Shown: in pieces, positions 1 through 64,000 of the stretch | Layout: each line of letters starts with the position of its first letter | How positions within the stretch are numbered: position 1 is the stretch's first letter | Assembly (NCBI RefSeq): GCF_000420265.1 | Contig: NZ_ATUP01000001.1 | Location: forward strand, 558,001 to 622,000 | Direction of reading: 5' to 3' | Length of the DNA: 64,000 nt | Source of the DNA: Oceanicaulis alexandrii DSM 11625 | GTDB lineage: Bacteria; Pseudomonadota; Alphaproteobacteria; Caulobacterales; Maricaulaceae | Notes under the pieces: generated by a model | What the model was told of the DNA's origin: nothing | What the model saw: the letters and a program-made list of their open reading frames with translations, nothing else | Databases searched by the model: none | Made by a program: the position numbers and the translations under genes

Positions 1-1
1 C

Positions 2-394
2 TTCTTTGGCGGGGAAGCCGCGCTCAACCAGTTCTTCAATGACGCGGTCAATCCCGCCAGCCTCGCCAGCTTCGGGTCCGCCTCATCCACCCAGGGCGCA
101 GGCAACATCAATCGCTCTGAAAGCATTTCGATGACCGCCGCCGCGATCGTGGTGGACGTGTTGTGGAACGGCAATCTGGTGATCCATGGCCGTCAGGAAG
201 TGCGCATCAACAACGAAGTGCGCGAGCTGCTGATTTCCGGCATTGTCCGCCCTCAGGACATCGCGGCGGACAATACGATCGATCATGAACAGATCGCCGA
301 AGCGCGCATCTCCTATGGCGGTCGCGGCCATATCACCGAAATGCAGCGCCCGCCCGTGGGTCAGGAGCTTTATAATCTCCTCTGGCCGTTCTAG
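2..394 (+). CDS. flgH: Flagellar L-ring protein FlgH (3' part)
   Basis: The reading frame is open from the window edge, so only the C-terminal 130 residues are present. FlgH is the outer-membrane lipoprotein that forms the L ring around the flagellar rod. The visible part carries the family's conserved C-terminal half: an asparagine-rich linker, then SMTAAAIVVDVLWNGNLVI, a block matching NEVREL..SGIVRPQDI, and an end in LLWPF that fits the family terminus (residues quoted in short pieces). FlgI, the partner P-ring protein, is encoded 2.1 kb downstream, so both bushing rings are in this window. The N-terminus with its lipobox lies upstream of the window. Confidence 0.93.
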   Translation, partial: FFGGEAALNQFFNDAVNPASLASFGSASSTQGAGNINRSESISMTAAAIVVDVLWNGNLVIHGRQEVRINNEVRELLISGIVRPQDIAADNTIDHEQIAEARISYGGRGHITEMQRPPVGQELYNLLWPF

Positions 395-403
395 GGCAAG
401 CGC

Positions 404-784
404 ATGACCATGACGTTCACGCGGACCGAACATGCAGACGGCCGCGTTCTCAGCATTCACATGACGGGCGTGAACACAGCCGCGCAGAGCCTCGCCAATG
501 CGCCGAAGCTTGGCCAACGCGTGCGTGAAACCGGCTATTCGGGCCTGATCATGAATTATCAGGGCTGCCGCTTCGATCACACGGTGGGCCAGTTCACCAA
601 GGTCGCGGAAGCCCTGAGCGAGGCCCTCCCGGCGCATGTCCGGGTCGCCTATGTCTATGATGAAAGCAACCTCATGCACGCGGCCTACATCACGCGCCTG
701 ATGAAATCTGCGGGGTTTGTCACGCGGGCGTTCGGAGACTTTGACGAGGCCCTGTTGTTTGCGGCGAATGAGAAGGGTGAGTGA
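404..784 (+). CDS. STAS/SpoIIAA-like small protein, copy 1
   Basis: A 126-residue protein that starts 9 bases after flgH stops, so it is probably cotranscribed with it. It has no signal peptide or membrane segment. Its size and alternating beta/alpha pattern resemble SpoIIAA-like or STAS-like single-domain proteins, but no phosphorylation serine motif is obvious. The next gene is a clear paralog: both have a VRVAYVY or VKLAYVY strand about two thirds along, then a helix with T(R/K)(L/M) and AG, then a (R/Q)AF....EAL.F end. Function is unknown; position suggests a link to flagellar assembly or motility control, which is inference. Confidence 0.7.
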   Translation: MTMTFTRTEHADGRVLSIHMTGVNTAAQSLANAPKLGQRVRETGYSGLIMNYQGCRFDHTVGQFTKVAEALSEALPAHVRVAYVYDESNLMHAAYITRLMKSAGFVTRAFGDFDEALLFAANEKGE

Positions 785-885
785 CTCACAGTTCCAATCA
801 CACCCTCTCATTCGATTAAGAAAGCCGAAGCACTGATTGGGACATAGTGTAGAGCGCTTTTCGCTGCCTACAGGCCTCTCCCGGA

Positions 886-1284
886 ATGAGAACGTACTCA
901 CTTGAACGCATCGAGCTGCCAGAAATCGGTGTGCTGCGGTATAATATCATCGGTTTGGAGACAAACGCCGAAACGGAACCCGGTTTGGTCGCGATCTGCC
1001 AGCGACTCGATGCAGAACCTCAGTGGACTGGCGTTCTGTTTGATCATAGCCAGTCACAGATCAGCTACACGCTGACGGAATTCAATCAGCGCGTAGAGTA
1101 CGCCATCCGGCATTTCCCACGGCGCGTCAAACTCGCTTACGTCTACAATCCGCGAACGCTTGTAATCTCTGCGCGAACGACAAAAATGCTCAACGCAGCG
1201 GGAATAAACGCGCAAGCTTTCTCCAACGCTGAAGAAGCGCTCGCGTTTCTCAAAAGCAATGAAAGCTGGTCGCGTCAGGTCTAG
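886..1284 (+). CDS. STAS/SpoIIAA-like small protein, copy 2
   Basis: A 132-residue protein and a diverged tandem copy of the gene just upstream, separated by about 100 bases. Shared features are the central VKLAYVY strand (near residue 83), the following TKMLNAAG helix and the QAF....EALAFLK tail. Its codon use is less GC-rich than that of copy 1, and several codons are AT-ending, so the two copies have drifted apart or have different histories. The gene ends inside a 22-base perfect palindrome that separates it from the convergent dksA. No catalytic residues can be named; a small STAS-like regulatory or binding domain is the best description. Confidence 0.65.
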   Translation: MRTYSLERIELPEIGVLRYNIIGLETNAETEPGLVAICQRLDAEPQWTGVLFDHSQSQISYTLTEFNQRVEYAIRHFPRRVKLAYVYNPRTLVISARTTKMLNAAGINAQAFSNAEEALAFLKSNESWSRQV

Positions 1285-1293
1285 ACCTGACGC
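1272..1293. terminator. 22-bp perfect palindrome between convergent genes
   Basis: The sequence reads the same on both strands (core CAGGTCTAGACCTG) and includes the TAG stop of the plus-strand gene. It lies between that gene and dksA, which ends at 1302 on the other strand. It could act as a bidirectional hairpin terminator, but there is no U-tract on either side, so a protein-binding site is an alternative. Confidence 0.4.
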
Positions 1294-1301
1294 TGACGCC
1301 G

Positions 1302-1733
1302 TTAATTATCGCGGTGCACGCGCTCGGAGCGCTCATGGCGTTCCTGGGCTTCCAGGCTGAGCGTCGCCACCGGACGTGCATCCAGACGCGCCAGAGAGAT
1401 CGGCTCGCCCGTTTCCTCGCAATATCCGTACTCGTCTTCTTCGATCCGGCGAATCGCAGCTTCTATCTTGGAGATCAGCTTGCGTTGGCGATCTCGCGCC
1501 CGCAGCTCCAGCGCACGGTCGGTTTCCGTCGACGCCCGATCTGCAATATCCGGCAGCGCGCCGATATCTTCTTGAAGATTAGATAGAGTTGAACGACTCT
1601 CACGAAGGATTTCATCCTTCCAAGCCAACAACTTCCGCCGGAAATATTCTTTCTGGCGTTCATTCATGAAGGGTTCGGACTCGCTGGGACGGTACCCCGT
1701 CGGCAGCTCGATGCTTGAATCCATAACACTCAT
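1302..1733 (-). CDS. dksA: RNA polymerase-binding transcription factor DksA
   Basis: DksA binds the RNA polymerase secondary channel and, with ppGpp, adjusts transcription of rRNA and other promoters. The 143-residue length fits. The coiled-coil tip motif D-x-x-D-x-A is present as DIADRA (residues 62-67). The C-terminal zinc-finger region YGYCEETGEPI keeps only one cysteine (residue 105) where classic DksA has four; single-cysteine forms are known in alphaproteobacteria, where the fold can be kept without zinc. It sits between flagellar genes, convergent with the STAS-like pair and upstream of nothing in its own direction. An ATG three codons in (1724) is an alternative start. Confidence 0.92.
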   Translation of the reverse strand: MSVMDSSIELPTGYRPSESEPFMNERQKEYFRRKLLAWKDEILRESRSTLSNLQEDIGALPDIADRASTETDRALELRARDRQRKLISKIEAAIRRIEEDEYGYCEETGEPISLARLDARPVATLSLEAQERHERSERVHRDN

Positions 1734-1886
1734 GAGACCGTCTCCGTATGCAGCCCCCGCCGGCCTGAGCGCGGCGGAGAATATCGACCGTCAAGTTCAA
1801 GTCAATCTGCTCATACGGTTACAGAGCAAATTCAACAGGACGATGATGATGATGTGACGGTCGCATCGCCCCCTCAGGCAATGTGA

Positions 1887-2306
1887 TCAGGCGCTTAACT
1901 TGGCCAATTCGACGGCGGCGCGAATTTCCACCTCATCCAGCGCAGCTTCCAGACGCGGATCATGGGTGGCGTCGCGTCGGGTTTGCAGCGTCTCCATGAG
2001 CTTGACCAGCGTATCTCGCGGCAGGACGCCATCCAGAAGCGCCAGTTTCAGATCGTCGAGGATGTCAAGAAGTGAGAAGGCCCGCTCGGTCGCCTGGCGC
2101 TTGGCGGTCAGGGCGTCGCCCGCCCCCTGGAGCGCCAGCAAGGCGTCAACAGATCCAATCGCAGACGCACCGCTCAGCGCTGACGCGGAGACTGACACGT
2201 TTGATGACGCAGCGCCCTCGGGCGAAAAACCTGAAGCTTTTGACGCTTCACCTTTGCGCTTGGCGCCAGACGCCCCTTGTACGGGCCGGGATGAATTGAC
2301 CTTCAT
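1887..2306 (-). CDS. fliX: Flagellar assembly regulator FliX
   Basis: A 139-residue protein with the FliX pattern: a low-complexity Ser/Ala/Gly N-terminus starting MKVNSSRPVQGASG, then GSVDALLALQ, a helical LLDILDDLKLALLDG block and the DPRLEAALDEVEIRAAVE end. In Caulobacter FliX couples completion of the early basal body to the sigma-54 activator FlbD, so late flagellar genes (hook, rings, flagellins) are switched on at the right time. It diverges from flgI with a 232-base intergenic region holding a CtrA-like box and a sigma-54-like promoter, matching this checkpoint role. Assignment is by motif recognition. Confidence 0.92.
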   Translation of the reverse strand: MKVNSSRPVQGASGAKRKGEASKASGFSPEGAASSNVSVSASALSGASAIGSVDALLALQGAGDALTAKRQATERAFSLLDILDDLKLALLDGVLPRDTLVKLMETLQTRRDATHDPRLEAALDEVEIRAAVELAKLSA

Positions 2307-2356
2307 GATGCCCTTCGAGTCCTCTCAAAGCATGCGACAACTGTGCTTAATCAAAC

Positions 2357-2371
2357 TTAATGAGTGCTTAA
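2357..2371. promoter_or_regulatory. CtrA-like box TTAA-N7-TTAA
   Basis: TTAATGAGTGCTTAA matches the TTAA-N7-TTAA binding pattern of the cell-cycle regulator CtrA. A third TTAA stands just before it at 2347-2350. The site is about 50 bases upstream of fliX and faces flgI on the other side. Early flagellar genes of Caulobacter use such sites; binding here is inferred. Confidence 0.5.
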
Positions 2372-2477
2372 AGCGCTCACTCGGCAGGATTTGCCTTCGG
2401 TCCTTGCAATAAAGCGGCCCCGGCAAGGTTTTCCCAGATGCCGCTCATATATTTCAGTTATTTAGACCCCGTCAAAC

Positions 2478-2492
2478 TGGCATGTTTCTCGC
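2478..2492 (+). promoter_or_regulatory. Sigma-54-like promoter upstream of flgI
   Basis: TGGCATGTTTCTCGC fits the -24/-12 rule (GG, ten bases, GC) and the consensus TGGCAC-N5-TTGC with two mismatches. It would start transcription near 2504, about 35 bases before flgI. Rings and rod genes in Caulobacter are sigma-54 dependent, which fits. Confidence 0.55.
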
Positions 2493-2538
2493 AATGAGAC
2501 AGGTGTAGAAACCTGATCCGTCGGAGAACTCCGCCAGT

Positions 2539-3642
2539 ATGACCCGCCTGTTAATCGCTTGCCTCACGCTTTTTTGCCTCGCAGCGCCGCTGGCCGAGGC
2601 CAATCCGCGAATCAAGGACATCGCGGATGTGGAAGGCGTTCGCGACAACCAGCTGGTGGGCTACGGCCTGGTGGTGGGTCTGGACGGCACCGGCGATACG
2701 CTGCGCAATGCGGTGTTCACCCGGCAGGCCCTCAACTCCATGCTGGAACGCTTCAACATCAATGTGCGTGAAGCCGATCTGCGTACCGGCAATGTGGCTG
2801 CGGTGATCGTCACCGCCGAGCTGCCGCCCTTCTCCATGCAAGGCTCGCGCGTCGACGTCACGGTGTCCGCACTGGGCGATTCAGACAGCCTTCAGGGCGG
2901 CGTGCTGATCGCCACCCCGCTGATGGCCGCCAATGGCGATGTCTACGCCGTGGCGCAAGGTTCGCTGGCTGTGGGCGGGTTCGCCGCTGAAGGCGACGGG
3001 GCCTCGATCACCCGCGGCGTGCCGACCAATGGACGGATCGCCAATGGCGGCGTCATCGAGCGTGAACTGGACTGGGACCTGGCCGGTCAGGCGCAAATCC
3101 GCCTGGCGCTGCGCAATCCCGATTTCACCACCGCGCGCCGCATGGCCCAGACCATCAACGCGTTTCTGGGCGCTGAAGCCGCCGCCGCGCAGAACCCCTC
3201 CACCGTTTCCCTGACCCGGCCGCTTTATTTTGAAGGCGACATGGTCGCCCTGATCGCCGAAGTCGAACAATTACGCGTCGAAACCGATATGCGCGCCCGC
3301 GTGGTGATCGACGAATCCACCGGCACCATCGTGATGGGTGAAGATGTGCGCGTCTCCACCGTCGCTATCGCGCAAGGCGGACTGACCATCACCGTCACCG
3401 AGAGCCCGCAAGTCAGCCAGGCTCTGCCGTTCGCGGATGGTGGTGAAACGGTGGAAGTCCCGCGCACCAATGTCAGCGTGGAAGAGGAATTGCGCGAAAT
3501 GGGCGTGCTCAACGGCACGGTCAGCCTGCGCGAGCTCGTGGATGGTCTGAACGCCCTGGGCGTCAGCCCGCGCGACATGATCACCATCCTGCAAAGCATC
3601 AAGGCGGCCGGCGCGCTGCAAGCTGAAATCGAGGTGCTGTAA
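2539..3642 (+). CDS. flgI: Flagellar P-ring protein FlgI
   Basis: FlgI forms the periplasmic P ring around the flagellar rod. The 367 residues match the family length. An N-terminal signal peptide (about 21 residues, cleavage after AEA) is followed by the signature RIKDIADVEGVR and NQLVGYGLVVGLDGTGD. The C-terminal half has the family's SVEEELREMGVLNGTVSLRELV-type block (split here) and ends in LQAEIEVL. Its stop overlaps the start of flgJ (TAATG), so translation is coupled. A sigma-54-like promoter lies just upstream. Confidence 0.97.
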   Translation: MTRLLIACLTLFCLAAPLAEANPRIKDIADVEGVRDNQLVGYGLVVGLDGTGDTLRNAVFTRQALNSMLERFNINVREADLRTGNVAAVIVTAELPPFSMQGSRVDVTVSALGDSDSLQGGVLIATPLMAANGDVYAVAQGSLAVGGFAAEGDGASITRGVPTNGRIANGGVIERELDWDLAGQAQIRLALRNPDFTTARRMAQTINAFLGAEAAAAQNPSTVSLTRPLYFEGDMVALIAEVEQLRVETDMRARVVIDESTGTIVMGEDVRVSTVAIAQGGLTITVTESPQVSQALPFADGGETVEVPRTNVSVEEELREMGVLNGTVSLRELVDGLNALGVSPRDMITILQSIKAAGALQAEIEVL

Positions 3643-3968
3643 TGGACGGATTGCTTGACGCCCAGATGCAGAACGCGCTGCTCGCAGCGCGCGGCCCTGC
3701 GTCCACATCCCGTTCGACCGCCGGCCAGACGCCAGACCAGATCCGCAAGACGGCGGAAGACTTCGAAGCGGTCTTCCTGTCCCAGATGATGGAGCAGATG
3801 CTGGGCGAGACCACCGAGTCGAGCTTTGGCGGCGGTCCGGGCGAGAACGCCTTCAAATCCATGCTCAATGAAGAATACGCCAAGGTGATGGCCAAGGCGG
3901 GCGGCATCGGTCTGGCCGATTCCGTCATGCGCGAAATGCTGGCCATGCAAGAACAAGGAGGCGCGTGA
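3642..3968 (+). CDS. flgJ: Rod-binding protein, FlgJ N-terminal type
   Basis: A 108-residue protein equal to the N-terminal rod-capping domain of FlgJ. The conserved DFEAVFLSQMMEQML (residues 40-54) and GGIGLADSVMREML (87-100) are present. The muramidase domain found in enterobacterial FlgJ is absent, as is normal in alphaproteobacteria, where a separate lytic enzyme opens the peptidoglycan. It overlaps flgI by one base and the next gene by one to four bases, forming a tight flgI-flgJ-flbY operon. Confidence 0.93.
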   Translation: MDGLLDAQMQNALLAARGPASTSRSTAGQTPDQIRKTAEDFEAVFLSQMMEQMLGETTESSFGGGPGENAFKSMLNEEYAKVMAKAGGIGLADSVMREMLAMQEQGGA

Positions 3969-4405
3969 TGACTGAACTGGCGGCTGCAAACCCGACCGAA
4001 CGCGCCCAGGCGCTGATCCAGCTGACCGGTCGGCTGACGGAACTGCTCGATCAGGAAACCGAGCTGTTTGACGCTCACATGCCTCACAAGGCGGTCGAGT
4101 TTCAGGCCGAGAAGACCAAGCTCGCAACGCTCTATCGCACGGAAACCAAGCTGGCGAGCAAGGACCGCTCGCGCTTGAGCGGCGTTGATCCCGAGCTAAA
4201 GGCCAAACTGAAGATCTCAACCCGGGCCTTCGAAGACGCCCTGGCGCGCAATGGCGCTGCGGTTGAAGCGCTGAAAGTGCTGACTGAAGGCCTGGTCAAA
4301 GCCATCGCAGATGAAGCTGCGCGCCAGCAGCAGACTCAAGTCGGCTACGGCCCCGGCGTCAAATCAGGCAGCGTCTCCGCCCTCGCCTACAACCAGACGG
4401 TCTGA
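3968..4405 (+). CDS. flbY: FlgN/FlbY-like flagellar protein
   Basis: A 145-residue, mostly helical protein with heptad-like leucine spacing (ALIQLTGRLTELLDQETELF), the look of a FlgN-type export chaperone. In Caulobacter the gene after flgI and flgJ is called flbY. The ATG at 3968 overlaps the flgJ stop (TGATG) and has a strong AAGGAGG seven bases upstream; a GTG at 3965 would add one residue. Likely cytoplasmic partner of hook-filament junction export, by analogy. Homology to FlgN is weak in sequence, so the exact role is inferred. Confidence 0.72.
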   Translation: MTELAAANPTERAQALIQLTGRLTELLDQETELFDAHMPHKAVEFQAEKTKLATLYRTETKLASKDRSRLSGVDPELKAKLKISTRAFEDALARNGAAVEALKVLTEGLVKAIADEAARQQQTQVGYGPGVKSGSVSALAYNQTV

Positions 4406-4422
4406 TCTGAAGGTCATGCCAG

Positions 4423-4455
4423 AAAAAACCCCGGAGCCGCGCTCCGGGGTTTTTT
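4423..4455. terminator. Bidirectional intrinsic terminator
   Basis: A perfect 15-bp stem (AAAAAACCCCGGAGC) with a three-base loop, flanked by A6 and T6, sits between the convergent flbY and flaEY genes and can end transcription from both sides. Confidence 0.93.
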
Positions 4456-4483
4456 GTATGTCGGGACCACAAGACCTTAGAAT

Positions 4484-7249
4484 CTAGAACAGGCCCAGCG
4501 TACTGCCGCCGCCGCCATTCACAAGGCGATCCAGGCCCGCTTGATAGTTAGACACCTGGGCCGTCAGATAAGACGGAACCGTGCCGCCACGCTTGCCCGC
4601 CTGCGGGCCGTCCAGAAGCGCTTTCAGCGCCGGATCCGTGGTCAGGTCGCGGTAAGCGCGCTGGATCACCGATTGCGCCTTGGACAAGGCTTCCAGAGCT
4701 TTCGCGGCGCTGTCCTTGTCTGTGATCGACAGGGAGGTGGGCAGTTCCAGCGCAAAAATCTCGGGCGCGTCAGACGTGCTGTCCTTGTCCAGAAGCGACG
4801 CCTTGCCGATGATCGCGCCCTCGGGCAGACCCAATCCATTCAGCGCGTCACGACCGTCATCCCCGGCGAACAGCTCGATCTTCACGCCTTCCTTGGGCTT
4901 GATGCGCAACATGTCGCCATTGGCGGAGCGGCGCACGTCCGAATTGCCGTCCAGCACCAGCACAGCGTTCAGCTTGAAGGTCAGAGACCGCATGGTCTCG
5001 TCATCATCAATGGTGATTTTCTTTTTCCGGCCGCCATCCACGGAGATGAAGAAATGGTCGCCTTCGCGCACGCTCGAGCGCGCGGTGATCACGCGGCTGT
5101 CCGCATAGCGCACTTCGCCGGTGGGGAAGCCGAGCTTGTCGAGCGCATTATCGCCCGTAGGATCGACCACCACCGCATTGGCTTCCGCCAGGCCGCCCCG
5201 GCCAGACAATTGCTGGGTGAAAGTGACCGCGCCGCTGGTCGTGTCCAGACCCGCGACAAAGGCGTTGCGGGCGCCGTTCTGGGTCTGCCCCGGCAGCGCG
5301 CCAGAGGTCTTGCCCGCTATGTAGGCCACGCCATTGCTGACCGTCACAGAGGTTGCGGAATTGTCCTCCGCAGAGCCCAGGAAGGTGGTGAAATCGACGC
5401 TGGCGGTCGGACCGTCAGAGATTTTGACCAGCACGGCGTCACGGCCGCCGGCGTTCGCCTCGATCGGCGCACTGGGCGAGAAGGCTGCGCCCGCAGCGCC
5501 CGCCAGATAGATCGCCCCGTCATCAGCCACCGTGATCTCGCCGATACGGCCACCGTCCAGATCACCGAGATCAAGCGTCCAGACCGGCGCGCCGGTTCCG
5601 TCATCACCCGCTGCGTATTTGGTCAGCACAGCGCTGCCGTTCACTTCGCTGGCCACGATCAGCCCGCCATCCGCCGCTTGGGCGATGGATTTGGCGGTGT
5701 CATTCTCAGCGCTGGCGCCTGCGGCGCGCGTATACAGGATCGCGCCGTTTTCATCGAGCGCGCGCAAATACCCGTCCGTCTTGCCCGCATTGACCACGCC
5801 GCCCACCGGCGCGCTGGTCTGACCGGCCACATAGATCGTGCCGTCCGCGCCGACGCTCACTGCGGTCGCTTCATCATCCTTATTGCTGCCAAAGCGCTTG
5901 GTCCATTGCTCGACGCCGTCGGCGGAGAATTTGGAGACCAGGGAATCCGTGCCGCCCAACTCGGTCGTGTCGCCCAAAGCGCCCTCGACAGAGCCCGCCA
6001 CCACGACATTGCCGTTGGCGTCCAGCGCGATAGAAGCGCCTTCCGCCGTGCCGCCCGCGCCCAGTGTGCGCGCCCAGACCTGTTTGCCGGTCGTGTCATA
6101 GCGCATCAGGATCAGATCCTGCTCGCCCTTGATCGACTGCCCGGCCAAACCGTTTTCAGCGTAGCCGACCACATAGAGGCCGCCATCCGCACCTTGCACG
6201 GAATCCAGAATGCGCAGCGGATTGGAGTCCGTTTTGGTGCGGGTTTCGGTTTCACCCTCTTCCCCGCCCGGCACGGCCACATCAGACGTGGTCACGCTGC
6301 CATCCGCGTCGATGCGACGCATGAACGCGGCGTCGCCGCCATTGGCGATATCGACATATTTCGTCAGCTGGCCGCCCGCACCCTCGGTATCGCCAGACAC
6401 GCCGGCCATATAGACCGCCGGATTGCCGGTCGCAGGCGCAAAGCTCAGGGTCTCGGTCAGAATACCCTTGATCTTGAATCCGAAATTATCGCCGGGAATG
6501 ATCCCGTTCTCGTCTTCCTCGCCGATCTTCACCCGCTCGATCCGGCTGAGCATGCCAGCGTTTTCAAGCTCGGTGTTGATGAAAGCGGCGACATTGTCGA
6601 GCGTGCGCGGGGTCGCGCCCATATTGGCCAGATCAATGGCCACAGGCGTGGTCGCGCCGGACTTCTTCACGCTGATGGTGAAGGAGACATCACCCTGAAA
6701 CCCGTCCACTTCAGCATCAAAAGCGCCAGAGTGAACGATGGGCGTCACATATTCAGAGATGCCGCGGGAGATCGCCAGGCTGCTTTCCGCCTTGGACAAT
6801 TCCTCGCCTTTCAGCACCGTCACCCCTTCAAGGGAGAGATCGCCGAAGAAACTGTTGAGCTGGTTCAGGCCTTCCTGAAAACGACGGTCGAGAAAATCGC
6901 GACGGCTGTCCAGCGTGCCCTTTTCAGCGGCTTCCGAACCCAGAGCCTGCAAGCGGCGCAGCCCCTGATACATGGCGAAAAGCTGTTTCTCGTCCTCGCC
7001 CACATCCAGGCTGGCGAAATCACCGAGCTTCTTGTCAAAGAAGACGCCGTCCGCCAGCGCGCTGCGCTTGAGAACGTCGAGCGCTTCGATCTCGCCGCGC
7101 GCATCCCAGGGCGGCAGAACATCACTGGAGGAAGACCGGTTGGGATTTTGGGCATTGGACGCAGACTGGGAGAACGCTGTCGTGCGTGACAGCGCCGTTG
7201 CATTCTGCGCGCCATACCAGGCGCTGAGAAGATTGGACGAAATGACCAT
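4484..7249 (-). CDS. flaEY: FlaEY-type flagellar protein with beta-propeller insert
   Basis: A 921-residue protein. Residues 1-190 are helical and flagellin- or hook-like (MVISSNLLSAWYGAQNA start, RRDFLDRRFQEGLNQL). Residues about 280-680 hold six or so repeats of the SBBP beta-propeller kind, each with AxGxAxSIALDANGNVVVAG-like and DxLVxKFxADG pieces. The C-terminal 220 residues return to a filament-like pattern and end in a glycine run. In Caulobacter the flaEY gene is needed for normal flagellin or filament assembly and is often labelled a regulator; its biochemical role is not settled. The modular build here suggests a secreted filament-associated protein rather than a DNA-binding regulator. 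The weak GAAGG before the start is noted. Confidence 0.75.
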   Translation of the reverse strand: MVISSNLLSAWYGAQNATALSRTTAFSQSASNAQNPNRSSSSDVLPPWDARGEIEALDVLKRSALADGVFFDKKLGDFASLDVGEDEKQLFAMYQGLRRLQALGSEAAEKGTLDSRRDFLDRRFQEGLNQLNSFFGDLSLEGVTVLKGEELSKAESSLAISRGISEYVTPIVHSGAFDAEVDGFQGDVSFTISVKKSGATTPVAIDLANMGATPRTLDNVAAFINTELENAGMLSRIERVKIGEEDENGIIPGDNFGFKIKGILTETLSFAPATGNPAVYMAGVSGDTEGAGGQLTKYVDIANGGDAAFMRRIDADGSVTTSDVAVPGGEEGETETRTKTDSNPLRILDSVQGADGGLYVVGYAENGLAGQSIKGEQDLILMRYDTTGKQVWARTLGAGGTAEGASIALDANGNVVVAGSVEGALGDTTELGGTDSLVSKFSADGVEQWTKRFGSNKDDEATAVSVGADGTIYVAGQTSAPVGGVVNAGKTDGYLRALDENGAILYTRAAGASAENDTAKSIAQAADGGLIVASEVNGSAVLTKYAAGDDGTGAPVWTLDLGDLDGGRIGEITVADDGAIYLAGAAGAAFSPSAPIEANAGGRDAVLVKISDGPTASVDFTTFLGSAEDNSATSVTVSNGVAYIAGKTSGALPGQTQNGARNAFVAGLDTTSGAVTFTQQLSGRGGLAEANAVVVDPTGDNALDKLGFPTGEVRYADSRVITARSSVREGDHFFISVDGGRKKKITIDDDETMRSLTFKLNAVLVLDGNSDVRRSANGDMLRIKPKEGVKIELFAGDDGRDALNGLGLPEGAIIGKASLLDKDSTSDAPEIFALELPTSLSITDKDSAAKALEALSKAQSVIQRAYRDLTTDPALKALLDGPQAGKRGGTVPSYLTAQVSNYQAGLDRLVNGGGGSTLGLF

Positions 7250-7361
7250 GGCCTTCGGCCCGAACCCTTAAAGCTCGATACACCTTTTGCATCGACTCGC
7301 AGACTAGCGCTCGACCTGCAAACAAACCGTTAGGATTTAAGGTGAACGAACCGCCAAGCTT

Positions 7362-8150
7362 TCAAGCGGCGAAGGGAAACCGCATGGGCCGCGTTTCAAC
7401 GCTGGCGCGCTCTGGCGAAACCAGTCGGGCATAATCGACACGGTCGGCGTTCAGCTCACTCAGATCAGGGCGCCGCAAGCATAACGCCGCCATCTCGGCC
7501 GCGGTCGCCGTCAGGGCTTTGTCGCCCAGCTCTGCAAACATCGCCTGCAGAAAAGCGGCGTCCTCGGGCGTCTCCAGCATCCAGCGCAAATGCTCCAGCC
7601 CGCCGCCGGGGCCCGTCAGATTGGCGCGGGTGAGATCGGGATTGCGTCGCATCCAGCCCGTCACCGAGCGCCGCTCGGCCAGCGTGTCCGCCTTGCGATC
7701 CGCTTCGTCGAGCAACAGGGCGGAAAAGGCCTCGCAATCCAGCCCGTGCGGGAAGCGCGCCGGCATGGTGTTGGACGCGTAATCGGCGCGCGCATCCGTC
7801 AACAAGGCCAACACGCCGCCAGCAATGACAGGGTCAATCACCGGGCACTGGCTGGTGAGCCGCACCACGATGGATGCGCCAGCCTCGCGCGCCGCCTGCG
7901 CCACAAGCCCCAAGGGATCCGCGGCAGGTCCGCGCACCACCATGACGGCGCAATCGCACGCCTCTTCAGCGATCAGATCATGGTCACGATCATCGGGGAC
8001 GGCGCAGACCACCATATCAACGCCCGGGATGTGGCGGGCGCGCTCAAGCCCGCACGCCAGGGCGGACCGATCACCGAGATAGACAAGCTCGCGATCCGCA
8101 AGGGCGCTGGGTCCGCTGCCGGCCTGAACGATCACAGTCGCGCCCATCAT
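7362..8150 (-). CDS. SpsF-type cytidylyltransferase-like protein
   Basis: A 262-residue protein of the SpsF/COG1861 kind, a branch of the nucleotidyltransferase fold. Visible family features are an N-terminal ATVIVQA strand, LGDRSALACGLERA, ACDCAVMVVRGPAADPLGLVAQAA, VVRLTSQCPVIDP (the conserved R-x-T-x-D/Q-C-P-x-D/I-P block) and the ADYASNTMPARFPHGLD segment. SpsF-like proteins sit in many sialic or pseudaminic acid clusters, but their reaction is not well defined. The N-terminal R-x-x-S-x-R-x-P-x-K signature of true cytidylyltransferases is not evident here, so catalysis is uncertain. The dedicated PseF is encoded at 28511. A CtrA-like site lies in its upstream region, shared with pseB. Confidence 0.72.
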   Translation of the reverse strand: MMGATVIVQAGSGPSALADRELVYLGDRSALACGLERARHIPGVDMVVCAVPDDRDHDLIAEEACDCAVMVVRGPAADPLGLVAQAAREAGASIVVRLTSQCPVIDPVIAGGVLALLTDARADYASNTMPARFPHGLDCEAFSALLLDEADRKADTLAERRSVTGWMRRNPDLTRANLTGPGGGLEHLRWMLETPEDAAFLQAMFAELGDKALTATAAEMAALCLRRPDLSELNADRVDYARLVSPERASVETRPMRFPFAA

Positions 8151-8208
8151 GTCCCCCGAGGCTGGAAAGCTGTCGCCCTCTTCGAATCCGAGTATGGATT
8201 TACCGCGC

Positions 8209-8225
8209 CTAACGGGCCGTTAACC
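8209..8225 (+). promoter_or_regulatory. CtrA-like site upstream of pseB
   Basis: CTAACGGGCCGTTAACC matches TTAA-N7-TTAACC with one mismatch and is also near-palindromic. It lies between the divergent SpsF-like gene and pseB, 56 bases before the pseB start, so it could control either. Confidence 0.4.
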
Positions 8226-8281
8226 GACACCGCGGATCGTGGCGTCAAGAATGTGTCCATGACCCATGGAAAGTCATCTAG

Positions 8282-9373
8282 ATGAGCCAGCCCCCAAAGA
8301 CCTCGAAAACCGCGGACGATGATGTCAACCGCCTGTTTCTGGGGCGAGATTTTCGTAGCCCGCGGATTGATCTGAATGGCAAGACCATCCTGATCACCGG
8401 CGGAACGGGGTCGTTTGGCCATCATTTCGTCCAGACCGTGATCAACGAATACAAGCCCAAAAAGCTGATCGTGTTCTCGCGCGACGAACTCAAACAGTAC
8501 GAGATGGCGCAGCGCTTCAGCCCGGAAGAGCACCGCTTCATGCGCTACTTCATCGGCGATGTGCGCGATGAGGGCCGACTGGACATGGCGATGCGCGGGG
8601 TCGACGTGGTGGTCCACGCCGCCGCGCTCAAGCATGTGCCGATTGCGGAATACAATCCGTTTGAATGCATGCGCACCAATGTGTTCGGCGCGGAAAATGT
8701 GGTGCGCGCGGCCATCAAGCGCGGGGTGCAGCATGTGTGCGCCCTGTCGACGGACAAGGCCGCCAGCCCGATCAATCTGTATGGCGCCTCCAAGCTGGCG
8801 TCCGACAAGATCTTCACCGCCGCCCAGCATATGGGCGGCGAGGACGGGCCGACCTTCTCGGTCGTGCGGTATGGCAATGTGGTCGGCTCGCGCGGCTCGG
8901 TCGTGCCGTTCTTCAAGAAGCTTGTCGCTGAGGGCGCGGACCATCTGCCCATCACCGATCCGCGCATGACCCGGTTCTGGATCACCCTGGAACAGGGCGT
9001 GAATTTCGTCTTGTCCGCGCTGGAAATGGCCAAGGGCGGCGAAGTCTTCGTGCCGAAGATTCCGTCCATGAGCACGGTGGATCTGGCGCGCTCGATCGCG
9101 CCTAACCTGCCCCACAAGATGGTGGGTATCCGCCCCGGCGAGAAATTGCACGAAGTCATGGTGCCCGAGGATGATTCTCGCTCCACGGTGGAGCTGGAGG
9201 ATCGCTATGTGATCTTGCCGCACAGTTCCGAACGGCTGCGCGCGGAATGGTTCGCCGACGGCGCCGTACCGGTCCCAGAAGGGTTTGAGTATCAGTCTGA
9301 CTCCAATCCCGAACGTCTGGATGCCCGCACGCTCCAGAACATTCTCAATGAAAAACTTGCCCTGAAGGCCTGA
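8282..9373 (+). CDS. pseB: UDP-GlcNAc 4,6-dehydratase (inverting), PseB/FlmA
   Basis: First enzyme of the pseudaminic acid route: it converts UDP-GlcNAc to a UDP-4-keto-6-deoxy-L-hexose with C5 inversion. This extended short-chain dehydrogenase has the NAD-binding TGGTGSFG loop (residues 39-46), the STDK catalytic block (156-159) and Y-x-x-x-K (Y167, K171). VHAAALKHVP and EYNPFECMRTN are PseB hallmarks, as is RPGEKLHEVM towards the C-terminus. The length of 363 is slightly long because of a 28-residue N-terminal extension. FlmA is the Caulobacter name. A methyltransferase follows after three bases. Confidence 0.95.
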   Translation: MSQPPKTSKTADDDVNRLFLGRDFRSPRIDLNGKTILITGGTGSFGHHFVQTVINEYKPKKLIVFSRDELKQYEMAQRFSPEEHRFMRYFIGDVRDEGRLDMAMRGVDVVVHAAALKHVPIAEYNPFECMRTNVFGAENVVRAAIKRGVQHVCALSTDKAASPINLYGASKLASDKIFTAAQHMGGEDGPTFSVVRYGNVVGSRGSVVPFFKKLVAEGADHLPITDPRMTRFWITLEQGVNFVLSALEMAKGGEVFVPKIPSMSTVDLARSIAPNLPHKMVGIRPGEKLHEVMVPEDDSRSTVELEDRYVILPHSSERLRAEWFADGAVPVPEGFEYQSDSNPERLDARTLQNILNEKLALKA

Positions 9374-9376
9374 TCC

Positions 9377-10006
9377 ATGACCCATGATCCCGTGAACACC
9401 TGGTCGGGCGAGTTCGGCGACGAATACACCCAGCGCTGCAGCCCCGAAGAGTTCCGCATCCGCGCCCGCACCCGTCTGTGGTCGCGCTGGCTGGACGCCT
9501 TCGGGACGCGCGAGCCCCAGACCATTTGCGAGGTTGGCTGCAATCTGGGCCTGAACCAGCGCGCGCTTCAACGCCTCAGCGATGCTGAATTGTTCGCGGT
9601 GGAGCCCAATGACAGCGCGCGCGAAACCCTGATCAAGGATGGCGTGCTGCCTGAGAGTCATATCCGTGCGGGCCGGGGCGAGGATTTGCCCTTTGACGAT
9701 TCAAGCATGGATCTGGTGTTCACCAACGGCGTTCTGATCCACGTCCACCCCGACAATCTCGGCCAGGTGGCCGACGAGATGTATCGCGTCTCCAAGCGCT
9801 TCATCCTGGTCTCGGAATACTTCAATCCCGACCCGGTCGAGCTCGTCTATCGCGGCATGACCGACCATTTGTGGAAGCGCGACTTCGCCGGCTTCTTCCT
9901 GGATCGCTTCAAGGGTCTGGAAGTGGTGGCGGACGGGTTCAGCTGGAAGCGCACCAGCAATCTGGACAACCCGACCTGGGCGTTGATGGAAAAACGGCCC
10001 GCCTAG
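9377..10006 (+). CDS. Pseudaminic-acid-associated SAM methyltransferase
   Basis: A 209-residue class I SAM-dependent methyltransferase. The motif I region is CEVGCNLGLNQRAL (about residues 49-62), the acidic ribose-binding residue is in FAVEPND, and the post-II strand is DLVFTNGVLIHVHPDNL. This NGVLIHxxP form matches the group of methyltransferases found with pse genes (pseudaminic acid biosynthesis-associated methylase). It starts three bases after pseB and its stop codon overlaps that of the convergent pseC on a shared CTAG. The acceptor is unknown; an N- or O-methylated pseudaminic acid is one inference. Confidence 0.83.
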   Translation: MTHDPVNTWSGEFGDEYTQRCSPEEFRIRARTRLWSRWLDAFGTREPQTICEVGCNLGLNQRALQRLSDAELFAVEPNDSARETLIKDGVLPESHIRAGRGEDLPFDDSSMDLVFTNGVLIHVHPDNLGQVADEMYRVSKRFILVSEYFNPDPVELVYRGMTDHLWKRDFAGFFLDRFKGLEVVADGFSWKRTSNLDNPTWALMEKRPA

Positions 10007-11178
10007 AGCCCCAAAACCGCTTTCAAGGCTGAAACCACGCGCGCCGGATCATCATCAGACATCGCCGGATAGAGCGGCAAGGACAGCGTGCGCGCATAGT
10101 GACGCTCGGCGCCCGGCAAGGTCTGCTCGCCATACAACGCTTTATAATACGGGTGATGATGAACCGGGATGTAGTGAACCTGCGTTCCGATCCCCTGATC
10201 TTTCAGGGCCGTCATGACATCGGCGCGACTCTGGCCCGCAGCGCAAAAATCAATCCGTACATTATACAGATGGCGGCAGGGATCGACGCCTGCGCGCCCT
10301 GCCGGCGACTGCACCAGCGGCGCCAACTCTGACAGGGCCGCATCATAAACGGACGCCAACAGACGACGGCGCTGCGCAAAACGCGAGAGCTTGTTGAGCT
10401 GGGACAATCCCAGCGCCGCGTTGATGTCGGGCATGCGGTAATTCCAGCCCAACGCCTGCATTTCATACCACCAGGGTTCTGTCGCCCCCTCCGCGCGTTC
10501 AAACCGGTCCGGCTCACGCACAACGCCATGAGACCGCGCATGGGCGACCCGGTCGGCGATCTCAGGGTTTTGCGTGGTGACCATGCCCCCTTCCCCGCAC
10601 GCCAGCGTCTTGACCGGATGAAACGAGAAGACCGCAGCATCCGAATACGGGCACGCCCCAACAGGCGCGCCTGTCTCATCCAGACTGCCCACAGCGTGAG
10701 ACGCGTCCTCAACGACTGACAGGCCATGATCGTGCGCCAGTGCGCTGAGCGCGGGCATGTCGCAGGCAACGCCCGCCAGATGGACCGGCGCGATCAGGCG
10801 CGCCCGCCCCTGGGACCGCTGCAGCGCCTCGGCCAGGGTCTCAGGCGACATCAGGCCTGTCTCGGGGTCCACATCCGCAATCACCACATCCGCGCCGCAA
10901 TACCGGGCGGCGTTGGCGGTCGCGACAAAAGTCAGCGCCGGAACGATGGCGCAATCGCCCGGCCCCAGCCCCAGGGCGTCATAGGCGAGATGCAGCCCCG
11001 CCGTCGCCGAATGGCAGCTGAGCGCATGGGGCGCCGAGACGGCCTGCGCGAACGCCGCCTCAAAGGCGTCGACCCTTGGGCCGGTGGTCAGGAAGTCAGA
11101 GGTCAGACAAGCGGTGACCGCAGCGATGTCGTCATCGTCGATCCATTGCCGACCATATGGCAAAAACCCGTCGCTCAT
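10003..11178 (-). CDS. pseC: UDP-4-keto-6-deoxy-sugar 4-aminotransferase, PseC/FlmB
   Basis: Second enzyme of the pathway, a PLP-dependent DegT/DnrJ/EryC1 aminotransferase that makes UDP-4-amino-4,6-dideoxy-N-acetyl-altrosamine. PLP lysine is K190 in FSFHPVKTLACGEGG; VEDASHAVGS (156-165) holds the cofactor-stacking residues. The N-terminus YGRQWIDDDDIAAV and the substrate segment HYIPVHHHPYY are typical of PseC. A GGGAG sequence precedes the ATG by seven bases. It is convergent with the methyltransferase gene, sharing the CTAG stop overlap, so pseB and pseC are on opposite strands here, unlike the usual pseBC order. Confidence 0.94.
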   Translation of the reverse strand: MSDGFLPYGRQWIDDDDIAAVTACLTSDFLTTGPRVDAFEAAFAQAVSAPHALSCHSATAGLHLAYDALGLGPGDCAIVPALTFVATANAARYCGADVVIADVDPETGLMSPETLAEALQRSQGRARLIAPVHLAGVACDMPALSALAHDHGLSVVEDASHAVGSLDETGAPVGACPYSDAAVFSFHPVKTLACGEGGMVTTQNPEIADRVAHARSHGVVREPDRFERAEGATEPWWYEMQALGWNYRMPDINAALGLSQLNKLSRFAQRRRLLASVYDAALSELAPLVQSPAGRAGVDPCRHLYNVRIDFCAAGQSRADVMTALKDQGIGTQVHYIPVHHHPYYKALYGEQTLPGAERHYARTLSLPLYPAMSDDDPARVVSALKAVLGL

Positions 11179-11238
11179 GCATCCGCTCCCTGAGTTTACC
11201 CGACACTGTGCTGAGTCCGCGCCCCGCTGAAAACAACA

Positions 11239-11270
11239 AACCGCCCGACATCGGGAGAAGTCGGACGGTT
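11239..11270 (-). terminator. Intrinsic terminator after flagellin 1
   Basis: An 11-bp stem with one mismatch (AACCGCCCGAC / GTCGGACGGTT) lies just downstream of the minus-strand flagellin and is followed on that strand by a T-rich stretch (GTTTGTTGTTTTC). Confidence 0.75.
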
Positions 11271-11297
11271 CGCCGTGGTGGTGATGTCGGAACGGGG

Positions 11298-12131
11298 TTA
11301 GCCGTTGAAGAGGTTCAGAATGATCTGAGGTTCAGAGTTGGCGATCGAAAGCGCCTGCACCCCGAGTTGCTGTTTCACCTGCAAGGCCTGCAAGCGCGCA
11401 GATTCCTTAGCCAGATCCGCGTCCACAAGATTGCCCACGCCTTCGGTCAGACTGTCTTCGAGTTTGCCGACAAAAGTCCGGTGCGCTTCCATCTTCTTGA
11501 GGTCAGACCCCAGATTGGCCAGAGCCTGGTTGACGTTGTCGAGGCTCGCCTGGATGGCGCTGACCACATTGCCGGCCAGGGTCACGGTGCCAAGGCTGGA
11601 ATTGTTTGTCAGGGTGATGATCGAGCCGGAAACAGACAGGTTCTGCCCTTCCAGCGTGACGGAGCGCGTCGCGTCCGCATCCGCCAGGAAGGCGATGCCG
11701 TTCGTCAGCGAGCCGTTCAACAGGTTCGCGCCGTCAAACTCTGCGTTGGTCAGGATGACTTTCACCTGATCCAGCAACTCTTTGTAGTCGCTGTCATAGG
11801 CCTGACGCGAGAAGGTGTCGATGGAAGGATCAAGCGCGGCTGTGGCTTTCTCGCGCATCTGGATCAGCAGGTCAGAGATGGACTCGCCGGCCGCAATCGC
11901 CACATCGCCGATGGAGACGGCGCGGTCGAGCGAGGATTTGACGGAGCCCAGTGCGCCAATGTCGGACCGCATGCCTTGCGCCACCGCATAGACGGAGGAG
12001 TTATCCTTCGCCCCTGTCACACGCAGGCCGGTGTTGATCCGGCTCTGGACGCCCTGAATGTCCTCATTGGTCTTGTTGAGGTTTTGCAGCGCGATCATCG
12101 CTGAGGTGTTGGTATGGACGCTGAGCGCCAT
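11298..12131 (-). CDS. Flagellin 1 (divergent copy)
   Basis: A 277-residue flagellin, starting at MALSVHTNTSAMIALQNLNK, with GGGAGA seven bases upstream; an upstream in-frame ATG at 12194 would add a non-homologous tail and overlaps the promoter. The D0/D1 ends are conserved (NRINTGLRVTGAKDN-type motif here as SRINTGLRV; C-terminal ESARLQALQVKQQLGVQALSIANSEPQIIL). The central D2 region is very short, as usual in Caulobacterales. It differs most from the other four copies and ends in LNLFNG, not YFR or YFG. It has its own sigma-54-like promoter and terminator, so it can be controlled separately. Confidence 0.95.
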   Translation of the reverse strand: MALSVHTNTSAMIALQNLNKTNEDIQGVQSRINTGLRVTGAKDNSSVYAVAQGMRSDIGALGSVKSSLDRAVSIGDVAIAAGESISDLLIQMREKATAALDPSIDTFSRQAYDSDYKELLDQVKVILTNAEFDGANLLNGSLTNGIAFLADADATRSVTLEGQNLSVSGSIITLTNNSSLGTVTLAGNVVSAIQASLDNVNQALANLGSDLKKMEAHRTFVGKLEDSLTEGVGNLVDADLAKESARLQALQVKQQLGVQALSIANSEPQIILNLFNG

Positions 12132-12190
12132 TGGTCTTCTCCCGATTGCATAACTGCGCCGCATTCGACGGCCGCTCAGCAGTATCAGGA

Positions 12191-12205
12191 GCAATCAGCG
12201 GGCCA
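12191..12205 (-). promoter_or_regulatory. Sigma-54-like promoter of flagellin 1
   Basis: On the minus strand the site reads TGGCCCGCTGATTGC, with GG-N10-GC spacing and a perfect TTGC -12 element. The start point would lie near 12179, giving a leader of about 48 bases before the flagellin ATG. Confidence 0.65.
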
Positions 12206-12334
12206 ATCAGGCCAGATCGCCGAAAAATGATTTAAAACATGTATTTGTACAAAAACGGCAAAGTTCGCCAGGGCCCGCAGACCTCTGGACGTGGTTAATT
12301 ATTGCCGCTGCAAGCGGTCAAATCTGCCGAGAGG

Positions 12335-12718
12335 TCAAACACGCTCGTCAACGACGCCGCCCTGCTGATCTTTCAGAAACGCGACCAGATCCATGTACTT
12401 TTCCGGCGGCCATTGACGCATGACTTCACCGGTTTCCGGATCGAAAAGCTTGTAGATGAACTGACCGCTCTCTTCTTCGCGATCAATCTGAAGCCGGGTC
12501 CGCAAACTGGCGTTGACGCGCTCACGCATGGCCTCGATACGCTCAAGGTCAGCGGATTTCTGCACGACGGCCGCGCCTTTTTCAGCGACGGACTTGTCGG
12601 TTTCTTCACCGCCGATTTGACCGCGTTTCGCCATGCCGGCGACGGCTTTCTCGGATTGATCGGGCTCCGGGGCGACGCCCTGGGCGTTTGTAACCGGTAT
12701 GATGTTGCCGATGTTCAT
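12335..12718 (-). CDS. flaG: FlaG family protein
   Basis: A 127-residue protein with a disordered, charged N-terminal half and the conserved FlaG C-terminal core: R(T)RLQIDREEESGQFIYKLFDPETGEVMRQWPPEKYMDL (given here in outline). FlaG proteins act in flagellar filament length or assembly; their mechanism is not firmly known. It lies downstream of the flagellin array on the same strand, after a terminator hairpin, and upstream of flagellin 1. The spacing before its ATG shows only a poor ribosome site (AAAAGG very close to the start). Confidence 0.85.
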   Translation of the reverse strand: MNIGNIIPVTNAQGVAPEPDQSEKAVAGMAKRGQIGGEETDKSVAEKGAAVVQKSADLERIEAMRERVNASLRTRLQIDREEESGQFIYKLFDPETGEVMRQWPPEKYMDLVAFLKDQQGGVVDERV

Positions 12719-12799
12719 ATCCTTTTCGTCGACGCTTTGGCGGCGTCGGCGCCTCCTACTTTCTCCCTTGCTCCGTCAGTCATGGTCATCTGGGAAAAC

Positions 12800-12834
12800 T
12801 GGCCGGGGAGGAACCCCACGTAACGCCCCGGCCA
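12800..12834 (-). terminator. Intrinsic terminator after flagellin 2
   Basis: A 9-bp GC-rich stem (TGGCCGGGG / CCCCGGCCA) with a 17-base loop follows the last flagellin of the array; on the minus strand it is followed by AGTTTTCCC. Confidence 0.7.
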
Positions 12835-12847
12835 ATTCCGCTATGGA

Positions 12848-13675
12848 TTACCGGAAGTAACCCAGGATCGAGCTCGGCGCAGAGTTTGCGATCGAAAGCG
12901 CCTGCGTACCCAGCTGCTGCTTGACCTGCAGCGACTGGAGACGGGCGGATTCTTTCGCGAGATCCGCGTCGACCAGATTGCCGATGCCTTTTTCAAGAGC
13001 GTCAGACAGTTTGCCCACAAAGCTTTTGTGAACTTCCAGAGACTTCGAACCGGTGCCCAACTTGGCCAGAGCCGTGTTGAGGTTGTCCAGCGAAGTTTCG
13101 ATGGTGGCCACCAGGCCGGACGCCGCAGCCGCCGTGGTGAACGACGCCGTCGCCGCCACAGTGACATTGGTGCCGCCCAGCGACATCACTTCCTGACCGA
13201 TATCCAGGGTGTTGGAGCCGTCAGCATTGGCCAGAGCCGAGATGCCGCCGGTCTGGGTGCCGTTGATCAGGTTGGTGCCGTTGAACTCGGCGTTATCGAC
13301 AATGGTGCCGATCTGGTCGCGCAGCGCTTTGAAATCTTCGTTCAGAGCGTTACGAGACGCCGTATCGAGCGAGGTGTCCGCGCCAGCCAGCGCTTTTTCC
13401 TTCATCTCGATCAGCAGATCAGAGATCGCTTCACCCGCGGCCAGGGCCACGTCCACGGTCGATTGCGCCAGGTCCAGGGACGTGCCCACAGCGTTGTAGC
13501 CCGCCACGTCGGCACGCATCGACTGGGCGATGGCGAACACGCCGCCATTGTCCTTGGCCGAGCTGATCGCCAGGCCAGTGTTGATGCGCTGTTGAACCTG
13601 CTGCAGATCTTTATTGGTCTGGTTCAGGTTCTGCAGGGCGATCATCGCCCCAGGATTAGTATTGATCGTCGCCAT
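12848..13675 (-). CDS. Flagellin 2 (array)
   Basis: A 275-residue flagellin starting MATINTNPGAMIALQNLNQ. The conserved N-terminal D0/D1 helices run to about residue 140 and the C-terminal ones from about 195 to the end (NLVDADLAKESARLQSLQVK, then GTQALSIANSAPSSILGYFR). Ser and Thr are concentrated in the middle (TNVTVAATASFTTAAA), the region exposed on the filament and a likely place for O-linked nonulosonic acid. It is nearly identical at its ends to the next two copies, with differences confined to the middle. AAGGAG stands 9 bases before the ATG. Confidence 0.96.
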   Translation of the reverse strand: MATINTNPGAMIALQNLNQTNKDLQQVQQRINTGLAISSAKDNGGVFAIAQSMRADVAGYNAVGTSLDLAQSTVDVALAAGEAISDLLIEMKEKALAGADTSLDTASRNALNEDFKALRDQIGTIVDNAEFNGTNLINGTQTGGISALANADGSNTLDIGQEVMSLGGTNVTVAATASFTTAAAASGLVATIETSLDNLNTALAKLGTGSKSLEVHKSFVGKLSDALEKGIGNLVDADLAKESARLQSLQVKQQLGTQALSIANSAPSSILGYFR

Positions 13676-13696
13676 TTCTTGGCTCCTTCAAATTTT

Positions 13697-13708
13697 CCGT
13701 TTCTACGG
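13697..13708 (-). promoter_or_regulatory. Leader hairpin of flagellin 2 (AGAA loop)
   Basis: The mRNA leader contains CCGU-AGAA-ACGG, a 4-bp stem with a tetraloop, 21 bases before the start codon and just upstream of the ribosome site. The same hairpin occurs in the next two flagellin leaders with a compensatory pair change in one, so a conserved RNA element is likely; FlbT is the obvious candidate ligand. Confidence 0.55.
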
Positions 13709-13735
13709 TTACGACACGCTTTTTGCGCATCACTC

Positions 13736-13774
13736 TTCGAAGGGGTCCCCATTTTCTATGGAGCCCCCTTCGAA
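13736..13774 (-). terminator. Inter-flagellin hairpin 1
   Basis: A 10-bp stem (TTCGAAGGGG / CCCCTTCGAA) follows flagellin 3. Its loop contains CCATTTTCTATG, also present in the loop of the next spacer. There is no immediate U-tract, so this may be an attenuator or mRNA-stabilising structure rather than a strong terminator. Confidence 0.45.
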
Positions 13775-13784
13775 ACTTTAAGAG

Positions 13785-14609
13785 TTACCGGAAGTAACCC
13801 AGGATCGAGCTCGGAGCCGAGTTGGCGATCGAGAGCGCCTGAGTACCCAGCTGCTGCTTGACCTGCAGGGACTGCAGGCGAGCAGATTCTTTGGCCAGAT
13901 CCGCGTCGACCAGGTTGCCGATGCCTCTTTCGAGCGCATCAGACAGCTTGTTGACGAAGGTGCCGTGGATCTCGAGGGACTTCGAACCCGTACCCAGGCG
14001 CGCCAGGGAGGAGTTCAGATTGTCCAAGGAGGTCTCGATGGCGGACACGGCCGCATTGGCCAGCGTCGTGGTGTTGATCTGGGAACCGGCGGTCAAAGTG
14101 ATCGTGGTGCCGGTCAGGCTCAGATCTTCTGCAGCAATGGTGATGGTGTTGGAGCCATCAGCGTTCGCCAGAGCCGAGATCGCGGTGGCGCCGTTCTCGA
14201 TGAGATTGGTGCCATTGAACTCAGCGTTGGCCACAATGGTGCCGATCTGGTCGCGCAGCGCCGTGAAGTCTTCGTTCAGGGCATTGCGGGACGCCGTGTC
14301 CAGAGACGTATCGGCAGAGGCCAGGGCTTTCTCTTTCATCTCCACCAGGAGATCAGAGATCGCCTCGCCGGCGGCCAGGGCCACGTCCGTGGTGGACGTC
14401 GCCAGGTCCAGCGATTGATTGACGGCCTTGTAGCCCGCCACGTCGGCACGCATCGACTGGGCGATAGCGAACACGCCGCCATTGTCCTTGGCCGAGCTGA
14501 CAGCCAGGCCAGTGTTGATGCGCTGTTGAACCTGTTGCAGATCTTTGTTGGTCTGGTTCAGGTTCTGCAGGGCGATCATTGCGCCCGGGTTGGTATTGAT
14601 CGTCGCCAT
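13785..14609 (-). CDS. Flagellin 3 (array)
   Basis: A 274-residue flagellin, highly similar to its neighbours at both ends: MATINTNPGAMIALQNLNQ at the start and ANSAPSSILGYFR at the end. The central part (NGATAISALANADGSNTITI, then LTGTTITLTAGSQINTTTLA) carries many Thr and Ser residues suitable for O-glycosylation. The gene is 109 bases from each neighbour. Upstream sequence carries the shared AGAA-loop hairpin and a TGGCGCGCAAAAAGC element. The repeated ends are a substrate for gene conversion between copies. Confidence 0.96.
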   Translation of the reverse strand: MATINTNPGAMIALQNLNQTNKDLQQVQQRINTGLAVSSAKDNGGVFAIAQSMRADVAGYKAVNQSLDLATSTTDVALAAGEAISDLLVEMKEKALASADTSLDTASRNALNEDFTALRDQIGTIVANAEFNGTNLIENGATAISALANADGSNTITIAAEDLSLTGTTITLTAGSQINTTTLANAAVSAIETSLDNLNSSLARLGTGSKSLEIHGTFVNKLSDALERGIGNLVDADLAKESARLQSLQVKQQLGTQALSIANSAPSSILGYFR

Positions 14610-14628
14610 TTCTTGGCTCCTTCAAGTT

Positions 14629-14640
14629 CCGTTTCTACGG
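14629..14640 (-). promoter_or_regulatory. Leader hairpin of flagellin 3 (AGAA loop)
   Basis: Same CCGU-AGAA-ACGG element as in the flagellin 2 leader, 19 bases before the start codon. Confidence 0.55.
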
Positions 14641-14649
14641 TTGAGACGC

Positions 14650-14664
14650 GCTTTTTGCGCGCCA
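14650..14664 (-). promoter_or_regulatory. Sigma-54-like element upstream of flagellin 3
   Basis: On the minus strand TGGCGCGCAAAAAGC keeps GG-N10-GC spacing but has AAGC in place of TTGC. A related sequence stands at the same place upstream of flagellins 2 and 4. It may be a weak promoter or a conserved leader part. Confidence 0.35.
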
Positions 14665-14670
14665 AGGCTC

Positions 14671-14705
14671 CGGCGACGGCTCCATTTTCTATGAAGCCCT
14701 CGCCG
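14671..14705 (-). terminator. Inter-flagellin hairpin 2
   Basis: Stem CGGCGACGGCT / AGCCCTCGCCG with one internal mismatch, downstream of flagellin 4. Its loop holds the same CCATTTTCTATG as the previous spacer. No U-tract follows directly. Confidence 0.4.
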
Positions 14706-14719
14706 AATCTTGGGGTGAA

Positions 14720-15544
14720 TTACCGGAAGTAACTCAGGATCGAGCTCGGCGCGGAGTTCGCGATCGAAAGCGCCTGGGTGCCCAACTGCTGCTTGACCTG
14801 CAGCGACTGGAGACGGGCGGATTCTTTCGCCAGGTCCGCGTCGACCAGGTTGCCGATGCCTCTTTCAAGCGCATCAGACAGCTTGGTCACGAAGGTGGAG
14901 TGGATTTCCAGCGACTTGGAGCCGGTGCCCAGGCGCGCCAGAGCGGAGTTCAGATTGTCCAGACCCGCTTCAATCGCAGCCACAGCGGTGCTGGCGGCGG
15001 CGACAGTGGAGATGGATGAGCCGACGCCGATCGACAGCGTGCCGCCCGTCAGGCTCAGATCTTCAGCACCGATGGTGATGGTGTTGGAGCCGTCAGAGTT
15101 GGCCAAAGCCGTGATGTCCGCTGCGCCATTACCAATCAGATTGGTGCCGTTGAACTCGGCGTTGGCCACGATGGTGCCGATCTGATCGCGCAGTGCGGTG
15201 AAATCCTCGTTCAGGGCGTTGCGAGACGCCGTATCCAGCGACGCATCCGTAGACGCGAGCGCTTTCTCTTTCATTTCGATCATCAGATCTGAAATGGCTT
15301 CGCCAGCCGCCAGCGCGACATCGACAGTCGATTGCGCAAGGTCCAGCGATTGCGACACGGCGTTATAGCCAGCCACATCGGCACGCATGGATTGAGCGAT
15401 AGCAAAGACGCCGCCATTGTCCTTGGCGGAGGAGATAGCAAGACCCGTATTGATACGTTGTTGGACCTGCTGCAGGTCCATGTTGGTCTTGTTGAGGTTC
15501 TGCAGGGCGATCATTGCGCCCGGATTGGTATTGATCGTCGCCAT
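14720..15544 (-). CDS. Flagellin 4 (array)
   Basis: A 274-residue flagellin with the same conserved ends (MATINTNPGAMIALQNLNK, and SIANSAPSSILSYFR). Its central segment differs from those of copies 2 and 3 (GGTLSIGVGSSISTVAAAS), with several Ser residues. It is preceded by a good sigma-54-like promoter at 15624-15638 and may drive the three-gene array, since the spacers downstream have only weak hairpins. AAGGAG stands 9 bases before the ATG. Which copy is the major filament subunit cannot be told from sequence. Confidence 0.96.
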   Translation of the reverse strand: MATINTNPGAMIALQNLNKTNMDLQQVQQRINTGLAISSAKDNGGVFAIAQSMRADVAGYNAVSQSLDLAQSTVDVALAAGEAISDLMIEMKEKALASTDASLDTASRNALNEDFTALRDQIGTIVANAEFNGTNLIGNGAADITALANSDGSNTITIGAEDLSLTGGTLSIGVGSSISTVAAASTAVAAIEAGLDNLNSALARLGTGSKSLEIHSTFVTKLSDALERGIGNLVDADLAKESARLQSLQVKQQLGTQALSIANSAPSSILSYFR

Positions 15545-15558
15545 TTCTTGGCTCCTTT

Positions 15559-15572
15559 AACGTTTCTACGTT
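15559..15572 (-). promoter_or_regulatory. Leader hairpin of flagellin 4 (AGAA loop)
   Basis: In RNA sense AACGU-AGAA-ACGUU, a 5-bp stem, 14 bases before the start codon. Relative to the copies at flagellins 2 and 3 the C-G closing pair is replaced by A-U, a compensatory change that supports real pairing. Confidence 0.6.
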
Positions 15573-15623
15573 TGATGTGACGCGCCTTTTGCCCGCCAGA
15601 CCTTCTGGTCCACCCCTCTAGGA

Positions 15624-15638
15624 GCAAAGCTGAGGCCA
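15624..15638 (-). promoter_or_regulatory. Sigma-54-like promoter of flagellin 4
   Basis: Minus-strand TGGCCTCAGCTTTGC has GG-N10-GC spacing, TGGC at -24 and TTGC at -12. Predicted start near 15612, giving a leader of about 68 bases that contains the AGAA hairpin. Confidence 0.68.
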
Positions 15639-15847
15639 GATTCACCCTTTGCCTCCCAAACAGGTCGCAAGCCCTTGTTTTTCTGTAATTCGCTCTTGTG
15701 AAAACCGTTTACCCTACAGCCCGGACGCGGCAGCAATTGCCGGGGCGGCTCGGCAGGAATTGCCGGGTGCGGCACATTTTGCCGGGCGGCCGCTGCGCCC
15801 CGGAGCCCGATTTGGTTAATCGCGCCTTAACTGCACCGCAGACAAAG

Positions 15848-15880
15848 AAAAAGGCCGGGGCCGCATGTACGGCCCCGGCC
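15848..15880 (-). terminator. Intrinsic terminator after flagellin 5
   Basis: Perfect 11-bp stem (GGCCGGGGCCG, loop CATGTA) followed on the minus strand by TTTTTCTTTG. A strong terminator that isolates flagellin 5 from flagellin 4. Confidence 0.88.
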
Positions 15881-15893
15881 CATATCCGTCGCC

Positions 15894-16721
15894 CTAGCCG
15901 AAATAGGACAGGATCGATTGCGGCTGCTGGTTGGCGATCGAAAGCGCCTGAGTGCCCAGCTGTTGCTTGACCTGCAAAGCCTGCAAGGATGCAGACTCCT
16001 TGGCCAGATCCGCATCGACCAGATTGCCGATACCGACTTCCAGAGCGTCAGAAAGTTTTGTGACAAACGAGGAGTGGATCTCCAGCGCTTTGGATTTCGT
16101 GCCCAGGCGCGCAAGCGCAGAGTTCACGGCGTCCAGCGAGGTGCCGATCTGAGAGGCGATATTGCTGGCCTGTGTCCCCGTCGCAAAGGACGCAGTCACG
16201 GCAAGCGACACGATCGAACCGGAAAGCGACATGTCTTCCGAGCTCACAGTAATCGTGTTCGAGCCGTCCTGGTTGGCCAGCGCCACGAATGAGTTGGTCG
16301 AGCCGTCAATCAGGTTCACGCCGTTGAATTCAGCATTGCTCACGATCGTTGAAATCTGATCGCGCAACGCCTTGAAATCTTCATTCAGGGCGCTGCGGCT
16401 TGCTGTATCCAGTGACGCGTCTGACGCCGCCAAGGCCTTCTCATTCATCTCAATCAGCAGATCCGAAATCGCTTCACCCGCAGCAAGCGCAACGTCAAGC
16501 GTCGCCTCGCCCCGGTCCAAAATCTGACCAACAACCCCAAAACCGGAAACCTGGGAGCGCATGCGCTGGGCGATGGCGTAGATGCCGCCATTGTCCTTCG
16601 CGCTGGAGACTTCCAGGCCGGTGTTGATACGGTTCTGCGTGGTCTGCAGGTCCATGTTGGTTTTGTTCAGATTCTGAAGCGCGATCATGGCTCCAGAGTT
16701 GGTGTTCACAGAAACGTTCAT
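15894..16721 (-). CDS. Flagellin 5
   Basis: A 275-residue flagellin. The start MNVSVNTNSGAMIALQNLNK is chosen because AGGAGG stands nine bases upstream; the longer frame to 16805 would run through the promoter. Conserved ends are present (ESASLQALQVKQQLGTQALS, then ANQQPQSILSYFG). It belongs with flagellins 2-4 but is more diverged, including in the D0 region. It has its own sigma-54-like promoter and a strong terminator. Its leader has a hairpin with an AGAA-containing loop of different shape. Confidence 0.95.
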   Translation of the reverse strand: MNVSVNTNSGAMIALQNLNKTNMDLQTTQNRINTGLEVSSAKDNGGIYAIAQRMRSQVSGFGVVGQILDRGEATLDVALAAGEAISDLLIEMNEKALAASDASLDTASRSALNEDFKALRDQISTIVSNAEFNGVNLIDGSTNSFVALANQDGSNTITVSSEDMSLSGSIVSLAVTASFATGTQASNIASQIGTSLDAVNSALARLGTKSKALEIHSSFVTKLSDALEVGIGNLVDADLAKESASLQALQVKQQLGTQALSIANQQPQSILSYFG

Positions 16722-16749
16722 TGTGGGGTTCCTCCATTCTGGAAGTGAG

Positions 16750-16766
16750 CGGCCTGTTCTCGGCCG
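16750..16766 (-). promoter_or_regulatory. Leader hairpin of flagellin 5
   Basis: RNA-sense CGGCC-GAGAACA-GGCCG, a 5-bp stem with a 7-base loop that again contains AGAA, 28 bases before the start codon. It is a possible analogue of the tetraloop hairpins in the array. Confidence 0.4.
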
Positions 16767-16794
16767 AAGGACATTTTGTCCCGCCTCAAGCAGA

Positions 16795-16809
16795 GCAAAC
16801 CCCATGCCG
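16795..16809 (-). promoter_or_regulatory. Sigma-54-like promoter of flagellin 5
   Basis: Minus-strand CGGCATGGGGTTTGC fits TGGCAC-N5-TTGC with two mismatches and correct GG-N10-GC spacing. Predicted start near 16783. Confidence 0.6.
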
Positions 16810-16948
16810 CTGCGCGCACGCAGGCAGCATAAATAACACTTTGTTTTTCAATAGGTTGAATCAGGCAGCACGAAGCCCTGATGGCGCGCGCCAAGCACTG
16901 CCGGGCAAATATGTCCGGGCGGGCCGATCTTGCCGCTCGCAGGCGGCG

Positions 16949-17299
16949 TCAGGAGGGCGAGAGCCCCTGCATGATCATGCGGTTGATGTCGATCAGGGTT
17001 TCCAGATCGGTTTCACCCCGCATCGCCGAACTCGTTTCTTTGGACACAAAGATCGACAATGAGATGATGCCGGCGCGCAGGGATTCAGGCAGGTTGTTGT
17101 GATCGCTGGCGCAATCGGCCGCAAAAGCGGACCAGACCCGGCGATTGCGGTCCAGCGCAGCCGCCTTTTTGCGGATTTCGGTCTTGGGCGCGTCCTTGAC
17201 CTCCATCAATCCGCGCGTGACCTCGCCGATCAGACGATATTCCGTCTGGCGAGGGTCTTCCGTACGCGAAGATGCAGTCTTGTAGGCCTGATACGACAT
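16949..17299 (-). CDS. flaF: Flagellin assembly and synthesis regulator FlaF
   Basis: A 116-residue FlaF protein: MSYQAYKTASSRTEDPRQTEYRL is the family's start (in pieces), followed by RNRRVWSAFAADCASDHNNLP and LRAGIISLSIFVSKETS, both diagnostic. In Caulobacter FlaF is needed for flagellin production and export and works against FlbT. It follows flbT by 15 bases on the same strand, the usual flbT-flaF operon, immediately upstream of the flagellin array. Confidence 0.96.
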   Translation of the reverse strand: MSYQAYKTASSRTEDPRQTEYRLIGEVTRGLMEVKDAPKTEIRKKAAALDRNRRVWSAFAADCASDHNNLPESLRAGIISLSIFVSKETSSAMRGETDLETLIDINRMIMQGLSPS

Positions 17300-17314
17300 G
17301 AACGCTTAGCCTCT

Positions 17315-17716
17315 TTAAGCCTCGTCAGATCCAGCCAGGAGCTTGGCTTCGTACTGGATCAGCTTTCTGCAACGCAGCAACGCCTTATAGAATTCGCCAG
17401 CCATCACTTCGCGGCTGACCGAAACGCACTCTGAAAGCACGTCTGACGAGCCCACAGCGTTCATGAACTCGGTCATCCTGAGAACGAACTCGTCATATAG
17501 TCCGTCCTGAGAGGTTGATGAGAGGTACATCATCATGACCGGGAAATAGATCCGCTTCGCCGGGGTATCGACCTCATGCTCGTGCATGATGTCTTTTTCA
17601 CGCAGAACGCTCGCCTTGTTTTGCAAGACGAGAGTCGCCCGGCGATCGCCATTTTCGACCACGGCTCCGTTCAGAACGAACTTTTCACCCGGCTTCAAAG
17701 AAAGCTTTAGCGGCAT
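17315..17716 (-). CDS. flbT: Flagellin mRNA regulator FlbT
   Basis: A 133-residue FlbT protein with the family start MPLKLSLKPGEKFVLNGAVV, the GDRRATLVLQNKASVLREKDIM segment and AKRIYFPVMMMYL. FlbT binds the 5' untranslated region of flagellin mRNA in Caulobacter and limits its translation and stability until hook assembly is complete. In this window five flagellin leaders are available as targets, and three carry an identical-loop hairpin. It is transcribed with flaF and diverges from flmG. Confidence 0.96.
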   Translation of the reverse strand: MPLKLSLKPGEKFVLNGAVVENGDRRATLVLQNKASVLREKDIMHEHEVDTPAKRIYFPVMMMYLSSTSQDGLYDEFVLRMTEFMNAVGSSDVLSECVSVSREVMAGEFYKALLRCRKLIQYEAKLLAGSDEA

Positions 17717-17883
17717 GACCTTTCTGACCCTTCATTGTCGGCGCGGCCTGGCGGCATCCGACTCCGTGCACTCAAGCAGGCTAGAGTGAAGAAACCGTTT
17801 CTGTGACGCAGGTTCGCATTATTAGCAGAACCTTAATCGAAGCATCCATTCTTGGCTTGGTAAACTGCAAGGGATGATGCGCG

Positions 17884-19683
17884 ATGAGCCAATTGCTCGA
17901 TCTTGATGCGGAACTGGCGGCTGGTGAAGAAAAAGCCGTTCGCAATGTGCGGGTTCGCCGCGACAGCTCCGCCTCTTCGGACGTGCAGCGGGCGCTTGCC
18001 TCCAAGAAGTCCAAAGACGAAAACCTGCCGCCCAAAGCGATCGGCCTGCTCAAACGGGCCATGAAAATCGTCGAGGATGACCGCGAAGCCGCCGCCAAGG
18101 CCGCCAAGCTGTGTCTGGATGCGGTGGATCTGGCGCCTGAAAGCGCCCTCGCAAATCACGCTCTGGCGATCAGCCTTGAGAAATTGGGTCGCCTGGCCAA
18201 GGCGCTGCAATTTTACGAACGCGCGTGGCGTTTCAACCCGGAAAACGCTGAAGTCTATCTGAACCTCGCCATGCTGGCGTGGAAGCTGGACATGATGGAC
18301 GGCGCAGAAAAATTCCTGCGCCTCTTCCTGCAAATGGCGCCCAATCATCCCGCTGGCGTCATCAACCTGTCCGGCGTGCTGCGCGATCAGGGGAAGTTTG
18401 ACGATTCCGTCGAGATCCTGCGCGCCGCCATTTACGCCAATCCCGAAGAGAAAGACTTCTGGAACTCGCTGGGCACGACCTTGCTTGAAAAAGGCGAACC
18501 CGATCAGGCCCTCACCTTCTATGCCGAAGCCTTACGTCTGCAGCCGGACTTCGCCCGCGCGCACCACAACACGGCCTTCGCCTATGAATTGCTGGGAGAG
18601 CCGGAAAAGGCGGTGCATCATTTCCGCGAGGCGCTGAAGACCGCCGCGTCCCACAAAGACGTCATCATCATGACCCACGGCCTGTCGCAATCCTTGCTGG
18701 CGATGGGCGAGCTGGAGGAAGGCTGGTCGCTGTACAAGACCCGGCTTGATCCTGAATACACCAACGTCACCCATTTCCTGATCGATGCGCCGCGTTGGGA
18801 TGGCGACGATATCCAGGCGCTGCGCGGCAAGAAAGTGCTATGGATTGGCGAACAGGGGCTGGGCGACGAAATCCTGTTCCTGCAGCTGGGCCGTGATCTG
18901 ATCGACGCCATCGGGCCGGATGGCCAGCTTTACATCGCGGTTGAGCAGCGCCTGGTGGAAATGGTGCAGCGCACCTATCCGGACGCCATCGTGGGCTCAC
19001 ACCGGACGATAAAGCGCGAAGGCAAGGATCTTCGCGGCGTCACCGGGTTTGAAGACGGGCTGAGCTTTGACTACTGGACGCCCTTCGCCCAGCCGGCCTG
19101 CGCCTTCCGGACCAAAGTGACCGATTTTCCTGAAGCTCCGGTGCTGTCGCCGCCTGAGGCGGATATCGCCCATTGGCGCGAGCAGCTGGCCGCGCTGCCC
19201 GAAGGGCTGAAGGTCGGCATTCTCTGGAAATCGCTGAAGATGGACTCCAAGCGCTCCAAGCACTTCTCGGCGTTTGAGCTCTGGAAGCCGGTGCTGAAGA
19301 CGCCCGGCGTGACCTTCGTGAACCTGCAATATGGCGACGCCGACGACGACATCGCCTACGCCAAGTCCAAATTCGGCGTCGACGTGCATACGCTGGACGG
19401 CATTGATCTGAAGAACGATCTCGATCAGGTGACCGCTCTGGCCAAGGCTTGCGATCTGGTGATCGGCCCGACCAACGCCACCACCTCGCTCGGTGCGGCG
19501 GCGGGCGGAAACATCTGGTATATCCACCCCCATGGCCGGATCTGGACACATATGGGGACGGGGCGGTCGCCCTGGTTCACCACCACGCGCTCCTTCTTCG
19601 GCAAAGGCTATGCGGACTGGATCGCCATCATGAAGCAGGTCGCCAAGGCGCTCGCCGAAGAAACCGCAAGCGTAAAGGCCTGA
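17884..19683 (+). CDS. flmG: FlmG-type TPR flagellin glycosyltransferase
   Basis: A 599-residue cytoplasmic protein. Residues about 60-270 are TPR repeats (LANHALAISLEKLGRLAKAL, VYLNLAMLAWKLDMMDGAEK, FWNSLGTTLLEKGEPDQAL), used in Caulobacter FlmG to bind flagellin. Residues about 300-590 form a GT-B like glycosyltransferase domain: KVLWIGEQGLGDEILFLQ, KVGILWKSLK, and the donor-binding ACDLVIGPTNATTSLGAAAG. FlmG transfers pseudaminic acid from CMP-Pse to serines and threonines of flagellins. The position between flbT and the nonulosonic acid genes fits. Start chosen at the ATG with the GGGATG-like context after 17877; no better site is visible. Confidence 0.87.
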   Translation: MSQLLDLDAELAAGEEKAVRNVRVRRDSSASSDVQRALASKKSKDENLPPKAIGLLKRAMKIVEDDREAAAKAAKLCLDAVDLAPESALANHALAISLEKLGRLAKALQFYERAWRFNPENAEVYLNLAMLAWKLDMMDGAEKFLRLFLQMAPNHPAGVINLSGVLRDQGKFDDSVEILRAAIYANPEEKDFWNSLGTTLLEKGEPDQALTFYAEALRLQPDFARAHHNTAFAYELLGEPEKAVHHFREALKTAASHKDVIIMTHGLSQSLLAMGELEEGWSLYKTRLDPEYTNVTHFLIDAPRWDGDDIQALRGKKVLWIGEQGLGDEILFLQLGRDLIDAIGPDGQLYIAVEQRLVEMVQRTYPDAIVGSHRTIKREGKDLRGVTGFEDGLSFDYWTPFAQPACAFRTKVTDFPEAPVLSPPEADIAHWREQLAALPEGLKVGILWKSLKMDSKRSKHFSAFELWKPVLKTPGVTFVNLQYGDADDDIAYAKSKFGVDVHTLDGIDLKNDLDQVTALAKACDLVIGPTNATTSLGAAAGGNIWYIHPHGRIWTHMGTGRSPWFTTTRSFFGKGYADWIAIMKQVAKALAEETASVKA

Positions 19684-19686
19684 TTT

Positions 19687-20334
19687 CTAGGCCGGCTTGG
19701 TCAGATAGAGCTGAAACGCCGCTTCGTCATAGACCGGTCGGCCATTGTTGCGCTCAGCGCCCTCGACCAGCGCCCGTCGGCGATCATAGACCTGATCAAT
19801 CCGGAAGTCGGCGAAGAGGGTTTTAAGCTCATCCAGCGCGTAAAACACGCGATGCCCGAACACCGGGTCGTCCGACCCGTCGCCGCGCGCCGCGTATCCG
19901 TGATCCGTGCTGGCGACTTCAAAAAAAGCGCGGCCGCCCGGCTTCAGGGCCGCGAACATCTCCTGCACATAGCGCGCAGCCAGAGGTTTGGTGATGTGCT
20001 GCAGCGTGGCGCGTTCGATGATCACATCCAGCGAGACCGGCTTCAGCCCCAGCGCGTCGCCGCTGACAAACAGATCCAGATCCGGGTATAGCCGCCGCCC
20101 CGCGATCAGCGCCTCGGTAGAGACATCGCAGCCATAAAGGCGCGCCTCGGGAAACACGCTGCGCAGAAAGCCCAGATTCTGGCCATTGCCGCAGCCGAAT
20201 TCGAACACCCGCGCATCAGGGTTTCTCGAAAGCGCAATCAGGGCGAACACTGCAGCGTCCGTATAGGGAACGCGGGTCTGGGAGCTGGCGTAGAACGCAT
20301 CCCACTGCTTGGCGTTATGCGCGCTTGTGGTCAT
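19687..20334 (-). CDS. SAM-dependent methyltransferase in the nonulosonic acid cluster
   Basis: A 215-residue class I methyltransferase. Motif I is VFEFGCGNGQNLGFLRS (about residues 42-58), followed by LYGCDVSTEALIAG, the acidic VSGDALGL and the post-motif LDVIIERATLQHITKPLA. Start placed at MTTSAHNAKQWDAFY with GGGGGAG 11 bases upstream; an ATG at 20361 has no ribosome site. It is convergent with flmG (three bases between stops) and divergent from pseI. The substrate is unknown; it may decorate the sugar or flagellin. It is unrelated in detail to the other methyltransferase at 9377. Confidence 0.8.
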   Translation of the reverse strand: MTTSAHNAKQWDAFYASSQTRVPYTDAAVFALIALSRNPDARVFEFGCGNGQNLGFLRSVFPEARLYGCDVSTEALIAGRRLYPDLDLFVSGDALGLKPVSLDVIIERATLQHITKPLAARYVQEMFAALKPGGRAFFEVASTDHGYAARGDGSDDPVFGHRVFYALDELKTLFADFRIDQVYDRRRALVEGAERNNGRPVYDEAAFQLYLTKPA

Positions 20335-20424
20335 CGAATGCGGTTCTCCCCCGGGTTTCATTCTTAGTGAACCAAGACTCATCATAACAGTAAACAAGCC
20401 CTCGCAACCGGCAGGAGCGTTGTC

Positions 20425-21486
20425 ATGACCGCCCCCTCTTCCGTGTTTGACCAGATCGAAGATCTCAGCCGCCCGCCCGTGATCGTCGCCGAGCTGTCGG
20501 CCAATCACAGCGGGGATCTGTCGCGCGCGCTCGAAATCATTGACGCCTGCGCGGACGCAGGCGCGGATGCGCTGAAGCTGCAGACCTATACCGCCGACAC
20601 CATCACGCTGGACCATGACGGCCCCGGCTTCGTGCTCGAAGGCGGCCTCTGGGACGGGCGCAAACTGCATGACCTCTATGAAGAGGCGCATACGCCGTGG
20701 GACTGGCATGCGGCGCTGTTCGAACGCGGGCGCAAGCACGGCATGGAGGTGTTCTCCTCCCCGTTTGATTTCACAGCTGTGGACTTTCTCGAACAGTTCG
20801 AACCGCCCGCCTACAAGATCGCCTCGTTTGAACTGGTGGATCTGCCCCTTATCACTCACGCCGCTCAAACAGGGCGTCCGCTTGTGATGTCGACCGGGAT
20901 GGCGAGCTGGGACGAGATCATCGAAGCGGTGCTGACCGCCCGCCAGGCCGGATGCGAACGGCTGTGCATTCTGCATTGCACCTCGGGCTATCCGACTCCG
21001 ATTGAGCAGGCGGATCTCCGCACCATCCCCGAGCTGATCCAGCGTCTGCAAATCCCGATCGGGCTCAGCGACCATACCCCCGGCATCGCGGCGCCTGTGG
21101 CCGCGACCGCCTTGGGCGCGCGGATGATTGAAAAGCATGTCACCCTGCGCCGCTCTGACGGCGGCCCTGACGCGGAGTTCTCGCTGGAGCCGGATGAGCT
21201 GGCGAGCCTGGTTCGGGAAACCCGTAACGCCCATGCCGCGCTGGGCCAGGTTCGAACCGGCCTGGCGCAATCTGAAGTGCGCTCGCGCACCGTGCGCCGC
21301 TCGCTCTATGTGACCGCTGACATCAAGGCCGGAGAGGTTCTGACCGAAGCCAATGTGCGCTCGGTGCGCCCCGGCGGCGGCCTGCATCCGCGCGACTGGT
21401 CGAAAGTTCTGGGGCGCACCGCCGCGCGCGATCTCGCATTCGGTGAACCGCTCGACTGGTCCATGATCGCAGATGGGCTGAGATGA
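20425..21486 (+). CDS. pseI: Pseudaminic acid synthase PseI
   Basis: Condenses the 6-deoxy-diacetamido-altrose with phosphoenolpyruvate to form pseudaminic acid. This 353-residue NeuB-family protein has a TIM barrel (IVAELSANHSGDLSRA, ALKLQTYTADTITLD, FSSPFDFTAVDFLE, YKIASFELVDLPLI, HCTSGYPTP, GLSDHTPG) and a C-terminal SAF/antifreeze-like domain from about residue 290 (RRSLYVTADIKAGE, RPGGGLHP). ANHSGDLSRA and the EGGLWDGRKLHDLY segment point to PseI rather than NeuB or LegI. It begins an operon in which the next two genes overlap by four bases. Confidence 0.95.
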   Translation: MTAPSSVFDQIEDLSRPPVIVAELSANHSGDLSRALEIIDACADAGADALKLQTYTADTITLDHDGPGFVLEGGLWDGRKLHDLYEEAHTPWDWHAALFERGRKHGMEVFSSPFDFTAVDFLEQFEPPAYKIASFELVDLPLITHAAQTGRPLVMSTGMASWDEIIEAVLTARQAGCERLCILHCTSGYPTPIEQADLRTIPELIQRLQIPIGLSDHTPGIAAPVAATALGARMIEKHVTLRRSDGGPDAEFSLEPDELASLVRETRNAHAALGQVRTGLAQSEVRSRTVRRSLYVTADIKAGEVLTEANVRSVRPGGGLHPRDWSKVLGRTAARDLAFGEPLDWSMIADGLR

Positions 21487-22565
21487 TGACGGCGCCGGCG
21501 CTTCAGATCGCAAACGCCTTTGGCGGCGATCAGGCTGTCCTGTTCGGTCGGGCGCGCTCGGCCTTGCTGGCGCTGTTTGAAATGCTAGGCCTTCATGGCC
21601 GCTCCACCATTCTGATCCCCTCCAACGCCTGCCCCAGCCTGCTCGCAAGCGCCTGGGCCTGCGGCGCTGAGGTGCGGCTCGCGCCGGTCAGCGCCGAGAC
21701 GGGCGTCAATGACGATGCCGCCCTGGCCGAACAGGTCCGCAAGCTGTCGCGAACGGGTCGAAGCGGCGCGGTGCTGCTGACCCATCTCTACGGTTTTCGC
21801 CTCGACTTCACCCGGGCGCGCAAGGCCGCACGCGAGCAGGGCTGGATCACCATAGAGAACGACGCCAACGCCTCCAGTTTCACGCCCCAGGCGCCGCTTG
21901 AAGATCTGGCGCGCATCGTCAGCTTCGGAGCGGGCAAGGTGCTGGACGCCGGCGCGGGCGGCGCGGTGATCACCCATGACGCCAGCCTGGCGGCTGAGCT
22001 TGAGAAGCGGGCCAAGTCTTATCCGGTGCTGGATGACGCCGCAGCCGAGGCCGAAGACCAGCTGATGCTGCAGCGGCGCGCCTTGCGCAATCAGGGCCGG
22101 TCCGCTGAGATCGAGCACACATTGGTGACAGAGTTGTCCCAGCTGCGCTTCGGCTTTGATCCCGAAACGACGGGAAAGCTGACAGTCGCACTTGCGCGCC
22201 TGCCCGCACATCTGGCCGCCCGGCAGGAGCGGCGGACGTTCTGGCTCGATGCGCTCAGCAGGTTCGCCCCCGCCCTCACCCCGATCGGTCTGGATCAGAC
22301 CGCGCCCTGGCGTCTGATCGTCAAAACCGCGCCGGCTCTGCGCGACCCTCTGGTTGAGGCGCTGCGCGCAAACGGTTTTGACGCCGGCACGAATTACCCG
22401 TCCCTGACACAGTCTTTCCCCACTCTGACCGGCCAGGACGCGCATCCCGATGCGGACATCTGGTCGAAGTCGGTCATCAATCTCTGGCTCGATGAGCGCT
22501 ATGATAGCGCCAGAATCACCGCGGCCTGCGCCGTGATGGAGCCGGTTCTGGAGGCGCTGACATGA
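21483..22565 (+). CDS. DegT/DnrJ/EryC1-type PLP protein
   Basis: A 360-residue protein of the sugar aminotransferase fold (type I). The PLP lysine is probably K152 in SFGAGKVLDAGAGGAVIT, aligned to SFHPxKxLxxGEGG of the family. The usual VEDA(S/A)H is replaced by IENDANAS (124-131), so the catalytic side differs. It overlaps pseI and pseG by ATGA junctions, so it is clearly part of the pathway operon. A dedicated PseC is already encoded at 10003. It may be a second aminotransferase for another position of the sugar, or a PLP enzyme acting on the amidino donor; which is unknown. Confidence 0.68.
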   Translation: MMTAPALQIANAFGGDQAVLFGRARSALLALFEMLGLHGRSTILIPSNACPSLLASAWACGAEVRLAPVSAETGVNDDAALAEQVRKLSRTGRSGAVLLTHLYGFRLDFTRARKAAREQGWITIENDANASSFTPQAPLEDLARIVSFGAGKVLDAGAGGAVITHDASLAAELEKRAKSYPVLDDAAAEAEDQLMLQRRALRNQGRSAEIEHTLVTELSQLRFGFDPETTGKLTVALARLPAHLAARQERRTFWLDALSRFAPALTPIGLDQTAPWRLIVKTAPALRDPLVEALRANGFDAGTNYPSLTQSFPTLTGQDAHPDADIWSKSVINLWLDERYDSARITAACAVMEPVLEALT

Positions 22566-23560
22566 CATCCCTGATCATCCGCGTGGATGCCGTCCATGAG
22601 ACAGGCCTGGCGCACGCTGCGCGCTGCAGCCGCCTGATCGACCTTCTGCCTGAACGCCCGCGCGTGCATGTGCTGGGTCAGGGCGAGGCGCTGTCTGAGT
22701 TCTTTCCTTACGACAAGATCGTGCCGCTCAAAGGGCCGGTGGACGTCTTTCTGAAAGCTCTGGTGATCGAGACCGAAGCCGACGCGGTTCTGGTGGACCA
22801 GCCGGTTCATGACCCGGTCTTGTGGAGCGCGCTCGACGCCCTGCCGCAGCTCAAGCGCCTGATGGTGGATGATTTCGGATCTGACGCCCCCGCCGATCTG
22901 GTTTTCAACGGCACGGTGATCGAAGACTATCACCGTTATCCCAATCTGCGGACAGGCGGACACGCGCTCTGCGGCGGCGAATACGCCCTGATCGCGCCGG
23001 TCTTCGCCAAATCACGCCATGACGACGCCCGCAAAGGCCCTGTCATCGCCATTTGCGGCGGCGGCGACCGGGCGGCGGACTGGGCGATGCAGCTGGCCGA
23101 GCATGGTCCGGCCCTGGCCAAACCCCACCCCTTCATCATGATCGTGGGATCCAGCTTTCCCGACTTTGAAGGCCTCAAACGGATGACGGTGCTCAATGGC
23201 GGCATCGCCAAGCAGGGCCTGCCGGTTCACCAGATCGCCAGCCATCTGGCGCGCGCCCCCGCCGCCATCATGACCGGCGGCATGGTGGTGTATGAAGCAC
23301 TGGCCGCGGGCGTGCCCTCGATCGTCTTTCCGCAGCTCGAAAACCTCATCCCGGAAATCGACTGGTTCACGGAACGCGGCGCGCTGATCAATCTGGGATT
23401 TGAAAACGGCGATGACATTCCGGCCTTGTCCGAACAGCTGGAAGCCTTGCTCGGCGATCCCTCCAAAGCTGTCGCGCTGAGCGCCAAAGGGCCTGAACTG
23501 ATTGACGGGCTGGGCATGGCTCGGGCGGCCGAGGCCATCACCCAGTTGCTCTCATCCTGA
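22562..23560 (+). CDS. pseG: UDP-sugar hydrolase PseG
   Basis: Removes UDP from UDP-2,4-diacetamido-2,4,6-trideoxy-altrose before PseI acts. A 332-residue GT-B/MurG-like protein: the N-terminal loop is RVDAVHETGLAHAARC, with H18 in the place of the catalytic His of the GxGHxxR motif, though the glycine pattern is relaxed. The C-terminal donor site is MTGGMVVYEALAAGVPSIVFP. The diphosphate-sugar substrate residues seem changed, so the exact substrate may differ a little from C. jejuni PseG. It overlaps its upstream gene by four bases and is followed after 13 bases by the hisH-like gene. Confidence 0.85.
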   Translation: MTSLIIRVDAVHETGLAHAARCSRLIDLLPERPRVHVLGQGEALSEFFPYDKIVPLKGPVDVFLKALVIETEADAVLVDQPVHDPVLWSALDALPQLKRLMVDDFGSDAPADLVFNGTVIEDYHRYPNLRTGGHALCGGEYALIAPVFAKSRHDDARKGPVIAICGGGDRAADWAMQLAEHGPALAKPHPFIMIVGSSFPDFEGLKRMTVLNGGIAKQGLPVHQIASHLARAPAAIMTGGMVVYEALAAGVPSIVFPQLENLIPEIDWFTERGALINLGFENGDDIPALSEQLEALLGDPSKAVALSAKGPELIDGLGMARAAEAITQLLSS

Positions 23561-23573
23561 CCGGCGATCTCAA

Positions 23574-24206
23574 ATGACGATTGCGATCATTGATTACGGC
23601 ATGGGCAATCTCACTTCTGTGAGAAACGCGCTCGTCCATCTGGGGGCAGACGTGGTGGTGAGCCACGACCCCGGCGTGCTGCGCGCGGCGAAGGGCGTGG
23701 TGCTGCCCGGCGTCGGCGCTTTCGGGGAAGGCATGGCGCATTTGCACGAGCTGGGGCTGGCGCACCTGATCAAGGACGAGATCGCAGGCCAGAACCGCCC
23801 GCTTCTGGGGATTTGCCTCGGGATGCAGCTTTTGCTCGATGAAAGCACCGAGCATGGCCAGCATGCGGGCCTCGGGATTATTCCCGGAAAGGTCCGCCGC
23901 CTCGCCCCGCCGCCGAACACCCCGCCCTATCGTGTCCCGCATGTGGGCTGGAACCATGTGGCGGCGACAAAGACGGACGGGCTGTTCAAAGGCCTGCCGG
24001 AGAACGAGGCTTTCTATTTCGTCCACTCCTTTGTTTGCGAACCGGACCGCACAGAGGACGCCGCCGGCTGGTCTGAGCATGGCGAACGCTTTGTCTGCGC
24101 ACTTGAGCACGGCTCGGTCTGGGCGGCGCAGTTTCATCCCGAGAAAAGCCACAAGGCCGGCCTCGCCCTGCTGAACAACTGGCTGGAGTATGTCGCCTCA
24201 TGCTGA
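23574..24206 (+). CDS. hisH: HisH-like glutamine amidotransferase of sugar amidination
   Basis: A 210-residue class I glutaminase, HisH family. The catalytic triad is visible: C81 in LLGICLGMQL, H188 and E190 in QFHPEKS. It releases ammonia from glutamine and passes it to the HisF-like subunit. The cluster contains a partner HisF without its own active-site aspartate and a WbpG/PseA-type amidotransferase, so it works in sugar amidination, not in histidine synthesis. No other his gene is near. Start at 23574 is chosen over an upstream in-frame ATG that overlaps pseG. Confidence 0.88.
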   Translation: MTIAIIDYGMGNLTSVRNALVHLGADVVVSHDPGVLRAAKGVVLPGVGAFGEGMAHLHELGLAHLIKDEIAGQNRPLLGICLGMQLLLDESTEHGQHAGLGIIPGKVRRLAPPPNTPPYRVPHVGWNHVAATKTDGLFKGLPENEAFYFVHSFVCEPDRTEDAAGWSEHGERFVCALEHGSVWAAQFHPEKSHKAGLALLNNWLEYVASC

Positions 24207-24985
24207 TGCCGCGCCTGATCCCGGTCCTCTTGCTGATGAACGGCCAGCTGGTCCGCTCTGAAACCTTCACCCAGCACCAGATCATCGGCGATCCGCTGCA
24301 CGAGGTGTCACGGTTTAACGAGTGGAAGGTGGATGAGCTGATCTATCTCGACATCACCCGCGAGGGCGGGCTGGCCCAAGGTCGCCGCGATTCCGGCAAT
24401 CGCGCCTATGCCGATTCAATGGAAGTGCTGGAGGCGGTGGCGAGCCAGTGCTTCATGCCGCTGACCTGGGGCGGCCGCATCCACTCTCTGGATCAGGTGC
24501 GCGAGATTTTCTCGCGCGGCGCTGACAAGGTCGCCATCAACACCGCCGCTTTCGAGACGCCGGAGCTGATCAGTCAGGTCTCCAAACGCTTTGGCGCGCA
24601 AGCCATGGTGGTCAGCGTCGACGTGCGCCAGACGGATGACGGCTATGAGATGATGACCCAGGGCGGCCGCACCGCCACCGGCCGTGATCCGGTGAGCTGG
24701 GCTAAGGAAGCCGAAGACCGCGGCGCGGGGGAGATTCTCTTGCAAAGCCTTGATCGGGACGGACGCGGCACGGGCTATGATATCGCCCTGATCGAGCAGG
24801 TTTCAAACGCTGTCACCATCCCCGTGATCGCCTGTTCCGGCGTCGGCGTGTACGAGCATTATTCCAAGGGCCTCAAGGCCGGCGCGGACGCCGTCGCCGC
24901 CGCCAATATCTGGCATTTCAAGGAACTGGCTGATCGCGGCGGCAAACGCGCTTTGCAACGCGCAGGCTTTGACGTGCGGATGTAG
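24200..24985 (+). CDS. hisF: HisF-like ammonia-channel barrel protein
   Basis: A 261-residue HisF-type TIM barrel. The first catalytic aspartate of HisF (D11 in the ACLDV strand) is replaced by leucine in RLIPVLLLMNG; the second (in VVSVDVRQ) is kept. GADKVAINT and DRDGRGTGYD are retained. Lost D11 argues against imidazole glycerol phosphate synthase activity. With HisH it should deliver ammonia to the PseA-type protein. It overlaps hisH by seven bases. Confidence 0.87.
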   Translation: MLMPRLIPVLLLMNGQLVRSETFTQHQIIGDPLHEVSRFNEWKVDELIYLDITREGGLAQGRRDSGNRAYADSMEVLEAVASQCFMPLTWGGRIHSLDQVREIFSRGADKVAINTAAFETPELISQVSKRFGAQAMVVSVDVRQTDDGYEMMTQGGRTATGRDPVSWAKEAEDRGAGEILLQSLDRDGRGTGYDIALIEQVSNAVTIPVIACSGVGVYEHYSKGLKAGADAVAAANIWHFKELADRGGKRALQRAGFDVRM

Positions 24986-25068
24986 GGCGCCTTTGCCCCT
25001 CTAAAATGTCATTCGCCGGTTTATCCTTTGAGCCCATGCCGAGACCTGTGATCAAACCAACCGACATG

Positions 25069-25098
25069 GATCCCCCGCATGAAGCGGGGGATGACAAG
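25069..25098. repeat. Short REP-like hairpin
   Basis: CCCCCGCATGAAGCGGGGG forms a 7-bp stem within TGGATCCCCCGC...GATGAC, typical of REP-like intergenic repeats in alphaproteobacteria. It stands just before the longer inverted repeat, between hisF and the convergent wbqC gene. Confidence 0.6.
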
Positions 25099-25118
25099 GG
25101 TGAAGATTTATAAGTGTT

Positions 25119-25201
25119 CTCTTTCCCGGCGAAGGCCGGGATCCAGAGCCGGATATGCAGCGATTCATGATCTCTGGATCCCGGCCTTCGCCGGGAAAGA
25201 G
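25119..25201. repeat. Paired 30-bp inverted repeat (BIME-like)
   Basis: Two perfect 30-base arms (25119-25148 and 25172-25201) flank a 23-base loop. Each arm contains its own CCCGGCGAAGGCCGGG palindrome and GGATCC. The form is that of two REP units in opposite orientation. It may also act as a bidirectional terminator between hisF and the convergent wbqC gene. Confidence 0.8.
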
Positions 25202-25205
25202 GTTA

Positions 25206-25934
25206 TCAACCTAGCAAAGCCGCCTGCGCCACTTCCAGATCACGCGTCATCTCTCCACAGCTTCGCACCAGCCTGGCCGTGTCCGGCCCCAGATTGAACA
25301 GCGCGTCGACGATGGAGAGATTGGGCAGGAAGGCCTTGCCCTGCCTGTATTCTGGTGGTGTGAAGGCCTGCCAGTAATGGGTGACGCCCTGCGCCGGAAA
25401 CCCCGCCTCGTCCACATAACTCGCGGCGCCCACATTGGAGATATAAGCGTCAGCGCCCGCGGCCTGACATAGCGAGATCAGCCGGTCCTGGCTCTCGCCC
25501 TCATGGACCAGCTCCGCGCTATCAAGGATCTGCGCCTCAAGCTCCAGCACGGCGCAAAAGTGCCGGATCAGCGCGCAATTGAGATCTGAGAGATTGGCGT
25601 AGTCCGCCTCGATCAGCGCTTCTATGGCCGGAAAATACGCCTCAAAATGCGGTCGCTTGCCATAAACCTGTTTCAGCGTCGTCAAATGCTTCTTGCGCCA
25701 GGGTTCGCCTGCGATTTCGGTCTGTCGGATCGTTCGGTGAAGGTCTCCCGACTTCTTCACGGGGACAGACAGGAAGATCGCGTCCTTGCCATTGCGCACC
25801 CGGTTTCTTTGCTGCCAGCTATGGCGCTGAAACTGCACGTCCGGCAGCAAGACGAACACATCGCTGAGGGCGATCTTGTGAAACAGGATCAGCCCCGGGA
25901 GGTAGACCGGCTGGTGGGCGCTCAATATCCGCAA
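25206..25934 (-). CDS. WbqC family protein
   Basis: A 242-residue protein of the WbqC/WbmP-like family found in surface polysaccharide and nonulosonic acid loci. The hallmark N-terminus is SAHQPVYLPGLILFHKI, with later FQRHSWQQRNRV and GADAYISNVGAASYVD. The reaction is not known; family members are proposed to act as transferases of small groups. It is on the opposite strand to all neighbouring pathway genes and is bracketed on one side by an inverted repeat, suggesting insertion into an existing operon. It might fill the missing PseH-like acylation step, but that is speculation. Confidence 0.8.
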   Translation of the reverse strand: MRILSAHQPVYLPGLILFHKIALSDVFVLLPDVQFQRHSWQQRNRVRNGKDAIFLSVPVKKSGDLHRTIRQTEIAGEPWRKKHLTTLKQVYGKRPHFEAYFPAIEALIEADYANLSDLNCALIRHFCAVLELEAQILDSAELVHEGESQDRLISLCQAAGADAYISNVGAASYVDEAGFPAQGVTHYWQAFTPPEYRQGKAFLPNLSIVDALFNLGPDTARLVRSCGEMTRDLEVAQAALLG

Positions 25935-26055
25935 TGGACGGCCTTTCCCCTCAATGGTGCGCAGCTTGGGCTAAACTTAACGATTGAGGCGTTTTGTTAC
26001 CCTTAAGCCCGGCGGTGATTCGTCATCGCTGACGCCCCAGCCTGAGGGAAGCGCC

Positions 26056-27288
26056 ATGAGTGTCCAGTTCTGCAAGACCTGTTTTTATCCCAGCTCGTCA
26101 GCGGCGCCGCTGACCTTTGATGAAAAGGGAATGTGCTCGGGCTGCCGTGTGGCGGGCCAGACGGTGGACATCGACTGGGACGAGCGCTGGACGATGCTCG
26201 AAGAGCTGGTGGCAGATTACCGTAATCCCAAGGGTTATGACTGCGTCATCCCCGTGGGCGGCGGCAAGGACAGCTTTTACCAGACCCATCTGGCGGTCAA
26301 AAAGCTGGGCCTGCGTCCGCTGCTGGTCACCTATCACGGCAACAATTTCCTGCCCGAGGGCGAGTATAATCTCCAGCTGATGCGCGAGGCGTTCGACGCT
26401 GACCACATCATTTATCGCCCTGGCCTTGAGACCCTGATCAAGATGAACCTTTTAGGGTTCAAGCTGCATGGCGACATGAACTGGCACAACCATGCCGGCA
26501 TCAAGACCTACCCGATCCGACAAGCCGTGCTGCATGACATCCCGCTGATGTTGTGGGGCGATCATGGCTGGGTCGATCTGGGCGGCATGTTCTCGTACTC
26601 GGACTTCCCCGAATTCACCGCCAAGACCCGCAAGGAGCACGATCTTCACGGGCTGGACTGGGATGATTTCACCGATGAGGGGCTCGAGCGGCATGGCCGC
26701 CCGGACCTGAAGATGGGTCTGACCGAGAAAGAGTTGTCCTTCGCCATGTATCCGTCCGACGAGGAGATCGACCGGGTCGGCGTGCGCGGCGTGTATCTGG
26801 GCTTTTACGAGAAATGGAACGGCAACAAATGCGCCGCCGTGGCCGAGGAAGAGTACGGCTGGAAGAAAGCCGAATACCCGTTCGAGCGCACCTATCGAAA
26901 GATCTCCAATCTCGACGACATGCACGAGAACGGAATTCACGACTATCTCAAATTCATCAAGTTCGGCTATGGCCGCGCCACCGATCACGCCAGCCAGGAC
27001 GTGCGTCTGGGAGTGATGGATTACAAGACCGGGCTCGAAATGGTCAAAAAGCATGACCACGTCAAACCGCGCCGCGATCTTGAGCGCTGGCTCAAATATG
27101 TGGACATGACCGAGGCCGAGTTCGACCAGATCTGCGACACCTTCCGCGATCCGCGCGTCTGGCGCATCGAGAACGACCAATGGGTCAAGGATGACGTCTG
27201 GGGCGGATCGTCGAGCTATGGCCCGGTCTATCTTGATAAAAACGATCCGCGCCGCGAGCAGTATCTGGTCAAGGGCAAGCAAGTATGA
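26056..27288 (+). CDS. pseA: N-acetyl sugar amidotransferase, WbpG/PseA type
   Basis: A 410-residue enzyme that converts an N-acetyl group on a nonulosonic or other sugar to an acetamidino group, using ammonia from a HisH/HisF pair. Two CxxC pairs (C6/C9 and C27/C30) open the protein. The ATP pyrophosphatase loop is PVGGGKDSFYQ (residues 66-76). TYHGNNFLPEGEYNL and NWHNHAGIKTYPIRQ are conserved in the family. The ATG at 26056 follows GAGGGAAG; the longer frame to 25984 has no family match. In Campylobacter, PseA-type proteins make the acetamidino pseudaminic acid found on flagellin, which fits here. Confidence 0.92.
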   Translation: MSVQFCKTCFYPSSSAAPLTFDEKGMCSGCRVAGQTVDIDWDERWTMLEELVADYRNPKGYDCVIPVGGGKDSFYQTHLAVKKLGLRPLLVTYHGNNFLPEGEYNLQLMREAFDADHIIYRPGLETLIKMNLLGFKLHGDMNWHNHAGIKTYPIRQAVLHDIPLMLWGDHGWVDLGGMFSYSDFPEFTAKTRKEHDLHGLDWDDFTDEGLERHGRPDLKMGLTEKELSFAMYPSDEEIDRVGVRGVYLGFYEKWNGNKCAAVAEEEYGWKKAEYPFERTYRKISNLDDMHENGIHDYLKFIKFGYGRATDHASQDVRLGVMDYKTGLEMVKKHDHVKPRRDLERWLKYVDMTEAEFDQICDTFRDPRVWRIENDQWVKDDVWGGSSSYGPVYLDKNDPRREQYLVKGKQV

Positions 27289-28508
27289 GCCGGACGACCA
27301 CAGCCGAATTCACGACCTTCGCCGATGTGAACATGCGCGGCCGGGGCCGACCCATCGTGCTGGCGGGCGCGGGCAATATCGCCGACAAGACCCTGCGCCG
27401 GATCAAGGGCGTGACCGGGATCGTCGACAACAATCCCAATCTTGCAGGCGAAACTCAGGCCGGGCTGACCATTGCGCGCCCAGACAGCCTGAAAGACGCC
27501 GCGCTCCGCCCGTTCGTGGTGATCTGCACGACGTCATTTGTGGAAGTCGGCGAGCAACTGGCGAGCTTTGGCCTTATCCCCGGTCAGGATTTTGTTGTCA
27601 GCCCGGTGCTCAATGATCTGCGCATCATCGCGGAGATGGAAAGCCTGGAAGAAACGGTGCTGTTCACCTGCGGTCTGCCGCCTCTGGAGGACCCCGAAGC
27701 CGGCGGCGGGCTTTACGAGCTTCAGATCTCCGGCGCGAAACACAGCTTCCGCAAGGTCTTCAAGGGCAATTTTCATGGCCTGCGCCCCCATGGCGAGCAC
27801 TTCATCGCCATTGATGACGAGCGCGGCCTGATCATTTTTGACCGCGACTACAATATCCTGAAAAGCTTCGCCCTGCCCCAGGGCGCGCGCTGTCACGGCG
27901 TCAGCTGGTCTGAGGAGAAGCAGCAGTATTTCATCGCCTGCTCCTATCTCGACGCCATCCTGGTCTATTCCGAACAGGGCGAAGAGATCGACCGCATTCC
28001 GATCAGCCCCAAACAGGCGCGCACAGGATCGGCGCAGCATCATTGCAACGACATTCTGGTGCTGGGCGACAGCGTTTATCTGTCGATGTTCTCCGCCACC
28101 GGCAACTGGAAGCGCGACGTGTTTGACGGCGTGGTGCTTGAATATGACCTGGCGGACAAGCGCTGGGTGGGGCCGGTGATTTCAGACTTGTGGATGCCGC
28201 ATTCCATCGACTTTGTGGACGGCTCGCTGGTGGTGCTTGATTCCCTGCGTGGACGCCTTCTGAAGAATAACGCCCAAACCGTGGGGCAATTTCCGGGCTT
28301 CGCACGCGGTCTCGCCCATGACGGCGCGCGCTTTTTCATCGGCCAGAGCCGGAATCGGAATTATTCCGCCGCCATGGGCGTGAGCCAGAACATCGCCATC
28401 GACACCGCCATCACCGTGTTTGATGAGCACACCAAGGTGTCCAAGAGCTTCCACCTGCCCTCCACGGTGTCGGAGATTCACGGCATTGCGCTCAACACGA
28501 AGCGCTGA
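27285..28508 (+). CDS. Rossmann-like domain fused to DUF4915/NHL-like propeller
   Basis: A 407-residue protein. Residues about 20-110 form a Rossmann-like unit (PIVLAGAGNIADKTLRRI, DNNPNLAGETQAGL, VVICTTSF) as in nonulosonic acid and polysaccharide sugar-acyl proteins. Residues about 120-400 form a beta-propeller with repeated strands (GLYELQISGAKHSF, FIAIDDERGLIIFDRDYNIL, VYSEQGEEIDRIPI, SLVVLDSLRGRLLKN) that resembles DUF4915 domains. No catalytic residues can be named. It overlaps pseA by ATGA and pseF follows after two bases, so it belongs to the operon. Possible sugar-sensing or assembly role. Confidence 0.65.
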   Translation: MSRTTTAEFTTFADVNMRGRGRPIVLAGAGNIADKTLRRIKGVTGIVDNNPNLAGETQAGLTIARPDSLKDAALRPFVVICTTSFVEVGEQLASFGLIPGQDFVVSPVLNDLRIIAEMESLEETVLFTCGLPPLEDPEAGGGLYELQISGAKHSFRKVFKGNFHGLRPHGEHFIAIDDERGLIIFDRDYNILKSFALPQGARCHGVSWSEEKQQYFIACSYLDAILVYSEQGEEIDRIPISPKQARTGSAQHHCNDILVLGDSVYLSMFSATGNWKRDVFDGVVLEYDLADKRWVGPVISDLWMPHSIDFVDGSLVVLDSLRGRLLKNNAQTVGQFPGFARGLAHDGARFFIGQSRNRNYSAAMGVSQNIAIDTAITVFDEHTKVSKSFHLPSTVSEIHGIALNTKR

Positions 28509-28510
28509 TC

Positions 28511-29236
28511 ATGAAGATCGCGGTCATCCCGGCGCGCGGCGGCTCCAAACGGATCCCGCGCAAGAATGTGCGCCCTTTTCACGGCCAACCCATGATCAGC
28601 TGGCCGATCGCGGCGGCTCTGGAAACGGGCCTGTTTGATCATGTGATCGTCAGCACCGATGACGATGAAATCGCGCAAGTCGCGGAGGCAGCCGGCGCAA
28701 CGGCGCCCTTCCGCCGCCCGCCAGAGCTGGCGGATGATTTCACCGGCGTCATCCCCGTCATCGCCCACGCCATGCAAGAGATGCAGCGGATCACGGGCCA
28801 GAGCGCCGAGCTTGTCTGCGCCATTTACGCCACCGCGCCCTTCCTCAGCGCCGCCGACATCACGCGCGGCCATGACGCCCTGATCGAGGCCCCGCAGCAG
28901 GAGTATGCGATCTCGGTGACGCCCTTCGCGTTTCCCGTGCAGCGCGCGCTGAAAGCCGTTCAAAGTGAATCCGGGCCGGGCCTGGCGCCGATGTATCCAG
29001 AATTCATCGGCTCAAGATCGCAGGATCTGGAAGAGGCGTTTCACGATGCTGCGCAGTTTTTCTGGTGTCGTCCCAATGCATTAAAAGAGGAGGCTCCGGT
29101 CTTCTCCCCCCGCGCCATACCCATAATGATCGCGCCTGAACGCGTTCAGGATATTGATACCCCATATGACTGGGACCGCGCCGAGCTTATGTTCGCCGCA
29201 CTGCGCAAGGATGACGGGCGTAATCCGCAGCGTTAG
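28511..29236 (+). CDS. pseF: Pseudaminic acid cytidylyltransferase PseF
   Basis: Activates pseudaminic acid with CTP to CMP-Pse, the donor for FlmG. A 241-residue nucleotidyltransferase with the signature MKIAVIPARGGSKRIPRKN (CTP-binding loop), VIVSTDDDEIAQVAE and CAIYATAPFLSA. DIDTPYDWDRAELM near the end is a PseF feature. The genes pseB, pseC, pseG, pseI and pseF are all present in the window; pseH, the 4-N-acetyltransferase, is not seen. It ends the operon; the MoxR gene begins 79 bases later. Confidence 0.95.
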   Translation: MKIAVIPARGGSKRIPRKNVRPFHGQPMISWPIAAALETGLFDHVIVSTDDDEIAQVAEAAGATAPFRRPPELADDFTGVIPVIAHAMQEMQRITGQSAELVCAIYATAPFLSAADITRGHDALIEAPQQEYAISVTPFAFPVQRALKAVQSESGPGLAPMYPEFIGSRSQDLEEAFHDAAQFFWCRPNALKEEAPVFSPRAIPIMIAPERVQDIDTPYDWDRAELMFAALRKDDGRNPQR

Positions 29237-29315
29237 AGTGCGCGTAAACAAGACGGCAACCGGGTGCTGGGGGCGCCCGAACGATACAGAACACAAAACA
29301 GGGAAAACACCCGAC

Positions 29316-30158
29316 ATGCGCTTTGAAGGCACCAAGGATTATGTGGCCACCGACGAGCTGGCCGCCGCGGTGAACGCCGCCATCATTCTCGAGCGTCCGC
29401 TGCTGGTGAAGGGCGAGCCGGGCACCGGCAAGACCGAGCTGGCGCGCCAGGTCGCGTCCTCTCTGGGGGCGCCGCTGATCGAGTGGCACATCAAGTCTAC
29501 CACCAAGGCGCATCAGGGGCTTTATGAATACGACGCCGTGGCGCGCCTGCGCGATTCCCAACTGGGCAATGACAAGGTCAACGACGTCAAAAACTATATC
29601 CGCAAGGGCAAGCTGTGGGAGGCATTCGACGCCGATGTGCGCCCTGTCCTGCTGATCGACGAGATCGACAAGGCCGATATCGAATTCCCCAACGACCTCC
29701 TGCAAGAGCTCGACCGGATGGAGTTCTATGTCTACGAGACCGGCGAGACGATCAAAGCCGAACAGCGTCCGATCGTGATCATCTCGTCCAACAACGAAAA
29801 AGAGCTGCCGGACGCCTTCCTGCGCCGCTGCTTCTTCCACTTCATCGCCTTCCCTGACGAGGAAACGATGGAGCAGATCGTCAATGTCCACTTCCCTGGC
29901 ATCAAATCCGAGCTGCTGGCCGAAGCGCTGGAGATGTTCTTTGAGGTGCGCAGCGCGCCGGGCCTGAAGAAAAAGCCCTCCACCTCCGAATTGCTGGACT
30001 GGCTGAAGCTCTTGCTGGCCGAAGACATCGATCCCGCCATCCTGCGCGAGCGCGACACCCGCAAGCTGATCCCGCCGCTGCACGGCGCGCTTTTGAAGAA
30101 CGAGCAGGATGTTCAGCTGTTTGAACGCCTCGCCTTCATGACCCGGAGAGAAGGCTAG
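29316..30158 (+). CDS. MoxR-type AAA+ ATPase
   Basis: A 280-residue AAA+ ATPase of the MoxR/NorQ group. Walker A is GEPGTGKT (33-40), Walker B is VLLIDEIDK (111-119), sensor 1 follows in RPIVIISSNNEKELPDAFLRRC. The ATG at 29316 is preceded by CAGGGAAAAC; the longer frame runs into pseF. MoxR proteins act with a VWA-domain partner, which is the next gene, as chaperones in enzyme activation or metal-center assembly. The client of this pair cannot be told from its neighbours. Confidence 0.9.
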   Translation: MRFEGTKDYVATDELAAAVNAAIILERPLLVKGEPGTGKTELARQVASSLGAPLIEWHIKSTTKAHQGLYEYDAVARLRDSQLGNDKVNDVKNYIRKGKLWEAFDADVRPVLLIDEIDKADIEFPNDLLQELDRMEFYVYETGETIKAEQRPIVIISSNNEKELPDAFLRRCFFHFIAFPDEETMEQIVNVHFPGIKSELLAEALEMFFEVRSAPGLKKKPSTSELLDWLKLLLAEDIDPAILRERDTRKLIPPLHGALLKNEQDVQLFERLAFMTRREG

Positions 30159-30169
30159 GAGCCGAGCGC

Positions 30170-31357
30170 ATGGCGCTTTTCCATCGCTTCTTCACCGATC
30201 TGCGCGCGGCGAAAATTCCGGTCTCAACCCGGGAATACCTCACCCTGCTTGAAGCCCTGAAAAAGGGCGCGATCGAGCAGGAGGTGGACAGCTTTTACGC
30301 CGTCAGCCGCGCTGCGCTGGTCAAGGACGAGCGCAATTTTGACAAGTTCGACAAGGTCTTCGCCCATCATTTCGAAGGTATTGAAGCGCTTGGCGATCTG
30401 TTCAAGTCTGACGAAATTCCCGAAGACTGGTTGAAAGCCCAGATGCAGCGCCATCTCACCAAGGAGGAGATGGAGGCGCTGCAGGAGATGGATTTCGACC
30501 AGCTCATGAAGACGCTGCAGGACCGGCTCAAAGAGCAGGAAAAACGCCATGAGGGCGGCAATAAATGGATCGGCACAGGCGGCACCAGCCCCTATGGCAA
30601 TTCAGGCTGGAGCCCGAACGGCGTCCGCATTGGCGGCAAGTCGAAGAACAAGAAAGCCAGCAAGGTCTGGGAGAACCGCCGCTTCAAGGATCTTGATTCA
30701 GAACGCGAGCTGGGCACCCGAAACCTGAAGGTCGCGCTGCGTCGTCTGCGCCAGTTCGCCCGTGACGGGGCGGAAGAAGAACTCGATCTGGACGGCACGA
30801 TCCGCGCCACCGCCAACAAGGGGTATCTCGACGTCCAGATGCGCCCCGAGCGCCGGAACGCCGTGAAGGTCCTGGTGTTCTTTGATGTGGGCGGGTCCAT
30901 GGACCCCTATATCGATCTCACCGAGCGCCTGTTCTCGGCCGCGCGGGGCGTGTTCAAGAATCTTGAGTATTTCTACTTCCACAACTGCATCTATGAAGGC
31001 GTGTGGAAGTCCAATCTGCGGCGCCGCACCGAGACCCAGTCCATGTGGGACGTGCTGCACAAATACCCCAGCGACTACAAGGTGGTGATCGTGGGTGACG
31101 CCGCCATGTCCCCAAGCGAGATCACCCATCCCGGCGGTTCGGTCGAGCACTGGAACGAGGAAGCCGGCGGGGTCTGGCTGCGGCGTCTGAAAGAAACCTA
31201 TCCGCATCTGGTCTGGCTGAACCCGACGCCCGAAGGCTGGTGGCCGCACACCTATTCGGTGCAGTTGGTCCGCGAGATCATCGGCGAGGAGCGCATGTTC
31301 TCCCTGACCCTGACAGGCGTGGACAAGGCGATGAAGGAACTGGCCAAGCGGCGCTAA
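30170..31357 (+). CDS. VWA domain protein (CoxE-like), MoxR partner
   Basis: A 395-residue cytoplasmic protein with a CoxE-like N-terminus (FHRFFTDLRAAKIPVSTREYL) and a VWA domain from about residue 230. The MIDAS motif is FFDVGGSMD (D239-x-G-x-S243). The linker at 130-165 is Gly/Lys-rich. It starts 11 bases after the MoxR gene stops, so the two are an operon. No signal peptide or membrane segment. A metal-ion-dependent adhesion site implies protein-protein contact with the ATPase or its client. Confidence 0.88.
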   Translation: MALFHRFFTDLRAAKIPVSTREYLTLLEALKKGAIEQEVDSFYAVSRAALVKDERNFDKFDKVFAHHFEGIEALGDLFKSDEIPEDWLKAQMQRHLTKEEMEALQEMDFDQLMKTLQDRLKEQEKRHEGGNKWIGTGGTSPYGNSGWSPNGVRIGGKSKNKKASKVWENRRFKDLDSERELGTRNLKVALRRLRQFARDGAEEELDLDGTIRATANKGYLDVQMRPERRNAVKVLVFFDVGGSMDPYIDLTERLFSAARGVFKNLEYFYFHNCIYEGVWKSNLRRRTETQSMWDVLHKYPSDYKVVIVGDAAMSPSEITHPGGSVEHWNEEAGGVWLRRLKETYPHLVWLNPTPEGWWPHTYSVQLVREIIGEERMFSLTLTGVDKAMKELAKRR

Positions 31358-31378
31358 ACGCTCGTGGCTGGATGTGAT

Positions 31379-31404
31379 AAAGGGCGGCCGAAGGGCCGCC
31401 CTTT
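31379..31404 (+). terminator. Intrinsic terminator after the MoxR/VWA operon
   Basis: Perfect 11-bp stem AAAGGGCGGCC / GGCCGCCCTTT with a GAAG loop, followed by TGTCTT. It also sits downstream of the convergent GST gene (A-run on the other side), so may serve both. Confidence 0.85.
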
Positions 31405-31427
31405 TGTCTTGGACTTCTCAGCCTGCG

Positions 31428-32051
31428 CTACTCCGGGTCGCCATGGACCGCGGCCTGGCCGTGCTCGATGCCCAGCGTGCTCTCCACCCGGCGCACCCAG
31501 CCGTTGACGGCGGGAAACTCTGACAGATCAAACCCGCCCTCATCGGCGACGCGCGTATAGGCGACTAGCGCGATGTCGGCGGCGGTCATGTCTTCGCCGA
31601 CCATGAAGCTTTGCGACAGCAGATTCATCTCCATCACCCCCAGGGCGCGGCGTCCCTTGGCGTAGAGGTCCGGGTCGAGATCCGCCTCGCTCGCGCCCTT
31701 GAAGCGCAAGGCGCTGCGGCGAACGGCGATATAGGGTTCGTGAGAATATTGCTCCCAGAACAGCCATTGCATCATCACCGCGCGCTGGAACGGGTCGGAC
31801 GGGATAAGATCCGTGCCTTCAAGAAGGTACAACAAGATCGCATTGGACTGGGCCAGCGTGCGCCCGTCCGCCATGCGCAGGACCGGAACCTGACCCGCCG
31901 GGTTGAGCGCCAGGAACGAGTCGCTGCGGGTCTCGCCGCCGAAGATGTCCACTTCCACCCAGTCATGAGGCGCCTGTGCGACTTTCGCCGCCCAAAGGGT
32001 CTTCAGACAATTGCCGCTTTCGATATTGCCGTAGAGGGTGACGGGCTGCAT
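31428..32051 (-). CDS. Glutathione S-transferase
   Basis: A 207-residue GST. N-terminal thioredoxin-like domain MQPVTLYGNIESGNCLKTLW, the G-site segment NPAGQVPVLRMADG and SNAILLYLLEG are present; the C-terminal helical domain has the N-capping motif FMVGEDMTAADIALVAY. Start at 32051 with GGAGAG eight bases upstream; a longer frame to 32105 overlaps the neighbouring gene start. The residue at the active position is Ser11 or Asn8 region (GNIESGN), so it could be a beta- or theta-like enzyme. Substrate unknown. Confidence 0.87.
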   Translation of the reverse strand: MQPVTLYGNIESGNCLKTLWAAKVAQAPHDWVEVDIFGGETRSDSFLALNPAGQVPVLRMADGRTLAQSNAILLYLLEGTDLIPSDPFQRAVMMQWLFWEQYSHEPYIAVRRSALRFKGASEADLDPDLYAKGRRALGVMEMNLLSQSFMVGEDMTAADIALVAYTRVADEGGFDLSEFPAVNGWVRRVESTLGIEHGQAAVHGDPE

Positions 32052-32153
32052 GGCGCTCTCCTGCAAACTTTCAGCGAGTTTTAGCTGCACCCGGCCATGA
32101 TGCAATGCGAGACAGGGGTTTGGAGCCGGGAAACTTCAGCCTATAACGCCGCC

Positions 32154-32498
32154 ATGTCGTCTAAAACGCCTGACCATTTTGATCTCGAAGATCTCAACGC
32201 TCGCACCGCTCCAGAGGCCTGCGAGACCATGGCGGACGTGCGCGATGGCGTGGACCGGATGGATCGCGCCCTTGTCGCGCTGATCACCGAACGCACGCGC
32301 TATATGCAAGCCGCCGCGCGCATCAAGCCCAGCCGGGATGTGGTGCGCGATGAGGCGCGGATTGAGGATGTTGTGAGCAAGGTGCTCAAAAGCGCCGAAA
32401 CCACAGGCCTGCCCGCCACGATCGCCGAGCCGGTCTGGCGCGAGCTGGTCGAGCAATCCATCGCTTACGAATTCAGGGTCTGGGACAAGACGCGCTAG
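32154..32498 (+). CDS. Chorismate mutase, AroQ type
   Basis: A 114-residue all-helical chorismate mutase type II domain: DVRDGVDRMDRALVALITER is the diagnostic first helix with its catalytic arginine, followed by RYMQAAARIKP and the C-terminal VWRELVEQSIAYE helix. It converts chorismate to prephenate on the phenylalanine/tyrosine route; small stand-alone AroQ proteins may also act in isochorismate-linked functions (PchB-like). The start at 32154 is favoured; an ATG at 32229 would still keep the domain. Its stop codon overlaps that of the next, convergent gene on CTAG. Confidence 0.82.
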   Translation: MSSKTPDHFDLEDLNARTAPEACETMADVRDGVDRMDRALVALITERTRYMQAAARIKPSRDVVRDEARIEDVVSKVLKSAETTGLPATIAEPVWRELVEQSIAYEFRVWDKTR

Positions 32499-32809
32499 CC
32501 GCGGACCGCCGCCATGGCGTCTCGCGCCCGTTCGGACGCCGTCTCCACCGCCTGCAGCGCTTCAGCATCGGGATAGCACGCCTCCGCCTTGGCGCACGCC
32601 TCACCCAGCTCCATCGCGCCGACGCCGCGCGCGGCACCCTTCAGGGTGTGGACCGCCGTGCGCCAGTCTTCATCAGACCGCGCGGCTTTCATCAGGCTGA
32701 TGCAGGCGTCGATCTGATCGGACAACAATCCGAACAATTCGGTCTCCAGCGCCGCATCGCCAGCGGTGTACTGCTCCAGATGATCTCGGTCCAAAACGGG
32801 CGCGCTCAT
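32495..32809 (-). CDS. Hpt-domain phosphotransfer protein
   Basis: A 104-residue stand-alone histidine phosphotransfer protein. The phospho-accepting H54 lies in AVHTLKGAARGVGA, the classic H-x-L-K-G-x-(A/S) motif, within a four-helix bundle. No kinase or receiver gene is adjacent, so it is an orphan that links unidentified partners. Convergent with chorismate mutase, sharing a CTAG stop overlap. Confidence 0.83.
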   Translation of the reverse strand: MSAPVLDRDHLEQYTAGDAALETELFGLLSDQIDACISLMKAARSDEDWRTAVHTLKGAARGVGAMELGEACAKAEACYPDAEALQAVETASERARDAMAAVRG

Positions 32810-32916
32810 GGGCGTCAGTGCCTCCGTATCTCGAAGCCCCCAGCCTTAGAGCCCGCACCTTAACAGACCTTCACGCAGCCAGGCGACTTGTCCGTATGCT
32901 TAAGGAGACGTAGGGC

Positions 32917-33225
32917 TTGGCCTCAGACCTACCAGCCCCAACAATGCAGGGACGCAACGACTCCATGATGCTGTCAGACGTGATCGGGCTCACAGGCGTC
33001 GCCTGCGTGCTCTCCGCCTTCTTCCTCCTTCAGATCGAGAAAGTCCGCAGCGACGGGTTGGGCTATTTGTTGCTCAATCTGTGCGGCGCCTTGCTCTTGC
33101 TCGTCTCCTTGATGGTGACGTTCAATCTGGCGAGCTTCGTTATTGAAATATGCTGGCTTTCCATCTCGCTGTTTGGCCTGGCGAAATGGGTGATCCGTCG
33201 CCGCAAGGCGCGATCAGACGCTTGA
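32917..33225 (+). CDS. Small membrane protein, CBU_0592-like
   Basis: A 102-residue protein with about three transmembrane segments (LSDVIGLTGVACVLSAFFLL, GYLLLNLCGALLLLVSLMVT, ASFVIEICWLSISLFGLAKW) and a basic C-terminus RRRKARSDA. This arrangement resembles the CBU_0592 family of unknown function. The start is uncertain: a TTG at 32917 has AAGGAG nine bases upstream, while the ATG at 32965 begins directly at the first membrane segment with a weaker site. Confidence 0.65.
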   Translation: MASDLPAPTMQGRNDSMMLSDVIGLTGVACVLSAFFLLQIEKVRSDGLGYLLLNLCGALLLLVSLMVTFNLASFVIEICWLSISLFGLAKWVIRRRKARSDA

Positions 33226-33256
33226 CCGTTAAGGCCTAAAGCGTTCAACTCGGACC

Positions 33257-33709
33257 ATGAGCTTGCTAGATACATACAAGGCCCGCCTGGGCCAATCGCA
33301 TTCGTCGGACTGGTTTGAGGTCACCCAGGATCAGGTCAACACCTTCGCGGACGTGACCCTGGATCACCAGTTCATCCATGTGGACCCTGAGCGCGCCAGG
33401 ACCGAAAGCCCGTTCGGCGGCCCGATCGCCCACGGCTTTCTGACGCTGTCCATGCTCAGCCATTTCGCCGAGAAAGCCCTGCCGGCCTTCGAGGCGGGCG
33501 TGATCGGCATCAATTACGGCTTTGAGAAAGTGCGCTTTCTGACGCCGGTGCGTGTGGGATCAAAGATCCGCGGCACGTTCACTCTGGCCAATGTCATTGA
33601 ACGCAAACCCGGCCAGCTTCAGCTGACCCAGGACGCCGTTGTAGAAATCGAGGGCTCTGACAGCCCGGCGCTGATCGCCCAATGGCTCAGCCTGGTGGTG
33701 GAAGGCTAG
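33257..33709 (+). CDS. MaoC-like (R)-specific enoyl-CoA hydratase
   Basis: A 150-residue hot-dog fold protein. The hydratase active-site motif is DHQFIHVDPERA (D36 and H41), followed by GPIAHGFLTLSM, which matches MaoC dehydratases. They hydrate enoyl-CoA in fatty-acid metabolism or in polyhydroxyalkanoate supply. It has no adjacent pathway gene; its stop codon overlaps that of the convergent MarR regulator in CTAG. Confidence 0.87.
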   Translation: MSLLDTYKARLGQSHSSDWFEVTQDQVNTFADVTLDHQFIHVDPERARTESPFGGPIAHGFLTLSMLSHFAEKALPAFEAGVIGINYGFEKVRFLTPVRVGSKIRGTFTLANVIERKPGQLQLTQDAVVEIEGSDSPALIAQWLSLVVEG

Positions 33710-34200
33710 CGCTCGAACGCCTGCCCCACTTCATCGAGTTGCGCTTCCAGCTTGTCGAGAAGGCTCATGAGCTGGTCGCGCTCTTCGTCTGAGAACGCAG
33801 CGAGTAGTTTTTGCTCGTAATCGAGCGCCAGGGGCGCCACGTCCGCGTAAATCGCCCGGCCTTCCGCCGTCAGTGAGACGTCGCTGGCGCGCCGGTCCTG
33901 CGCATTGCGAATACGAGTCACCAGGCCGCGTTCATCCAGAGCGCGGATCGCCCGGCTGACGCTGACCTTGTCCATGGCGGTGGCTTCACACACCGCTTGC
34001 GCGGTCAGAGCCGCGCCCTCGCCCAGCACCGCAATCACCCGCCATTCCCAGATCGTCAGTCCGAACCGGGCCTGATACGCCTTGGCGATCAGGCTGGACG
34101 CCTTGTTGGACGTCACCGACAGGCGATAAGGCACATAGGAGGGCAGGCGAAGGCTTCCGCCCTCGCCTGCATCCAAGGGTTTACGGGCGTCGTCGGCCAA
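33706..34200 (-). CDS. MarR family regulator
   Basis: A 164-residue winged-helix regulator: WEWRVIAVLGEGAALTAQAV, MDKVSVSRAIRALDERGLV (recognition helix) and RNAQDRRASDVSLTAEGRAIY (wing). It stops two bases before the hppD frame begins at its C-terminal side: both are on the minus strand, with hppD upstream, so the two are probably one transcript. It may control tyrosine degradation genes, by position. Confidence 0.88.
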   Translation of the reverse strand: MADDARKPLDAGEGGSLRLPSYVPYRLSVTSNKASSLIAKAYQARFGLTIWEWRVIAVLGEGAALTAQAVCEATAMDKVSVSRAIRALDERGLVTRIRNAQDRRASDVSLTAEGRAIYADVAPLALDYEQKLLAAFSDEERDQLMSLLDKLEAQLDEVGQAFER

Positions 34201-34202
34201 AA

Positions 34203-35270
34203 TTACTCGGCCGCCGGCTCGGTCTTGATCACGCCGCGGCGGATCTGATCAAGCTCGATGGATTCAAACAGGGCTTTGAAATTGCCCTCGCCGAAGCCTT
34301 CATTGCCCTTGCGCTGGATGATCTCGAAGAAGATCGGTCCGATATTGGTGGTGGTGAAGATCTGCAGCAGCAGGCCGTCGCCGGTTTCGGGATTGCCGTC
34401 CACCAGGATGTTGTTCTTCTTCAGACGCTCGAGATCTTCGCCATGGTTCGGCACGCGCTCATCGACCAGCTCGTAATAGGTCTCTGGCGTGCCCTGGAAG
34501 ACGACGCCGTTCTTGCGCAGTTGCTCGACCGTCTCATAGATGTCCGGCGTGGTCAGGGCGATGTGCTGGATGCCTTCGCCATTATATTCACGCAGATATT
34601 CAGAGATCTGGGACTGATCATCCGAGCTTTCGTTCAGCGGGATTTTCAGCTTGCCGCACGGGCCGGTCATGGCGCGTGAGAGGAGGCCGGTATGCTGGCC
34701 CTTGATGTCGAAATAGCGGATTTCGCGGAAGTTGAAGACGTTCTCGTAAAAGCTCGCCCACTTGTTCATATTGCCGTTGATGACGTTGTGGGTCAGGTGA
34801 TCGAGAACCTCAAGGCCCACGCCGCCCTTATCTTCGGCGCCTGCAATCGGCTCGAACAGATCGTCATAGATCGTCTTGTCGCCATAGGTGTCGACCAGGT
34901 AGAGCGCCGAGCCGCCAATGCCCTTGATGGCCGGGATCTCGTCGGTCCAGACGCCGTCGCCGAACGGTTCGGCGCCGCGGGCGATAGCGTCGGCATAGGC
35001 CGCCTTGGCGTCTTTGACCCGGAAAGCCATGGCGTTGGCGCTGGGGCCGTGTTCCTTGCGGAAGTCCGCCGCCTGGCCGGTTTCTTCCTTGTTCACCAGG
35101 AAGCTGATGTCACCTTGCTTGTAGCGGGTGATGTTCTTGGTCTTGTGCTTGGCGACAGCGGTGAAGCCGAGGCTCTCAAACAGCGCCTCGATTTTTTCCG
35201 GTTCCGGGCTCGTATACTCGACAAACTCAAAGCCGTCGGTGCCCAACGGGTTCTCAAACAGATCGGCCAT
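34203..35270 (-). CDS. hppD: 4-Hydroxyphenylpyruvate dioxygenase
   Basis: Converts 4-hydroxyphenylpyruvate to homogentisate in tyrosine degradation. A 355-residue protein with two VOC modules. The iron ligands are visible: H158 in LDHLTHNV, H236 in GIQHIALTT and E316 in FFEIIQRKG. LLQIFTTTNIGPIFFE is a family signature. It is divergent from the maleylacetoacetate isomerase gene (same pathway) with about 150 bases between, and is followed by a MarR regulator. Homogentisate dioxygenase and fumarylacetoacetase are not in the window. Confidence 0.96.
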   Translation of the reverse strand: MADLFENPLGTDGFEFVEYTSPEPEKIEALFESLGFTAVAKHKTKNITRYKQGDISFLVNKEETGQAADFRKEHGPSANAMAFRVKDAKAAYADAIARGAEPFGDGVWTDEIPAIKGIGGSALYLVDTYGDKTIYDDLFEPIAGAEDKGGVGLEVLDHLTHNVINGNMNKWASFYENVFNFREIRYFDIKGQHTGLLSRAMTGPCGKLKIPLNESSDDQSQISEYLREYNGEGIQHIALTTPDIYETVEQLRKNGVVFQGTPETYYELVDERVPNHGEDLERLKKNNILVDGNPETGDGLLLQIFTTTNIGPIFFEIIQRKGNEGFGEGNFKALFESIELDQIRRGVIKTEPAAE

Positions 35271-35422
35271 GGGGGCGCTCCCTTAAATCAATCGTGATGC
35301 GCCGGCGGGCTTGATCAGCCGCTCTCCGGCGGGCATCGTCGTGTGGCGGAAGATAGTATCATTTGCAACTAAATTCACCCCCAATCTCAGCAGCCCCGCC
35401 TCAAACTCCGGAGAAATGTTTC

Positions 35423-36067
35423 ATGAAACTCGTCCTGCACGGCTATTTTCGCTCCGGCACCAGCTATCGCACGCGTCTGGCGCTGAACTGGAAAGGCGTT
35501 GAGTATCAGTATGTCGCGGTGAACCTGGCCACGGGTGAGCAGCATTCAGACGCCTATAAATCGCTCAACCCCCAAGGCCTGGTCCCGGCGCTGGAAGTGG
35601 ACGGACAGGTGCTGACCCAGTCCGTTTCGATCCTGGAATGGATTGAAGAGACCTTCCCCGAGCGGCCTTTGCTGCCTACCGCCCCCATTGAGCGCGCCCG
35701 CGTACGCGCCTTCGCGGCGGCCATCGGCTGTGACATTCATCCGCTGCAAAACCTGCGCATCCTGAAAAAGGCGCGCGAGTTATCGGGCGATGACGCCGAG
35801 GCTGGCCCCGCCTGGGCGCGTCACTGGATCAGCGTGGGCTTTGATGCGCTGGAACAGCTGGCTGATCAGGCCGATGGCCAGAACGGCTTCATTTTCGGCG
35901 ACGGACCGACGCTGGCGGAGATTTACCTGCTGCCGCAAATGTTCAATGCGCGCCGGTTCGGCGTTGATCTGACACCCTATCCGCGACTGGTCGCAGCGGA
36001 TGAAGCGGCGCGCGCGCTGCCCGAATTTGAACGCGCGGCGCCTGAAAACCAGCCCGACGCCGTCTAG
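35423..36067 (+). CDS. maiA: Maleylacetoacetate isomerase
   Basis: A zeta-class GST, 214 residues, that isomerises maleylacetoacetate to fumarylacetoacetate. The N-terminal active-site motif is FRSGTSYRTRLAL (residues 9-21), corresponding to the SSCSxRVRIAL motif of the family, with NPQGLVPALEVDG and QSVSILEWIEE after it. Start at 35423 is preceded by GGAGAA. It diverges from hppD, the neighbouring step in tyrosine degradation, which supports this identity over other GSTs. Its stop overlaps the convergent gene in a shared CTAG. Confidence 0.88.
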   Translation: MKLVLHGYFRSGTSYRTRLALNWKGVEYQYVAVNLATGEQHSDAYKSLNPQGLVPALEVDGQVLTQSVSILEWIEETFPERPLLPTAPIERARVRAFAAAIGCDIHPLQNLRILKKARELSGDDAEAGPAWARHWISVGFDALEQLADQADGQNGFIFGDGPTLAEIYLLPQMFNARRFGVDLTPYPRLVAADEAARALPEFERAAPENQPDAV

Positions 36068-36459
36068 TCGGTTTCGCGTTTGAACCAGTCTCCGCTGGGG
36101 ATCAGGCGAGCGGTCTCAACGCCCAGCACCCAGATATAGACCCAAGCGTCCCGGTCCGGCTCGATGAGCCGGACCTTTTTTCGCACATACCGCGAGCGCG
36201 CCGGGTCTTCGGGCCAGTAATCCTCGAACGCATCCACCTTCGGCATGACCGAGGCGTCACGCACTTCAAAGAGTTCGCCGACCACCGAGCCCGCCCCGTC
36301 GACCAGCCCCGGATAGGCGCCCAGATCATAAAGCTGGCCGCGCAAGGTGCAGGGGCCGAGCGGGGCGAAGGCGTTTTCAAGCCCGAAGCGCGCAAAGCCG
36401 CTTTCTCCAGCCCGGAGCAGACCATAAACGGCGAACGCGTCGCCCGTTTGAACCTGCAT
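36064..36459 (-). CDS. Gamma-glutamylcyclotransferase-like protein (AIG2 fold)
   Basis: A 131-residue protein with YGLLRAG at the N-terminus (the YGxL loop of the GGCT/AIG2 fold), GPCTLRGQLYDLGAYPGLV and a putative catalytic glutamate in VDAFEDYWP. The ATG at 36459 overlaps the upstream stop codon (TGATG), so it is translationally coupled to the DUF418 gene. The reaction may be cleavage of gamma-glutamyl amines or dipeptides; the family includes many proteins of unknown substrate. Confidence 0.82.
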   Translation of the reverse strand: MQVQTGDAFAVYGLLRAGESGFARFGLENAFAPLGPCTLRGQLYDLGAYPGLVDGAGSVVGELFEVRDASVMPKVDAFEDYWPEDPARSRYVRKKVRLIEPDRDAWVYIWVLGVETARLIPSGDWFKRETD

Positions 36460-37670
36460 CAGGCCTTGACCTTCATGATGGGCTGGAGCTGGCCATAGCT
36501 GAGGCTGCGCCACAGCCATTCAAACGGACCGAAGCGGAACACCTGCAACCAGAGGACGGACACGATCAGCTGGACAATCCAGACCGTGACCACCAGCTGC
36601 GCCTGCTGAATACGTTCCAGCTCGCCGAACAGGCCCAGGCCAATTCCGCCCACGGTCAGGAACACCATCACGATCGACTGCGTGAGATAATTGGTGAACG
36701 CCATGCGCCCGGCCGCCGCGAACGGCGCGCGGATCAGCTTCAACCAGGGCGCCTTGCACGCCAGGTTGATCAACGCGGCATAGCCCAGGCTCACCAGAAG
36801 ACTGCCGCCGTAATTGGTGGCGGTATGGATCCACATCGTATCCAGAGAAAAATCATGGTCGATGGCCACCTGACCGCCCCAGGCCACGATGGGCAAGCCG
36901 ACGCCCAGCCCGACCGCTGCGGCGATGACGTAATGACGCACGCTCCAGCGGCCCAGCAGAAAGCCGAGTTTATACAGCGCCATACCAAGCAGCATGACGC
37001 CGACGATCCGACCGCCGAAGAAAGCGAACATCAGGATATTGCCCAAGCCATTGAGGGCATTGGGAATACGGCTGGGCAAATAACCGCTCTGATAGGTGTT
37101 CACCAGCTCCGCCAGCTGCTCATCACTATACGCTATGCCCACATCCGTCGGGCCCATATCGGCCGGCAAAAGGGTGAAACTGGCGAAGATGGCGACCATC
37201 AGCAGCCCCGACAGGGCCACCCAGAACAGGCCCCAGCCGATCAGCTTGCCTGGCGACATGCGCCGGAAGAACACGATGATGAAGCCACCGATCGCATAAG
37301 TGACCAGGATGTCTCCAAACCACAGGCCGAACATGTGAATGAGGCCGATCACCAACAGCCAGGTCATGCGGGAGAAGTGCAGCTTGCGCGGAGCGTCTGG
37401 CTCTTCGCCCACCATCAGCAACATGCCGGCGCCGAACAGCGCGGAGAAAATGGTGATGAACTTCATCTCGAAAAAGACGTGCGAGATGTACCAGACCGTC
37501 AGATTGGCTCCGGTCAGATCCATGTGCGCCGGCGGGTACGCATAGGCGTTGGACGCCATGGTGAAAGCCTGCACATTCATCATCAGAATGCCCAGCACGG
37601 CGACCCCGCGCAGAACATCAAGGCTTTCAAAGCGATCCTTCGCGGCCACTGGCGCGGTATGCAGGCTCAT
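36459..37670 (-). CDS. DUF418 membrane protein (YeiB-like)
   Basis: A 403-residue integral membrane protein with 9-10 predicted transmembrane segments. The YeiB/DUF418 pattern is present: SLDVLRGVAVLGILMMNVQAF near the N-terminus (residues 16-36), FFEMKFITIFSALFGAGM, and the C-terminal GRMAFTNYLTQSIV and GPFEWLWRSLSYG blocks. Such proteins are related to acyltransferase-3 membrane enzymes, but their substrates are unknown. The stop overlaps the next gene's start. Confidence 0.88.
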   Translation of the reverse strand: MSLHTAPVAAKDRFESLDVLRGVAVLGILMMNVQAFTMASNAYAYPPAHMDLTGANLTVWYISHVFFEMKFITIFSALFGAGMLLMVGEEPDAPRKLHFSRMTWLLVIGLIHMFGLWFGDILVTYAIGGFIIVFFRRMSPGKLIGWGLFWVALSGLLMVAIFASFTLLPADMGPTDVGIAYSDEQLAELVNTYQSGYLPSRIPNALNGLGNILMFAFFGGRIVGVMLLGMALYKLGFLLGRWSVRHYVIAAAVGLGVGLPIVAWGGQVAIDHDFSLDTMWIHTATNYGGSLLVSLGYAALINLACKAPWLKLIRAPFAAAGRMAFTNYLTQSIVMVFLTVGGIGLGLFGELERIQQAQLVVTVWIVQLIVSVLWLQVFRFGPFEWLWRSLSYGQLQPIMKVKA

Positions 37671-37878
37671 GATGGTCCCCCAGTCCTGACAGCCCCCAAT
37701 CTTAACAGGGCTTGAGTATTTGACAGGCTCGCCGCATTTCAGAAGCGGCGCAAGACTGTTATCAGTCCAGAGCCATCTAAACTTACCAAGAGTTCATGAA
37801 ATTTCAGCGCAACCGACCTTGTCTCGGTCTCGCGTCAGGCGCATAAAAATTCTCGTTCGTCTTGCGCCAAGGCCCGTT

Positions 37879-38199
37879 ATGTCGCTGCTCATCGATATCG
37901 CCCACATGATCCTCGCCGCCACCCTGTCCTTTCTGGGACTGGGGTATGAGCGCGAAGACGCTGCGCACGCCATCCAACTCGCTCCGCATCAGGTCGAGAC
38001 CTTGTCCGGCGGCGCCTTGCTGACTCCGGCCACGTTTTCAGTGTCCGCTCAGAATACGCAATCGCTGTGCGCGCCGTCTCTGGTGATCGCACCGGCGGAG
38101 AGCGCGCCCGGCGCGCTTCCGGCGCACTCTACTCCGCAAATCATTATTCTTAACGATTGCGAAACCCTGTCTTTGCGGCGTGCGCTTCCCGCTCTTTGA
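37879..38199 (+). CDS. Possible small hypothetical protein
   Basis: A 106-residue frame starting MSLLIDIAHMILAATLSFLGLG, a hydrophobic stretch that could be a signal or anchor, then a low-complexity Ala/Ser/Pro region. AAGG stands eight bases before the ATG. Nothing in it is recognised. It lies in the 656-base space between the DUF418 gene and the TipN-like gene; apart from this frame I see no strong signal there, so it may be non-coding. Confidence 0.3.
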   Translation: MSLLIDIAHMILAATLSFLGLGYEREDAAHAIQLAPHQVETLSGGALLTPATFSVSAQNTQSLCAPSLVIAPAESAPGALPAHSTPQIIILNDCETLSLRRALPAL

Positions 38200-38326
38200 T
38201 CGACTCACACTCTGGCGTTACACACTAGGTCTGAACAAACAGGCCTGCAGTGCCGCGTGATTCTGTTAGGATAGTCGTTTCACGGCGATATCCGAACTGG
38301 ATCAGCGCCAAACCAGACGAGACGTC

Positions 38327-40453
38327 ATGGCTGCCAAGGATACAAAAGACGCTGAAAAGATTGAGGAAAGCGTGATCGCCGAACCGGCGGGCGGTGCGCT
38401 GGAAGCGATCCGCTCAACATCCCTCGCGCCTCAGATGACCGCGCCGCCTCCCAAAACAGAAGGCGGCGGCTGGCTGGCCTTTGGCGGGGCCGCGTTCGGG
38501 TTGTTGTGGTTTGGCGGCGCGGCGGCCTATCTCGCCGGATACACCGACCTGACAGCCCTGAGCCCTGCACAATTGGCGGGCCTGTCAGTCTTCGCGGCCG
38601 CTCCGGCGTTGCTGTTCGTGCTGGCGGGCCTTCTGGGACGTGAAGTGTCCCGCGCCGGCTCTCGCGCCCGCCATCTGGATGCGGCGGTCCTGCGCCTCGC
38701 CACGCCCACCGAACACGCCGAGGAAGACGCCTCGCGTCTGGCCGATGCGATCACCATGCAGGTCGATCGCGTCAACAAGGCGATGGAGAGCGCGCTGGCG
38801 CGGCTTGCGGCCATGGAAGAGGTGATCACCCACCATGCCGAAAGTCTGGAAGACGGCTCCAGCCGCGCCAAAGAGCGCGCCGAACAGCTGACCCGCGCCC
38901 TGCGCGACGAACGCCTGCGCCTTAATGACGTGTCTGAAGGTCTGGACGACAAGGCGGCCATGATCGCCGCCGCCATACAGGACCAGTCCAAAATGGTCGC
39001 CGCCGCCGCCGAGCTGGCCGACGCCAAGGCGTCAGAGGGCGAACGCCTGATCCGGTCGGGCGCCGAGCGCCTGAGCGCCGCCGGCCAGGCCGCCGAAGAA
39101 GCCGGCGATCGGGTCGCCCTGTCGCTGGACGCGCGCGCCACCGAGCTGCGCGACTTCTCCGATATGCTGCGCAATCGCACCGACGGGCTGGAAGACGCCT
39201 ATGTCAAACACCGCGACCGTCTGCAGGACGTGACTGAAACCCTGCGCAAGGAACAAGAGAAGATCGGCGCCGCGCTCGACTTCCACAAGGCCGAGCTGGA
39301 AACCATGACGCGCAAGGCGCGCGACGGGGCTGAAATCCTTGAAAGCACCGCCAAGAATTCCGGCGAAGTCTTCCTGGACGCCGTGGACAAGGCGTTGGGA
39401 CAGGCCAAGGATCTGGCCAATTCCCTGTCTGAACGCAGCGAAGAAGCCGCCCGCGCCCAGGAACGTGCGCTGGACCGGATGCGCGACGCCGCCCGCGCCG
39501 CGCGCGAAGCCGCCGAGGAAGCCGGCGAGAGCCTGAAAAAACAGGCCGACGATGCTGAAGCCGCGCTGGAGCGGGTCAGCGAAAGCGGATTTGACGTGGC
39601 CCGCCGCTCCGATGACGCCTTCCAGGCGCGTCTGCGTGAAGCGGAAGACCTGACCGTCCGCGCCGAAAAAGCCGCCGAAGAGGCCGCCGAGGCGGTGCGC
39701 AAGCAATTGTCTGAAACCCTCGACGCCGCGCGACGCGAAAGCCGCCGGATCGAGGATGAGCTGTCAGGTCTGCGCAGCAAGCTCGACGATGCGCCCGACG
39801 CCGCGCGCAACGCCGCCAAGGCCATGCAACGCACGTTGGAAGATGGTCTGACCCAGCTCAATGAGACGGCGCAGACCGCCTCGGACCAGGCGCGCGACAT
39901 CGACGCCTTGTTCCAGTCGCGTATCCGCCAGAACTATGAACTGCTCAGCGACTTCATCCTGCGCATGGGATCTGTCGCTGGCGGCCACAAACCGCTGGAC
40001 CTCAACATCAACGAATTGCCCGATCCGCTCAGCGGGCGGCGCAAGGATGAGGACGGGCCCAAAAGCGAGAAACCGGCGCGCAAGCGTACGGAAATCGCAA
40101 GCCGTGATGCTGAAAGACGCGCCTCGGAAAACCGTGATGACGGCGAACGCGACGAAGACTGGGAAGCCTCCAAGATTGAAGAGCGCAAAGCCGAACGGGC
40201 GCGCCGCAAGGATGAAGGCAAGCCCGATCTGAAAGCCGTCCGGTCCGCCCGCTCTGACGACGATGAAGACGAGGCGGCGCTCAACGGCGATGACGAGGAC
40301 CCGGTGCGCGACAGCATCCGTGACGGCGTCGAGAAAGCCCGCAAGGAAGCGAGCTGGCGCTGGCGCGATCTTCTGGCCAACATGGATTCAGACGAGACGC
40401 CCTCCGCGAACAAGGACGACCCCAAACGCAATCGCCGAAATCGCGACAGCTAG
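38327..40453 (+). CDS. tipN: TipN-like coiled-coil membrane protein
   Basis: A 708-residue protein. Two hydrophobic segments at residues about 48-70 and 82-106 anchor it; a very long coiled coil follows (about 110-560), rich in Ala, Glu, Arg and Asp with many heptads (ETLRKEQEKIGAALDFHKAE, AREAAEEAGESLKKQADDAE). Residues 575-708 are highly charged and low-complexity. This layout matches TipN, the new-pole marker that sets polarity and flagellum position in Caulobacter. Sequence identity cannot be checked here because coiled coils converge; other ApoA-like proteins would look similar. The terminator beyond it is shared with the lipoprotein gene. Confidence 0.6.
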   Translation: MAAKDTKDAEKIEESVIAEPAGGALEAIRSTSLAPQMTAPPPKTEGGGWLAFGGAAFGLLWFGGAAAYLAGYTDLTALSPAQLAGLSVFAAAPALLFVLAGLLGREVSRAGSRARHLDAAVLRLATPTEHAEEDASRLADAITMQVDRVNKAMESALARLAAMEEVITHHAESLEDGSSRAKERAEQLTRALRDERLRLNDVSEGLDDKAAMIAAAIQDQSKMVAAAAELADAKASEGERLIRSGAERLSAAGQAAEEAGDRVALSLDARATELRDFSDMLRNRTDGLEDAYVKHRDRLQDVTETLRKEQEKIGAALDFHKAELETMTRKARDGAEILESTAKNSGEVFLDAVDKALGQAKDLANSLSERSEEAARAQERALDRMRDAARAAREAAEEAGESLKKQADDAEAALERVSESGFDVARRSDDAFQARLREAEDLTVRAEKAAEEAAEAVRKQLSETLDAARRESRRIEDELSGLRSKLDDAPDAARNAAKAMQRTLEDGLTQLNETAQTASDQARDIDALFQSRIRQNYELLSDFILRMGSVAGGHKPLDLNINELPDPLSGRRKDEDGPKSEKPARKRTEIASRDAERRASENRDDGERDEDWEASKIEERKAERARRKDEGKPDLKAVRSARSDDDEDEAALNGDDEDPVRDSIRDGVEKARKEASWRWRDLLANMDSDETPSANKDDPKRNRRNRDS

Positions 40454-40472
40454 GCGCGCCAAAGCGCGAACA

Positions 40473-40505
40473 AAAAAGGCCGGCCTCAGATGGGCCGGCC
40501 TTTTT
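40473..40505. terminator. Bidirectional intrinsic terminator
   Basis: Perfect 13-bp stem AAAAAGGCCGGCC with a 7-base loop between two convergent genes; A- and T-runs on both sides allow it to work in both directions. Confidence 0.92.
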
Positions 40506-40525
40506 CATACGGTCAGGTGCTCTGG

Positions 40526-41161
40526 CTAACAGGGCGCCTCGGCGCAAACCACGCCAGACGTCCAGTTCGCCAGAGCATGGGCGGTTTCGTTGGAGGCCTG
40601 ACTGAAGGCTTCAATCAGCGCCGCCTGACGGTTATCGCTGGCCCGGACGCTGACATCAAAGCGGCGTGACGCCGCCAGAGCACGCTCCTCCCGATCAATC
40701 AGGCGGGCGACCATCCGCATCTGGATCAGCGGCGCCCGTCCATCGCCCTGATCATATTCGGCTTCAAACCGGCGCAATTCCAGTTGCAGGCGATAGCGCG
40801 CCTCCACCCCGTCTTCACTCCGAGCGGGGATCAGCTGCGGCGTCTCGCTGAGGAAGACATCCAGAATCCGGTCATGCACCAGCGTCGGCGCCGGCGACAG
40901 CCAGGCCGCGCCCGCCATATAGGCCAGCTCGCCATTGCGCAGCAGCGCCACCCGATCAACGGACAATCCGCGCGGGGCGCTGATCTGATCAATCAGTATG
41001 GTCTGCGCCTGGGCGGAAGGGGCCACTTCATCCGCCGTCAGACCGGTCAGACGATACAGCGACACCGGCTCGCTTTCCGGCAGCAAGGAGATGCAGCCCG
41101 GCGTCACCAGAAGGCTTGCAGCCCCAAGCGCGCCCAGCGCGACTTTCCCAAGAGTGCTCAT
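40526..41161 (-). CDS. ABC-type transport auxiliary lipoprotein
   Basis: A 211-residue lipoprotein: signal segment MSTLGKVALGALGAASLLVTPGC with the acceptor cysteine at 23 (weak lipobox). The remaining sequence (SEPVSLYRLTGLTAD, VDRVALLRNGELAYMAGAAWL, VHDRILDVFLSE) fits the PqiC/YmbA-type outer-membrane component of Mla-like systems. Its start overlaps the MlaD gene end by four bases. It is the last gene of the lipid transport operon that runs leftward from 44051. Confidence 0.86.
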   Translation of the reverse strand: MSTLGKVALGALGAASLLVTPGCISLLPESEPVSLYRLTGLTADEVAPSAQAQTILIDQISAPRGLSVDRVALLRNGELAYMAGAAWLSPAPTLVHDRILDVFLSETPQLIPARSEDGVEARYRLQLELRRFEAEYDQGDGRAPLIQMRMVARLIDREERALAASRRFDVSVRASDNRQAALIEAFSQASNETAHALANWTSGVVCAEAPC

Positions 41162-42114
41162 CGCGGCACCTCCACTTCAGCGCCTTCAGGTTCGGCGATA
41201 AATCCGGCTGGATCAGACTCCAGCTCCAGCGCAACCCGCTCCAGCGTTGCGACCAGGGATCGCAAATCACGCAAGGTCGCCGTCAGCTGGGTCAGCCCGT
41301 CCTCGGAAAACTCTTCAAGCCCGGGGCGGATCGCGACCAGCGCATCATAGGTCTCGACAGCGGTGCGATCGACTTCCTGCGCGGCGGCGGCGGTGTCAAG
41401 CGTCGCTGGCGTCAGGTCATCGACCACATAGCGTTCGGTGACCTGGGCGAATTGTTGCATGGCCTGAGCGGCGACAGACACGTCCGCGCCCGCCTGCTGC
41501 ACACTGGTCAGCGCCGCACGCGCTTCGGTGATCAACAATTCGCGTTCTGCCAGATGGCCCGTGATCGTCTCGATATGATTGAGCGTGTTGGTCATGCTCT
41601 CGAGATTCTCATCGCTGAGCAGGCGACCGATCCGCACAAAGCTGAGCTGGGCGGATTCAAGCAGGCTCTCGCCCCCTTCCACCAATTGCTCGATCTGGGC
41701 CTGGGTGGCGTAGATGCGCGGCGCGCGGTCGCCGGGCCGGCTTTCAAGACGCTCGGCATCGGGCGAGCCGGCCGAAATCTGAATATAGGACAGACCGGTC
41801 AAGCCTTGCGGCTCGAGCTGGGCTTCGGAATCTGATTTCACCGGCGTTTCCACATTCACGCGAATACGCGCGATCACCTGGCCTGGATTATCAGGATTGA
41901 GCCCCAGCTCAGTCACTTCACCAACCTGAATGCCGTTGAAGCGAACCTCCGACGCCGGGCGCAAGCCCCTGACGGCGCCGTCAAAGACCACGTCATACTC
42001 GCGGAATTCGCGGTCCAGCGCCGCGCCGGACAGCCAGAGCGACAACATCACCCCCGACACCGTCAGGAAAACGACGAAGAAACCGACAATGGCGTGATGC
42101 GCTTTGGTTTCCAT
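41158..42114 (-). CDS. mlaD: MlaD-type MCE-domain lipid transport protein
   Basis: A 318-residue periplasmic protein with one N-terminal membrane anchor (AIVGFFVVFLTVSGVMLSLWL) and an MCE domain (residues about 38-115: YDVVFDGAVRGLRPASEVRFNG, then GEVTELGLN and PVKSDSEAQLEPQGLTGLSYI). A long helical region with coiled-coil character follows (150-300). It forms a ring that carries lipid between membranes. Nine bases separate it from the upstream ATPase gene. Confidence 0.9.
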   Translation of the reverse strand: METKAHHAIVGFFVVFLTVSGVMLSLWLSGAALDREFREYDVVFDGAVRGLRPASEVRFNGIQVGEVTELGLNPDNPGQVIARIRVNVETPVKSDSEAQLEPQGLTGLSYIQISAGSPDAERLESRPGDRAPRIYATQAQIEQLVEGGESLLESAQLSFVRIGRLLSDENLESMTNTLNHIETITGHLAERELLITEARAALTSVQQAGADVSVAAQAMQQFAQVTERYVVDDLTPATLDTAAAAQEVDRTAVETYDALVAIRPGLEEFSEDGLTQLTATLRDLRSLVATLERVALELESDPAGFIAEPEGAEVEVPR

Positions 42115-42123
42115 AGCGTGCCT

Positions 42124-42900
42124 CTAGTCCTCAGCGGCTTGTCTTAACACGGCGCGTCCGCGTGGACCGCCAAAATATTCCTGTATCCAGGGATGCGGAT
42201 TGCGGGTCAGTTCATCGAGCGGCGCATTGGCGATAATCGTCTTGTCGGCGATCACCGCAACGCGGTCACAGATGGCGTGCAGGCTATCGAGATCGTGGGT
42301 GATCATCACCACGGTCAGGTTTAACGTCTCTGACAATTCCTTGATCAGATCATCAAAGGCGCTGGCCCCGATCGGGTCGAGCCCGGCGGTGGGCTCGTCC
42401 AGAAACAGAATGTCCGGATCCAGCGACAGAGCCCGCGCGAGCCCGGCGCGTTTTTTCATCCCGCCCGACAGTTCAGCGGGAAACTTGCCCCCCGCCTCGC
42501 CTGACAATCCCACCAGACCGATCTTGAGATCCGCCAGCTCCTTCATCAGGCTGACGGGCATGCGCACATGCTCGCGCATCGGCGCCATGACGTTTTCCTG
42601 CACCGTCAGCGAGGAGAACAGGGCGCCAGCCTGGAACAGGACTCCCCAGCGCTTTTCCAGCTCGAGCCGGTCCCGGCCCGACATTTTCGACATGGGCGCG
42701 CCGCGAAACAGGATCTCTCCGCCATCAGGCGATTTCAGCCCCAGAATGGTGTTGATCAGCACGGATTTGCCCGAGCCTGAGCCGCCGACAATGCCCAGAG
42801 TCTCGCCCTGCCGGATCTCGAGATCGAGGTTGTCATGAACCACATGAGAGCCGAACTGGCTGCGCAGGCCGCGCACTTCGATCAAAGGCGCGTCGCTCAT
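42124..42900 (-). CDS. mlaF: ABC transporter ATPase, MlaF type
   Basis: A 258-residue ABC ATPase. Walker A GGSGSGKS (39-46), signature LSGGMKKRAGLARAL, Walker B with DPDILFLDEPTAGLDP and the switch H in MITHDLDS. It energises the MlaE permease and lipid movement across the envelope, keeping outer-membrane asymmetry or trafficking. It overlaps the upstream permease gene by four bases. The C-terminal helix HPWIQEYFGGPRG is characteristic of MlaF-like proteins. Confidence 0.94.
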   Translation of the reverse strand: MSDAPLIEVRGLRSQFGSHVVHDNLDLEIRQGETLGIVGGSGSGKSVLINTILGLKSPDGGEILFRGAPMSKMSGRDRLELEKRWGVLFQAGALFSSLTVQENVMAPMREHVRMPVSLMKELADLKIGLVGLSGEAGGKFPAELSGGMKKRAGLARALSLDPDILFLDEPTAGLDPIGASAFDDLIKELSETLNLTVVMITHDLDSLHAICDRVAVIADKTIIANAPLDELTRNPHPWIQEYFGGPRGRAVLRQAAED

Positions 42901-44051
42901 ATATCGAGCTCCAGATACATCATGGCGAACAGCGCATCGATCACGATGACGGCGAAGATCGCCTGCACCACCGAGGTGGTCACACGCGCGCCCAGGCTCT
43001 CCACATCACCGCCCACCTGAAGCCCGTGGCGGCACCCCACAATGGCGATCACCAGACCGAACACCGGCGCCTTGGACATGCCCACCAGGAAGTGTTTGAG
43101 ATCGATGGTGTCGTGCATGCGGGTGAGAAAGAAATTGGGCGAGATGTCCAATGTCCACCAGCTGACCATCATGCCGCCCACCACCCCCGCCACCATGGCG
43201 GACAGGGTCAGAAGCGGCGCCATCAGCACACAGGCCAGAACCCGCGGCAGGACCAGAACCTCGTACGGATCGAGCCCCATCACCTTCATGGCGTCGATCT
43301 CTTGCTGCATCTTCATGGAGCCAATGGCGGCGGTGAAAGCGGAATCAGACCGCCCCGCCAGCAAGATCGCCGTAATCAGCACGCCAAATTCACGCAGGAC
43401 CGCGATCCCCACCAGGTCGACGGTGAAAACCGAAGCGCCGAAGGTCTCCAGCAAGCTCGCGCCCATGAACGCCACGACGGCGCCGATGAAAAAGCTGAGC
43501 ACGGTGATGATCGGCAGCGCGTCCACGCCCGCCGTTTCCATCAGATGAATGGTCGGCGTCCAGCGCATCTTGGTCGGATTGACCAGGACGCTGAGCCCGG
43601 TGGTGATGGTGCGCCCGAAAAAGGCGAAGGATTCAACGGTCTCCTTCAGGCCGTCCTCCACCCCGGCGCCGATCCGGGCGAAGGTGGCGACCACCCCGCG
43701 CGGCGTCTCCTCGTGGACCGGACAATCGGCGAGGCGCTCGCGCATTTCCCCCATCAGGCGGCGCGCCGTCTCGTGACTGCCGATAAAATGCCAGTCTGCA
43801 TCCGGCTCGCCGCACCGGCTCAGCGTCCGGCCCAGCAAATAAGCGCCGGCCGTGTCGATCCGGCCCAGCTGGGTCAGATCAATCACCAGATCCTGCGGAT
43901 CAGTCTCGGTTTCGATGCGCTTGAGTTGGCGGTTGAAACGGCCGACCTTCTCGATCAGCCAATCGCCGCGCGGCTCCAGCACCAGACGCGCGCCTTCATG
44001 GCGCGTGGTCAGCCCCGGCTGCTGACGCTCTGTTGCGATCGCTGCTGTCAT
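42897..44051 (-). CDS. mlaE: MlaE permease with fused N-terminal STAS domain
   Basis: A 384-residue protein. The first about 110 residues form a STAS domain (GDWLIEKVGRFNRQLKRIE, DLVIDLTQLGRIDTAGAYLLGR), normally encoded apart as MlaB in E. coli. From about residue 150 a MlaE permease follows with conserved LLAGRSDSAFTAAIGSMKMQQEID and FGLVIAIVGCRHGLQVGG. Start at 44051 is chosen; an in-frame upstream ATG extends a sequence with no match. Fusion of MlaB to MlaE is common in alphaproteobacteria. First gene of the operon, with TTAAATG sequence upstream. Confidence 0.92.
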   Translation of the reverse strand: MTAAIATERQQPGLTTRHEGARLVLEPRGDWLIEKVGRFNRQLKRIETETDPQDLVIDLTQLGRIDTAGAYLLGRTLSRCGEPDADWHFIGSHETARRLMGEMRERLADCPVHEETPRGVVATFARIGAGVEDGLKETVESFAFFGRTITTGLSVLVNPTKMRWTPTIHLMETAGVDALPIITVLSFFIGAVVAFMGASLLETFGASVFTVDLVGIAVLREFGVLITAILLAGRSDSAFTAAIGSMKMQQEIDAMKVMGLDPYEVLVLPRVLACVLMAPLLTLSAMVAGVVGGMMVSWWTLDISPNFFLTRMHDTIDLKHFLVGMSKAPVFGLVIAIVGCRHGLQVGGDVESLGARVTTSVVQAIFAVIVIDALFAMMYLELDI

Positions 44052-44100
44052 CGTCCCCGCTTCCCCTGAGCTCCGAGGCTTAAATGGGAGTGTGGCTCCA

Positions 44101-45279
44101 TTATGGCTGTGTTCGCGCGGTTTGCACGAGCCAGAATGCAAAGAGCAACCCCAGACCCGAGGGAATCGCCATCACTGCAAAGCCGCCTGCCCCATACGCG
44201 CTATAGGCGAATCCCGACGCATAGGCCGCCAGCGCCAGGATCAGACCGCCCGAGAAGGCGGAGTTGATCGCCTGCGCCATGGAGGCGAAGCGCTGCGGGC
44301 TGTTATCGGCGGCATAACGCAGAAAGCCCAGATAGGTGGCGCTGAAGCTGAAGGCGTGCAGGATCTGAAGCGGGAACAGCAGCCAGAGCGGCGGAGACAG
44401 GGCCAGCGCCAGCCAGCGCACAACAGAGACCGCGCCCCCCAGCATCAGAACGTTCGCAGGACTGACCCGGCTGAGCAGACGGGCGGAGACGGCGAAAAAC
44501 ACGATCTCGGCCCCCACCCCGGTCGCCCAGAGCAGGCCCACCGCCCCGGCGGGCACGCCTTCCGCCCGCCAGGCCACGGCGGAAAAGCCGTAGTAAAATC
44601 CGTGCGCGCCCTGGATCAGCGCTGAGGCCGCGAAGGCCAGCGGCAAGCCGTTGGACAGCATGGCCGCGACCACGCCGGTCTTCGGCGCCGTGTCTGCGGC
44701 TGTTTCCGGCTTCAAACGGTTGCGCCCTTCAGGCAGCATCAGCGCAGTCAGCACCGCCAGAGCCGCGCCGATCAGCGTCCAGGCCAGGGCCGCCTCGCCG
44801 CCCAGCCAGCCGATCAGCCAGCCCGCGCCTACATTGCCGACGATGAATGTCGCCGACCCGAACGCGCGCGGCGGACCGAACGCGAAGCGGCGGCGGCTGG
44901 ATTCCTGGATCGCGAAGGCGTCGATGATCGGCATAATGCCGGTGAAGGCGCCCCCGGCTATTCCCGCCAGTATGAGGATCGCCCAGGGGTTGGTGGCGGG
45001 AATGAAAGCGGCGAACGCAAAAAACGACACCAGCGTATAAGACAGCACCGCCCAGCGTTTCTTTGGCGCGCGGTCCGCCAGCATGGCGCCCAGCGGCGCC
45101 GCGATGACCCGCCCCGCCATCGAGGCCGCCGCCGCAGCGCCGATCATTTCCGGGCTGAGCCCCCGCCCCTCGTACCAGACCGGCATGTAGGGCAGGTATG
45201 CGCCGAACCCCAGATAGAACGCCCCGTAAAAGAGCGCGAAGCGAACAGGTCGCGGGATCGAGGCGAGCACGGCGGACAT
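44101..45279 (-). CDS. MFS transporter (PucC/phenylpropionate permease-like)
   Basis: A 392-residue major facilitator protein with 12 predicted membrane segments. The start FALFYGAFYLGFGAYLPYMPVWYEGRGLS and loop LGAMLADRAPKKRWAVL (in pieces) match the MFS_1-like group that includes HcaT. The substrate is unknown. Start is placed at 45279, the last ATG before the conserved region; it lacks a good ribosome site, and the long upstream open frame overlaps the glycosyltransferase on the opposite strand, so it is not used. Divergent from the glycosyltransferase gene with 108 bases between. Confidence 0.85.
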   Translation of the reverse strand: MSAVLASIPRPVRFALFYGAFYLGFGAYLPYMPVWYEGRGLSPEMIGAAAAASMAGRVIAAPLGAMLADRAPKKRWAVLSYTLVSFFAFAAFIPATNPWAILILAGIAGGAFTGIMPIIDAFAIQESSRRRFAFGPPRAFGSATFIVGNVGAGWLIGWLGGEAALAWTLIGAALAVLTALMLPEGRNRLKPETAADTAPKTGVVAAMLSNGLPLAFAASALIQGAHGFYYGFSAVAWRAEGVPAGAVGLLWATGVGAEIVFFAVSARLLSRVSPANVLMLGGAVSVVRWLALALSPPLWLLFPLQILHAFSFSATYLGFLRYAADNSPQRFASMAQAINSAFSGGLILALAAYASGFAYSAYGAGGFAVMAIPSGLGLLFAFWLVQTARTQP

Positions 45280-45387
45280 GATCAGGGGCTTAGCGCGGCT
45301 AAGCGTGTGTGGAAAGCGCGTTTGACCGCACGGTGAACACTGTTTGCTCTTGGTTTCCGGCGCGGCTGGCGATAGCTTCCCGCCTTC

Positions 45388-46689
45388 ATGAAAGACGCCG
45401 TCCTTGATCCGCCCCTGACTCGCTCCGCGCCCTTGCGTGTGCTGGTCTCCAGCTATCGCTCCGCCCCCCATGTGGGAGGGCAGGGCGTTTATGTGCGCGC
45501 CTTGTCGCGCGCCCTCGCCGATCAAGGCTGCGCCGTATCGGTGATCTCCGGCCCGCCCTATCCCGAACTTGATCCGGATGTCGAGCTGATCAAACTGCCC
45601 TCGCTGGACCTGTTCAGCGTCGACAACGCCTTTCTGACCTTGCGCTGGAACACGCTGCTTGATCGCGCGAACCGCACCGAATGGCTGTCGCACAATACCG
45701 GCGCCTTCGCCGAAATGGTCAGCTATTCCATGCGTCTGGAAGCGTGGGTCGCCGAGCATGGCGACCGGTTTGACGTGGTGCACGACAATCAGACGCTTGC
45801 CCTGCCGATGACGGGCGTGGACAGCTATCTGCCGGTGATCACAACCTTGCACCACCCCATCGCCATTGATCGCGATTTCGCGGTGGCGGGAGCGGCGAAC
45901 TGGTGGCGGCGCGCCCTGACCCGGCGCTGGCATTCCTTTGTGGATCATCAGGCCAAGGCCGCGCGCGCCCTGCCGCGCTTTCTGGCGGTATCAGACGCTG
46001 CGCGACAATCCTACGCCCAGCGATGCGGCGTCGATCCCGCCCGCGTGCGCGTGGCGTTCAACGGGCTCGACCTGGACAGCTTCAAGCCCGACCCCGGCGT
46101 GATCCGCGACGAGGATCATATCCTGGCGCTCGCCAGCGCAGATGTTCCCATCAAGGGGCTCGACGTGCTGATCGACGCCCTGGCGAAACTGAAAGCGCGC
46201 GGCCGCACGCCGCGGCTGACCGTGATCGGATCCTTGCGCGACGGCCCGACCAAACGCGCACTCAAGGACACCGGGCTGATCGACAGCGTCGACTTCGTCT
46301 CCGGCCTCAGCCTTGATGACATCGTGGCGCTCTATCGCAAGGCGACGGTGTTCGTCTCCGCCTCCCGCTTTGAAGGCTTCGGCTTTCCCGCCGCCGAAGC
46401 CATGGCGTGCGGCGCGCCGGTGATCGTGTCGCGCGGCGGCGCCTTGCCGGAAGTCGCGGGCGACGCCGGCCTTGTGACCGAGGTGGAAGATGCGGACGGT
46501 CTGGCCGACGCGCTGGAGCGCGTCCTGTCCGATCCGGCGCTGCGCCAGCAGATGAGCGCCGCGTGCGCAGCCCGCGCGCACAGCGCCTTTCGCTGGGATG
46601 AACACGCCCGCGCCAGCCTGGACCTTTACGCCCAGGCGCTGGAAGAGCGCGGGCGCCTGCCTGACATAACGGAGCTTGCCGCCCAATGA
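45388..46689 (+). CDS. Glycosyltransferase family 4 protein
   Basis: A 433-residue GT-B glycosyltransferase. The acceptor-side loop VSSYRSAPHVGGQGVYVRAL, the phosphate-binding IKGLDVLIDALAKLKARG and the retaining E-x7-E motif in SASRFEGFGFPAAEAMACGAPVIVS fit GT4. The start of a three-gene operon: its last four bases (ATGA) overlap the methyltransferase gene. This gene, the methyltransferase, the toroid protein and the opposite-strand methyltransferase and lipoprotein form a compact unknown locus. The donor and acceptor sugars are unknown. Confidence 0.9.
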   Translation: MKDAVLDPPLTRSAPLRVLVSSYRSAPHVGGQGVYVRALSRALADQGCAVSVISGPPYPELDPDVELIKLPSLDLFSVDNAFLTLRWNTLLDRANRTEWLSHNTGAFAEMVSYSMRLEAWVAEHGDRFDVVHDNQTLALPMTGVDSYLPVITTLHHPIAIDRDFAVAGAANWWRRALTRRWHSFVDHQAKAARALPRFLAVSDAARQSYAQRCGVDPARVRVAFNGLDLDSFKPDPGVIRDEDHILALASADVPIKGLDVLIDALAKLKARGRTPRLTVIGSLRDGPTKRALKDTGLIDSVDFVSGLSLDDIVALYRKATVFVSASRFEGFGFPAAEAMACGAPVIVSRGGALPEVAGDAGLVTEVEDADGLADALERVLSDPALRQQMSAACAARAHSAFRWDEHARASLDLYAQALEERGRLPDITELAAQ

Positions 46690-47408
46690 TGGTGACGCTG
46701 GACCTTGATGCGCTGAACCTTGAAGACGGTCAGCGCGTCCTCGACCTGGGCTGCGGGCGCGGCCGGCACAGCCATGCCTTTTACTGGCATGACAAGGCGC
46801 TGGACGTGACCATGCTCGATCTCAGCCTTGAGGACCTCAAGGGCGCGATCGACGGTTTCTTCGAACTGCCTCCGCCGCCTCAAAACCCGCCGCGCAGCGC
46901 GGTCTGGAGTGTGGGGGACGCCGGACGCCTGCCCTTTGCGGATCACAGCTTTGACGTGGTGATCTGTTCTGAAGTGCTCGAGCATCTGCCCGATGTGGAT
47001 GCGGCGCTCGATGAGATCACCCGTATTGTGAAGCCCGGCGGGCGCTTCGCCCTGTCCGTGCCGCGCTATTGGCCGGAAAAGATCTGCTGGGCGCTGTCGG
47101 AAGGCTATCAGAACACGCCCGGCGGCCATGTGCGCATCTTCAAGGATCATGAGCTTCGCGACCGCGTCGCCCGTCGCGGTTATCGCCCCTATAAGCGCCA
47201 TTGGGCGCACGCCCTGCATGCACCCTATTGGTGGCTGCGCTGCGCCAAATGGGAGCGCCAGGAAGAGAGCCGGTCGGTCAACGCCTTCCGCAAGCTCCTC
47301 GAGTGGGATTTGATGGAAAAACCGCGCCTGACGCGCTGGACCGAAGCGGCGTTGAACCCGGTTATGGGTAAATCCGTCGCGCTCTATTTCCAGAAGGACG
47401 CGGCATGA
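46686..47408 (+). CDS. Class I SAM methyltransferase
   Basis: A 240-residue methyltransferase: motif I VLDLGCGRGRHSHAFYWHD (about residues 19-37), motif II WSVGDAGRLPFADHSFDVVIC, and motif III IVKPGGRFALSVPRYWPEKI. The N-terminus LDLDALNLEDGQ is distinctive, as is the C-terminal aromatic segment HAPYWWLRCAKWERQEE. It starts inside the glycosyltransferase stop and overlaps the toroid gene by four bases. It probably methylates the glycoconjugate made by this locus. Confidence 0.86.
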   Translation: MMVTLDLDALNLEDGQRVLDLGCGRGRHSHAFYWHDKALDVTMLDLSLEDLKGAIDGFFELPPPPQNPPRSAVWSVGDAGRLPFADHSFDVVICSEVLEHLPDVDAALDEITRIVKPGGRFALSVPRYWPEKICWALSEGYQNTPGGHVRIFKDHELRDRVARRGYRPYKRHWAHALHAPYWWLRCAKWERQEESRSVNAFRKLLEWDLMEKPRLTRWTEAALNPVMGKSVALYFQKDAA

Positions 47409-48508
47409 GCCATCGCCCGCAATCCATCGGCGTGGACATCGCCGCCTGCGCGGACCGGATCGAGGATCTGCAATTGCGCGACGGCTCTATTCCATGGGTG
47501 GAGACGGGCGTCTGGGACCCGTGGAATCATGGCGAAAGCGCCATGGCGCTGGCCATCGCCGGTCGGGAAACCGCTGCGCACGCCGCCCTTGATGCGCTGG
47601 CCGAGCGCCAGCACGCCGACGGCTCCTGGCTGGGCGAGCTGGGCGCAGGCGTGCCCATGGATAAAGACGGCGAACGGATCGCGCCGCCTTCTGATCCGGT
47701 CACCGCGCATGACACCAATTTCACCGGCTACGCCGCCGTCACCGTCTTGCGCAGCGCGCTGGCGCTCGACGAGCCACGCCTGATCGCCCGGCATGCCGAC
47801 ATGATCAGCCGCGCGCTGGACTGGGTGGTCGATCACCAGACGCCCCATGGCGACGTGGTCTGGCGCAAGCCCGATGAGGGCCAGGCGCTGGAGGCTGTGG
47901 ATTCGCTGAAAGCGGGCAACGCCTCGCTGTTTAAAAGTCTCGAATGCGGATTGCGCATCGCCGACGCCCTGGGGCGCAAACGCAGCGACTGGGCCCAGGC
48001 TAGACGTCAGATCGCGCACGCTTTCGCCACCAAACCGCACCGGTTTGACCGGCTGGGCGAGGACCGCTCGCGTTACGCCATGGACTGGTATTACCCGGTG
48101 CTCAGCGGCGTGGTGACGGGGCTGGAAGCCAAGGCGCACCTGCATGCCGGTTGGGACCGGTTCGTGGTCGAGGATCTGGGCTGCCGCTGCGTCACCGAAG
48201 AACCCTGGATCACCGCGGCGGAAACCGCCGAGCTGGCGCTGGCCTGTCTGAGTATTGGCGACACGGTCCGGGCGCAGAACCTTCTGGGCGCTTTGGCGCC
48301 CCTGGCCCGCGACGGCGACGGCTACTGGATGGGCTGGCAGTATGAACTGGGTCAGGTCTGGCCCAAGGAACGCCCCAGCTGGACCGCTGGCGCGGTGATC
48401 CTGGCGGCGGACGCCCTGTATGGGCTTAGCGCCGGATCAGACCTGCTGATCCGCCATGCCCGGGCCGACGCCTGGCTTAAAGGCGACGCAGAATCTCGAG
48501 CGTATTGA
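47405..48508 (+). CDS. Alpha/alpha-toroid (prenyltransferase-like) protein
   Basis: A 367-residue protein with repeated helical hairpins of the prenyltransferase/squalene-cyclase type toroid: IEDLQLRDGSIPWVETG, AERQHADGSWLGELGAG, DHQTPHGDVVWRK and ARDGDGYWMGWQYE each carry a Gln/His-Asp-Gly-(S/D)-W strand seen in these repeats. Such proteins occur with GT4 and methyltransferase genes in unrelated genomes, but no function is known; a glycosidase- or lyase-like activity on glycan chains, or a terpene-related step, are possibilities. Last 32 bases overlap the convergent methyltransferase gene. Confidence 0.7.
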   Translation: MSHRPQSIGVDIAACADRIEDLQLRDGSIPWVETGVWDPWNHGESAMALAIAGRETAAHAALDALAERQHADGSWLGELGAGVPMDKDGERIAPPSDPVTAHDTNFTGYAAVTVLRSALALDEPRLIARHADMISRALDWVVDHQTPHGDVVWRKPDEGQALEAVDSLKAGNASLFKSLECGLRIADALGRKRSDWAQARRQIAHAFATKPHRFDRLGEDRSRYAMDWYYPVLSGVVTGLEAKAHLHAGWDRFVVEDLGCRCVTEEPWITAAETAELALACLSIGDTVRAQNLLGALAPLARDGDGYWMGWQYELGQVWPKERPSWTAGAVILAADALYGLSAGSDLLIRHARADAWLKGDAESRAY

Positions 48509-49109
48509 TCCGCTCCACCGGCTCGAACAGGCCTGACGCGACCGCCAGCTTCCAGATTTCATAGGGCGGGCGACCGCCGTCCTCAGGATTGGGGAAGACG
48601 TCGTGAATGGCGAGCAAGCCGCCGCGCGCCACATGCCCCGACCAGGCGCGGTAATCGGCCAGCGCCGTCTCCATGGCGTGGCCGCCATCGATGAACACAA
48701 AGCTGAGCGGACCTGACCAGCTGGCGCCGATCAGAGCGGACGGTCCGACCATGGGGATGACGTCACGTTCGAGATCAGCCAGAGCCAAAGTCCGGCGCAG
48801 GGCGGGCAGCGTGTCGACACGGCCCAGCTCGGCGTCATACAGCTCGGGGTCGTGATAGCCTTCGCCCGGCTGATGTTCTTCAGAGCCGCGATGATGGTCG
48901 ACGGCGAACAGAAGCCGCCCCGCCGCGCGTGCGGCGCGCCCCAGATAGACGCTGGAGCGTCCGCACCAGCTGCCGATTTCAACAAAAGCGCCCGGCGCCT
49001 GCTCTGCAGCGATCCGGGCGTGTCGGGCCAAGGCCTGGCCCTCATCATCGGCGAGGAAGCCCTTGATGGTTTGCGGGTCGAGCGCGTCGCCCGGAACAGT
49101 GTGGTTCAT
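48477..49109 (-). CDS. Class I SAM methyltransferase (Methyltransf_24 type)
   Basis: A 210-residue methyltransferase: motif I FVEIGSWCGRSSVYLGRAA (about residues 41-59), AVDHHRGSEEHQ, and the acidic pair FIDGGHAMETALADYRAWS (about 140-158), then GGLLAIHDVFP. This pattern matches O-methyltransferase relatives of cephalosporin hydroxylase and macrocin type. Its ATG overlaps the lipoprotein stop (TAATG), so the two are coupled. Its 3' end overlaps the convergent toroid gene by 32 bases. Belongs to the same unknown glycan locus. Confidence 0.83.
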   Translation of the reverse strand: MNHTVPGDALDPQTIKGFLADDEGQALARHARIAAEQAPGAFVEIGSWCGRSSVYLGRAARAAGRLLFAVDHHRGSEEHQPGEGYHDPELYDAELGRVDTLPALRRTLALADLERDVIPMVGPSALIGASWSGPLSFVFIDGGHAMETALADYRAWSGHVARGGLLAIHDVFPNPEDGGRPPYEIWKLAVASGLFEPVERINTLEILRRL

Positions 49110-49747
49110 TAACTTGCTAGACCCCGGTTGGAGTGCATCGCCCAGCGGCGTTCCGCCAAGGCGTCCGCCGCATTGGCGAGGCGCGATTTCTCGGCGTCGA
49201 GGGTTTGCATCATGGGCTCATAGCCGCTCAGCGCGCCTTCGTCATCGAGGCGGTCAGACACCGCTGTGAAGAAGTCCTGCGCCCGGCGCACACTCCCCAG
49301 CGCGCTTTCCGCCAACGCCAGATCCTGGGTCAGGCTGACCTGCCCCAATTGATGCTCCGCCGCGGCGATGTCCTCAGCCGCATCAGCGATGGCGCGCGTG
49401 AGGCTGATCAATTGTCCCAGATCAGAATTGAGCGATTGCACCATCATGTCGTCATGGGCGTCCACATAAACGGTGACCGGGTCATCCTGGGGGGGCTGCT
49501 CGCTCGCGCCGTTGATCAGCCGGCCGAAAAAGGCGCGCGCCGCGGCTGCGGGCGCAGCGCTCAGCGACCAGCCCTCATCGTCGATCAAGGCGTTCAAGGT
49601 TTGCGAGTGTGTTCTCAGTTCGGTTTGTGCAGCCAGGTTCGCCTGAGTATCAGCGCCCAGCGCAATCGGCTGGCTCGCGCATCCTGACATCACGATGCAA
49701 GCGCTCATAACGATACCTAGGCCCAGAGCCCGGACGATCGTATTCAT
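49109..49747 (-). CDS. Lipoprotein of unknown function
   Basis: A 212-residue protein, starting MNTIVRALGLGIVMSACIVM with lipobox SGC (cysteine 23), so it is sorted to the outer membrane or inner membrane. The mature part is mostly helical and rich in Ala, Leu, Asp and Gln, with coiled-coil-like heptads (DIAAAEHQLGQVSLTQDLAL, LASDALAERRW). No domain is recognised. The stop codon overlaps the methyltransferase start, so it is part of that unit. Codon use is similar to its neighbours. Start at 49747 chosen; the longer frame to 49819 has no signal. Confidence 0.7.
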   Translation of the reverse strand: MNTIVRALGLGIVMSACIVMSGCASQPIALGADTQANLAAQTELRTHSQTLNALIDDEGWSLSAAPAAAARAFFGRLINGASEQPPQDDPVTVYVDAHDDMMVQSLNSDLGQLISLTRAIADAAEDIAAAEHQLGQVSLTQDLALAESALGSVRRAQDFFTAVSDRLDDEGALSGYEPMMQTLDAEKSRLANAADALAERRWAMHSNRGLAS

Positions 49748-49872
49748 ACCGAAGCGACCCTTCTCAACGCAGACCGGTTTCCCCTCCGAACCCGGTTCCA
49801 CACAGTGATAAAACGACATAGTGTCACGGTAAACAGAACTTGAGGGTTAATCGGCTGATTACCGCACGAAAA

Positions 49873-50847
49873 ATGGACACATTCCGCTCCCACCGCCGTC
49901 TGGGCCTGTATCCGCCCACGACTCCGGCGCACACCGGCTTTCTGGATGTCGGACAGGGCCATAGCCTCTATTATGAGGATTGCGGTCGCCCCGACGGGGT
50001 GCCCGTCATCACCTTGCATGGCGGGCCGGGCGGCGGCGCCGCCCCCGCCATGCGGCGGTTTTTCGACCCGCGCCGGTATCGCATCATCGTCTTTGACCAG
50101 CGTGGCTGCGGGCGCTCACGCCCTTATTCCTTGCTGGAGCACAATACGACCGCCCATCTGGTGAACGATATAGAACAATTGCGGTCACATCTGGGCATCG
50201 ACAAATGGCTGGTGTTCGGCGGCTCCTGGGGGGCCACGCTAGGGCTGGCCTATGCCCGCGCCTGTCCCGAACATGTTCTGGGGCTTGTCTTGCGCGGCGT
50301 CTTCGCCTGCACCCGCAAGGAGCTGGACTGGTTTTACCGCGACGGCGCCAACCGGCTGTTTCCGGACGCCTGGGCAAGGCTGACCGAACGTCTGGCCCCG
50401 GCCGAACGCGATCAGGTCATAGCCGCCTATTACGAACGCCTGGCGTCCGGCGCCAGCATGGATGAACGCCGCGAGGATGCGCTGGCCTGGTCCAGTTGGG
50501 AGAGCGCGTTGATCTCGATGAGCGCCTCGCCTCACCATGTGAACCCCGACCCGCACCGCTCTGACGCGCTGGCCCGGATCGAAGCGCATTATTTTCATCA
50601 TGGCGGGTTTTTCGAACGCGACGGGGTCTTGCTCGAAGACACCGCGCATCTGGCTGACATTCCTGGCGTCATCGTTCAGGGGCGATATGACATGGTCACC
50701 CCGCCGCGCACCGCCTGGGAATTGGCCAAGGCCTGGCCCGGCGTGCAACTGAACTTCGTGCCGGACGCGGGTCACGCTGCCGGCGAGCCGGGCACGGTGG
50801 ACGGGCTGGTGCGCGCCACCGACATGTTCGCGCGACGCTTCGGCTAA
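49873..50847 (+). CDS. pip: Proline iminopeptidase
   Basis: An alpha/beta hydrolase of 324 residues that cleaves N-terminal proline from peptides. The oxyanion loop is HGGPGGGAAP, the nucleophile elbow is GGSWGATL, and the conserved VFDQRGCGRSRPY follows; Asp and His of the triad lie in GRYDMVTPPRTAW and AGHAAGE. Start at 49873 is chosen (MDTFRSHRRLGLYPP); an upstream TTG at 49840 has no better site. The product is cytoplasmic (no signal peptide). A strong terminator follows. Confidence 0.93.
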   Translation: MDTFRSHRRLGLYPPTTPAHTGFLDVGQGHSLYYEDCGRPDGVPVITLHGGPGGGAAPAMRRFFDPRRYRIIVFDQRGCGRSRPYSLLEHNTTAHLVNDIEQLRSHLGIDKWLVFGGSWGATLGLAYARACPEHVLGLVLRGVFACTRKELDWFYRDGANRLFPDAWARLTERLAPAERDQVIAAYYERLASGASMDERREDALAWSSWESALISMSASPHHVNPDPHRSDALARIEAHYFHHGGFFERDGVLLEDTAHLADIPGVIVQGRYDMVTPPRTAWELAKAWPGVQLNFVPDAGHAAGEPGTVDGLVRATDMFARRFG

Positions 50848-50874
50848 CCCGCTCCCCGCTGAACCGTGCATGAA

Positions 50875-50906
50875 AAAAGCCCCGGTCCATACGGACCGGG
50901 GCTTTT
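50875..50906. terminator. Bidirectional intrinsic terminator
   Basis: Perfect 14-bp stem AAAAGCCCCGGTCC with an ATAC loop between the convergent iminopeptidase and transporter genes; A- and T-runs on the two flanks. Confidence 0.92.
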
Positions 50907-50927
50907 GTCGTCAGGCGAAACCGCCGC

Positions 50928-52283
50928 CTAGTTCAGAAAGGGCAGGTCAAAGCCAAAGGTGCTGGCCAGACCCGTCACGATGATCAGGCCCACAGCGACC
51001 GGCGCCAACCAGCGAATGCTGAAGCGCCAATAGGCGAAGAACTTCGCACCCGCATCAGGCAGCTCTTTCTGCATGAGCGCCTTGGAGACGACCCAGCCCG
51101 TGAAGAGCGCGATGAGGAAGCCGCCCAGCGGCAGCAAGATCGTGCCCGACACCTTGTCCAGAATATCGAAGAACTCCCCGGAGAAAGCCGCCGCGATGCC
51201 GAACATGTAGATGATCGCGCCAAAGAACAGCGCCGAGCCCACACGGCCGAAATCGGTGTGCTCCTCGCCAAAGGCCACAATCACCTGCAACAGCGAAATC
51301 GAGCTGGTCAGGGCTGCGATCAGGGCGAGGAAGAAGAACGCCCCGCCGACCCATTGGCCGCCCGGCATCTGCGCGAAGGCCGACGGCAGGGTCTGGAAGA
51401 ACAGGCCGGGGCCTGCATCCGGGCTCAGCCCGAAGGCGAACACGAACGGGAAGATCGCCAGACCCGCAATGATGGCCACCATCGTGTCGGCGCCCGCAAT
51501 GATGACGGCCGATTGGGGCAGATTGTCATCGCGCGAGAGATAGGAGCCATAGGTGATCATGATCGCCGAACCGACGCCGATCGAGAAGAAGGCCTGCCCC
51601 AGCGCTTCCAGGAAGGTCTGGGCGGTGATCTTGGAGAAGTCCGGCGCGAACAGATACTCGATCGCGGCGCCCATATCCGCGGTCAGACCGGCATAGATCA
51701 CCATGCCCACCAGCATCAGGAAGAACAGCGGCATCAGGATCGAGACCGTGCGCTCAATGCCCTTGATCACGCCAAAGCACACAATGCCCACGGTGACGAT
51801 CATGAAGGCGGTATGCCAAAGGATGACCGTGCGGGTGTCGCCCACAAGCTGACCGAAGGCGTCGGAGACCACAGACGGCTCCATGCCGACCATGCCGCCC
51901 GACAGCATCTTGAACACATAGGCGGCGACCCAGCCCGCAACGACCGAATAAAAGCACAAGATCATCACGCCGCCGGCCATGCCGACCCAGCCGGTGATCG
52001 ACCACATCTCTGACGCGCCGGCGTCAAACGCCATCTTGCGGGTGGATCCCACGGCCGACCGGCGGGCATGGCGGCCCACGCTCAGCTCCGCCATCAGGAT
52101 CGGAAAGGCGATCAACACCACGCAAACCAGATAGATCAGCACGAACGCCGCGCCGCCATTCTCGCCTGCCGTGTAAGGAAACCGCCAGAAATTACCCAGC
52201 CCGACCGACGACCCGATCGCCGCCATGAGAAAGCCGAAACGGCTGCTCCAAGTCCCGTGCGCGCTCGCGCCGCCCATCGCCAT
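50928..52283 (-). CDS. Sodium-dependent transporter (NSS/SNF family)
   Basis: A 451-residue membrane protein of the neurotransmitter:sodium symporter (LeuT) family. The first helix FGFLMAAIGSSVGLGNFWRFPY holds the unwound sodium-binding glycines and W-R-F-P-Y; GENGGAAFVLIYLVCVV follows. About 12 membrane segments. It imports an amino acid or related small molecule with sodium ions. It lies downstream of rodA but with 126 bases in between, so is probably separately expressed. Confidence 0.92.
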   Translation of the reverse strand: MAMGGASAHGTWSSRFGFLMAAIGSSVGLGNFWRFPYTAGENGGAAFVLIYLVCVVLIAFPILMAELSVGRHARRSAVGSTRKMAFDAGASEMWSITGWVGMAGGVMILCFYSVVAGWVAAYVFKMLSGGMVGMEPSVVSDAFGQLVGDTRTVILWHTAFMIVTVGIVCFGVIKGIERTVSILMPLFFLMLVGMVIYAGLTADMGAAIEYLFAPDFSKITAQTFLEALGQAFFSIGVGSAIMITYGSYLSRDDNLPQSAVIIAGADTMVAIIAGLAIFPFVFAFGLSPDAGPGLFFQTLPSAFAQMPGGQWVGGAFFFLALIAALTSSISLLQVIVAFGEEHTDFGRVGSALFFGAIIYMFGIAAAFSGEFFDILDKVSGTILLPLGGFLIALFTGWVVSKALMQKELPDAGAKFFAYWRFSIRWLAPVAVGLIIVTGLASTFGFDLPFLN

Positions 52284-52409
52284 AGGTGCAGTCTCCTCCC
52301 CTCAGCCGCGCCTGACCGGCGCACGCTTTAAATCTGTATCCGCCCTGCGACGGTTTGGCGCGGGAGGTTGGTCGATCCGCGCCCTGCGGTCAAGTTGGGC
52401 AATGCGGTG

Positions 52410-53555
52410 TTAACCAAACAATCCTGCGCCCTTGGGCGGTTCGGTGTCACGGTGGACGTGAGCGCCCAGGATCAGGCCCAGCCCGATCAGGACCGTCATC
52501 ATCACCGTGCCGCCGTAAGAGATCATCGGCAGCGGCACGCCCACCACGGGCAACATGCCCATCACCATGCCCACATTGATGAAGACGTAGAGCGAGAAGG
52601 TCGTCGCCACTCCCATCACCACCAGGCGCAGGAATACCGAGCGACACGACGTGGCGATCATCACGCAATTGGCCAGGATCAACGCATAGAGACCGAGCAC
52701 CACCAATCCGCCGACAAAGCCGAACTCCTCGCCCAGCATCGTGAAGATGAAATCGGTCTGTTTCTCAGGCAGGAAGTTCAGGTGCGCCTGAGTGCCTTCC
52801 ATATAGCCCTTGCCGGTCATCCCCCCCGATCCCAGCGCGATCTTGGACTGCAGGATATGATAGCCCGCGCCCATGGGATCGTCTTCAGGATTGATGAAGG
52901 TCATGATCCGCCGGCGCTGATAATCCTGCAGCCCGTACTGGAAGAAGAACCCGCCGGCGACGCCGCCGAGAACGCCAGACCCGATGATCACCTTCCAGCT
53001 CAGCCCCGCCAGGAATACGATCGCCACCCCGGTCGCCGCCAGCAAGAGCGAAGTGCCAAGGTCGGGCTGCTTGACGATCAGCCCCATCGGCAAGGCGATC
53101 ATCAGGGCCGGTATGATCAGCCCGCCCAGCGAGGAGACCTTTTCCTCGGGCAGGTCGTGATAATAACGCGCCAGCGCCAGAACCAGGGCGATCTTCATGA
53201 TTTCAGAGGGCTGCATCCGGATCGGGCCGATATCAATCCAGCGCTGCGCGCCCATCGCCGTGGCGCCGATCAGCTCCACCCCGACAAGCAGCACCAGTGC
53301 GCCCAGATAGGCGGGGTAAGCGAGCCCCATCCAGAACCGCGGCGGGAACAGCGCGATGACCACCATGATCATCAGCCCGACCCCCAAACGCAAAGCATGG
53401 CGTGAGGCGTAGGGATTCCAGGCGCCGCCCTCGACCGAATACAGCATGCCGACCCCGATCAGGCCGACGAGCAGGATCAACAGGACGAAGGCCCAGTTGA
53501 TCTCAAACAGCTTGCCCCGAAAGCCGCGCGGCGCGGACTGGGTGAAAACGCCCAT
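52410..53555 (-). CDS. rodA: Rod-shape protein RodA (SEDS glycosyltransferase)
   Basis: A 381-residue SEDS polymerase for lateral-wall peptidoglycan, about ten membrane segments. Family residues are GAQRWIDIGPIRMQPSEIMKIAL (split), VVKQPDLGTSLLLAATG, GMLPVVGVPLPMISYGGT and GSGGMTGKGYMEGTQ. It begins three bases after mrdA ends and works with PBP2. It is the last gene of the mreB-mreC-mreD-mrdA-rodA operon. Confidence 0.96.
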   Translation of the reverse strand: MGVFTQSAPRGFRGKLFEINWAFVLLILLVGLIGVGMLYSVEGGAWNPYASRHALRLGVGLMIMVVIALFPPRFWMGLAYPAYLGALVLLVGVELIGATAMGAQRWIDIGPIRMQPSEIMKIALVLALARYYHDLPEEKVSSLGGLIIPALMIALPMGLIVKQPDLGTSLLLAATGVAIVFLAGLSWKVIIGSGVLGGVAGGFFFQYGLQDYQRRRIMTFINPEDDPMGAGYHILQSKIALGSGGMTGKGYMEGTQAHLNFLPEKQTDFIFTMLGEEFGFVGGLVVLGLYALILANCVMIATSCRSVFLRLVVMGVATTFSLYVFINVGMVMGMLPVVGVPLPMISYGGTVMMTVLIGLGLILGAHVHRDTEPPKGAGLFG

Positions 53556-53558
53556 GCT

Positions 53559-55436
53559 CTAGCCCTCCGTGGTCGGACGCGCCGCCGAAGCGAGCATGTC
53601 CGGACGGGTGTTGGAGGGGTCGCGGCGCACCAGATCGCGCAAAATGGCCTGCGCCGGCCCAGCGGCGCGGGTGCCGCCGCCGCCATGCTCGATCACGACA
53701 GTGACCACATAGCGCGGCGCGCTGACCGGCGCGTAAGAGACGAACAGGCCGTGATTGCGAAGACGCCAGGGCAAGTCATCCTGGTCGCGCACGCCCGCAG
53801 CGCGTTCCTCTGTGGAGATGGAATAGACCTGAGACGTGCCGGTCTTGCCCGCCATCTCAAGCCCGTCCAGATCCAGTCCCCGTGTGCCCAGCGGCCAATA
53901 GGCGGAGCCGCCCGGCTCGTTGACCACGCCTGACATGGCCTGGTTCACAAGCTCCAGGTGCTCCGCATTCCAGCCCATGGAGGCGAAATCGGGAGCGGCG
54001 CCGGTCGCACGCGTCAATGTCGGCGTCACCTGACGCCCTGTCGCGATGCGTGCGGTCATCACAGCCAATTGCAGGGGCGACGCCAGCAGGGCGCCCTGCC
54101 CGATGCCCACATTATAGGTATCGCCCGTCGTCCAGGGTTCATTGCGGCGGGCGCGCTTCCAGGCGGGGCTGGGCACCAGGCCTTCCGCCCGGCGCGGGAA
54201 CGGCAGGCCGATATCAAAATACTGACCCAGACCGCAGCTCAGCATCATCTCGCGATAGCGTTCAATGCCCAGCCGGTTCGCCATCTCGTAAAAGTAGATA
54301 TCGCAGGACTGCTTGACCGCCTCATGCATATTCATGCGGCCATGGCCCTGGCGCCGCCAGCAATGGAAATCGCGATTACCGAGCCGCGTGGAGCCGCCGC
54401 AGTAAATCGTCTCTTCAGGGTCTGTCACCCCATGCTCGAGTGCGGCGAGCGAGGACATCACCTTCACTGTGGAGGCTGGCGCATAGAGCCCCGTCGTCGC
54501 CTTGTTGAACAAGGGGCGATAAGGGTTGTTGTTGAGCGACGCGAACGCCTCTGTCCCGATGCCCAGAACAAAGGCGTTGGGGTCAAAGCTGGGGGTTGAG
54601 GCGAGCACCAGAACCTCGCCGGTGATCACATCCAGCCCCACCGCCGCCGCGCTCTGATCGCCCAGCGCTTCCATCGCCGTGCGTTGCGCGCGGGCGTCCA
54701 GCGTCAGGGTGACGTCCTGGCCGGGAACGGAGGGAATGGATTGTTCGGGGATCTCGCGCATCACCCGGCCGGTGGCGTTCACCTCGACCTTGAGCTGGCC
54801 CGCCGAACCGCGCAAACGGTCTTCGTGCTGCAGCTCTGCGCCGGTGCGGCCGATCCGGAACCCCGGATGCAGCAAAAGCGGATCGTCATTGGCCGCTTCA
54901 GGCGGCGCCGCCTGCACATAGCCGGTCACATGCGCAAAATCATAAGGGCGCGGGTAGGTGCGCACTTCGCCCACATCAGGGGTGATGCCGGGCAAGTCTG
55001 GCAGGTGCAGATTGATTCGCGCAAACGTCTCCCAATCGAGATCCTCGGCCACGGTGACCGGGGTGAAGCGCGAGGTGCGCGACACGGCGCGCAAGATACG
55101 TTCAATGCGCGTTTCGCTGATCGGCATATAGCGCGACAGGCGCTCCAGCGCCGCGCTTGGATCGCCCGCCTGGTCGCGCACGATCATCAACCGATAGCTT
55201 TCGCGATTTTCCGCAATCGCTTCGCCAAACCGGTCCAGAAGCCGCCCCCGCGCAGGCGGTTGCAGGCGGAAATTGAACTGGTTTTGCTCAGACAACAGCC
55301 GGTAGGCGTCCTGCTCCAGCACCTGCAAGCCGTACATGCGCGCGCTCAAGGCGGCGAAAGCCCCCGCCCCGAGCCCTGACAACAAAAGGGACCGGCGGGT
55401 GAACTGGGCTTGGGCTTCCTGCTTGTCGCGACGCAT
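53559..55436 (-). CDS. mrdA: Penicillin-binding protein 2
   Basis: A 625-residue class B PBP, the transpeptidase partner of RodA. One N-terminal anchor (SLLLSGLGAGAFAALSARMY), dimerisation domain, then the transpeptidase: S322-x-x-K325 in PASTVKVMSS, SCD (third-motif variant) in KQSCDIYFYEMA, and KTG in AGKTGTSQV. The sequence between anchor and catalytic domain is family-typical (RGRLLDRFGEAIAEN). It is followed by rodA after three bases. Confidence 0.96.
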   Translation of the reverse strand: MRRDKQEAQAQFTRRSLLLSGLGAGAFAALSARMYGLQVLEQDAYRLLSEQNQFNFRLQPPARGRLLDRFGEAIAENRESYRLMIVRDQAGDPSAALERLSRYMPISETRIERILRAVSRTSRFTPVTVAEDLDWETFARINLHLPDLPGITPDVGEVRTYPRPYDFAHVTGYVQAAPPEAANDDPLLLHPGFRIGRTGAELQHEDRLRGSAGQLKVEVNATGRVMREIPEQSIPSVPGQDVTLTLDARAQRTAMEALGDQSAAAVGLDVITGEVLVLASTPSFDPNAFVLGIGTEAFASLNNNPYRPLFNKATTGLYAPASTVKVMSSLAALEHGVTDPEETIYCGGSTRLGNRDFHCWRRQGHGRMNMHEAVKQSCDIYFYEMANRLGIERYREMMLSCGLGQYFDIGLPFPRRAEGLVPSPAWKRARRNEPWTTGDTYNVGIGQGALLASPLQLAVMTARIATGRQVTPTLTRATGAAPDFASMGWNAEHLELVNQAMSGVVNEPGGSAYWPLGTRGLDLDGLEMAGKTGTSQVYSISTEERAAGVRDQDDLPWRLRNHGLFVSYAPVSAPRYVVTVVIEHGGGGTRAAGPAQAILRDLVRRDPSNTRPDMLASAARPTTEG

Positions 55437-55463
55437 TCGCGCTCTTTCTCAGCCTGGGCTGCC

Positions 55464-55973
55464 TTAGGAGAAGGTGCTGCGTTCCTTTCGCCGGGCGAAC
55501 AACCAGGCGAAGATCGGAAATAGAAGGATGGTCAGGATCGCTTCAGTAATCAACGGTCCAGGCGCCACCGGGGCGCCGATGGCGAACGAGCCCGCCCCCC
55601 AGGCTGCGCCGAACGCCACAATCGCCGTCAGGGTGAACCGCAAGGCCAAAGGCCCGATCTCACCGCCTGCGCCATCGGCCTCACGCAGGCGCATGACGCT
55701 GAACGCGACGAGAAACGCGAACGCCCAGACGCCCATGGGCGCGCCCGCCAGCAAATCCTGCATAACGCCGACCAGAAGTAGAACAGGCGGAGCGATAAAC
55801 CAGGGCTGACGCACCGACCAGATAAACAGCGCAATCAGGGGAAAGGCCGGCGCAAGATCCGGCCCGCCGCCCAGACGGCTGGGCAAAGCGTGCAGGATCA
55901 GAGCCACCAGCATCGTAACGATGAACACCACCAGATCGGTGGTGGCGTTATTGCGTTCGACCGATGGGCGCAT
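55464..55973 (-). CDS. mreD: Rod-shape protein MreD
   Basis: A 169-residue membrane protein with about five segments (VFIVTMLVALILHALPSRLG, APAFPLIALFIWSVRQPWFI, VLLLVGVMQDLLAGAPMGVW). MreD links MreC to the peptidoglycan enzymes. Sequence conservation is low in the family, but FxxGLxxDLL-like GVMQDLLAGAPMG and its position between mreC and mrdA are convincing. Its start codon overlaps the mreC stop (TGATG). Confidence 0.9.
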   Translation of the reverse strand: MRPSVERNNATTDLVVFIVTMLVALILHALPSRLGGGPDLAPAFPLIALFIWSVRQPWFIAPPVLLLVGVMQDLLAGAPMGVWAFAFLVAFSVMRLREADGAGGEIGPLALRFTLTAIVAFGAAWGAGSFAIGAPVAPGPLITEAILTILLFPIFAWLFARRKERSTFS

Positions 55974-56860
55974 CAGTTCGCCTCCTCTGGCGTGGAGAGC
56001 TCAATGACCGGGTCCGCCTCAGGCTCCTGAACAGGCTCGAACGGCCAGATCCAGATCAGATCAATCGGCGCGGTCCGGCTGAACAACGCCACCCGCCAGC
56101 GCCCGTCACGATCGCGAACCGCCTGCCCCACCGGCACGCCGCGCGGCATGACATTGTCATCGCCGGAGGTGACGATGCGGTCGCCTTCGCGCAAATCGGG
56201 CTCGGCGCCCAGATATTCAAGACGCGGAAACTCGGTGTTATCGCCCACCAGCAAAGCGCGAGCGTTGGACCGGTCCGCCATCACCGCGACACGGGAGTTG
56301 ATGTCCGTCAGAAGCAGAATCCGGGTGGAGCTGCGCCCTACTTCAACTGTCCGTCCGACAAGGCCGTAAACATTCACCGCCGGATAGCCCGGGCGCACCC
56401 CGTCTTCATGGCCAGCGTCGATCAGGCGCGAGCGCACGAAGGCGTTGGACCGGTCCGCCACGGTCCAGGCGCTGATCCGCGCCTCCGCAGCGTCCGCCTG
56501 CAGGTTCAGCGCTTCGCGATAGCGGGCGTTGCGTTCTTGCAAGGACAGGGCGGCGTCACGCCAGGCGCGCATCTCGGCGGCCTGCATGCGCAGATTGCGG
56601 TTTTCATCGGCCAGCTCGAACTGGCGTTTCCACCATGGGCCGATATTGGCGAGCCCGCGGAAGGGGCGAACGCTGAGATCAAGCACCGGCGTCGCCAGAT
56701 CATTGAAGCCGGCCCGCAGGCCCGTCAGGGCTTGCGGTCGGCTTTCAGGCCGGTCGATGTAAATCAGGAAACAGCTGACCAGAATGCAGATGATGAACAA
56801 GAGAGGCGAAAACCGCACTCCCTCATCCTGTCTCCGTCTGGAACTCCGCCGTTGAGCCAC
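55973..56860 (-). CDS. mreC: Rod-shape protein MreC
   Basis: A 295-residue periplasmic scaffold with one N-terminal membrane segment (LLFIICILVSCFLIYIDRP), a coiled coil (residues about 68-100) and two beta barrels: AWTVADRSNAFVRSRLIDAG, VNVYGLVGRTVEVGRSSTRI, LLTDINSRVAVMADRSNARA (each typical of MreC). The C-terminus is acidic. Follows mreB by 35 bases. Confidence 0.94.
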   Translation of the reverse strand: MAQRRSSRRRQDEGVRFSPLLFIICILVSCFLIYIDRPESRPQALTGLRAGFNDLATPVLDLSVRPFRGLANIGPWWKRQFELADENRNLRMQAAEMRAWRDAALSLQERNARYREALNLQADAAEARISAWTVADRSNAFVRSRLIDAGHEDGVRPGYPAVNVYGLVGRTVEVGRSSTRILLLTDINSRVAVMADRSNARALLVGDNTEFPRLEYLGAEPDLREGDRIVTSGDDNVMPRGVPVGQAVRDRDGRWRVALFSRTAPIDLIWIWPFEPVQEPEADPVIELSTPEEAN

Positions 56861-56895
56861 GCTGGGTAGCCTCCCTCGCAGGCTCGCTTACACGC

Positions 56896-57954
<1,059 letters not shown>

Positions 57955-57992
57955 TCAGGCGCAGCAGGCGAGTCGCCGCGCTGGGGCAAGTA

Positions 57993-58784
57993 TCATGACT
58001 CCTTGTGCGATGCTGCGTCACCGATTGCAAGCCGCTCACCCGTCTCAGCCTCAGCGTCAGCTGAGTCTTCCACGGGATTTTTTAACTCTGTTTCAGGTCC
58101 GCGCAGCCAGCGCCGCGCCAACAGCATGAAAACGATCCAGAGGGCCGCAATCCCAACCAGGGCAAGGATTGCGAGCCATCCGCCACCGGATAAAAGCGCC
58201 ATCAAGCCGCCGCCTGCAAACACCACCAGAGCGGTTTTCGGCAGCACGCCGATGGCCAATCCGCCGATAAAGGCAAAATAACTCATATGCGAAACACCCG
58301 CCGCCATATTGACCACGATGAAGGGCGCGCTCGGAACGATTCGCACGATCATGGAGGCGAAAAACCCGTTCCGCCCCACAAATTCGGAAATACGATTGAC
58401 CGTCTGCCCGCCATAGCGGCGCACCGCGTCCGCGCCCGCCAGACGTCCGGCGTAAAAGGTCACGGTCGCCGAAACGAGCGTCGCGACCCACGAATACAAA
58501 AATCCCTGCACCGGGCCGAACGCGAATACGGCAGCCCCGATCAGCGCAAACTGGGGCGCGCCGACAAAGGCCAGCACCGTGAAAATGACGATGGTCGCCG
58601 GCAGGGCGTACCATTGGTCCGCCGCGCTCTCAAACCAGGTCCCGATCTGCCCCGGCTCGATGTTCAGCACGAACTTGCCGGTCAGGAAAATCGCCAGGAC
58701 CAGAGCAAACAGCGCCAGCGAAATGTAGATCGCGCGAGCGGCGCGGGCGTCCATACGAGTGAAAAAGCGAACAAGCGGGTTCAT
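57993..58784 (-). CDS. VTT/TVP38-TMEM64 family membrane protein
   Basis: A 263-residue integral membrane protein with a VTT (SNARE-associated) domain: about five membrane segments, FVGAPQFALIGAAVFAFGPVQGFLYSW, and FIVVNMAAGVSHMSYFAFIGGLAIG near the second half. Related DedA/TVP38 proteins act in membrane lipid scramble or proton-coupled lipid transport. Start is set at MNPLVRFF (58784); an ATG at 58793 has little to choose. C-terminal tail is acidic. No operon partner. Confidence 0.8.
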   Translation of the reverse strand: MNPLVRFFTRMDARAARAIYISLALFALVLAIFLTGKFVLNIEPGQIGTWFESAADQWYALPATIVIFTVLAFVGAPQFALIGAAVFAFGPVQGFLYSWVATLVSATVTFYAGRLAGADAVRRYGGQTVNRISEFVGRNGFFASMIVRIVPSAPFIVVNMAAGVSHMSYFAFIGGLAIGVLPKTALVVFAGGGLMALLSGGGWLAILALVGIAALWIVFMLLARRWLRGPETELKNPVEDSADAEAETGERLAIGDAASHKES

Positions 58785-58911
58785 GGCGATCATATCCGGC
58801 AAAGGGTCAACGCCGCGCCTCAAGGCTGTTTGGCCAGCGCGGAGCGGCGGTACGCATACGCTTTTTTACACCGCTGGCAATCGGTTGGCGCAATCAATTC
58901 GATTAAGCGCT

Positions 58912-59904
58912 TCAGTCACCAAAGTTCGAAGCCCGGCGGATCAATCGCCCGGTCTCTTCCAGCTCGTGCTCGGCCGCTTTGGCGCGCATGGCTTTCAGAC
59001 CCGCCCGTCCCTGCTCGTAATCGGCCACCCAGCGCTTGGCGAAGCCGCCGGCGGTGACATCCTTCACGATGGCTTCAAACACGGGGCGCACCGCATCACG
59101 GATCGGGCCTTCCACTTCGTGCGCGCCAAATTCGGCGGTGTCTGAAATGGCTTCACACATGCCGGCGATGCCGCGGCTCTGGATCAGGTCGGCGATGTAT
59201 TTGATCTCATGCACGGTGTCGATATAGGCCATGACCGGACTGATCCCCGCGGCGACCAGCTGTTCATACCCTTCGCGCGCCAGAGCGCACATGCCGCCCA
59301 CCAGCACCGCCTGCTCGCCCAGAATATCGGCCAGAGCCTCCTCGCCAAAGGTCGTGGCGTAGACCCCGGCCCGGCCGCAGCCCAGCCCGCCCAGATACGC
59401 TTTCGCCCGCGCCTCGGCCTGACCGGTATAATCCTGATGCACCGCCCAGAACCCGATCAGGGAGCCGCCCTTTTCAAAGCTCGATCGCACCGCGCCGCCC
59501 GGCCCCTTGGCCGCGGCCAGCACGACGTCAATATCGGCAGGCGGCTCTATCACCTTGTACTCAATGGAAAACCCGTGGCAGAGCAACAAGGTCAGGCCGG
59601 GGCGATAATGCGGCGCGATATGCTCGCGCCAGATCTCGCCATGCGCCTCGTCCGCCGCCAGCAGCGACAGCATATCCGCGCGCCGCGCGGCCTCCGCCAT
59701 CGACACCACTTCAAATCCGTCCGCCTCGGCCTTGGCGCGCGAAGGCGAGCCCTCTCGCAAGGCGATCAGGATGGAGCGCGCGCCCATGTCGCGCAGATTG
59801 AGCGCATGCGAACGCCCGTGATTGCCGTAGCCGATAATGGCGAGGGTCTCGCTCTCAAGAGCGCTGAGGTCGAGATCAGCCTGATACAACGGTTCAGCCA
59901 TCAT
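58912..59904 (-). CDS. ilvC: Divergent ketol-acid reductoisomerase (IlvC-like)
   Basis: A 330-residue protein of class I KARI length. It has an NADPH-type loop ALREGSPSRAKAEADGF and IlvC residues: H110 in LLLCHGFSI, K133 in KGPGGAVR, D193 and E197 in ADILGEQAV, E233 in VHEIKY and S254 in EAISDTAEFG. Yet the usually fixed GYGSQGHAHALN is GYGNHGRSHALN, KGPGH is KGPGG, and the second His of the HGF-x-I-H motif is Glu. This may be a paralog with another substrate or a working but divergent enzyme. It overlaps miaA by four bases. ilvB and ilvN are not adjacent. Confidence 0.78.
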   Translation of the reverse strand: MMAEPLYQADLDLSALESETLAIIGYGNHGRSHALNLRDMGARSILIALREGSPSRAKAEADGFEVVSMAEAARRADMLSLLAADEAHGEIWREHIAPHYRPGLTLLLCHGFSIEYKVIEPPADIDVVLAAAKGPGGAVRSSFEKGGSLIGFWAVHQDYTGQAEARAKAYLGGLGCGRAGVYATTFGEEALADILGEQAVLVGGMCALAREGYEQLVAAGISPVMAYIDTVHEIKYIADLIQSRGIAGMCEAISDTAEFGAHEVEGPIRDAVRPVFEAIVKDVTAGGFAKRWVADYEQGRAGLKAMRAKAAEHELEETGRLIRRASNFGD

Positions 59905-60848
59905 GCGGCTCCGAAAAAGGGTTTGAGAAGAATGTCGTCCAGCTCGGCGCGCGCGGTGACCGGATCCAGGGATTGGACGCGCTTCCAGTCATGGTGCTGG
60001 TTGGAAAACCAGGTGTACTGACGTTTGGCGTAGCGGCGCGTGTCGCGCTTGGCCAGATCAATGGCCTCATCGAGTTCCAGTCGCCCCTGAACATGGGCGA
60101 TGAGCGGCGGCAGGCCCACCGCTTTCATCGCAGGCAGGTCCGGCGACAGGCGGCGCTCGGCGATGGCGCGGGCTTCTTCCAGCGCGCCATGGGCCACCAT
60201 CTGGTCAAAGCGCGCCTCGATCCGGGCGTACAGCGCCTCGCGATCCGGGGCGATGACCACGCCGACGGCGCGCCTGGGATCAATCAGCGGGCGCGTCTCG
60301 GCCTGGATGTCCGACAGCGGGCGTCCCGCGACGCGCGCTACGGCGATCAGGCGCATCAGGCGCTGCCGGTCGCCCGCCTCGATCCGCGCTGCGCCCACCG
60401 GGTCAAGCGCCTCCGCTTCGGCGCGCAAAGCCTCCAGCCCGCCGCGCTCATAGAGCGCCGCAACCTCGTCGCTGATCGCTTGCGGCACCTCCGGCGTCGG
60501 CGCCAGACCCTCCACCAACGCCTTGAAGTATAGCCCTGTGCCACCGACAAACACGGCGCGCTTGCCGCGTCCGGTGATCTCACGCACGGCGTCGACAGCC
60601 CGCTTCGCCCACGCCCCGACCGAGCACCGCTCGCCTGGGTCCATCACGCCGAACAGATGATGGGGCACGCCCGCCATCTCCTGAGGTTCGGGGCGCGCGG
60701 TGATCACGCTCAGCCCGTCATAGACCTGCATGGAATCCGCATTGACGATCTCGCCATCCAGCGCCCGTGCGGCATGAAGCGACAGCGCGCTTTTTCCGGA
60801 CGCGGTCGGACCGGCCAGCAGGAGAATGTCGGGCGTGACGGCCATCAA
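59901..60848 (-). CDS. miaA: tRNA dimethylallyltransferase MiaA
   Basis: Adds dimethylallyl to A37 of tRNAs that read U-starting codons. A 315-residue P-loop enzyme: GPTASGKSALS (13-23), NADSMQVYDGL, HLFGVMDPGERCSVGAWA, GGTGLYFKALVEGLAP, and the RRYAKRQYTWF insert that grips tRNA. Six bases after degP and overlapping the ilvC-like gene by four, forming an unusual degP-miaA-ilvC-like operon. Confidence 0.96.
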   Translation of the reverse strand: MMAVTPDILLLAGPTASGKSALSLHAARALDGEIVNADSMQVYDGLSVITARPEPQEMAGVPHHLFGVMDPGERCSVGAWAKRAVDAVREITGRGKRAVFVGGTGLYFKALVEGLAPTPEVPQAISDEVAALYERGGLEALRAEAEALDPVGAARIEAGDRQRLMRLIAVARVAGRPLSDIQAETRPLIDPRRAVGVVIAPDREALYARIEARFDQMVAHGALEEARAIAERRLSPDLPAMKAVGLPPLIAHVQGRLELDEAIDLAKRDTRRYAKRQYTWFSNQHHDWKRVQSLDPVTARAELDDILLKPFFGAA

Positions 60849-60854
60849 GGCGGT

Positions 60855-62267
60855 CTAGCTGCGCAAGGTTTCAAGCACGTACTGACCCTGCCGGTTCAGG
60901 CTGAACAGCACGGGCGCGCCGTCCTCGCCAGCCCGGGCGACCAGATCGCGAGCCTGATCCAGGCTCTCCACCGGGGTCCAGGCGATCTCTTCCACCACAT
61001 CGCCGGGACGGACCTTGCCGGCGGCGTCGCTGTCAGGGTCCACCGCCGTGACCACAAGCCCGCTGGCGTCCGCGTTGATGCGATAGCGACGGCGCAGCGC
61101 GTCGGTGATGGGCTCGAGCGTCATGCCGAACAGATCGCCATTCAGGACATCGCCGCGGCCATCGCCGTCTTCATCAAGCTCGGCGCCGACGGGCGGGGTG
61201 GGCCGTCCCTCTTCCTCAAGGCGTTCAACCTCCAGCACCAGGGTCAGGGATTCGCCCCGGCGAAACACTTCCACCTCCACGCTGGAGCCCGGCTCTGTCT
61301 CGGCCACGATGCGCGGCAGCACCCGGTCGTCGGCCACAGGACGGCCGTTGAAGGCCAGGATCACATCGCCGGTTTGAAGCCCGCTGCCTGCGGCGGGGCC
61401 CTCGGGATCAATACGGGTCAGGACAGCGCCGCGCGGCGTGTTCAGCCCCATCGCCTCAGCCATGTCGCGGGTGACTTCCAGCACGTTGACGCCGATCCAG
61501 CCCCGACGAGTCTCGCCATACTCGATCAGCTGGTTGATCACCGGTTCGGCGATGGCGCTCGGCACGGAAAACGAAATGCCGACCGACGTGCCGGTGGGCG
61601 AGAAGATCGCGGTGTTCACGCCGATCACATCGCCGTCCATGTTGAACAAGGGCCCGCCGGAATTGCCCCGGTTGATCGCCACATCGGTCTGCAGGTAATC
61701 GTCATAGCGCCCCCCGATCTCGCGGCCACGCGCGCTGATCACGCCAGCGGTCAGCGAGCCGCCCAGGCCGAACGGGTTGCCGATCGCGACCACCCATTCG
61801 CCGACGCGCGCCGCTTCGCTGTCGCCAAAGGCGACCACGGGCAAGGGTGTCTCGGACTGCACGCGCAACACCGCGATGTCAGTGGCCGGATCGCTGCCGA
61901 TAACCGTCGCAGAGAGAATGCGGCCGTTTTGCAGGACGACCTCCACTTCATCCGCGCCGTCGATCACGTGGTGATTGGTGATCACCACGCCGTCCTCGTC
62001 GATGATGAAGCCTGAGCCGAGCGAGCGCTGCATGCGCAGGCGATTGCCCGACAGATCATTATAGCGTTCCAGCGGCGTGCCTGGCGCAAACAGGGGCGAG
62101 CCGTCCTCATCGCCAACCCGCTGGGCGGTGGCGATATTGACTACGGCGGGGCTCAGCCGGTCGTTGAGATCGGCGAAGCCCTCATTGGGCTGGGCTGCGG
62201 CCTGGACGGCGCAAACCGCCGCAAGGGCCAGAGCAAAGATCACAGCGCCAAGCACGCGCATCGGCAT
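60855..62267 (-). CDS. degP: DegP/HtrA-type periplasmic serine protease
   Basis: A 470-residue Do-family protease with a signal peptide (MPMRVLGAVIFALALAAVCA, cleavage after AQA). The trypsin-like triad is H100 (GVVITNHHVI), D130 (SDPATDIAVLRV) and S203 (NRGNSGGPLFN). Two PDZ domains follow (GWIGVNVLEVTRDMAEAMGL and the C-terminal RPGDVVEEIAWTPVESLDQA), the usual layout. A periplasmic chaperone-protease for misfolded envelope proteins. It precedes miaA by six bases; hflC ends 155 bases upstream. Confidence 0.95.
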   Translation of the reverse strand: MPMRVLGAVIFALALAAVCAVQAAAQPNEGFADLNDRLSPAVVNIATAQRVGDEDGSPLFAPGTPLERYNDLSGNRLRMQRSLGSGFIIDEDGVVITNHHVIDGADEVEVVLQNGRILSATVIGSDPATDIAVLRVQSETPLPVVAFGDSEAARVGEWVVAIGNPFGLGGSLTAGVISARGREIGGRYDDYLQTDVAINRGNSGGPLFNMDGDVIGVNTAIFSPTGTSVGISFSVPSAIAEPVINQLIEYGETRRGWIGVNVLEVTRDMAEAMGLNTPRGAVLTRIDPEGPAAGSGLQTGDVILAFNGRPVADDRVLPRIVAETEPGSSVEVEVFRRGESLTLVLEVERLEEEGRPTPPVGAELDEDGDGRGDVLNGDLFGMTLEPITDALRRRYRINADASGLVVTAVDPDSDAAGKVRPGDVVEEIAWTPVESLDQARDLVARAGEDGAPVLFSLNRQGQYVLETLRS

Positions 62268-62368
62268 TCCCCGTTGTCTGTTTGGTCTTTCAATCAGGCC
62301 AAGAGTCTTAACGGCGCCGCACCGGCGCCGCCAAGCGCTGACCTGTGTTTGAGCGCCAAAAAGTGAAA

Positions 62369-62393
62369 CGGCCGGGCGTTTTGCGCCCGGCCG
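62369..62393 (-). terminator. Probable terminator after hflC
   Basis: A 9- to 10-bp stem (CGGCCGGGCG / CGCCCGGCCG) with a TTTTG loop, 30 bases downstream of hflC on the minus strand, followed by GTTTCACTTTTT. Confidence 0.6.
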
Positions 62394-62421
62394 GTCCAGT
62401 TTCCGCTCTCAGAAATACCGG

Positions 62422-63303
62422 TTAACGGCCTCTCTGGGATCCGAAATAGTCAAAGAAGGCGCTGTCAGGCCCCATCACGATGGGGGTGCCTTCACGCAGC
62501 GCCGTCTCATAGGCGATCATGGAGCGATAGAAGCGGAAGAACTCCTCGTCCTGCCCGTAAGCCGCCGCATAGATGGCGTTCCGCTGGGCGTCGCCCTCAC
62601 CGCGGATCCGATCCGCGTCGGCGCGGGCGTTGGCGAGAATAACCGTCGCTTCACGATCCGCAGCGGCGCGAATCTCACGCGAGCGCTCTTCACCTTCAGC
62701 GCGGATGCGGGAGGCTTCCTGCTGACGTTCAGACCGCATGCGCAAGAACACACGCTCTTCCACTTCATTGGGAAGATCGGCGCGCAGAATGCGCACGTCG
62801 ATGACCTCAATGCCGAGATCAGCGCGGGTCACGGCGGCGTCCACCGAACGCTCCACCCGATCCATCAGCTCGGCGCGCTGGCCGGAGATGACGTCCTGAG
62901 AGGAGATCGAGCCGACCACGGCGCGCAACGCATCTTCCATGATCGAGCCAAGGCGGGCGTTCGCGCCGGCCTCATTGCGAACAGTCTGGAAGTAGCGCAG
63001 CGGATTGACGATCCGGTAGCGCAGGAAGGCGTCCACTTCGAGACGTTCCTGGTCGCCGGCCTGCAGTTGTTGCGGACGCATGTCGAACTCGACATTGCGG
63101 CGGTCAAACAGCAGGACCTCTTCCCAGGGCAGCTTGAAGTGCAGCCCGGCTTCGTCATCGCCGATATCGTTGATGACGCGAACCGGATCACCGAAACGCA
63201 GCACCAGGGCGGAGCGAGTCTCGGCGACCGTATAGGTGGCGGTGGCCACAGCGATCAGAAGACCGCCCAGAATGACCACGAGGGCGATTGTCAGAAATCT
63301 CAT
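62422..63303 (-). CDS. hflC: HflC, modulator of FtsH protease
   Basis: A 293-residue SPFH/band-7 protein. One N-terminal membrane anchor (LTIALVVILGGLLIAVATAT) and the family's LVLRFGDPVRVINDIGDDEAGLHFKLP (in pieces). The C-terminal helix DEEFFRFYRSMIAYETAL is typical of HflC. It forms a large periplasmic cage with HflK around FtsH. The next gene upstream, hflK, ends three bases before its start. Confidence 0.95.
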   Translation of the reverse strand: MRFLTIALVVILGGLLIAVATATYTVAETRSALVLRFGDPVRVINDIGDDEAGLHFKLPWEEVLLFDRRNVEFDMRPQQLQAGDQERLEVDAFLRYRIVNPLRYFQTVRNEAGANARLGSIMEDALRAVVGSISSQDVISGQRAELMDRVERSVDAAVTRADLGIEVIDVRILRADLPNEVEERVFLRMRSERQQEASRIRAEGEERSREIRAAADREATVILANARADADRIRGEGDAQRNAIYAAAYGQDEEFFRFYRSMIAYETALREGTPIVMGPDSAFFDYFGSQRGR

Positions 63304-63306
63304 GAT

Positions 63307-64000
63307 TTAACCTCCCTGCCCTGAGCCTGCGGCGCGATTGACGTCGCCCCGGTTCCGACCCAGCTGATCGAGCGGCAGATACGGAACCGCCCCGTTCGCA
63401 GCGCCGTCCTGATCGAGAATGATCAGGTCGGACCGGCCCAGAACCTGTTCCATGGTCTCAAGATACATCCGCTCACGCGTCACGGCCGGAGCCTGGGCGT
63501 ATTCGGTGTAGATCGAGTTGAAGCGGTCCGCCTGACCCTGGGCCTCGGCGACCACCTGGTCACGATAGCCGCGCGATTCTTCCAGAAGCCGTACGGCGTC
63601 GCCGCGGGCTTCAGGAACAACGCGGTTGGCGTAGGCTGTGGCTTGCAGAGCAATGGCCTCGGCGTCCTGCTCGGCGCTGATCACGTCCTGGAAGGCTGCA
63701 ATCACCTCTTCAGGCGGCGCGGATTCCTGCAATTGCAGACCCACGAGCTGAATGCCGGACTCATACAGGTCGAGCGTGTCCTGAATGATCTCTTCAGCGC
63801 GCTGAGCCACTTCGCCACGACCCGTACCGATGATCGGCTGCAGGTCGGAGGTGCCCACCACTTCACGCATGGCGCTTTCAGACACCGCGCGAACCATGGA
63901 GGCCTGGTCACGAACGTTGAAGACAAAGTCCCGAACCCGGGTCGGATCGACTTGCCACTGAACGGTGAAGGACAGGTCCACGATGTTTTCATCGCGGGTG
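63307..64000 (-). CDS. hflK: HflK (3' part)
   Basis: The frame is open to the window end, so about 231 C-terminal codons of hflK are present. SPFH domain sequence TRDENIVDLSFTVQWQVDP leads in, then VVGTSDLQPIIGTGRGEVAQ and the long helical ANRVVPEARGDAVRLLEESRGY. The C-terminus is Gly/Arg/Asn-rich, as expected. It pairs with HflC (three-base spacing) in the FtsH-regulating complex. The N-terminal part with the membrane anchor and Gly-rich region is beyond the window. Confidence 0.95.
   Translation of the reverse strand, partial: TRDENIVDLSFTVQWQVDPTRVRDFVFNVRDQASMVRAVSESAMREVVGTSDLQPIIGTGRGEVAQRAEEIIQDTLDLYESGIQLVGLQLQESAPPEEVIAAFQDVISAEQDAEAIALQATAYANRVVPEARGDAVRLLEESRGYRDQVVAEAQGQADRFNSIYTEYAQAPAVTRERMYLETMEQVLGRSDLIILDQDGAANGAVPYLPLDQLGRNRGDVNRAAGSGQGG

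Follow-up and report, generated by a model that had tools for sequence, protein, structure and literature searches.

What does the flagellin regulator FlbT recognise in its target messages? Descriptions of FlbT as a regulator that binds flagellin mRNA date back to 2000, and for Caulobacter, binding to flagellin 5´ UTRs has been reported (PMC3930126, PMC4347634). In the table of a 2015 review, the entry for its recognition motif is blank and the mechanism is called unresolved (PMC4347634). We found no FlbT motif or leader hairpin in the open-access literature searched; fljK stem-loops may have been described earlier (Anderson and Gober 2000; Ardissone et al. 2020). The question is raised by a flagellin locus of Oceanicaulis alexandrii DSM 11625, which lies in the 64,000 nucleotide stretch of DNA analysed here (the window). 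An initial annotation had proposed that a small hairpin with an AGAA loop in the flagellin leaders could be the recognition element for FlbT, encoded close by, and flbT (PF07378) is indeed located beside the flagellin genes:

11298..12131, minus strand: fla1, flagellin of the VHTN type; leader with a sigma-54-like site and no ARAA hairpin (see below)
12848..13675, minus strand: fla2, flagellin of the NTN type (PF00669/PF00700)
13785..14609, minus strand: fla3, flagellin of the NTN type (PF00669/PF00700)
14720..15544, minus strand: fla4, flagellin of the NTN type (PF00669/PF00700)
15894..16721, minus strand: fla5, flagellin of the NTN type (PF00669/PF00700), adjoining flaF, start at 16721; "flagellin 5" of the initial annotation
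16949..17299, minus strand: flaF, flagellin secretion chaperone gene (PF07309, 4.3e-35)
17315..17716, minus strand: flbT, candidate reader of the hairpins (PF07378, 6.5e-45; structure model with a mean pLDDT of 89.1)

Three AGAA hairpins had been described, at 13697-13708, 14629-14640 and 15559-15572, each just ahead of the ribosome site. All three fold as claimed on the minus strand, with AAGGAG located 8, 6 and 1 nucleotides downstream in fla2, fla3 and fla4, respectively. Folding revealed nine additional hairpins of this type across the leaders of fla2 to fla5, and in four of the five flagellin leaders of the window we found three tandem hairpins with AGAA or AAAA(N) tops (ARAA loops). The leader hairpin is thus real, but the actual unit is an array of three hairpins (H1 to H3) and not a single one. 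Likewise, the AGAA form exists, but CGUAGAAACG is a local variant of the third hairpin, present in 25 of 167 leaders. The fla5 leader had been said to carry AGAA in a loop as well, and AGAA tops two of its three hairpins. The hairpins, including matches to a covariance model (R2), are:

16768..16782, minus strand: fla5 H1, GGGAC-AAAAU-GUCCU; fold and R2 match
16750..16766, minus strand: fla5 H2, CGGCC-GAGAACA-GGCCG; fold and R2 match
16731..16745, minus strand: fla5 H3, CUUCC-AGAAU-GGAGG, containing the GGAGG ribosome site; fold and R2 match
15598..15611, minus strand: fla4 H1, GGACC-AGAA-GGUCU; fold and R2 match
15579..15597, minus strand: fla4 H2, loop AAAAG, G.G mismatch in the stem; fold and R2 match
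15559..15572, minus strand: fla4 H3, AACGU-AGAA-ACGUU, described initially as the third hairpin; sequence and fold
14669..14707, minus strand: fla3 long first hairpin, loop AGAAA; fold, z of the leader -5.42
14647..14661, minus strand: fla3 H2, CGCGC-AAAAA-GCGCG; fold and R2 match
14629..14640, minus strand: fla3 H3, CCGU-AGAA-ACGG, described initially as the second hairpin; sequence and fold
13735..13775, minus strand: fla2 long first hairpin, loop AGAAA; fold, z of the leader -5.21
13713..13731, minus strand: fla2 H2, loop AAAAA; fold, weak R2 match of 8.2 bits
13697..13708, minus strand: fla2 H3, CCGU-AGAA-ACGG, described initially as the first hairpin; sequence and fold

The R2 matches extend over 16722-16783 in the fla5 leader (52.1 bits), 15546-15612 in the fla4 leader (46.2 bits) and 14611-14672 in the fla3 leader (21.1 bits). 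Folding of the fla1 leader gave no such hairpin (z +0.50). In the lowest-energy folds of fla5 H1 and H3, an extra inner A-U pair is formed, leaving the loops AAA and GAA, respectively.

Taken alone, the third hairpins fold weakly, with -3.9, -4.1 and -3.1 kcal/mol and z values of -0.84, -0.73 and -2.12 for fla2, fla3 and fla4. Since these scores are modest and the genes are close paralogs, the three hairpins described initially might be chance palindromes that were copied by tandem duplication of a flagellin gene. This explanation is refuted for practical purposes by the recurrence of hairpins with the same loop but different stems across relatives and in other families. The C-G to A-U swap in the stem, which had been taken as a sign of selection on RNA structure, could be confirmed: the 23 distinct NCGTAGAAACGN leaders have C-G as the fourth pair in 12 cases, A-U in 10 and G-U in one, and this position is never unpaired. 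The difference tracks the paralog lineages, thus it reflects few independent events and is weak evidence by itself. Stronger evidence comes from the other hairpins in the same leaders and from hundreds of hairpins in relatives.

Covariation was determined with 100 of the 120 thinned C-ARAAN-G sites, which were chosen blind to the outer pairs. Here, paired cells amounted to 77.8% versus 52.9%, and stem covariation was 0.526 versus 0.151 +/- 0.018 in shuffles, a value reached by none of 500 shuffles, while slid controls gave 0.08 to 0.19. Two of the five covariation measures were not above the shuffles (double-change pairs 4 versus 4.0, pair types 18 versus 18.8). In an alignment of 30 leaders the middle hairpin was 98.0% paired; the third hairpin showed no change on both sides and has the least covariation of its own. 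The first hairpin has no count in this alignment: its tetraloop and pentaloop forms are shifted by one column relative to each other, and it was therefore left unpaired in R2. At tetraloop sites (n=49), the second pair was formed in 44 cases versus 29.1 expected. The loop itself is fixed: of 618 ARAA tetramers, 328 form the top of a hairpin with at least 4 bp, whereas all other tetramers together gave 400 placements for 17,862. Pentaloops, mostly AAAAN, account for 228 of 329 placements (about two thirds). Stems that covary around a loop that stays fixed show that selection acts on the RNA, and the evidence for selection goes well beyond the single swap noted initially.

The array is frequent in relatives and specific for flagellin genes. 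Of 170 distinct leaders of the main flagellin type (NTN), 157 have at least one ARAA hairpin with a stem of at least 4 bp, compared to 20 of 908 among the leaders of other genes; the Phenylobacterium leaders L099 and L107 carry the array as well. A search of the window's own genome with R2 at E <= 1 matched only three flagellin leaders, and in 41 genomes all 38 matches at E <= 0.0014 were located directly upstream of flagellin matches.

The position of the first hairpin suggests a link to the transcription start. Two leaders of the window contain sigma-54-like GG-N10-GC sites at a suitable place:

16795..16808, minus strand: fla5 sigma-54-like GG-N10-GC site, score 4 of 5; predicted start near 16783, at the base of H1
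15624..15637, minus strand: fla4 sigma-54-like GG-N10-GC site, score 5 of 5; predicted start near 15612, at the base of H1

A good sigma-54-like site is present in 116 of 167 distinct NTN leaders, of which 107 have a true hairpin downstream, and in 103 of these 107 the first true stem lies 9-14 nucleotides after the -12 C. As judged from these sites, the first hairpin would begin where sigma-54 dependent transcription should start. For fla2 and fla3, no good sigma-54-like site was found; their hairpins are kept nonetheless.

It might also be argued that the hairpins are DNA inverted repeats to which a transcription regulator binds near the sigma-54 promoters. Their distance to sigma-54-like sites is at most about 80 bp, and a palindromic arrangement also suits dimeric DNA-binding proteins. 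However, the loop sequence is found on the sense strand in 156 of 167 leaders and its mirror in only 6 of 167, and the arms vary by paired changes. A spacer conserved on one strand between arms that change in pairs is the opposite of a DNA operator. Together with the hairpins of fla2 and fla3, kept without a good promoter-like site, this strongly disfavours a DNA element, which we consider very improbable.

A role in mRNA stability or processing is a more serious alternative. Here, the 5´ hairpin would protect the message, the A-rich loops would contact an RNase or another general partner, and FlbT would act elsewhere in the leader. The 5´ end is a known place for protective hairpins, and it is there that the first stem is expected in 103 of the 107 leaders; in addition, folding is very good (z -5.21 and -5.42) for the leaders of fla2 and fla3, in which the first hairpin is long. 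FlbT is also reported to promote the decay of target messages in Caulobacter (PMC4347634). Protection by a stem would not require a fixed loop, but more than half of the ARAA tetramers (328 of 618) top hairpins; moreover, only flagellin leaders were matched above chance, and the array follows both flbT and the flagellin type (see below). We thus regard a stability device as improbable.

Not all flagellin genes carry the array. In a quick tree of 95 flagellins, from which clade membership was read off, fla1 belongs to a separate clade of 29 members, and the array is present in 5 of these 29 versus 63 of the 66 other flagellins. At 35 of 41 paired loci, the NTN genes have the array and the VHTN gene does not, and only 6 of 47 VHTN leaders contain a hairpin. 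The idea of an array in every flagellin leader was dropped, the fla1-type clade being mostly without it. FljK and FljL of Caulobacter start with SINTN and are of the other type than fla1. Fla1 is probably the FljJ-type co-repressor of this locus.

The best candidate for a reader of the ARAA loops is FlbT, since it is encoded beside the genes, is a reported 5´ UTR binder, and the hairpins co-occur with flbT. In other alphaproteobacterial orders, genomes with flbT had a hairpin in 30 of 72 leaders and those without it in 2 of 28; counted by family, the numbers were 15 of 27 with flbT versus 2 of 18 without it. This comparison is between different lineages that were chosen differently, and the tests ignore shared descent. 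Several of the 30 positives have A/T-rich stems and may be due to chance, and outside the order no hairpin was present in 42 of the 72 leaders from flbT genomes, with 12 of the 27 families having none. Another RNA-binding protein, Hfq or an unknown partner, might read the loops instead, the link to flbT being due to shared ancestry; loops of 4-5 nucleotides are short for an ARN tract, which counts against Hfq. Poly(A)/ARN is listed as the Hfq target (PMC4347634), and the disregard of shared descent in the flbT comparison leaves room for such a reader. Above chance, however, the array was found only at flagellin messages, which a global regulator leaves unexplained, and we consider another reader quite improbable.

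We therefore propose, with a probability of about 0.7, that the hairpin array serves as the operator for the FlbT checkpoint. A transcript made from the sigma-54 promoter would begin at the base of the first hairpin, and with such a start the whole 5´ UTR would be a row of typically three hairpins, each exposing an ARAA(N) loop, the last one on the ribosome site or close to it. FlbT and the FljJ-type flagellin, which in this locus is probably Fla1 with its array-free leader, would jointly bind the loops and block the entry of the ribosome. Several FlbT units might bind to one array, and binding may also speed the decay of the structural flagellin messages. After completion of the hook-basal body the co-repressor would be secreted, FlbT would be released and the filament protein could be made. 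It counts against an operator that the last hairpin leaves AAGGAG uncovered in fla2 and fla3, and that FlbT of Brucella is reported to be an activator (PMC4347634, PMC9812332). The array makes the question of FlbT recognition directly testable with single-loop mutants, and it predicts which flagellin genes of a sequenced alphaproteobacterium fall under the checkpoint.

The arrangement is similar to the FlbT-FljJ co-repression system of Caulobacter crescentus, in which FlbT, FlaF and several flagellins are likewise clustered, one flagellin paralog stands apart and control is exerted at the flagellin 5´ UTR. In Caulobacter, FlbT acts on these UTRs with FljJ and relief comes with secretion. Translational co-repression of flagellins by FlbT and FljJ is reportedly the subject of Anderson and Gober 2000 and Ardissone et al. 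2020. No RNA recognition motif was found in the FlbT-FljJ literature consulted; described here are the tandem array of ARAA loops, the likely +1 start and the scarcity of the array in the fla1 clade.

Among known RNA families, flg-Rhizobiales (RF01736) is likewise a cis-regulatory RNA, and it sits before flagellin genes. It has three stem-loops (PMC3765529) and occurs in Rhizobiales (PMC2864571). The part of its consensus displayed by cmscan contains no ARAA-loop array, unlike the leaders described here, and none of 289 genomes of the class has a match that exceeds the gathering cut-off (55 bits; best match 40.9 bits). With scores under the cut-off and a consensus part without the array, RF01736 was set aside as the family of the array. 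In the region 11000-18500 of the window, Rfam gave seven matches at E <= 10, all below cut-off, none of them to RF01736 or any other flagellin-leader family; mir-711 (E 0.9), overlapping the fla2 leader, was taken as a chance match. In a scan of 142,718 bases from 7 of the 80 named loci, no Rfam family exceeded its cut-off. Yeast Rnt1p reads AGNN tetraloops and is a precedent for the recognition of AGAA tetraloops by a protein; unlike those, about two thirds of the loops here are pentaloops, and no role of RNase III is implied.

The proposed control works like that of the hag and flaA mRNAs by CsrA-FliW, in which an RNA-binding protein on the flagellin leader is freed upon flagellin export (PMC8306008, PMC4894983). 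CsrA binds GGA (PMC4894983). Its target is GGA in a loop, whereas the loops enriched here are ARAA(N) and GGA, where found, is located in the 3´ arm; the genome of the window has no match to PF02599 (CsrA) at E <= 0.001. Genes for flbT and csrA occur together in only 2 of 172 flagellin-bearing genomes, flbT and fliS in 4 of 172. This near-exclusion and a weak similarity of profiles and folds raise the speculative and rather unlikely reading that FlbT is a one-protein counterpart of CsrA-FliW-FliS, in which a CsrA-like RNA-binding domain would read the array with its identical ARAA loops and a FliS-like flagellin-binding domain would directly sense unsecreted flagellin. Local hhalign aligned 37-38 collinear columns of FlbT and CsrA with a weak probability of 22-35% and a score of 21.2, versus at most 19.4 in column shuffles (0 of 300 reach it); end-to-end alignment gave 3.3%, and CsrA is absent from the Pfam matches of 60 FlbT proteins. 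In the full model, the N-terminal domain of FlbT has five strands in order; modelled alone, it has four plus a short one. Foldseek with the whole model or this domain returned no CsrA chain among the matches listed; CsrA is a strand-swapped dimer, and a monomer model may hide such a dimer. The fold likeness of the C-terminal domain to FliS is within the range of unrelated helical bundles, and the profile match is weak. If this reading were true, several FlbT units would occupy each message from the first nucleotide, and FlbT would have replaced CsrA and FliS in one alphaproteobacterial branch. The array suggests that CsrA and FlbT, as RNA-binding systems that are either unrelated or diverged long ago, serve the same purpose in different branches.

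The structural flagellin genes in the relatives of the window carry a conserved cis-acting leader RNA, an array of three tandem hairpins topped by ARAA loops (H1, H2 and H3 from the 5´ end). The initial annotation had described AGAA hairpins in three flagellin leaders, and these were found exactly where it placed them, but the structure is far larger than it noted, with three hairpins in each of four leaders. The elements of the locus are:

window, minus strand: flbT, flaF and five flagellin genes (fla5 to fla1, numbered in order from flaF)
13697-13708, 14629-14640 and 15559-15572, minus strand: H3 of fla2, fla3 and fla4
13735-13775 (fla3/fla2 gap) and 14669-14707 (fla4/fla3 gap), minus strand: long hairpins with AGAAA loops
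13671-13683, 14605-14617 and 15540-15552, minus strand: GCCAAGAAATGGC, GCC/GGC arms around AAGAAAU, start codon included

The encoded FlbT shares 97% identity with its counterpart in Oceanicaulis sp. MMSF_3324. On folding, the leaders of fla5, fla4, fla3 and fla2 each formed three hairpins in a row (z-scores -2.01, -2.56, -5.42 and -5.21), with AGAA or AAAA(N) loops and, in a single case, GAGAACA. In the lowest-energy folds, an extra A-U pair is closed inside two of the three hairpins of fla5, fla3 gains a small fourth hairpin and an outer stem surrounds all three in fla2. The fla1 leader showed no ARAA hairpin on folding (z +0.50). The hairpins described initially are singly weak (z -2.12, -0.73 and -0.84 for fla4, fla3 and fla2). 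The long AGAAA hairpins are very stable and have no U run; they may act both as first hairpins and in message ending, pausing or processing. GCCAAGAAATGGC, which stands ahead of many MATINTN flagellins (52/153 NTN leaders), could add a fourth hairpin that spans the start codon and carries AGAA in the loop.

A flagellin profile matched 270 open frames in the window and 110 fetched loci; 256 of these yielded leaders, and 220 distinct leaders had at least 100 nt. In these, AGAA was found 90 times as the loop of a hairpin whose stem had 4 bp or more, versus 0.9 in dinucleotide shuffles, AAAAC 82 versus 0.7 times and AGAAC 30 versus 0.0 times. Without preselecting hairpins, such stems flanked 328 of the 618 ARAA tetramers, each counted once (329 placements), and gave 400 placements for 17,862 other tetramers. 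We sorted the flagellins by N-terminal motif into types that we labelled NTN (fla2 to fla5), VHTN (fla1) and other. At least one hairpin was present in 157/170 NTN leaders and at least two in 113/170, compared with 6/47 VHTN leaders and 1/3 of the other type; mononucleotide shuffles gave 4.3/170 for NTN and 0.8/47 for VHTN. Non-flagellin genes of the named loci had a hairpin in 20/908 leaders. The sense loop occurred in 156 and the mirror loop TTYT in 6 of 167 NTN leaders, a set deduplicated slightly differently from that of 170.

For base pairing, C-ARAAN-G sites were chosen blind to the outer pairs, thinned to 120, and 100 were aligned. Paired cells amounted to 77.8% versus 52.9% in shuffles and covariation to 0.526 versus 0.151 +/- 0.018, each with 0/500 shuffles as high (slid controls 0.08 to 0.19); because the rows are related, the shuffle figures are not probabilities. 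Two coarser measures did not exceed the shuffles (double-change pairs 4 versus 4.0, further pair types 18 versus 18.8). When 30 whole leaders, including two of the window, were aligned, the complete structure scored 0.510 versus 0.170; the middle hairpin was 98.0% paired with double changes in 4/5 pairs, whereas the third was 91.5% paired and had none, so that covariation lies mainly on the first two hairpins. The compensatory C-G/A-U change initially seen in H3 is real and makes up the covariation there: across 23 leaders from the group of the window, this pair is C-G, A-U or G-U. Selection on RNA structure, proposed from that change, is borne out by the covariation of the aligned sites, but not by double changes in the third hairpin. 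A loop that stays fixed while its stem varies in pairs characterises an RNA hairpin recognised through the loop; a DNA operator, for which this is the opposite of the expected pattern, is strongly disfavoured.

A good sigma-54-like site was found in 116/167 distinct NTN leaders, followed downstream by a true hairpin in 107/116, and in 103/107 the hairpin foot lies 9-14 nt past the -12 C, the expected transcript start as judged from this site. Near the start codon, 115/167 leaders have an AGAA that is followed by the ribosome site's GG or GA, and 25/167 have the CGUAGAA(A)ACG form of the window's group. Since the sigma-54-like sites of fla3 and fla2 score only 2 and 1 of 5, against 5 for fla4, these genes are probably read through from fla4, keeping arrays of their own.

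R2, a covariance model made from the 30 aligned leaders, was run against 41 whole genomes under strict filtering, at the cost of weak matches. It gave 38 matches at E <= 0.0014, every one of them directly upstream of a flagellin match. At E <= 1, the window's own genome yielded only the fla5, fla4 and fla3 leaders; that of fla2 was missed and reached 8.2 bits in a search of the window. Recovery of leaders that trained R2 is partly by construction; the absence of other strong targets is not. No Rfam family exceeded its cut-off in the stretches scanned, and flg-Rhizobiales was rejected as the identity of the array. Sub-threshold flg-Rhizobiales matches were seen in two alphaproteobacterial loci, L111 (1501-1609, 40.9 bits) and L112 (1501-1602, 29.6 bits), one in a genome with flbT (G227) and the other in a csrA genome without it (G093).

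Among 289 alphaproteobacterial genomes, 99 have flbT and 172 a flagellin. Outside the window's order, leaders came from 40 regions fetched in flbT genomes (33/40 yielded flagellin) and from 30 loci with the best flagellin matches, four of them from flbT genomes, together 102 matches and 100 distinct leaders. A hairpin was present in 30/72 leaders from flbT genomes (1.5 expected from shuffles), the other 42 having none by the same test, and in 2/28 from genomes without flbT (0.78 expected). By family, the counts are 15/27 with versus 2/18 without flbT (Fisher p 0.004, ignoring kinship and with sets chosen differently). Similar hairpins are found in other flbT-bearing families; some of the 30 positives, and one of the 2, are A/T-rich stems that may have arisen by chance. 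Judged from sequence, the array is probably the element recognised in the FlbT checkpoint. For Brucella, excerpts of two reports describe FlbT as an activator (PMC4347634, PMC9812332). Among flagellin-bearing genomes, flbT nearly excludes csrA (together only in G126 and G246) and fliS (together in four).

Downstream of the TPR gene that adjoins flbT lies what we take, by eye, to be a NeuB/PseI-like gene (20425-21486, plus strand). The 599-aa TPR protein itself (17884-19683, plus strand) resembles the layout of the flagellin glycosyltransferase FlmG, as excerpted from PMC7591256.

The VHTN gene is the flagellin farthest from flbT in 40/40 named loci. In 41 loci with both types, the hairpin was present in NTN only in 35, in both in 5, in VHTN only in 0 and in neither in 1. 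A quick tree was made of 95 flagellins, taken from the window and some of the named loci; it has a few long branches. As judged from the tree, fla1 belongs to a clade of 29 members that extends to Maricaulis, Asticcacaulis and Phenylobacterium; 5/29 leaders of this clade (L035, L040, L049, L056 and L098) versus 63/66 of the remaining flagellins carry a hairpin. Some of these presumed co-repressor genes may be autoregulated. The Caulobacter flagellins FljK and FljL begin with SINTN, resembling the non-fla1 type. There, according to the part of PMC7591256 that cites Ardissone et al. 2020, FlbT and the paralog FljJ repress the structural flagellins, and secretion of FljJ relieves the repression. 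We take fla1 to be the putative FljJ orthologue; it would be a co-repressor that escapes binding by its own repressor.
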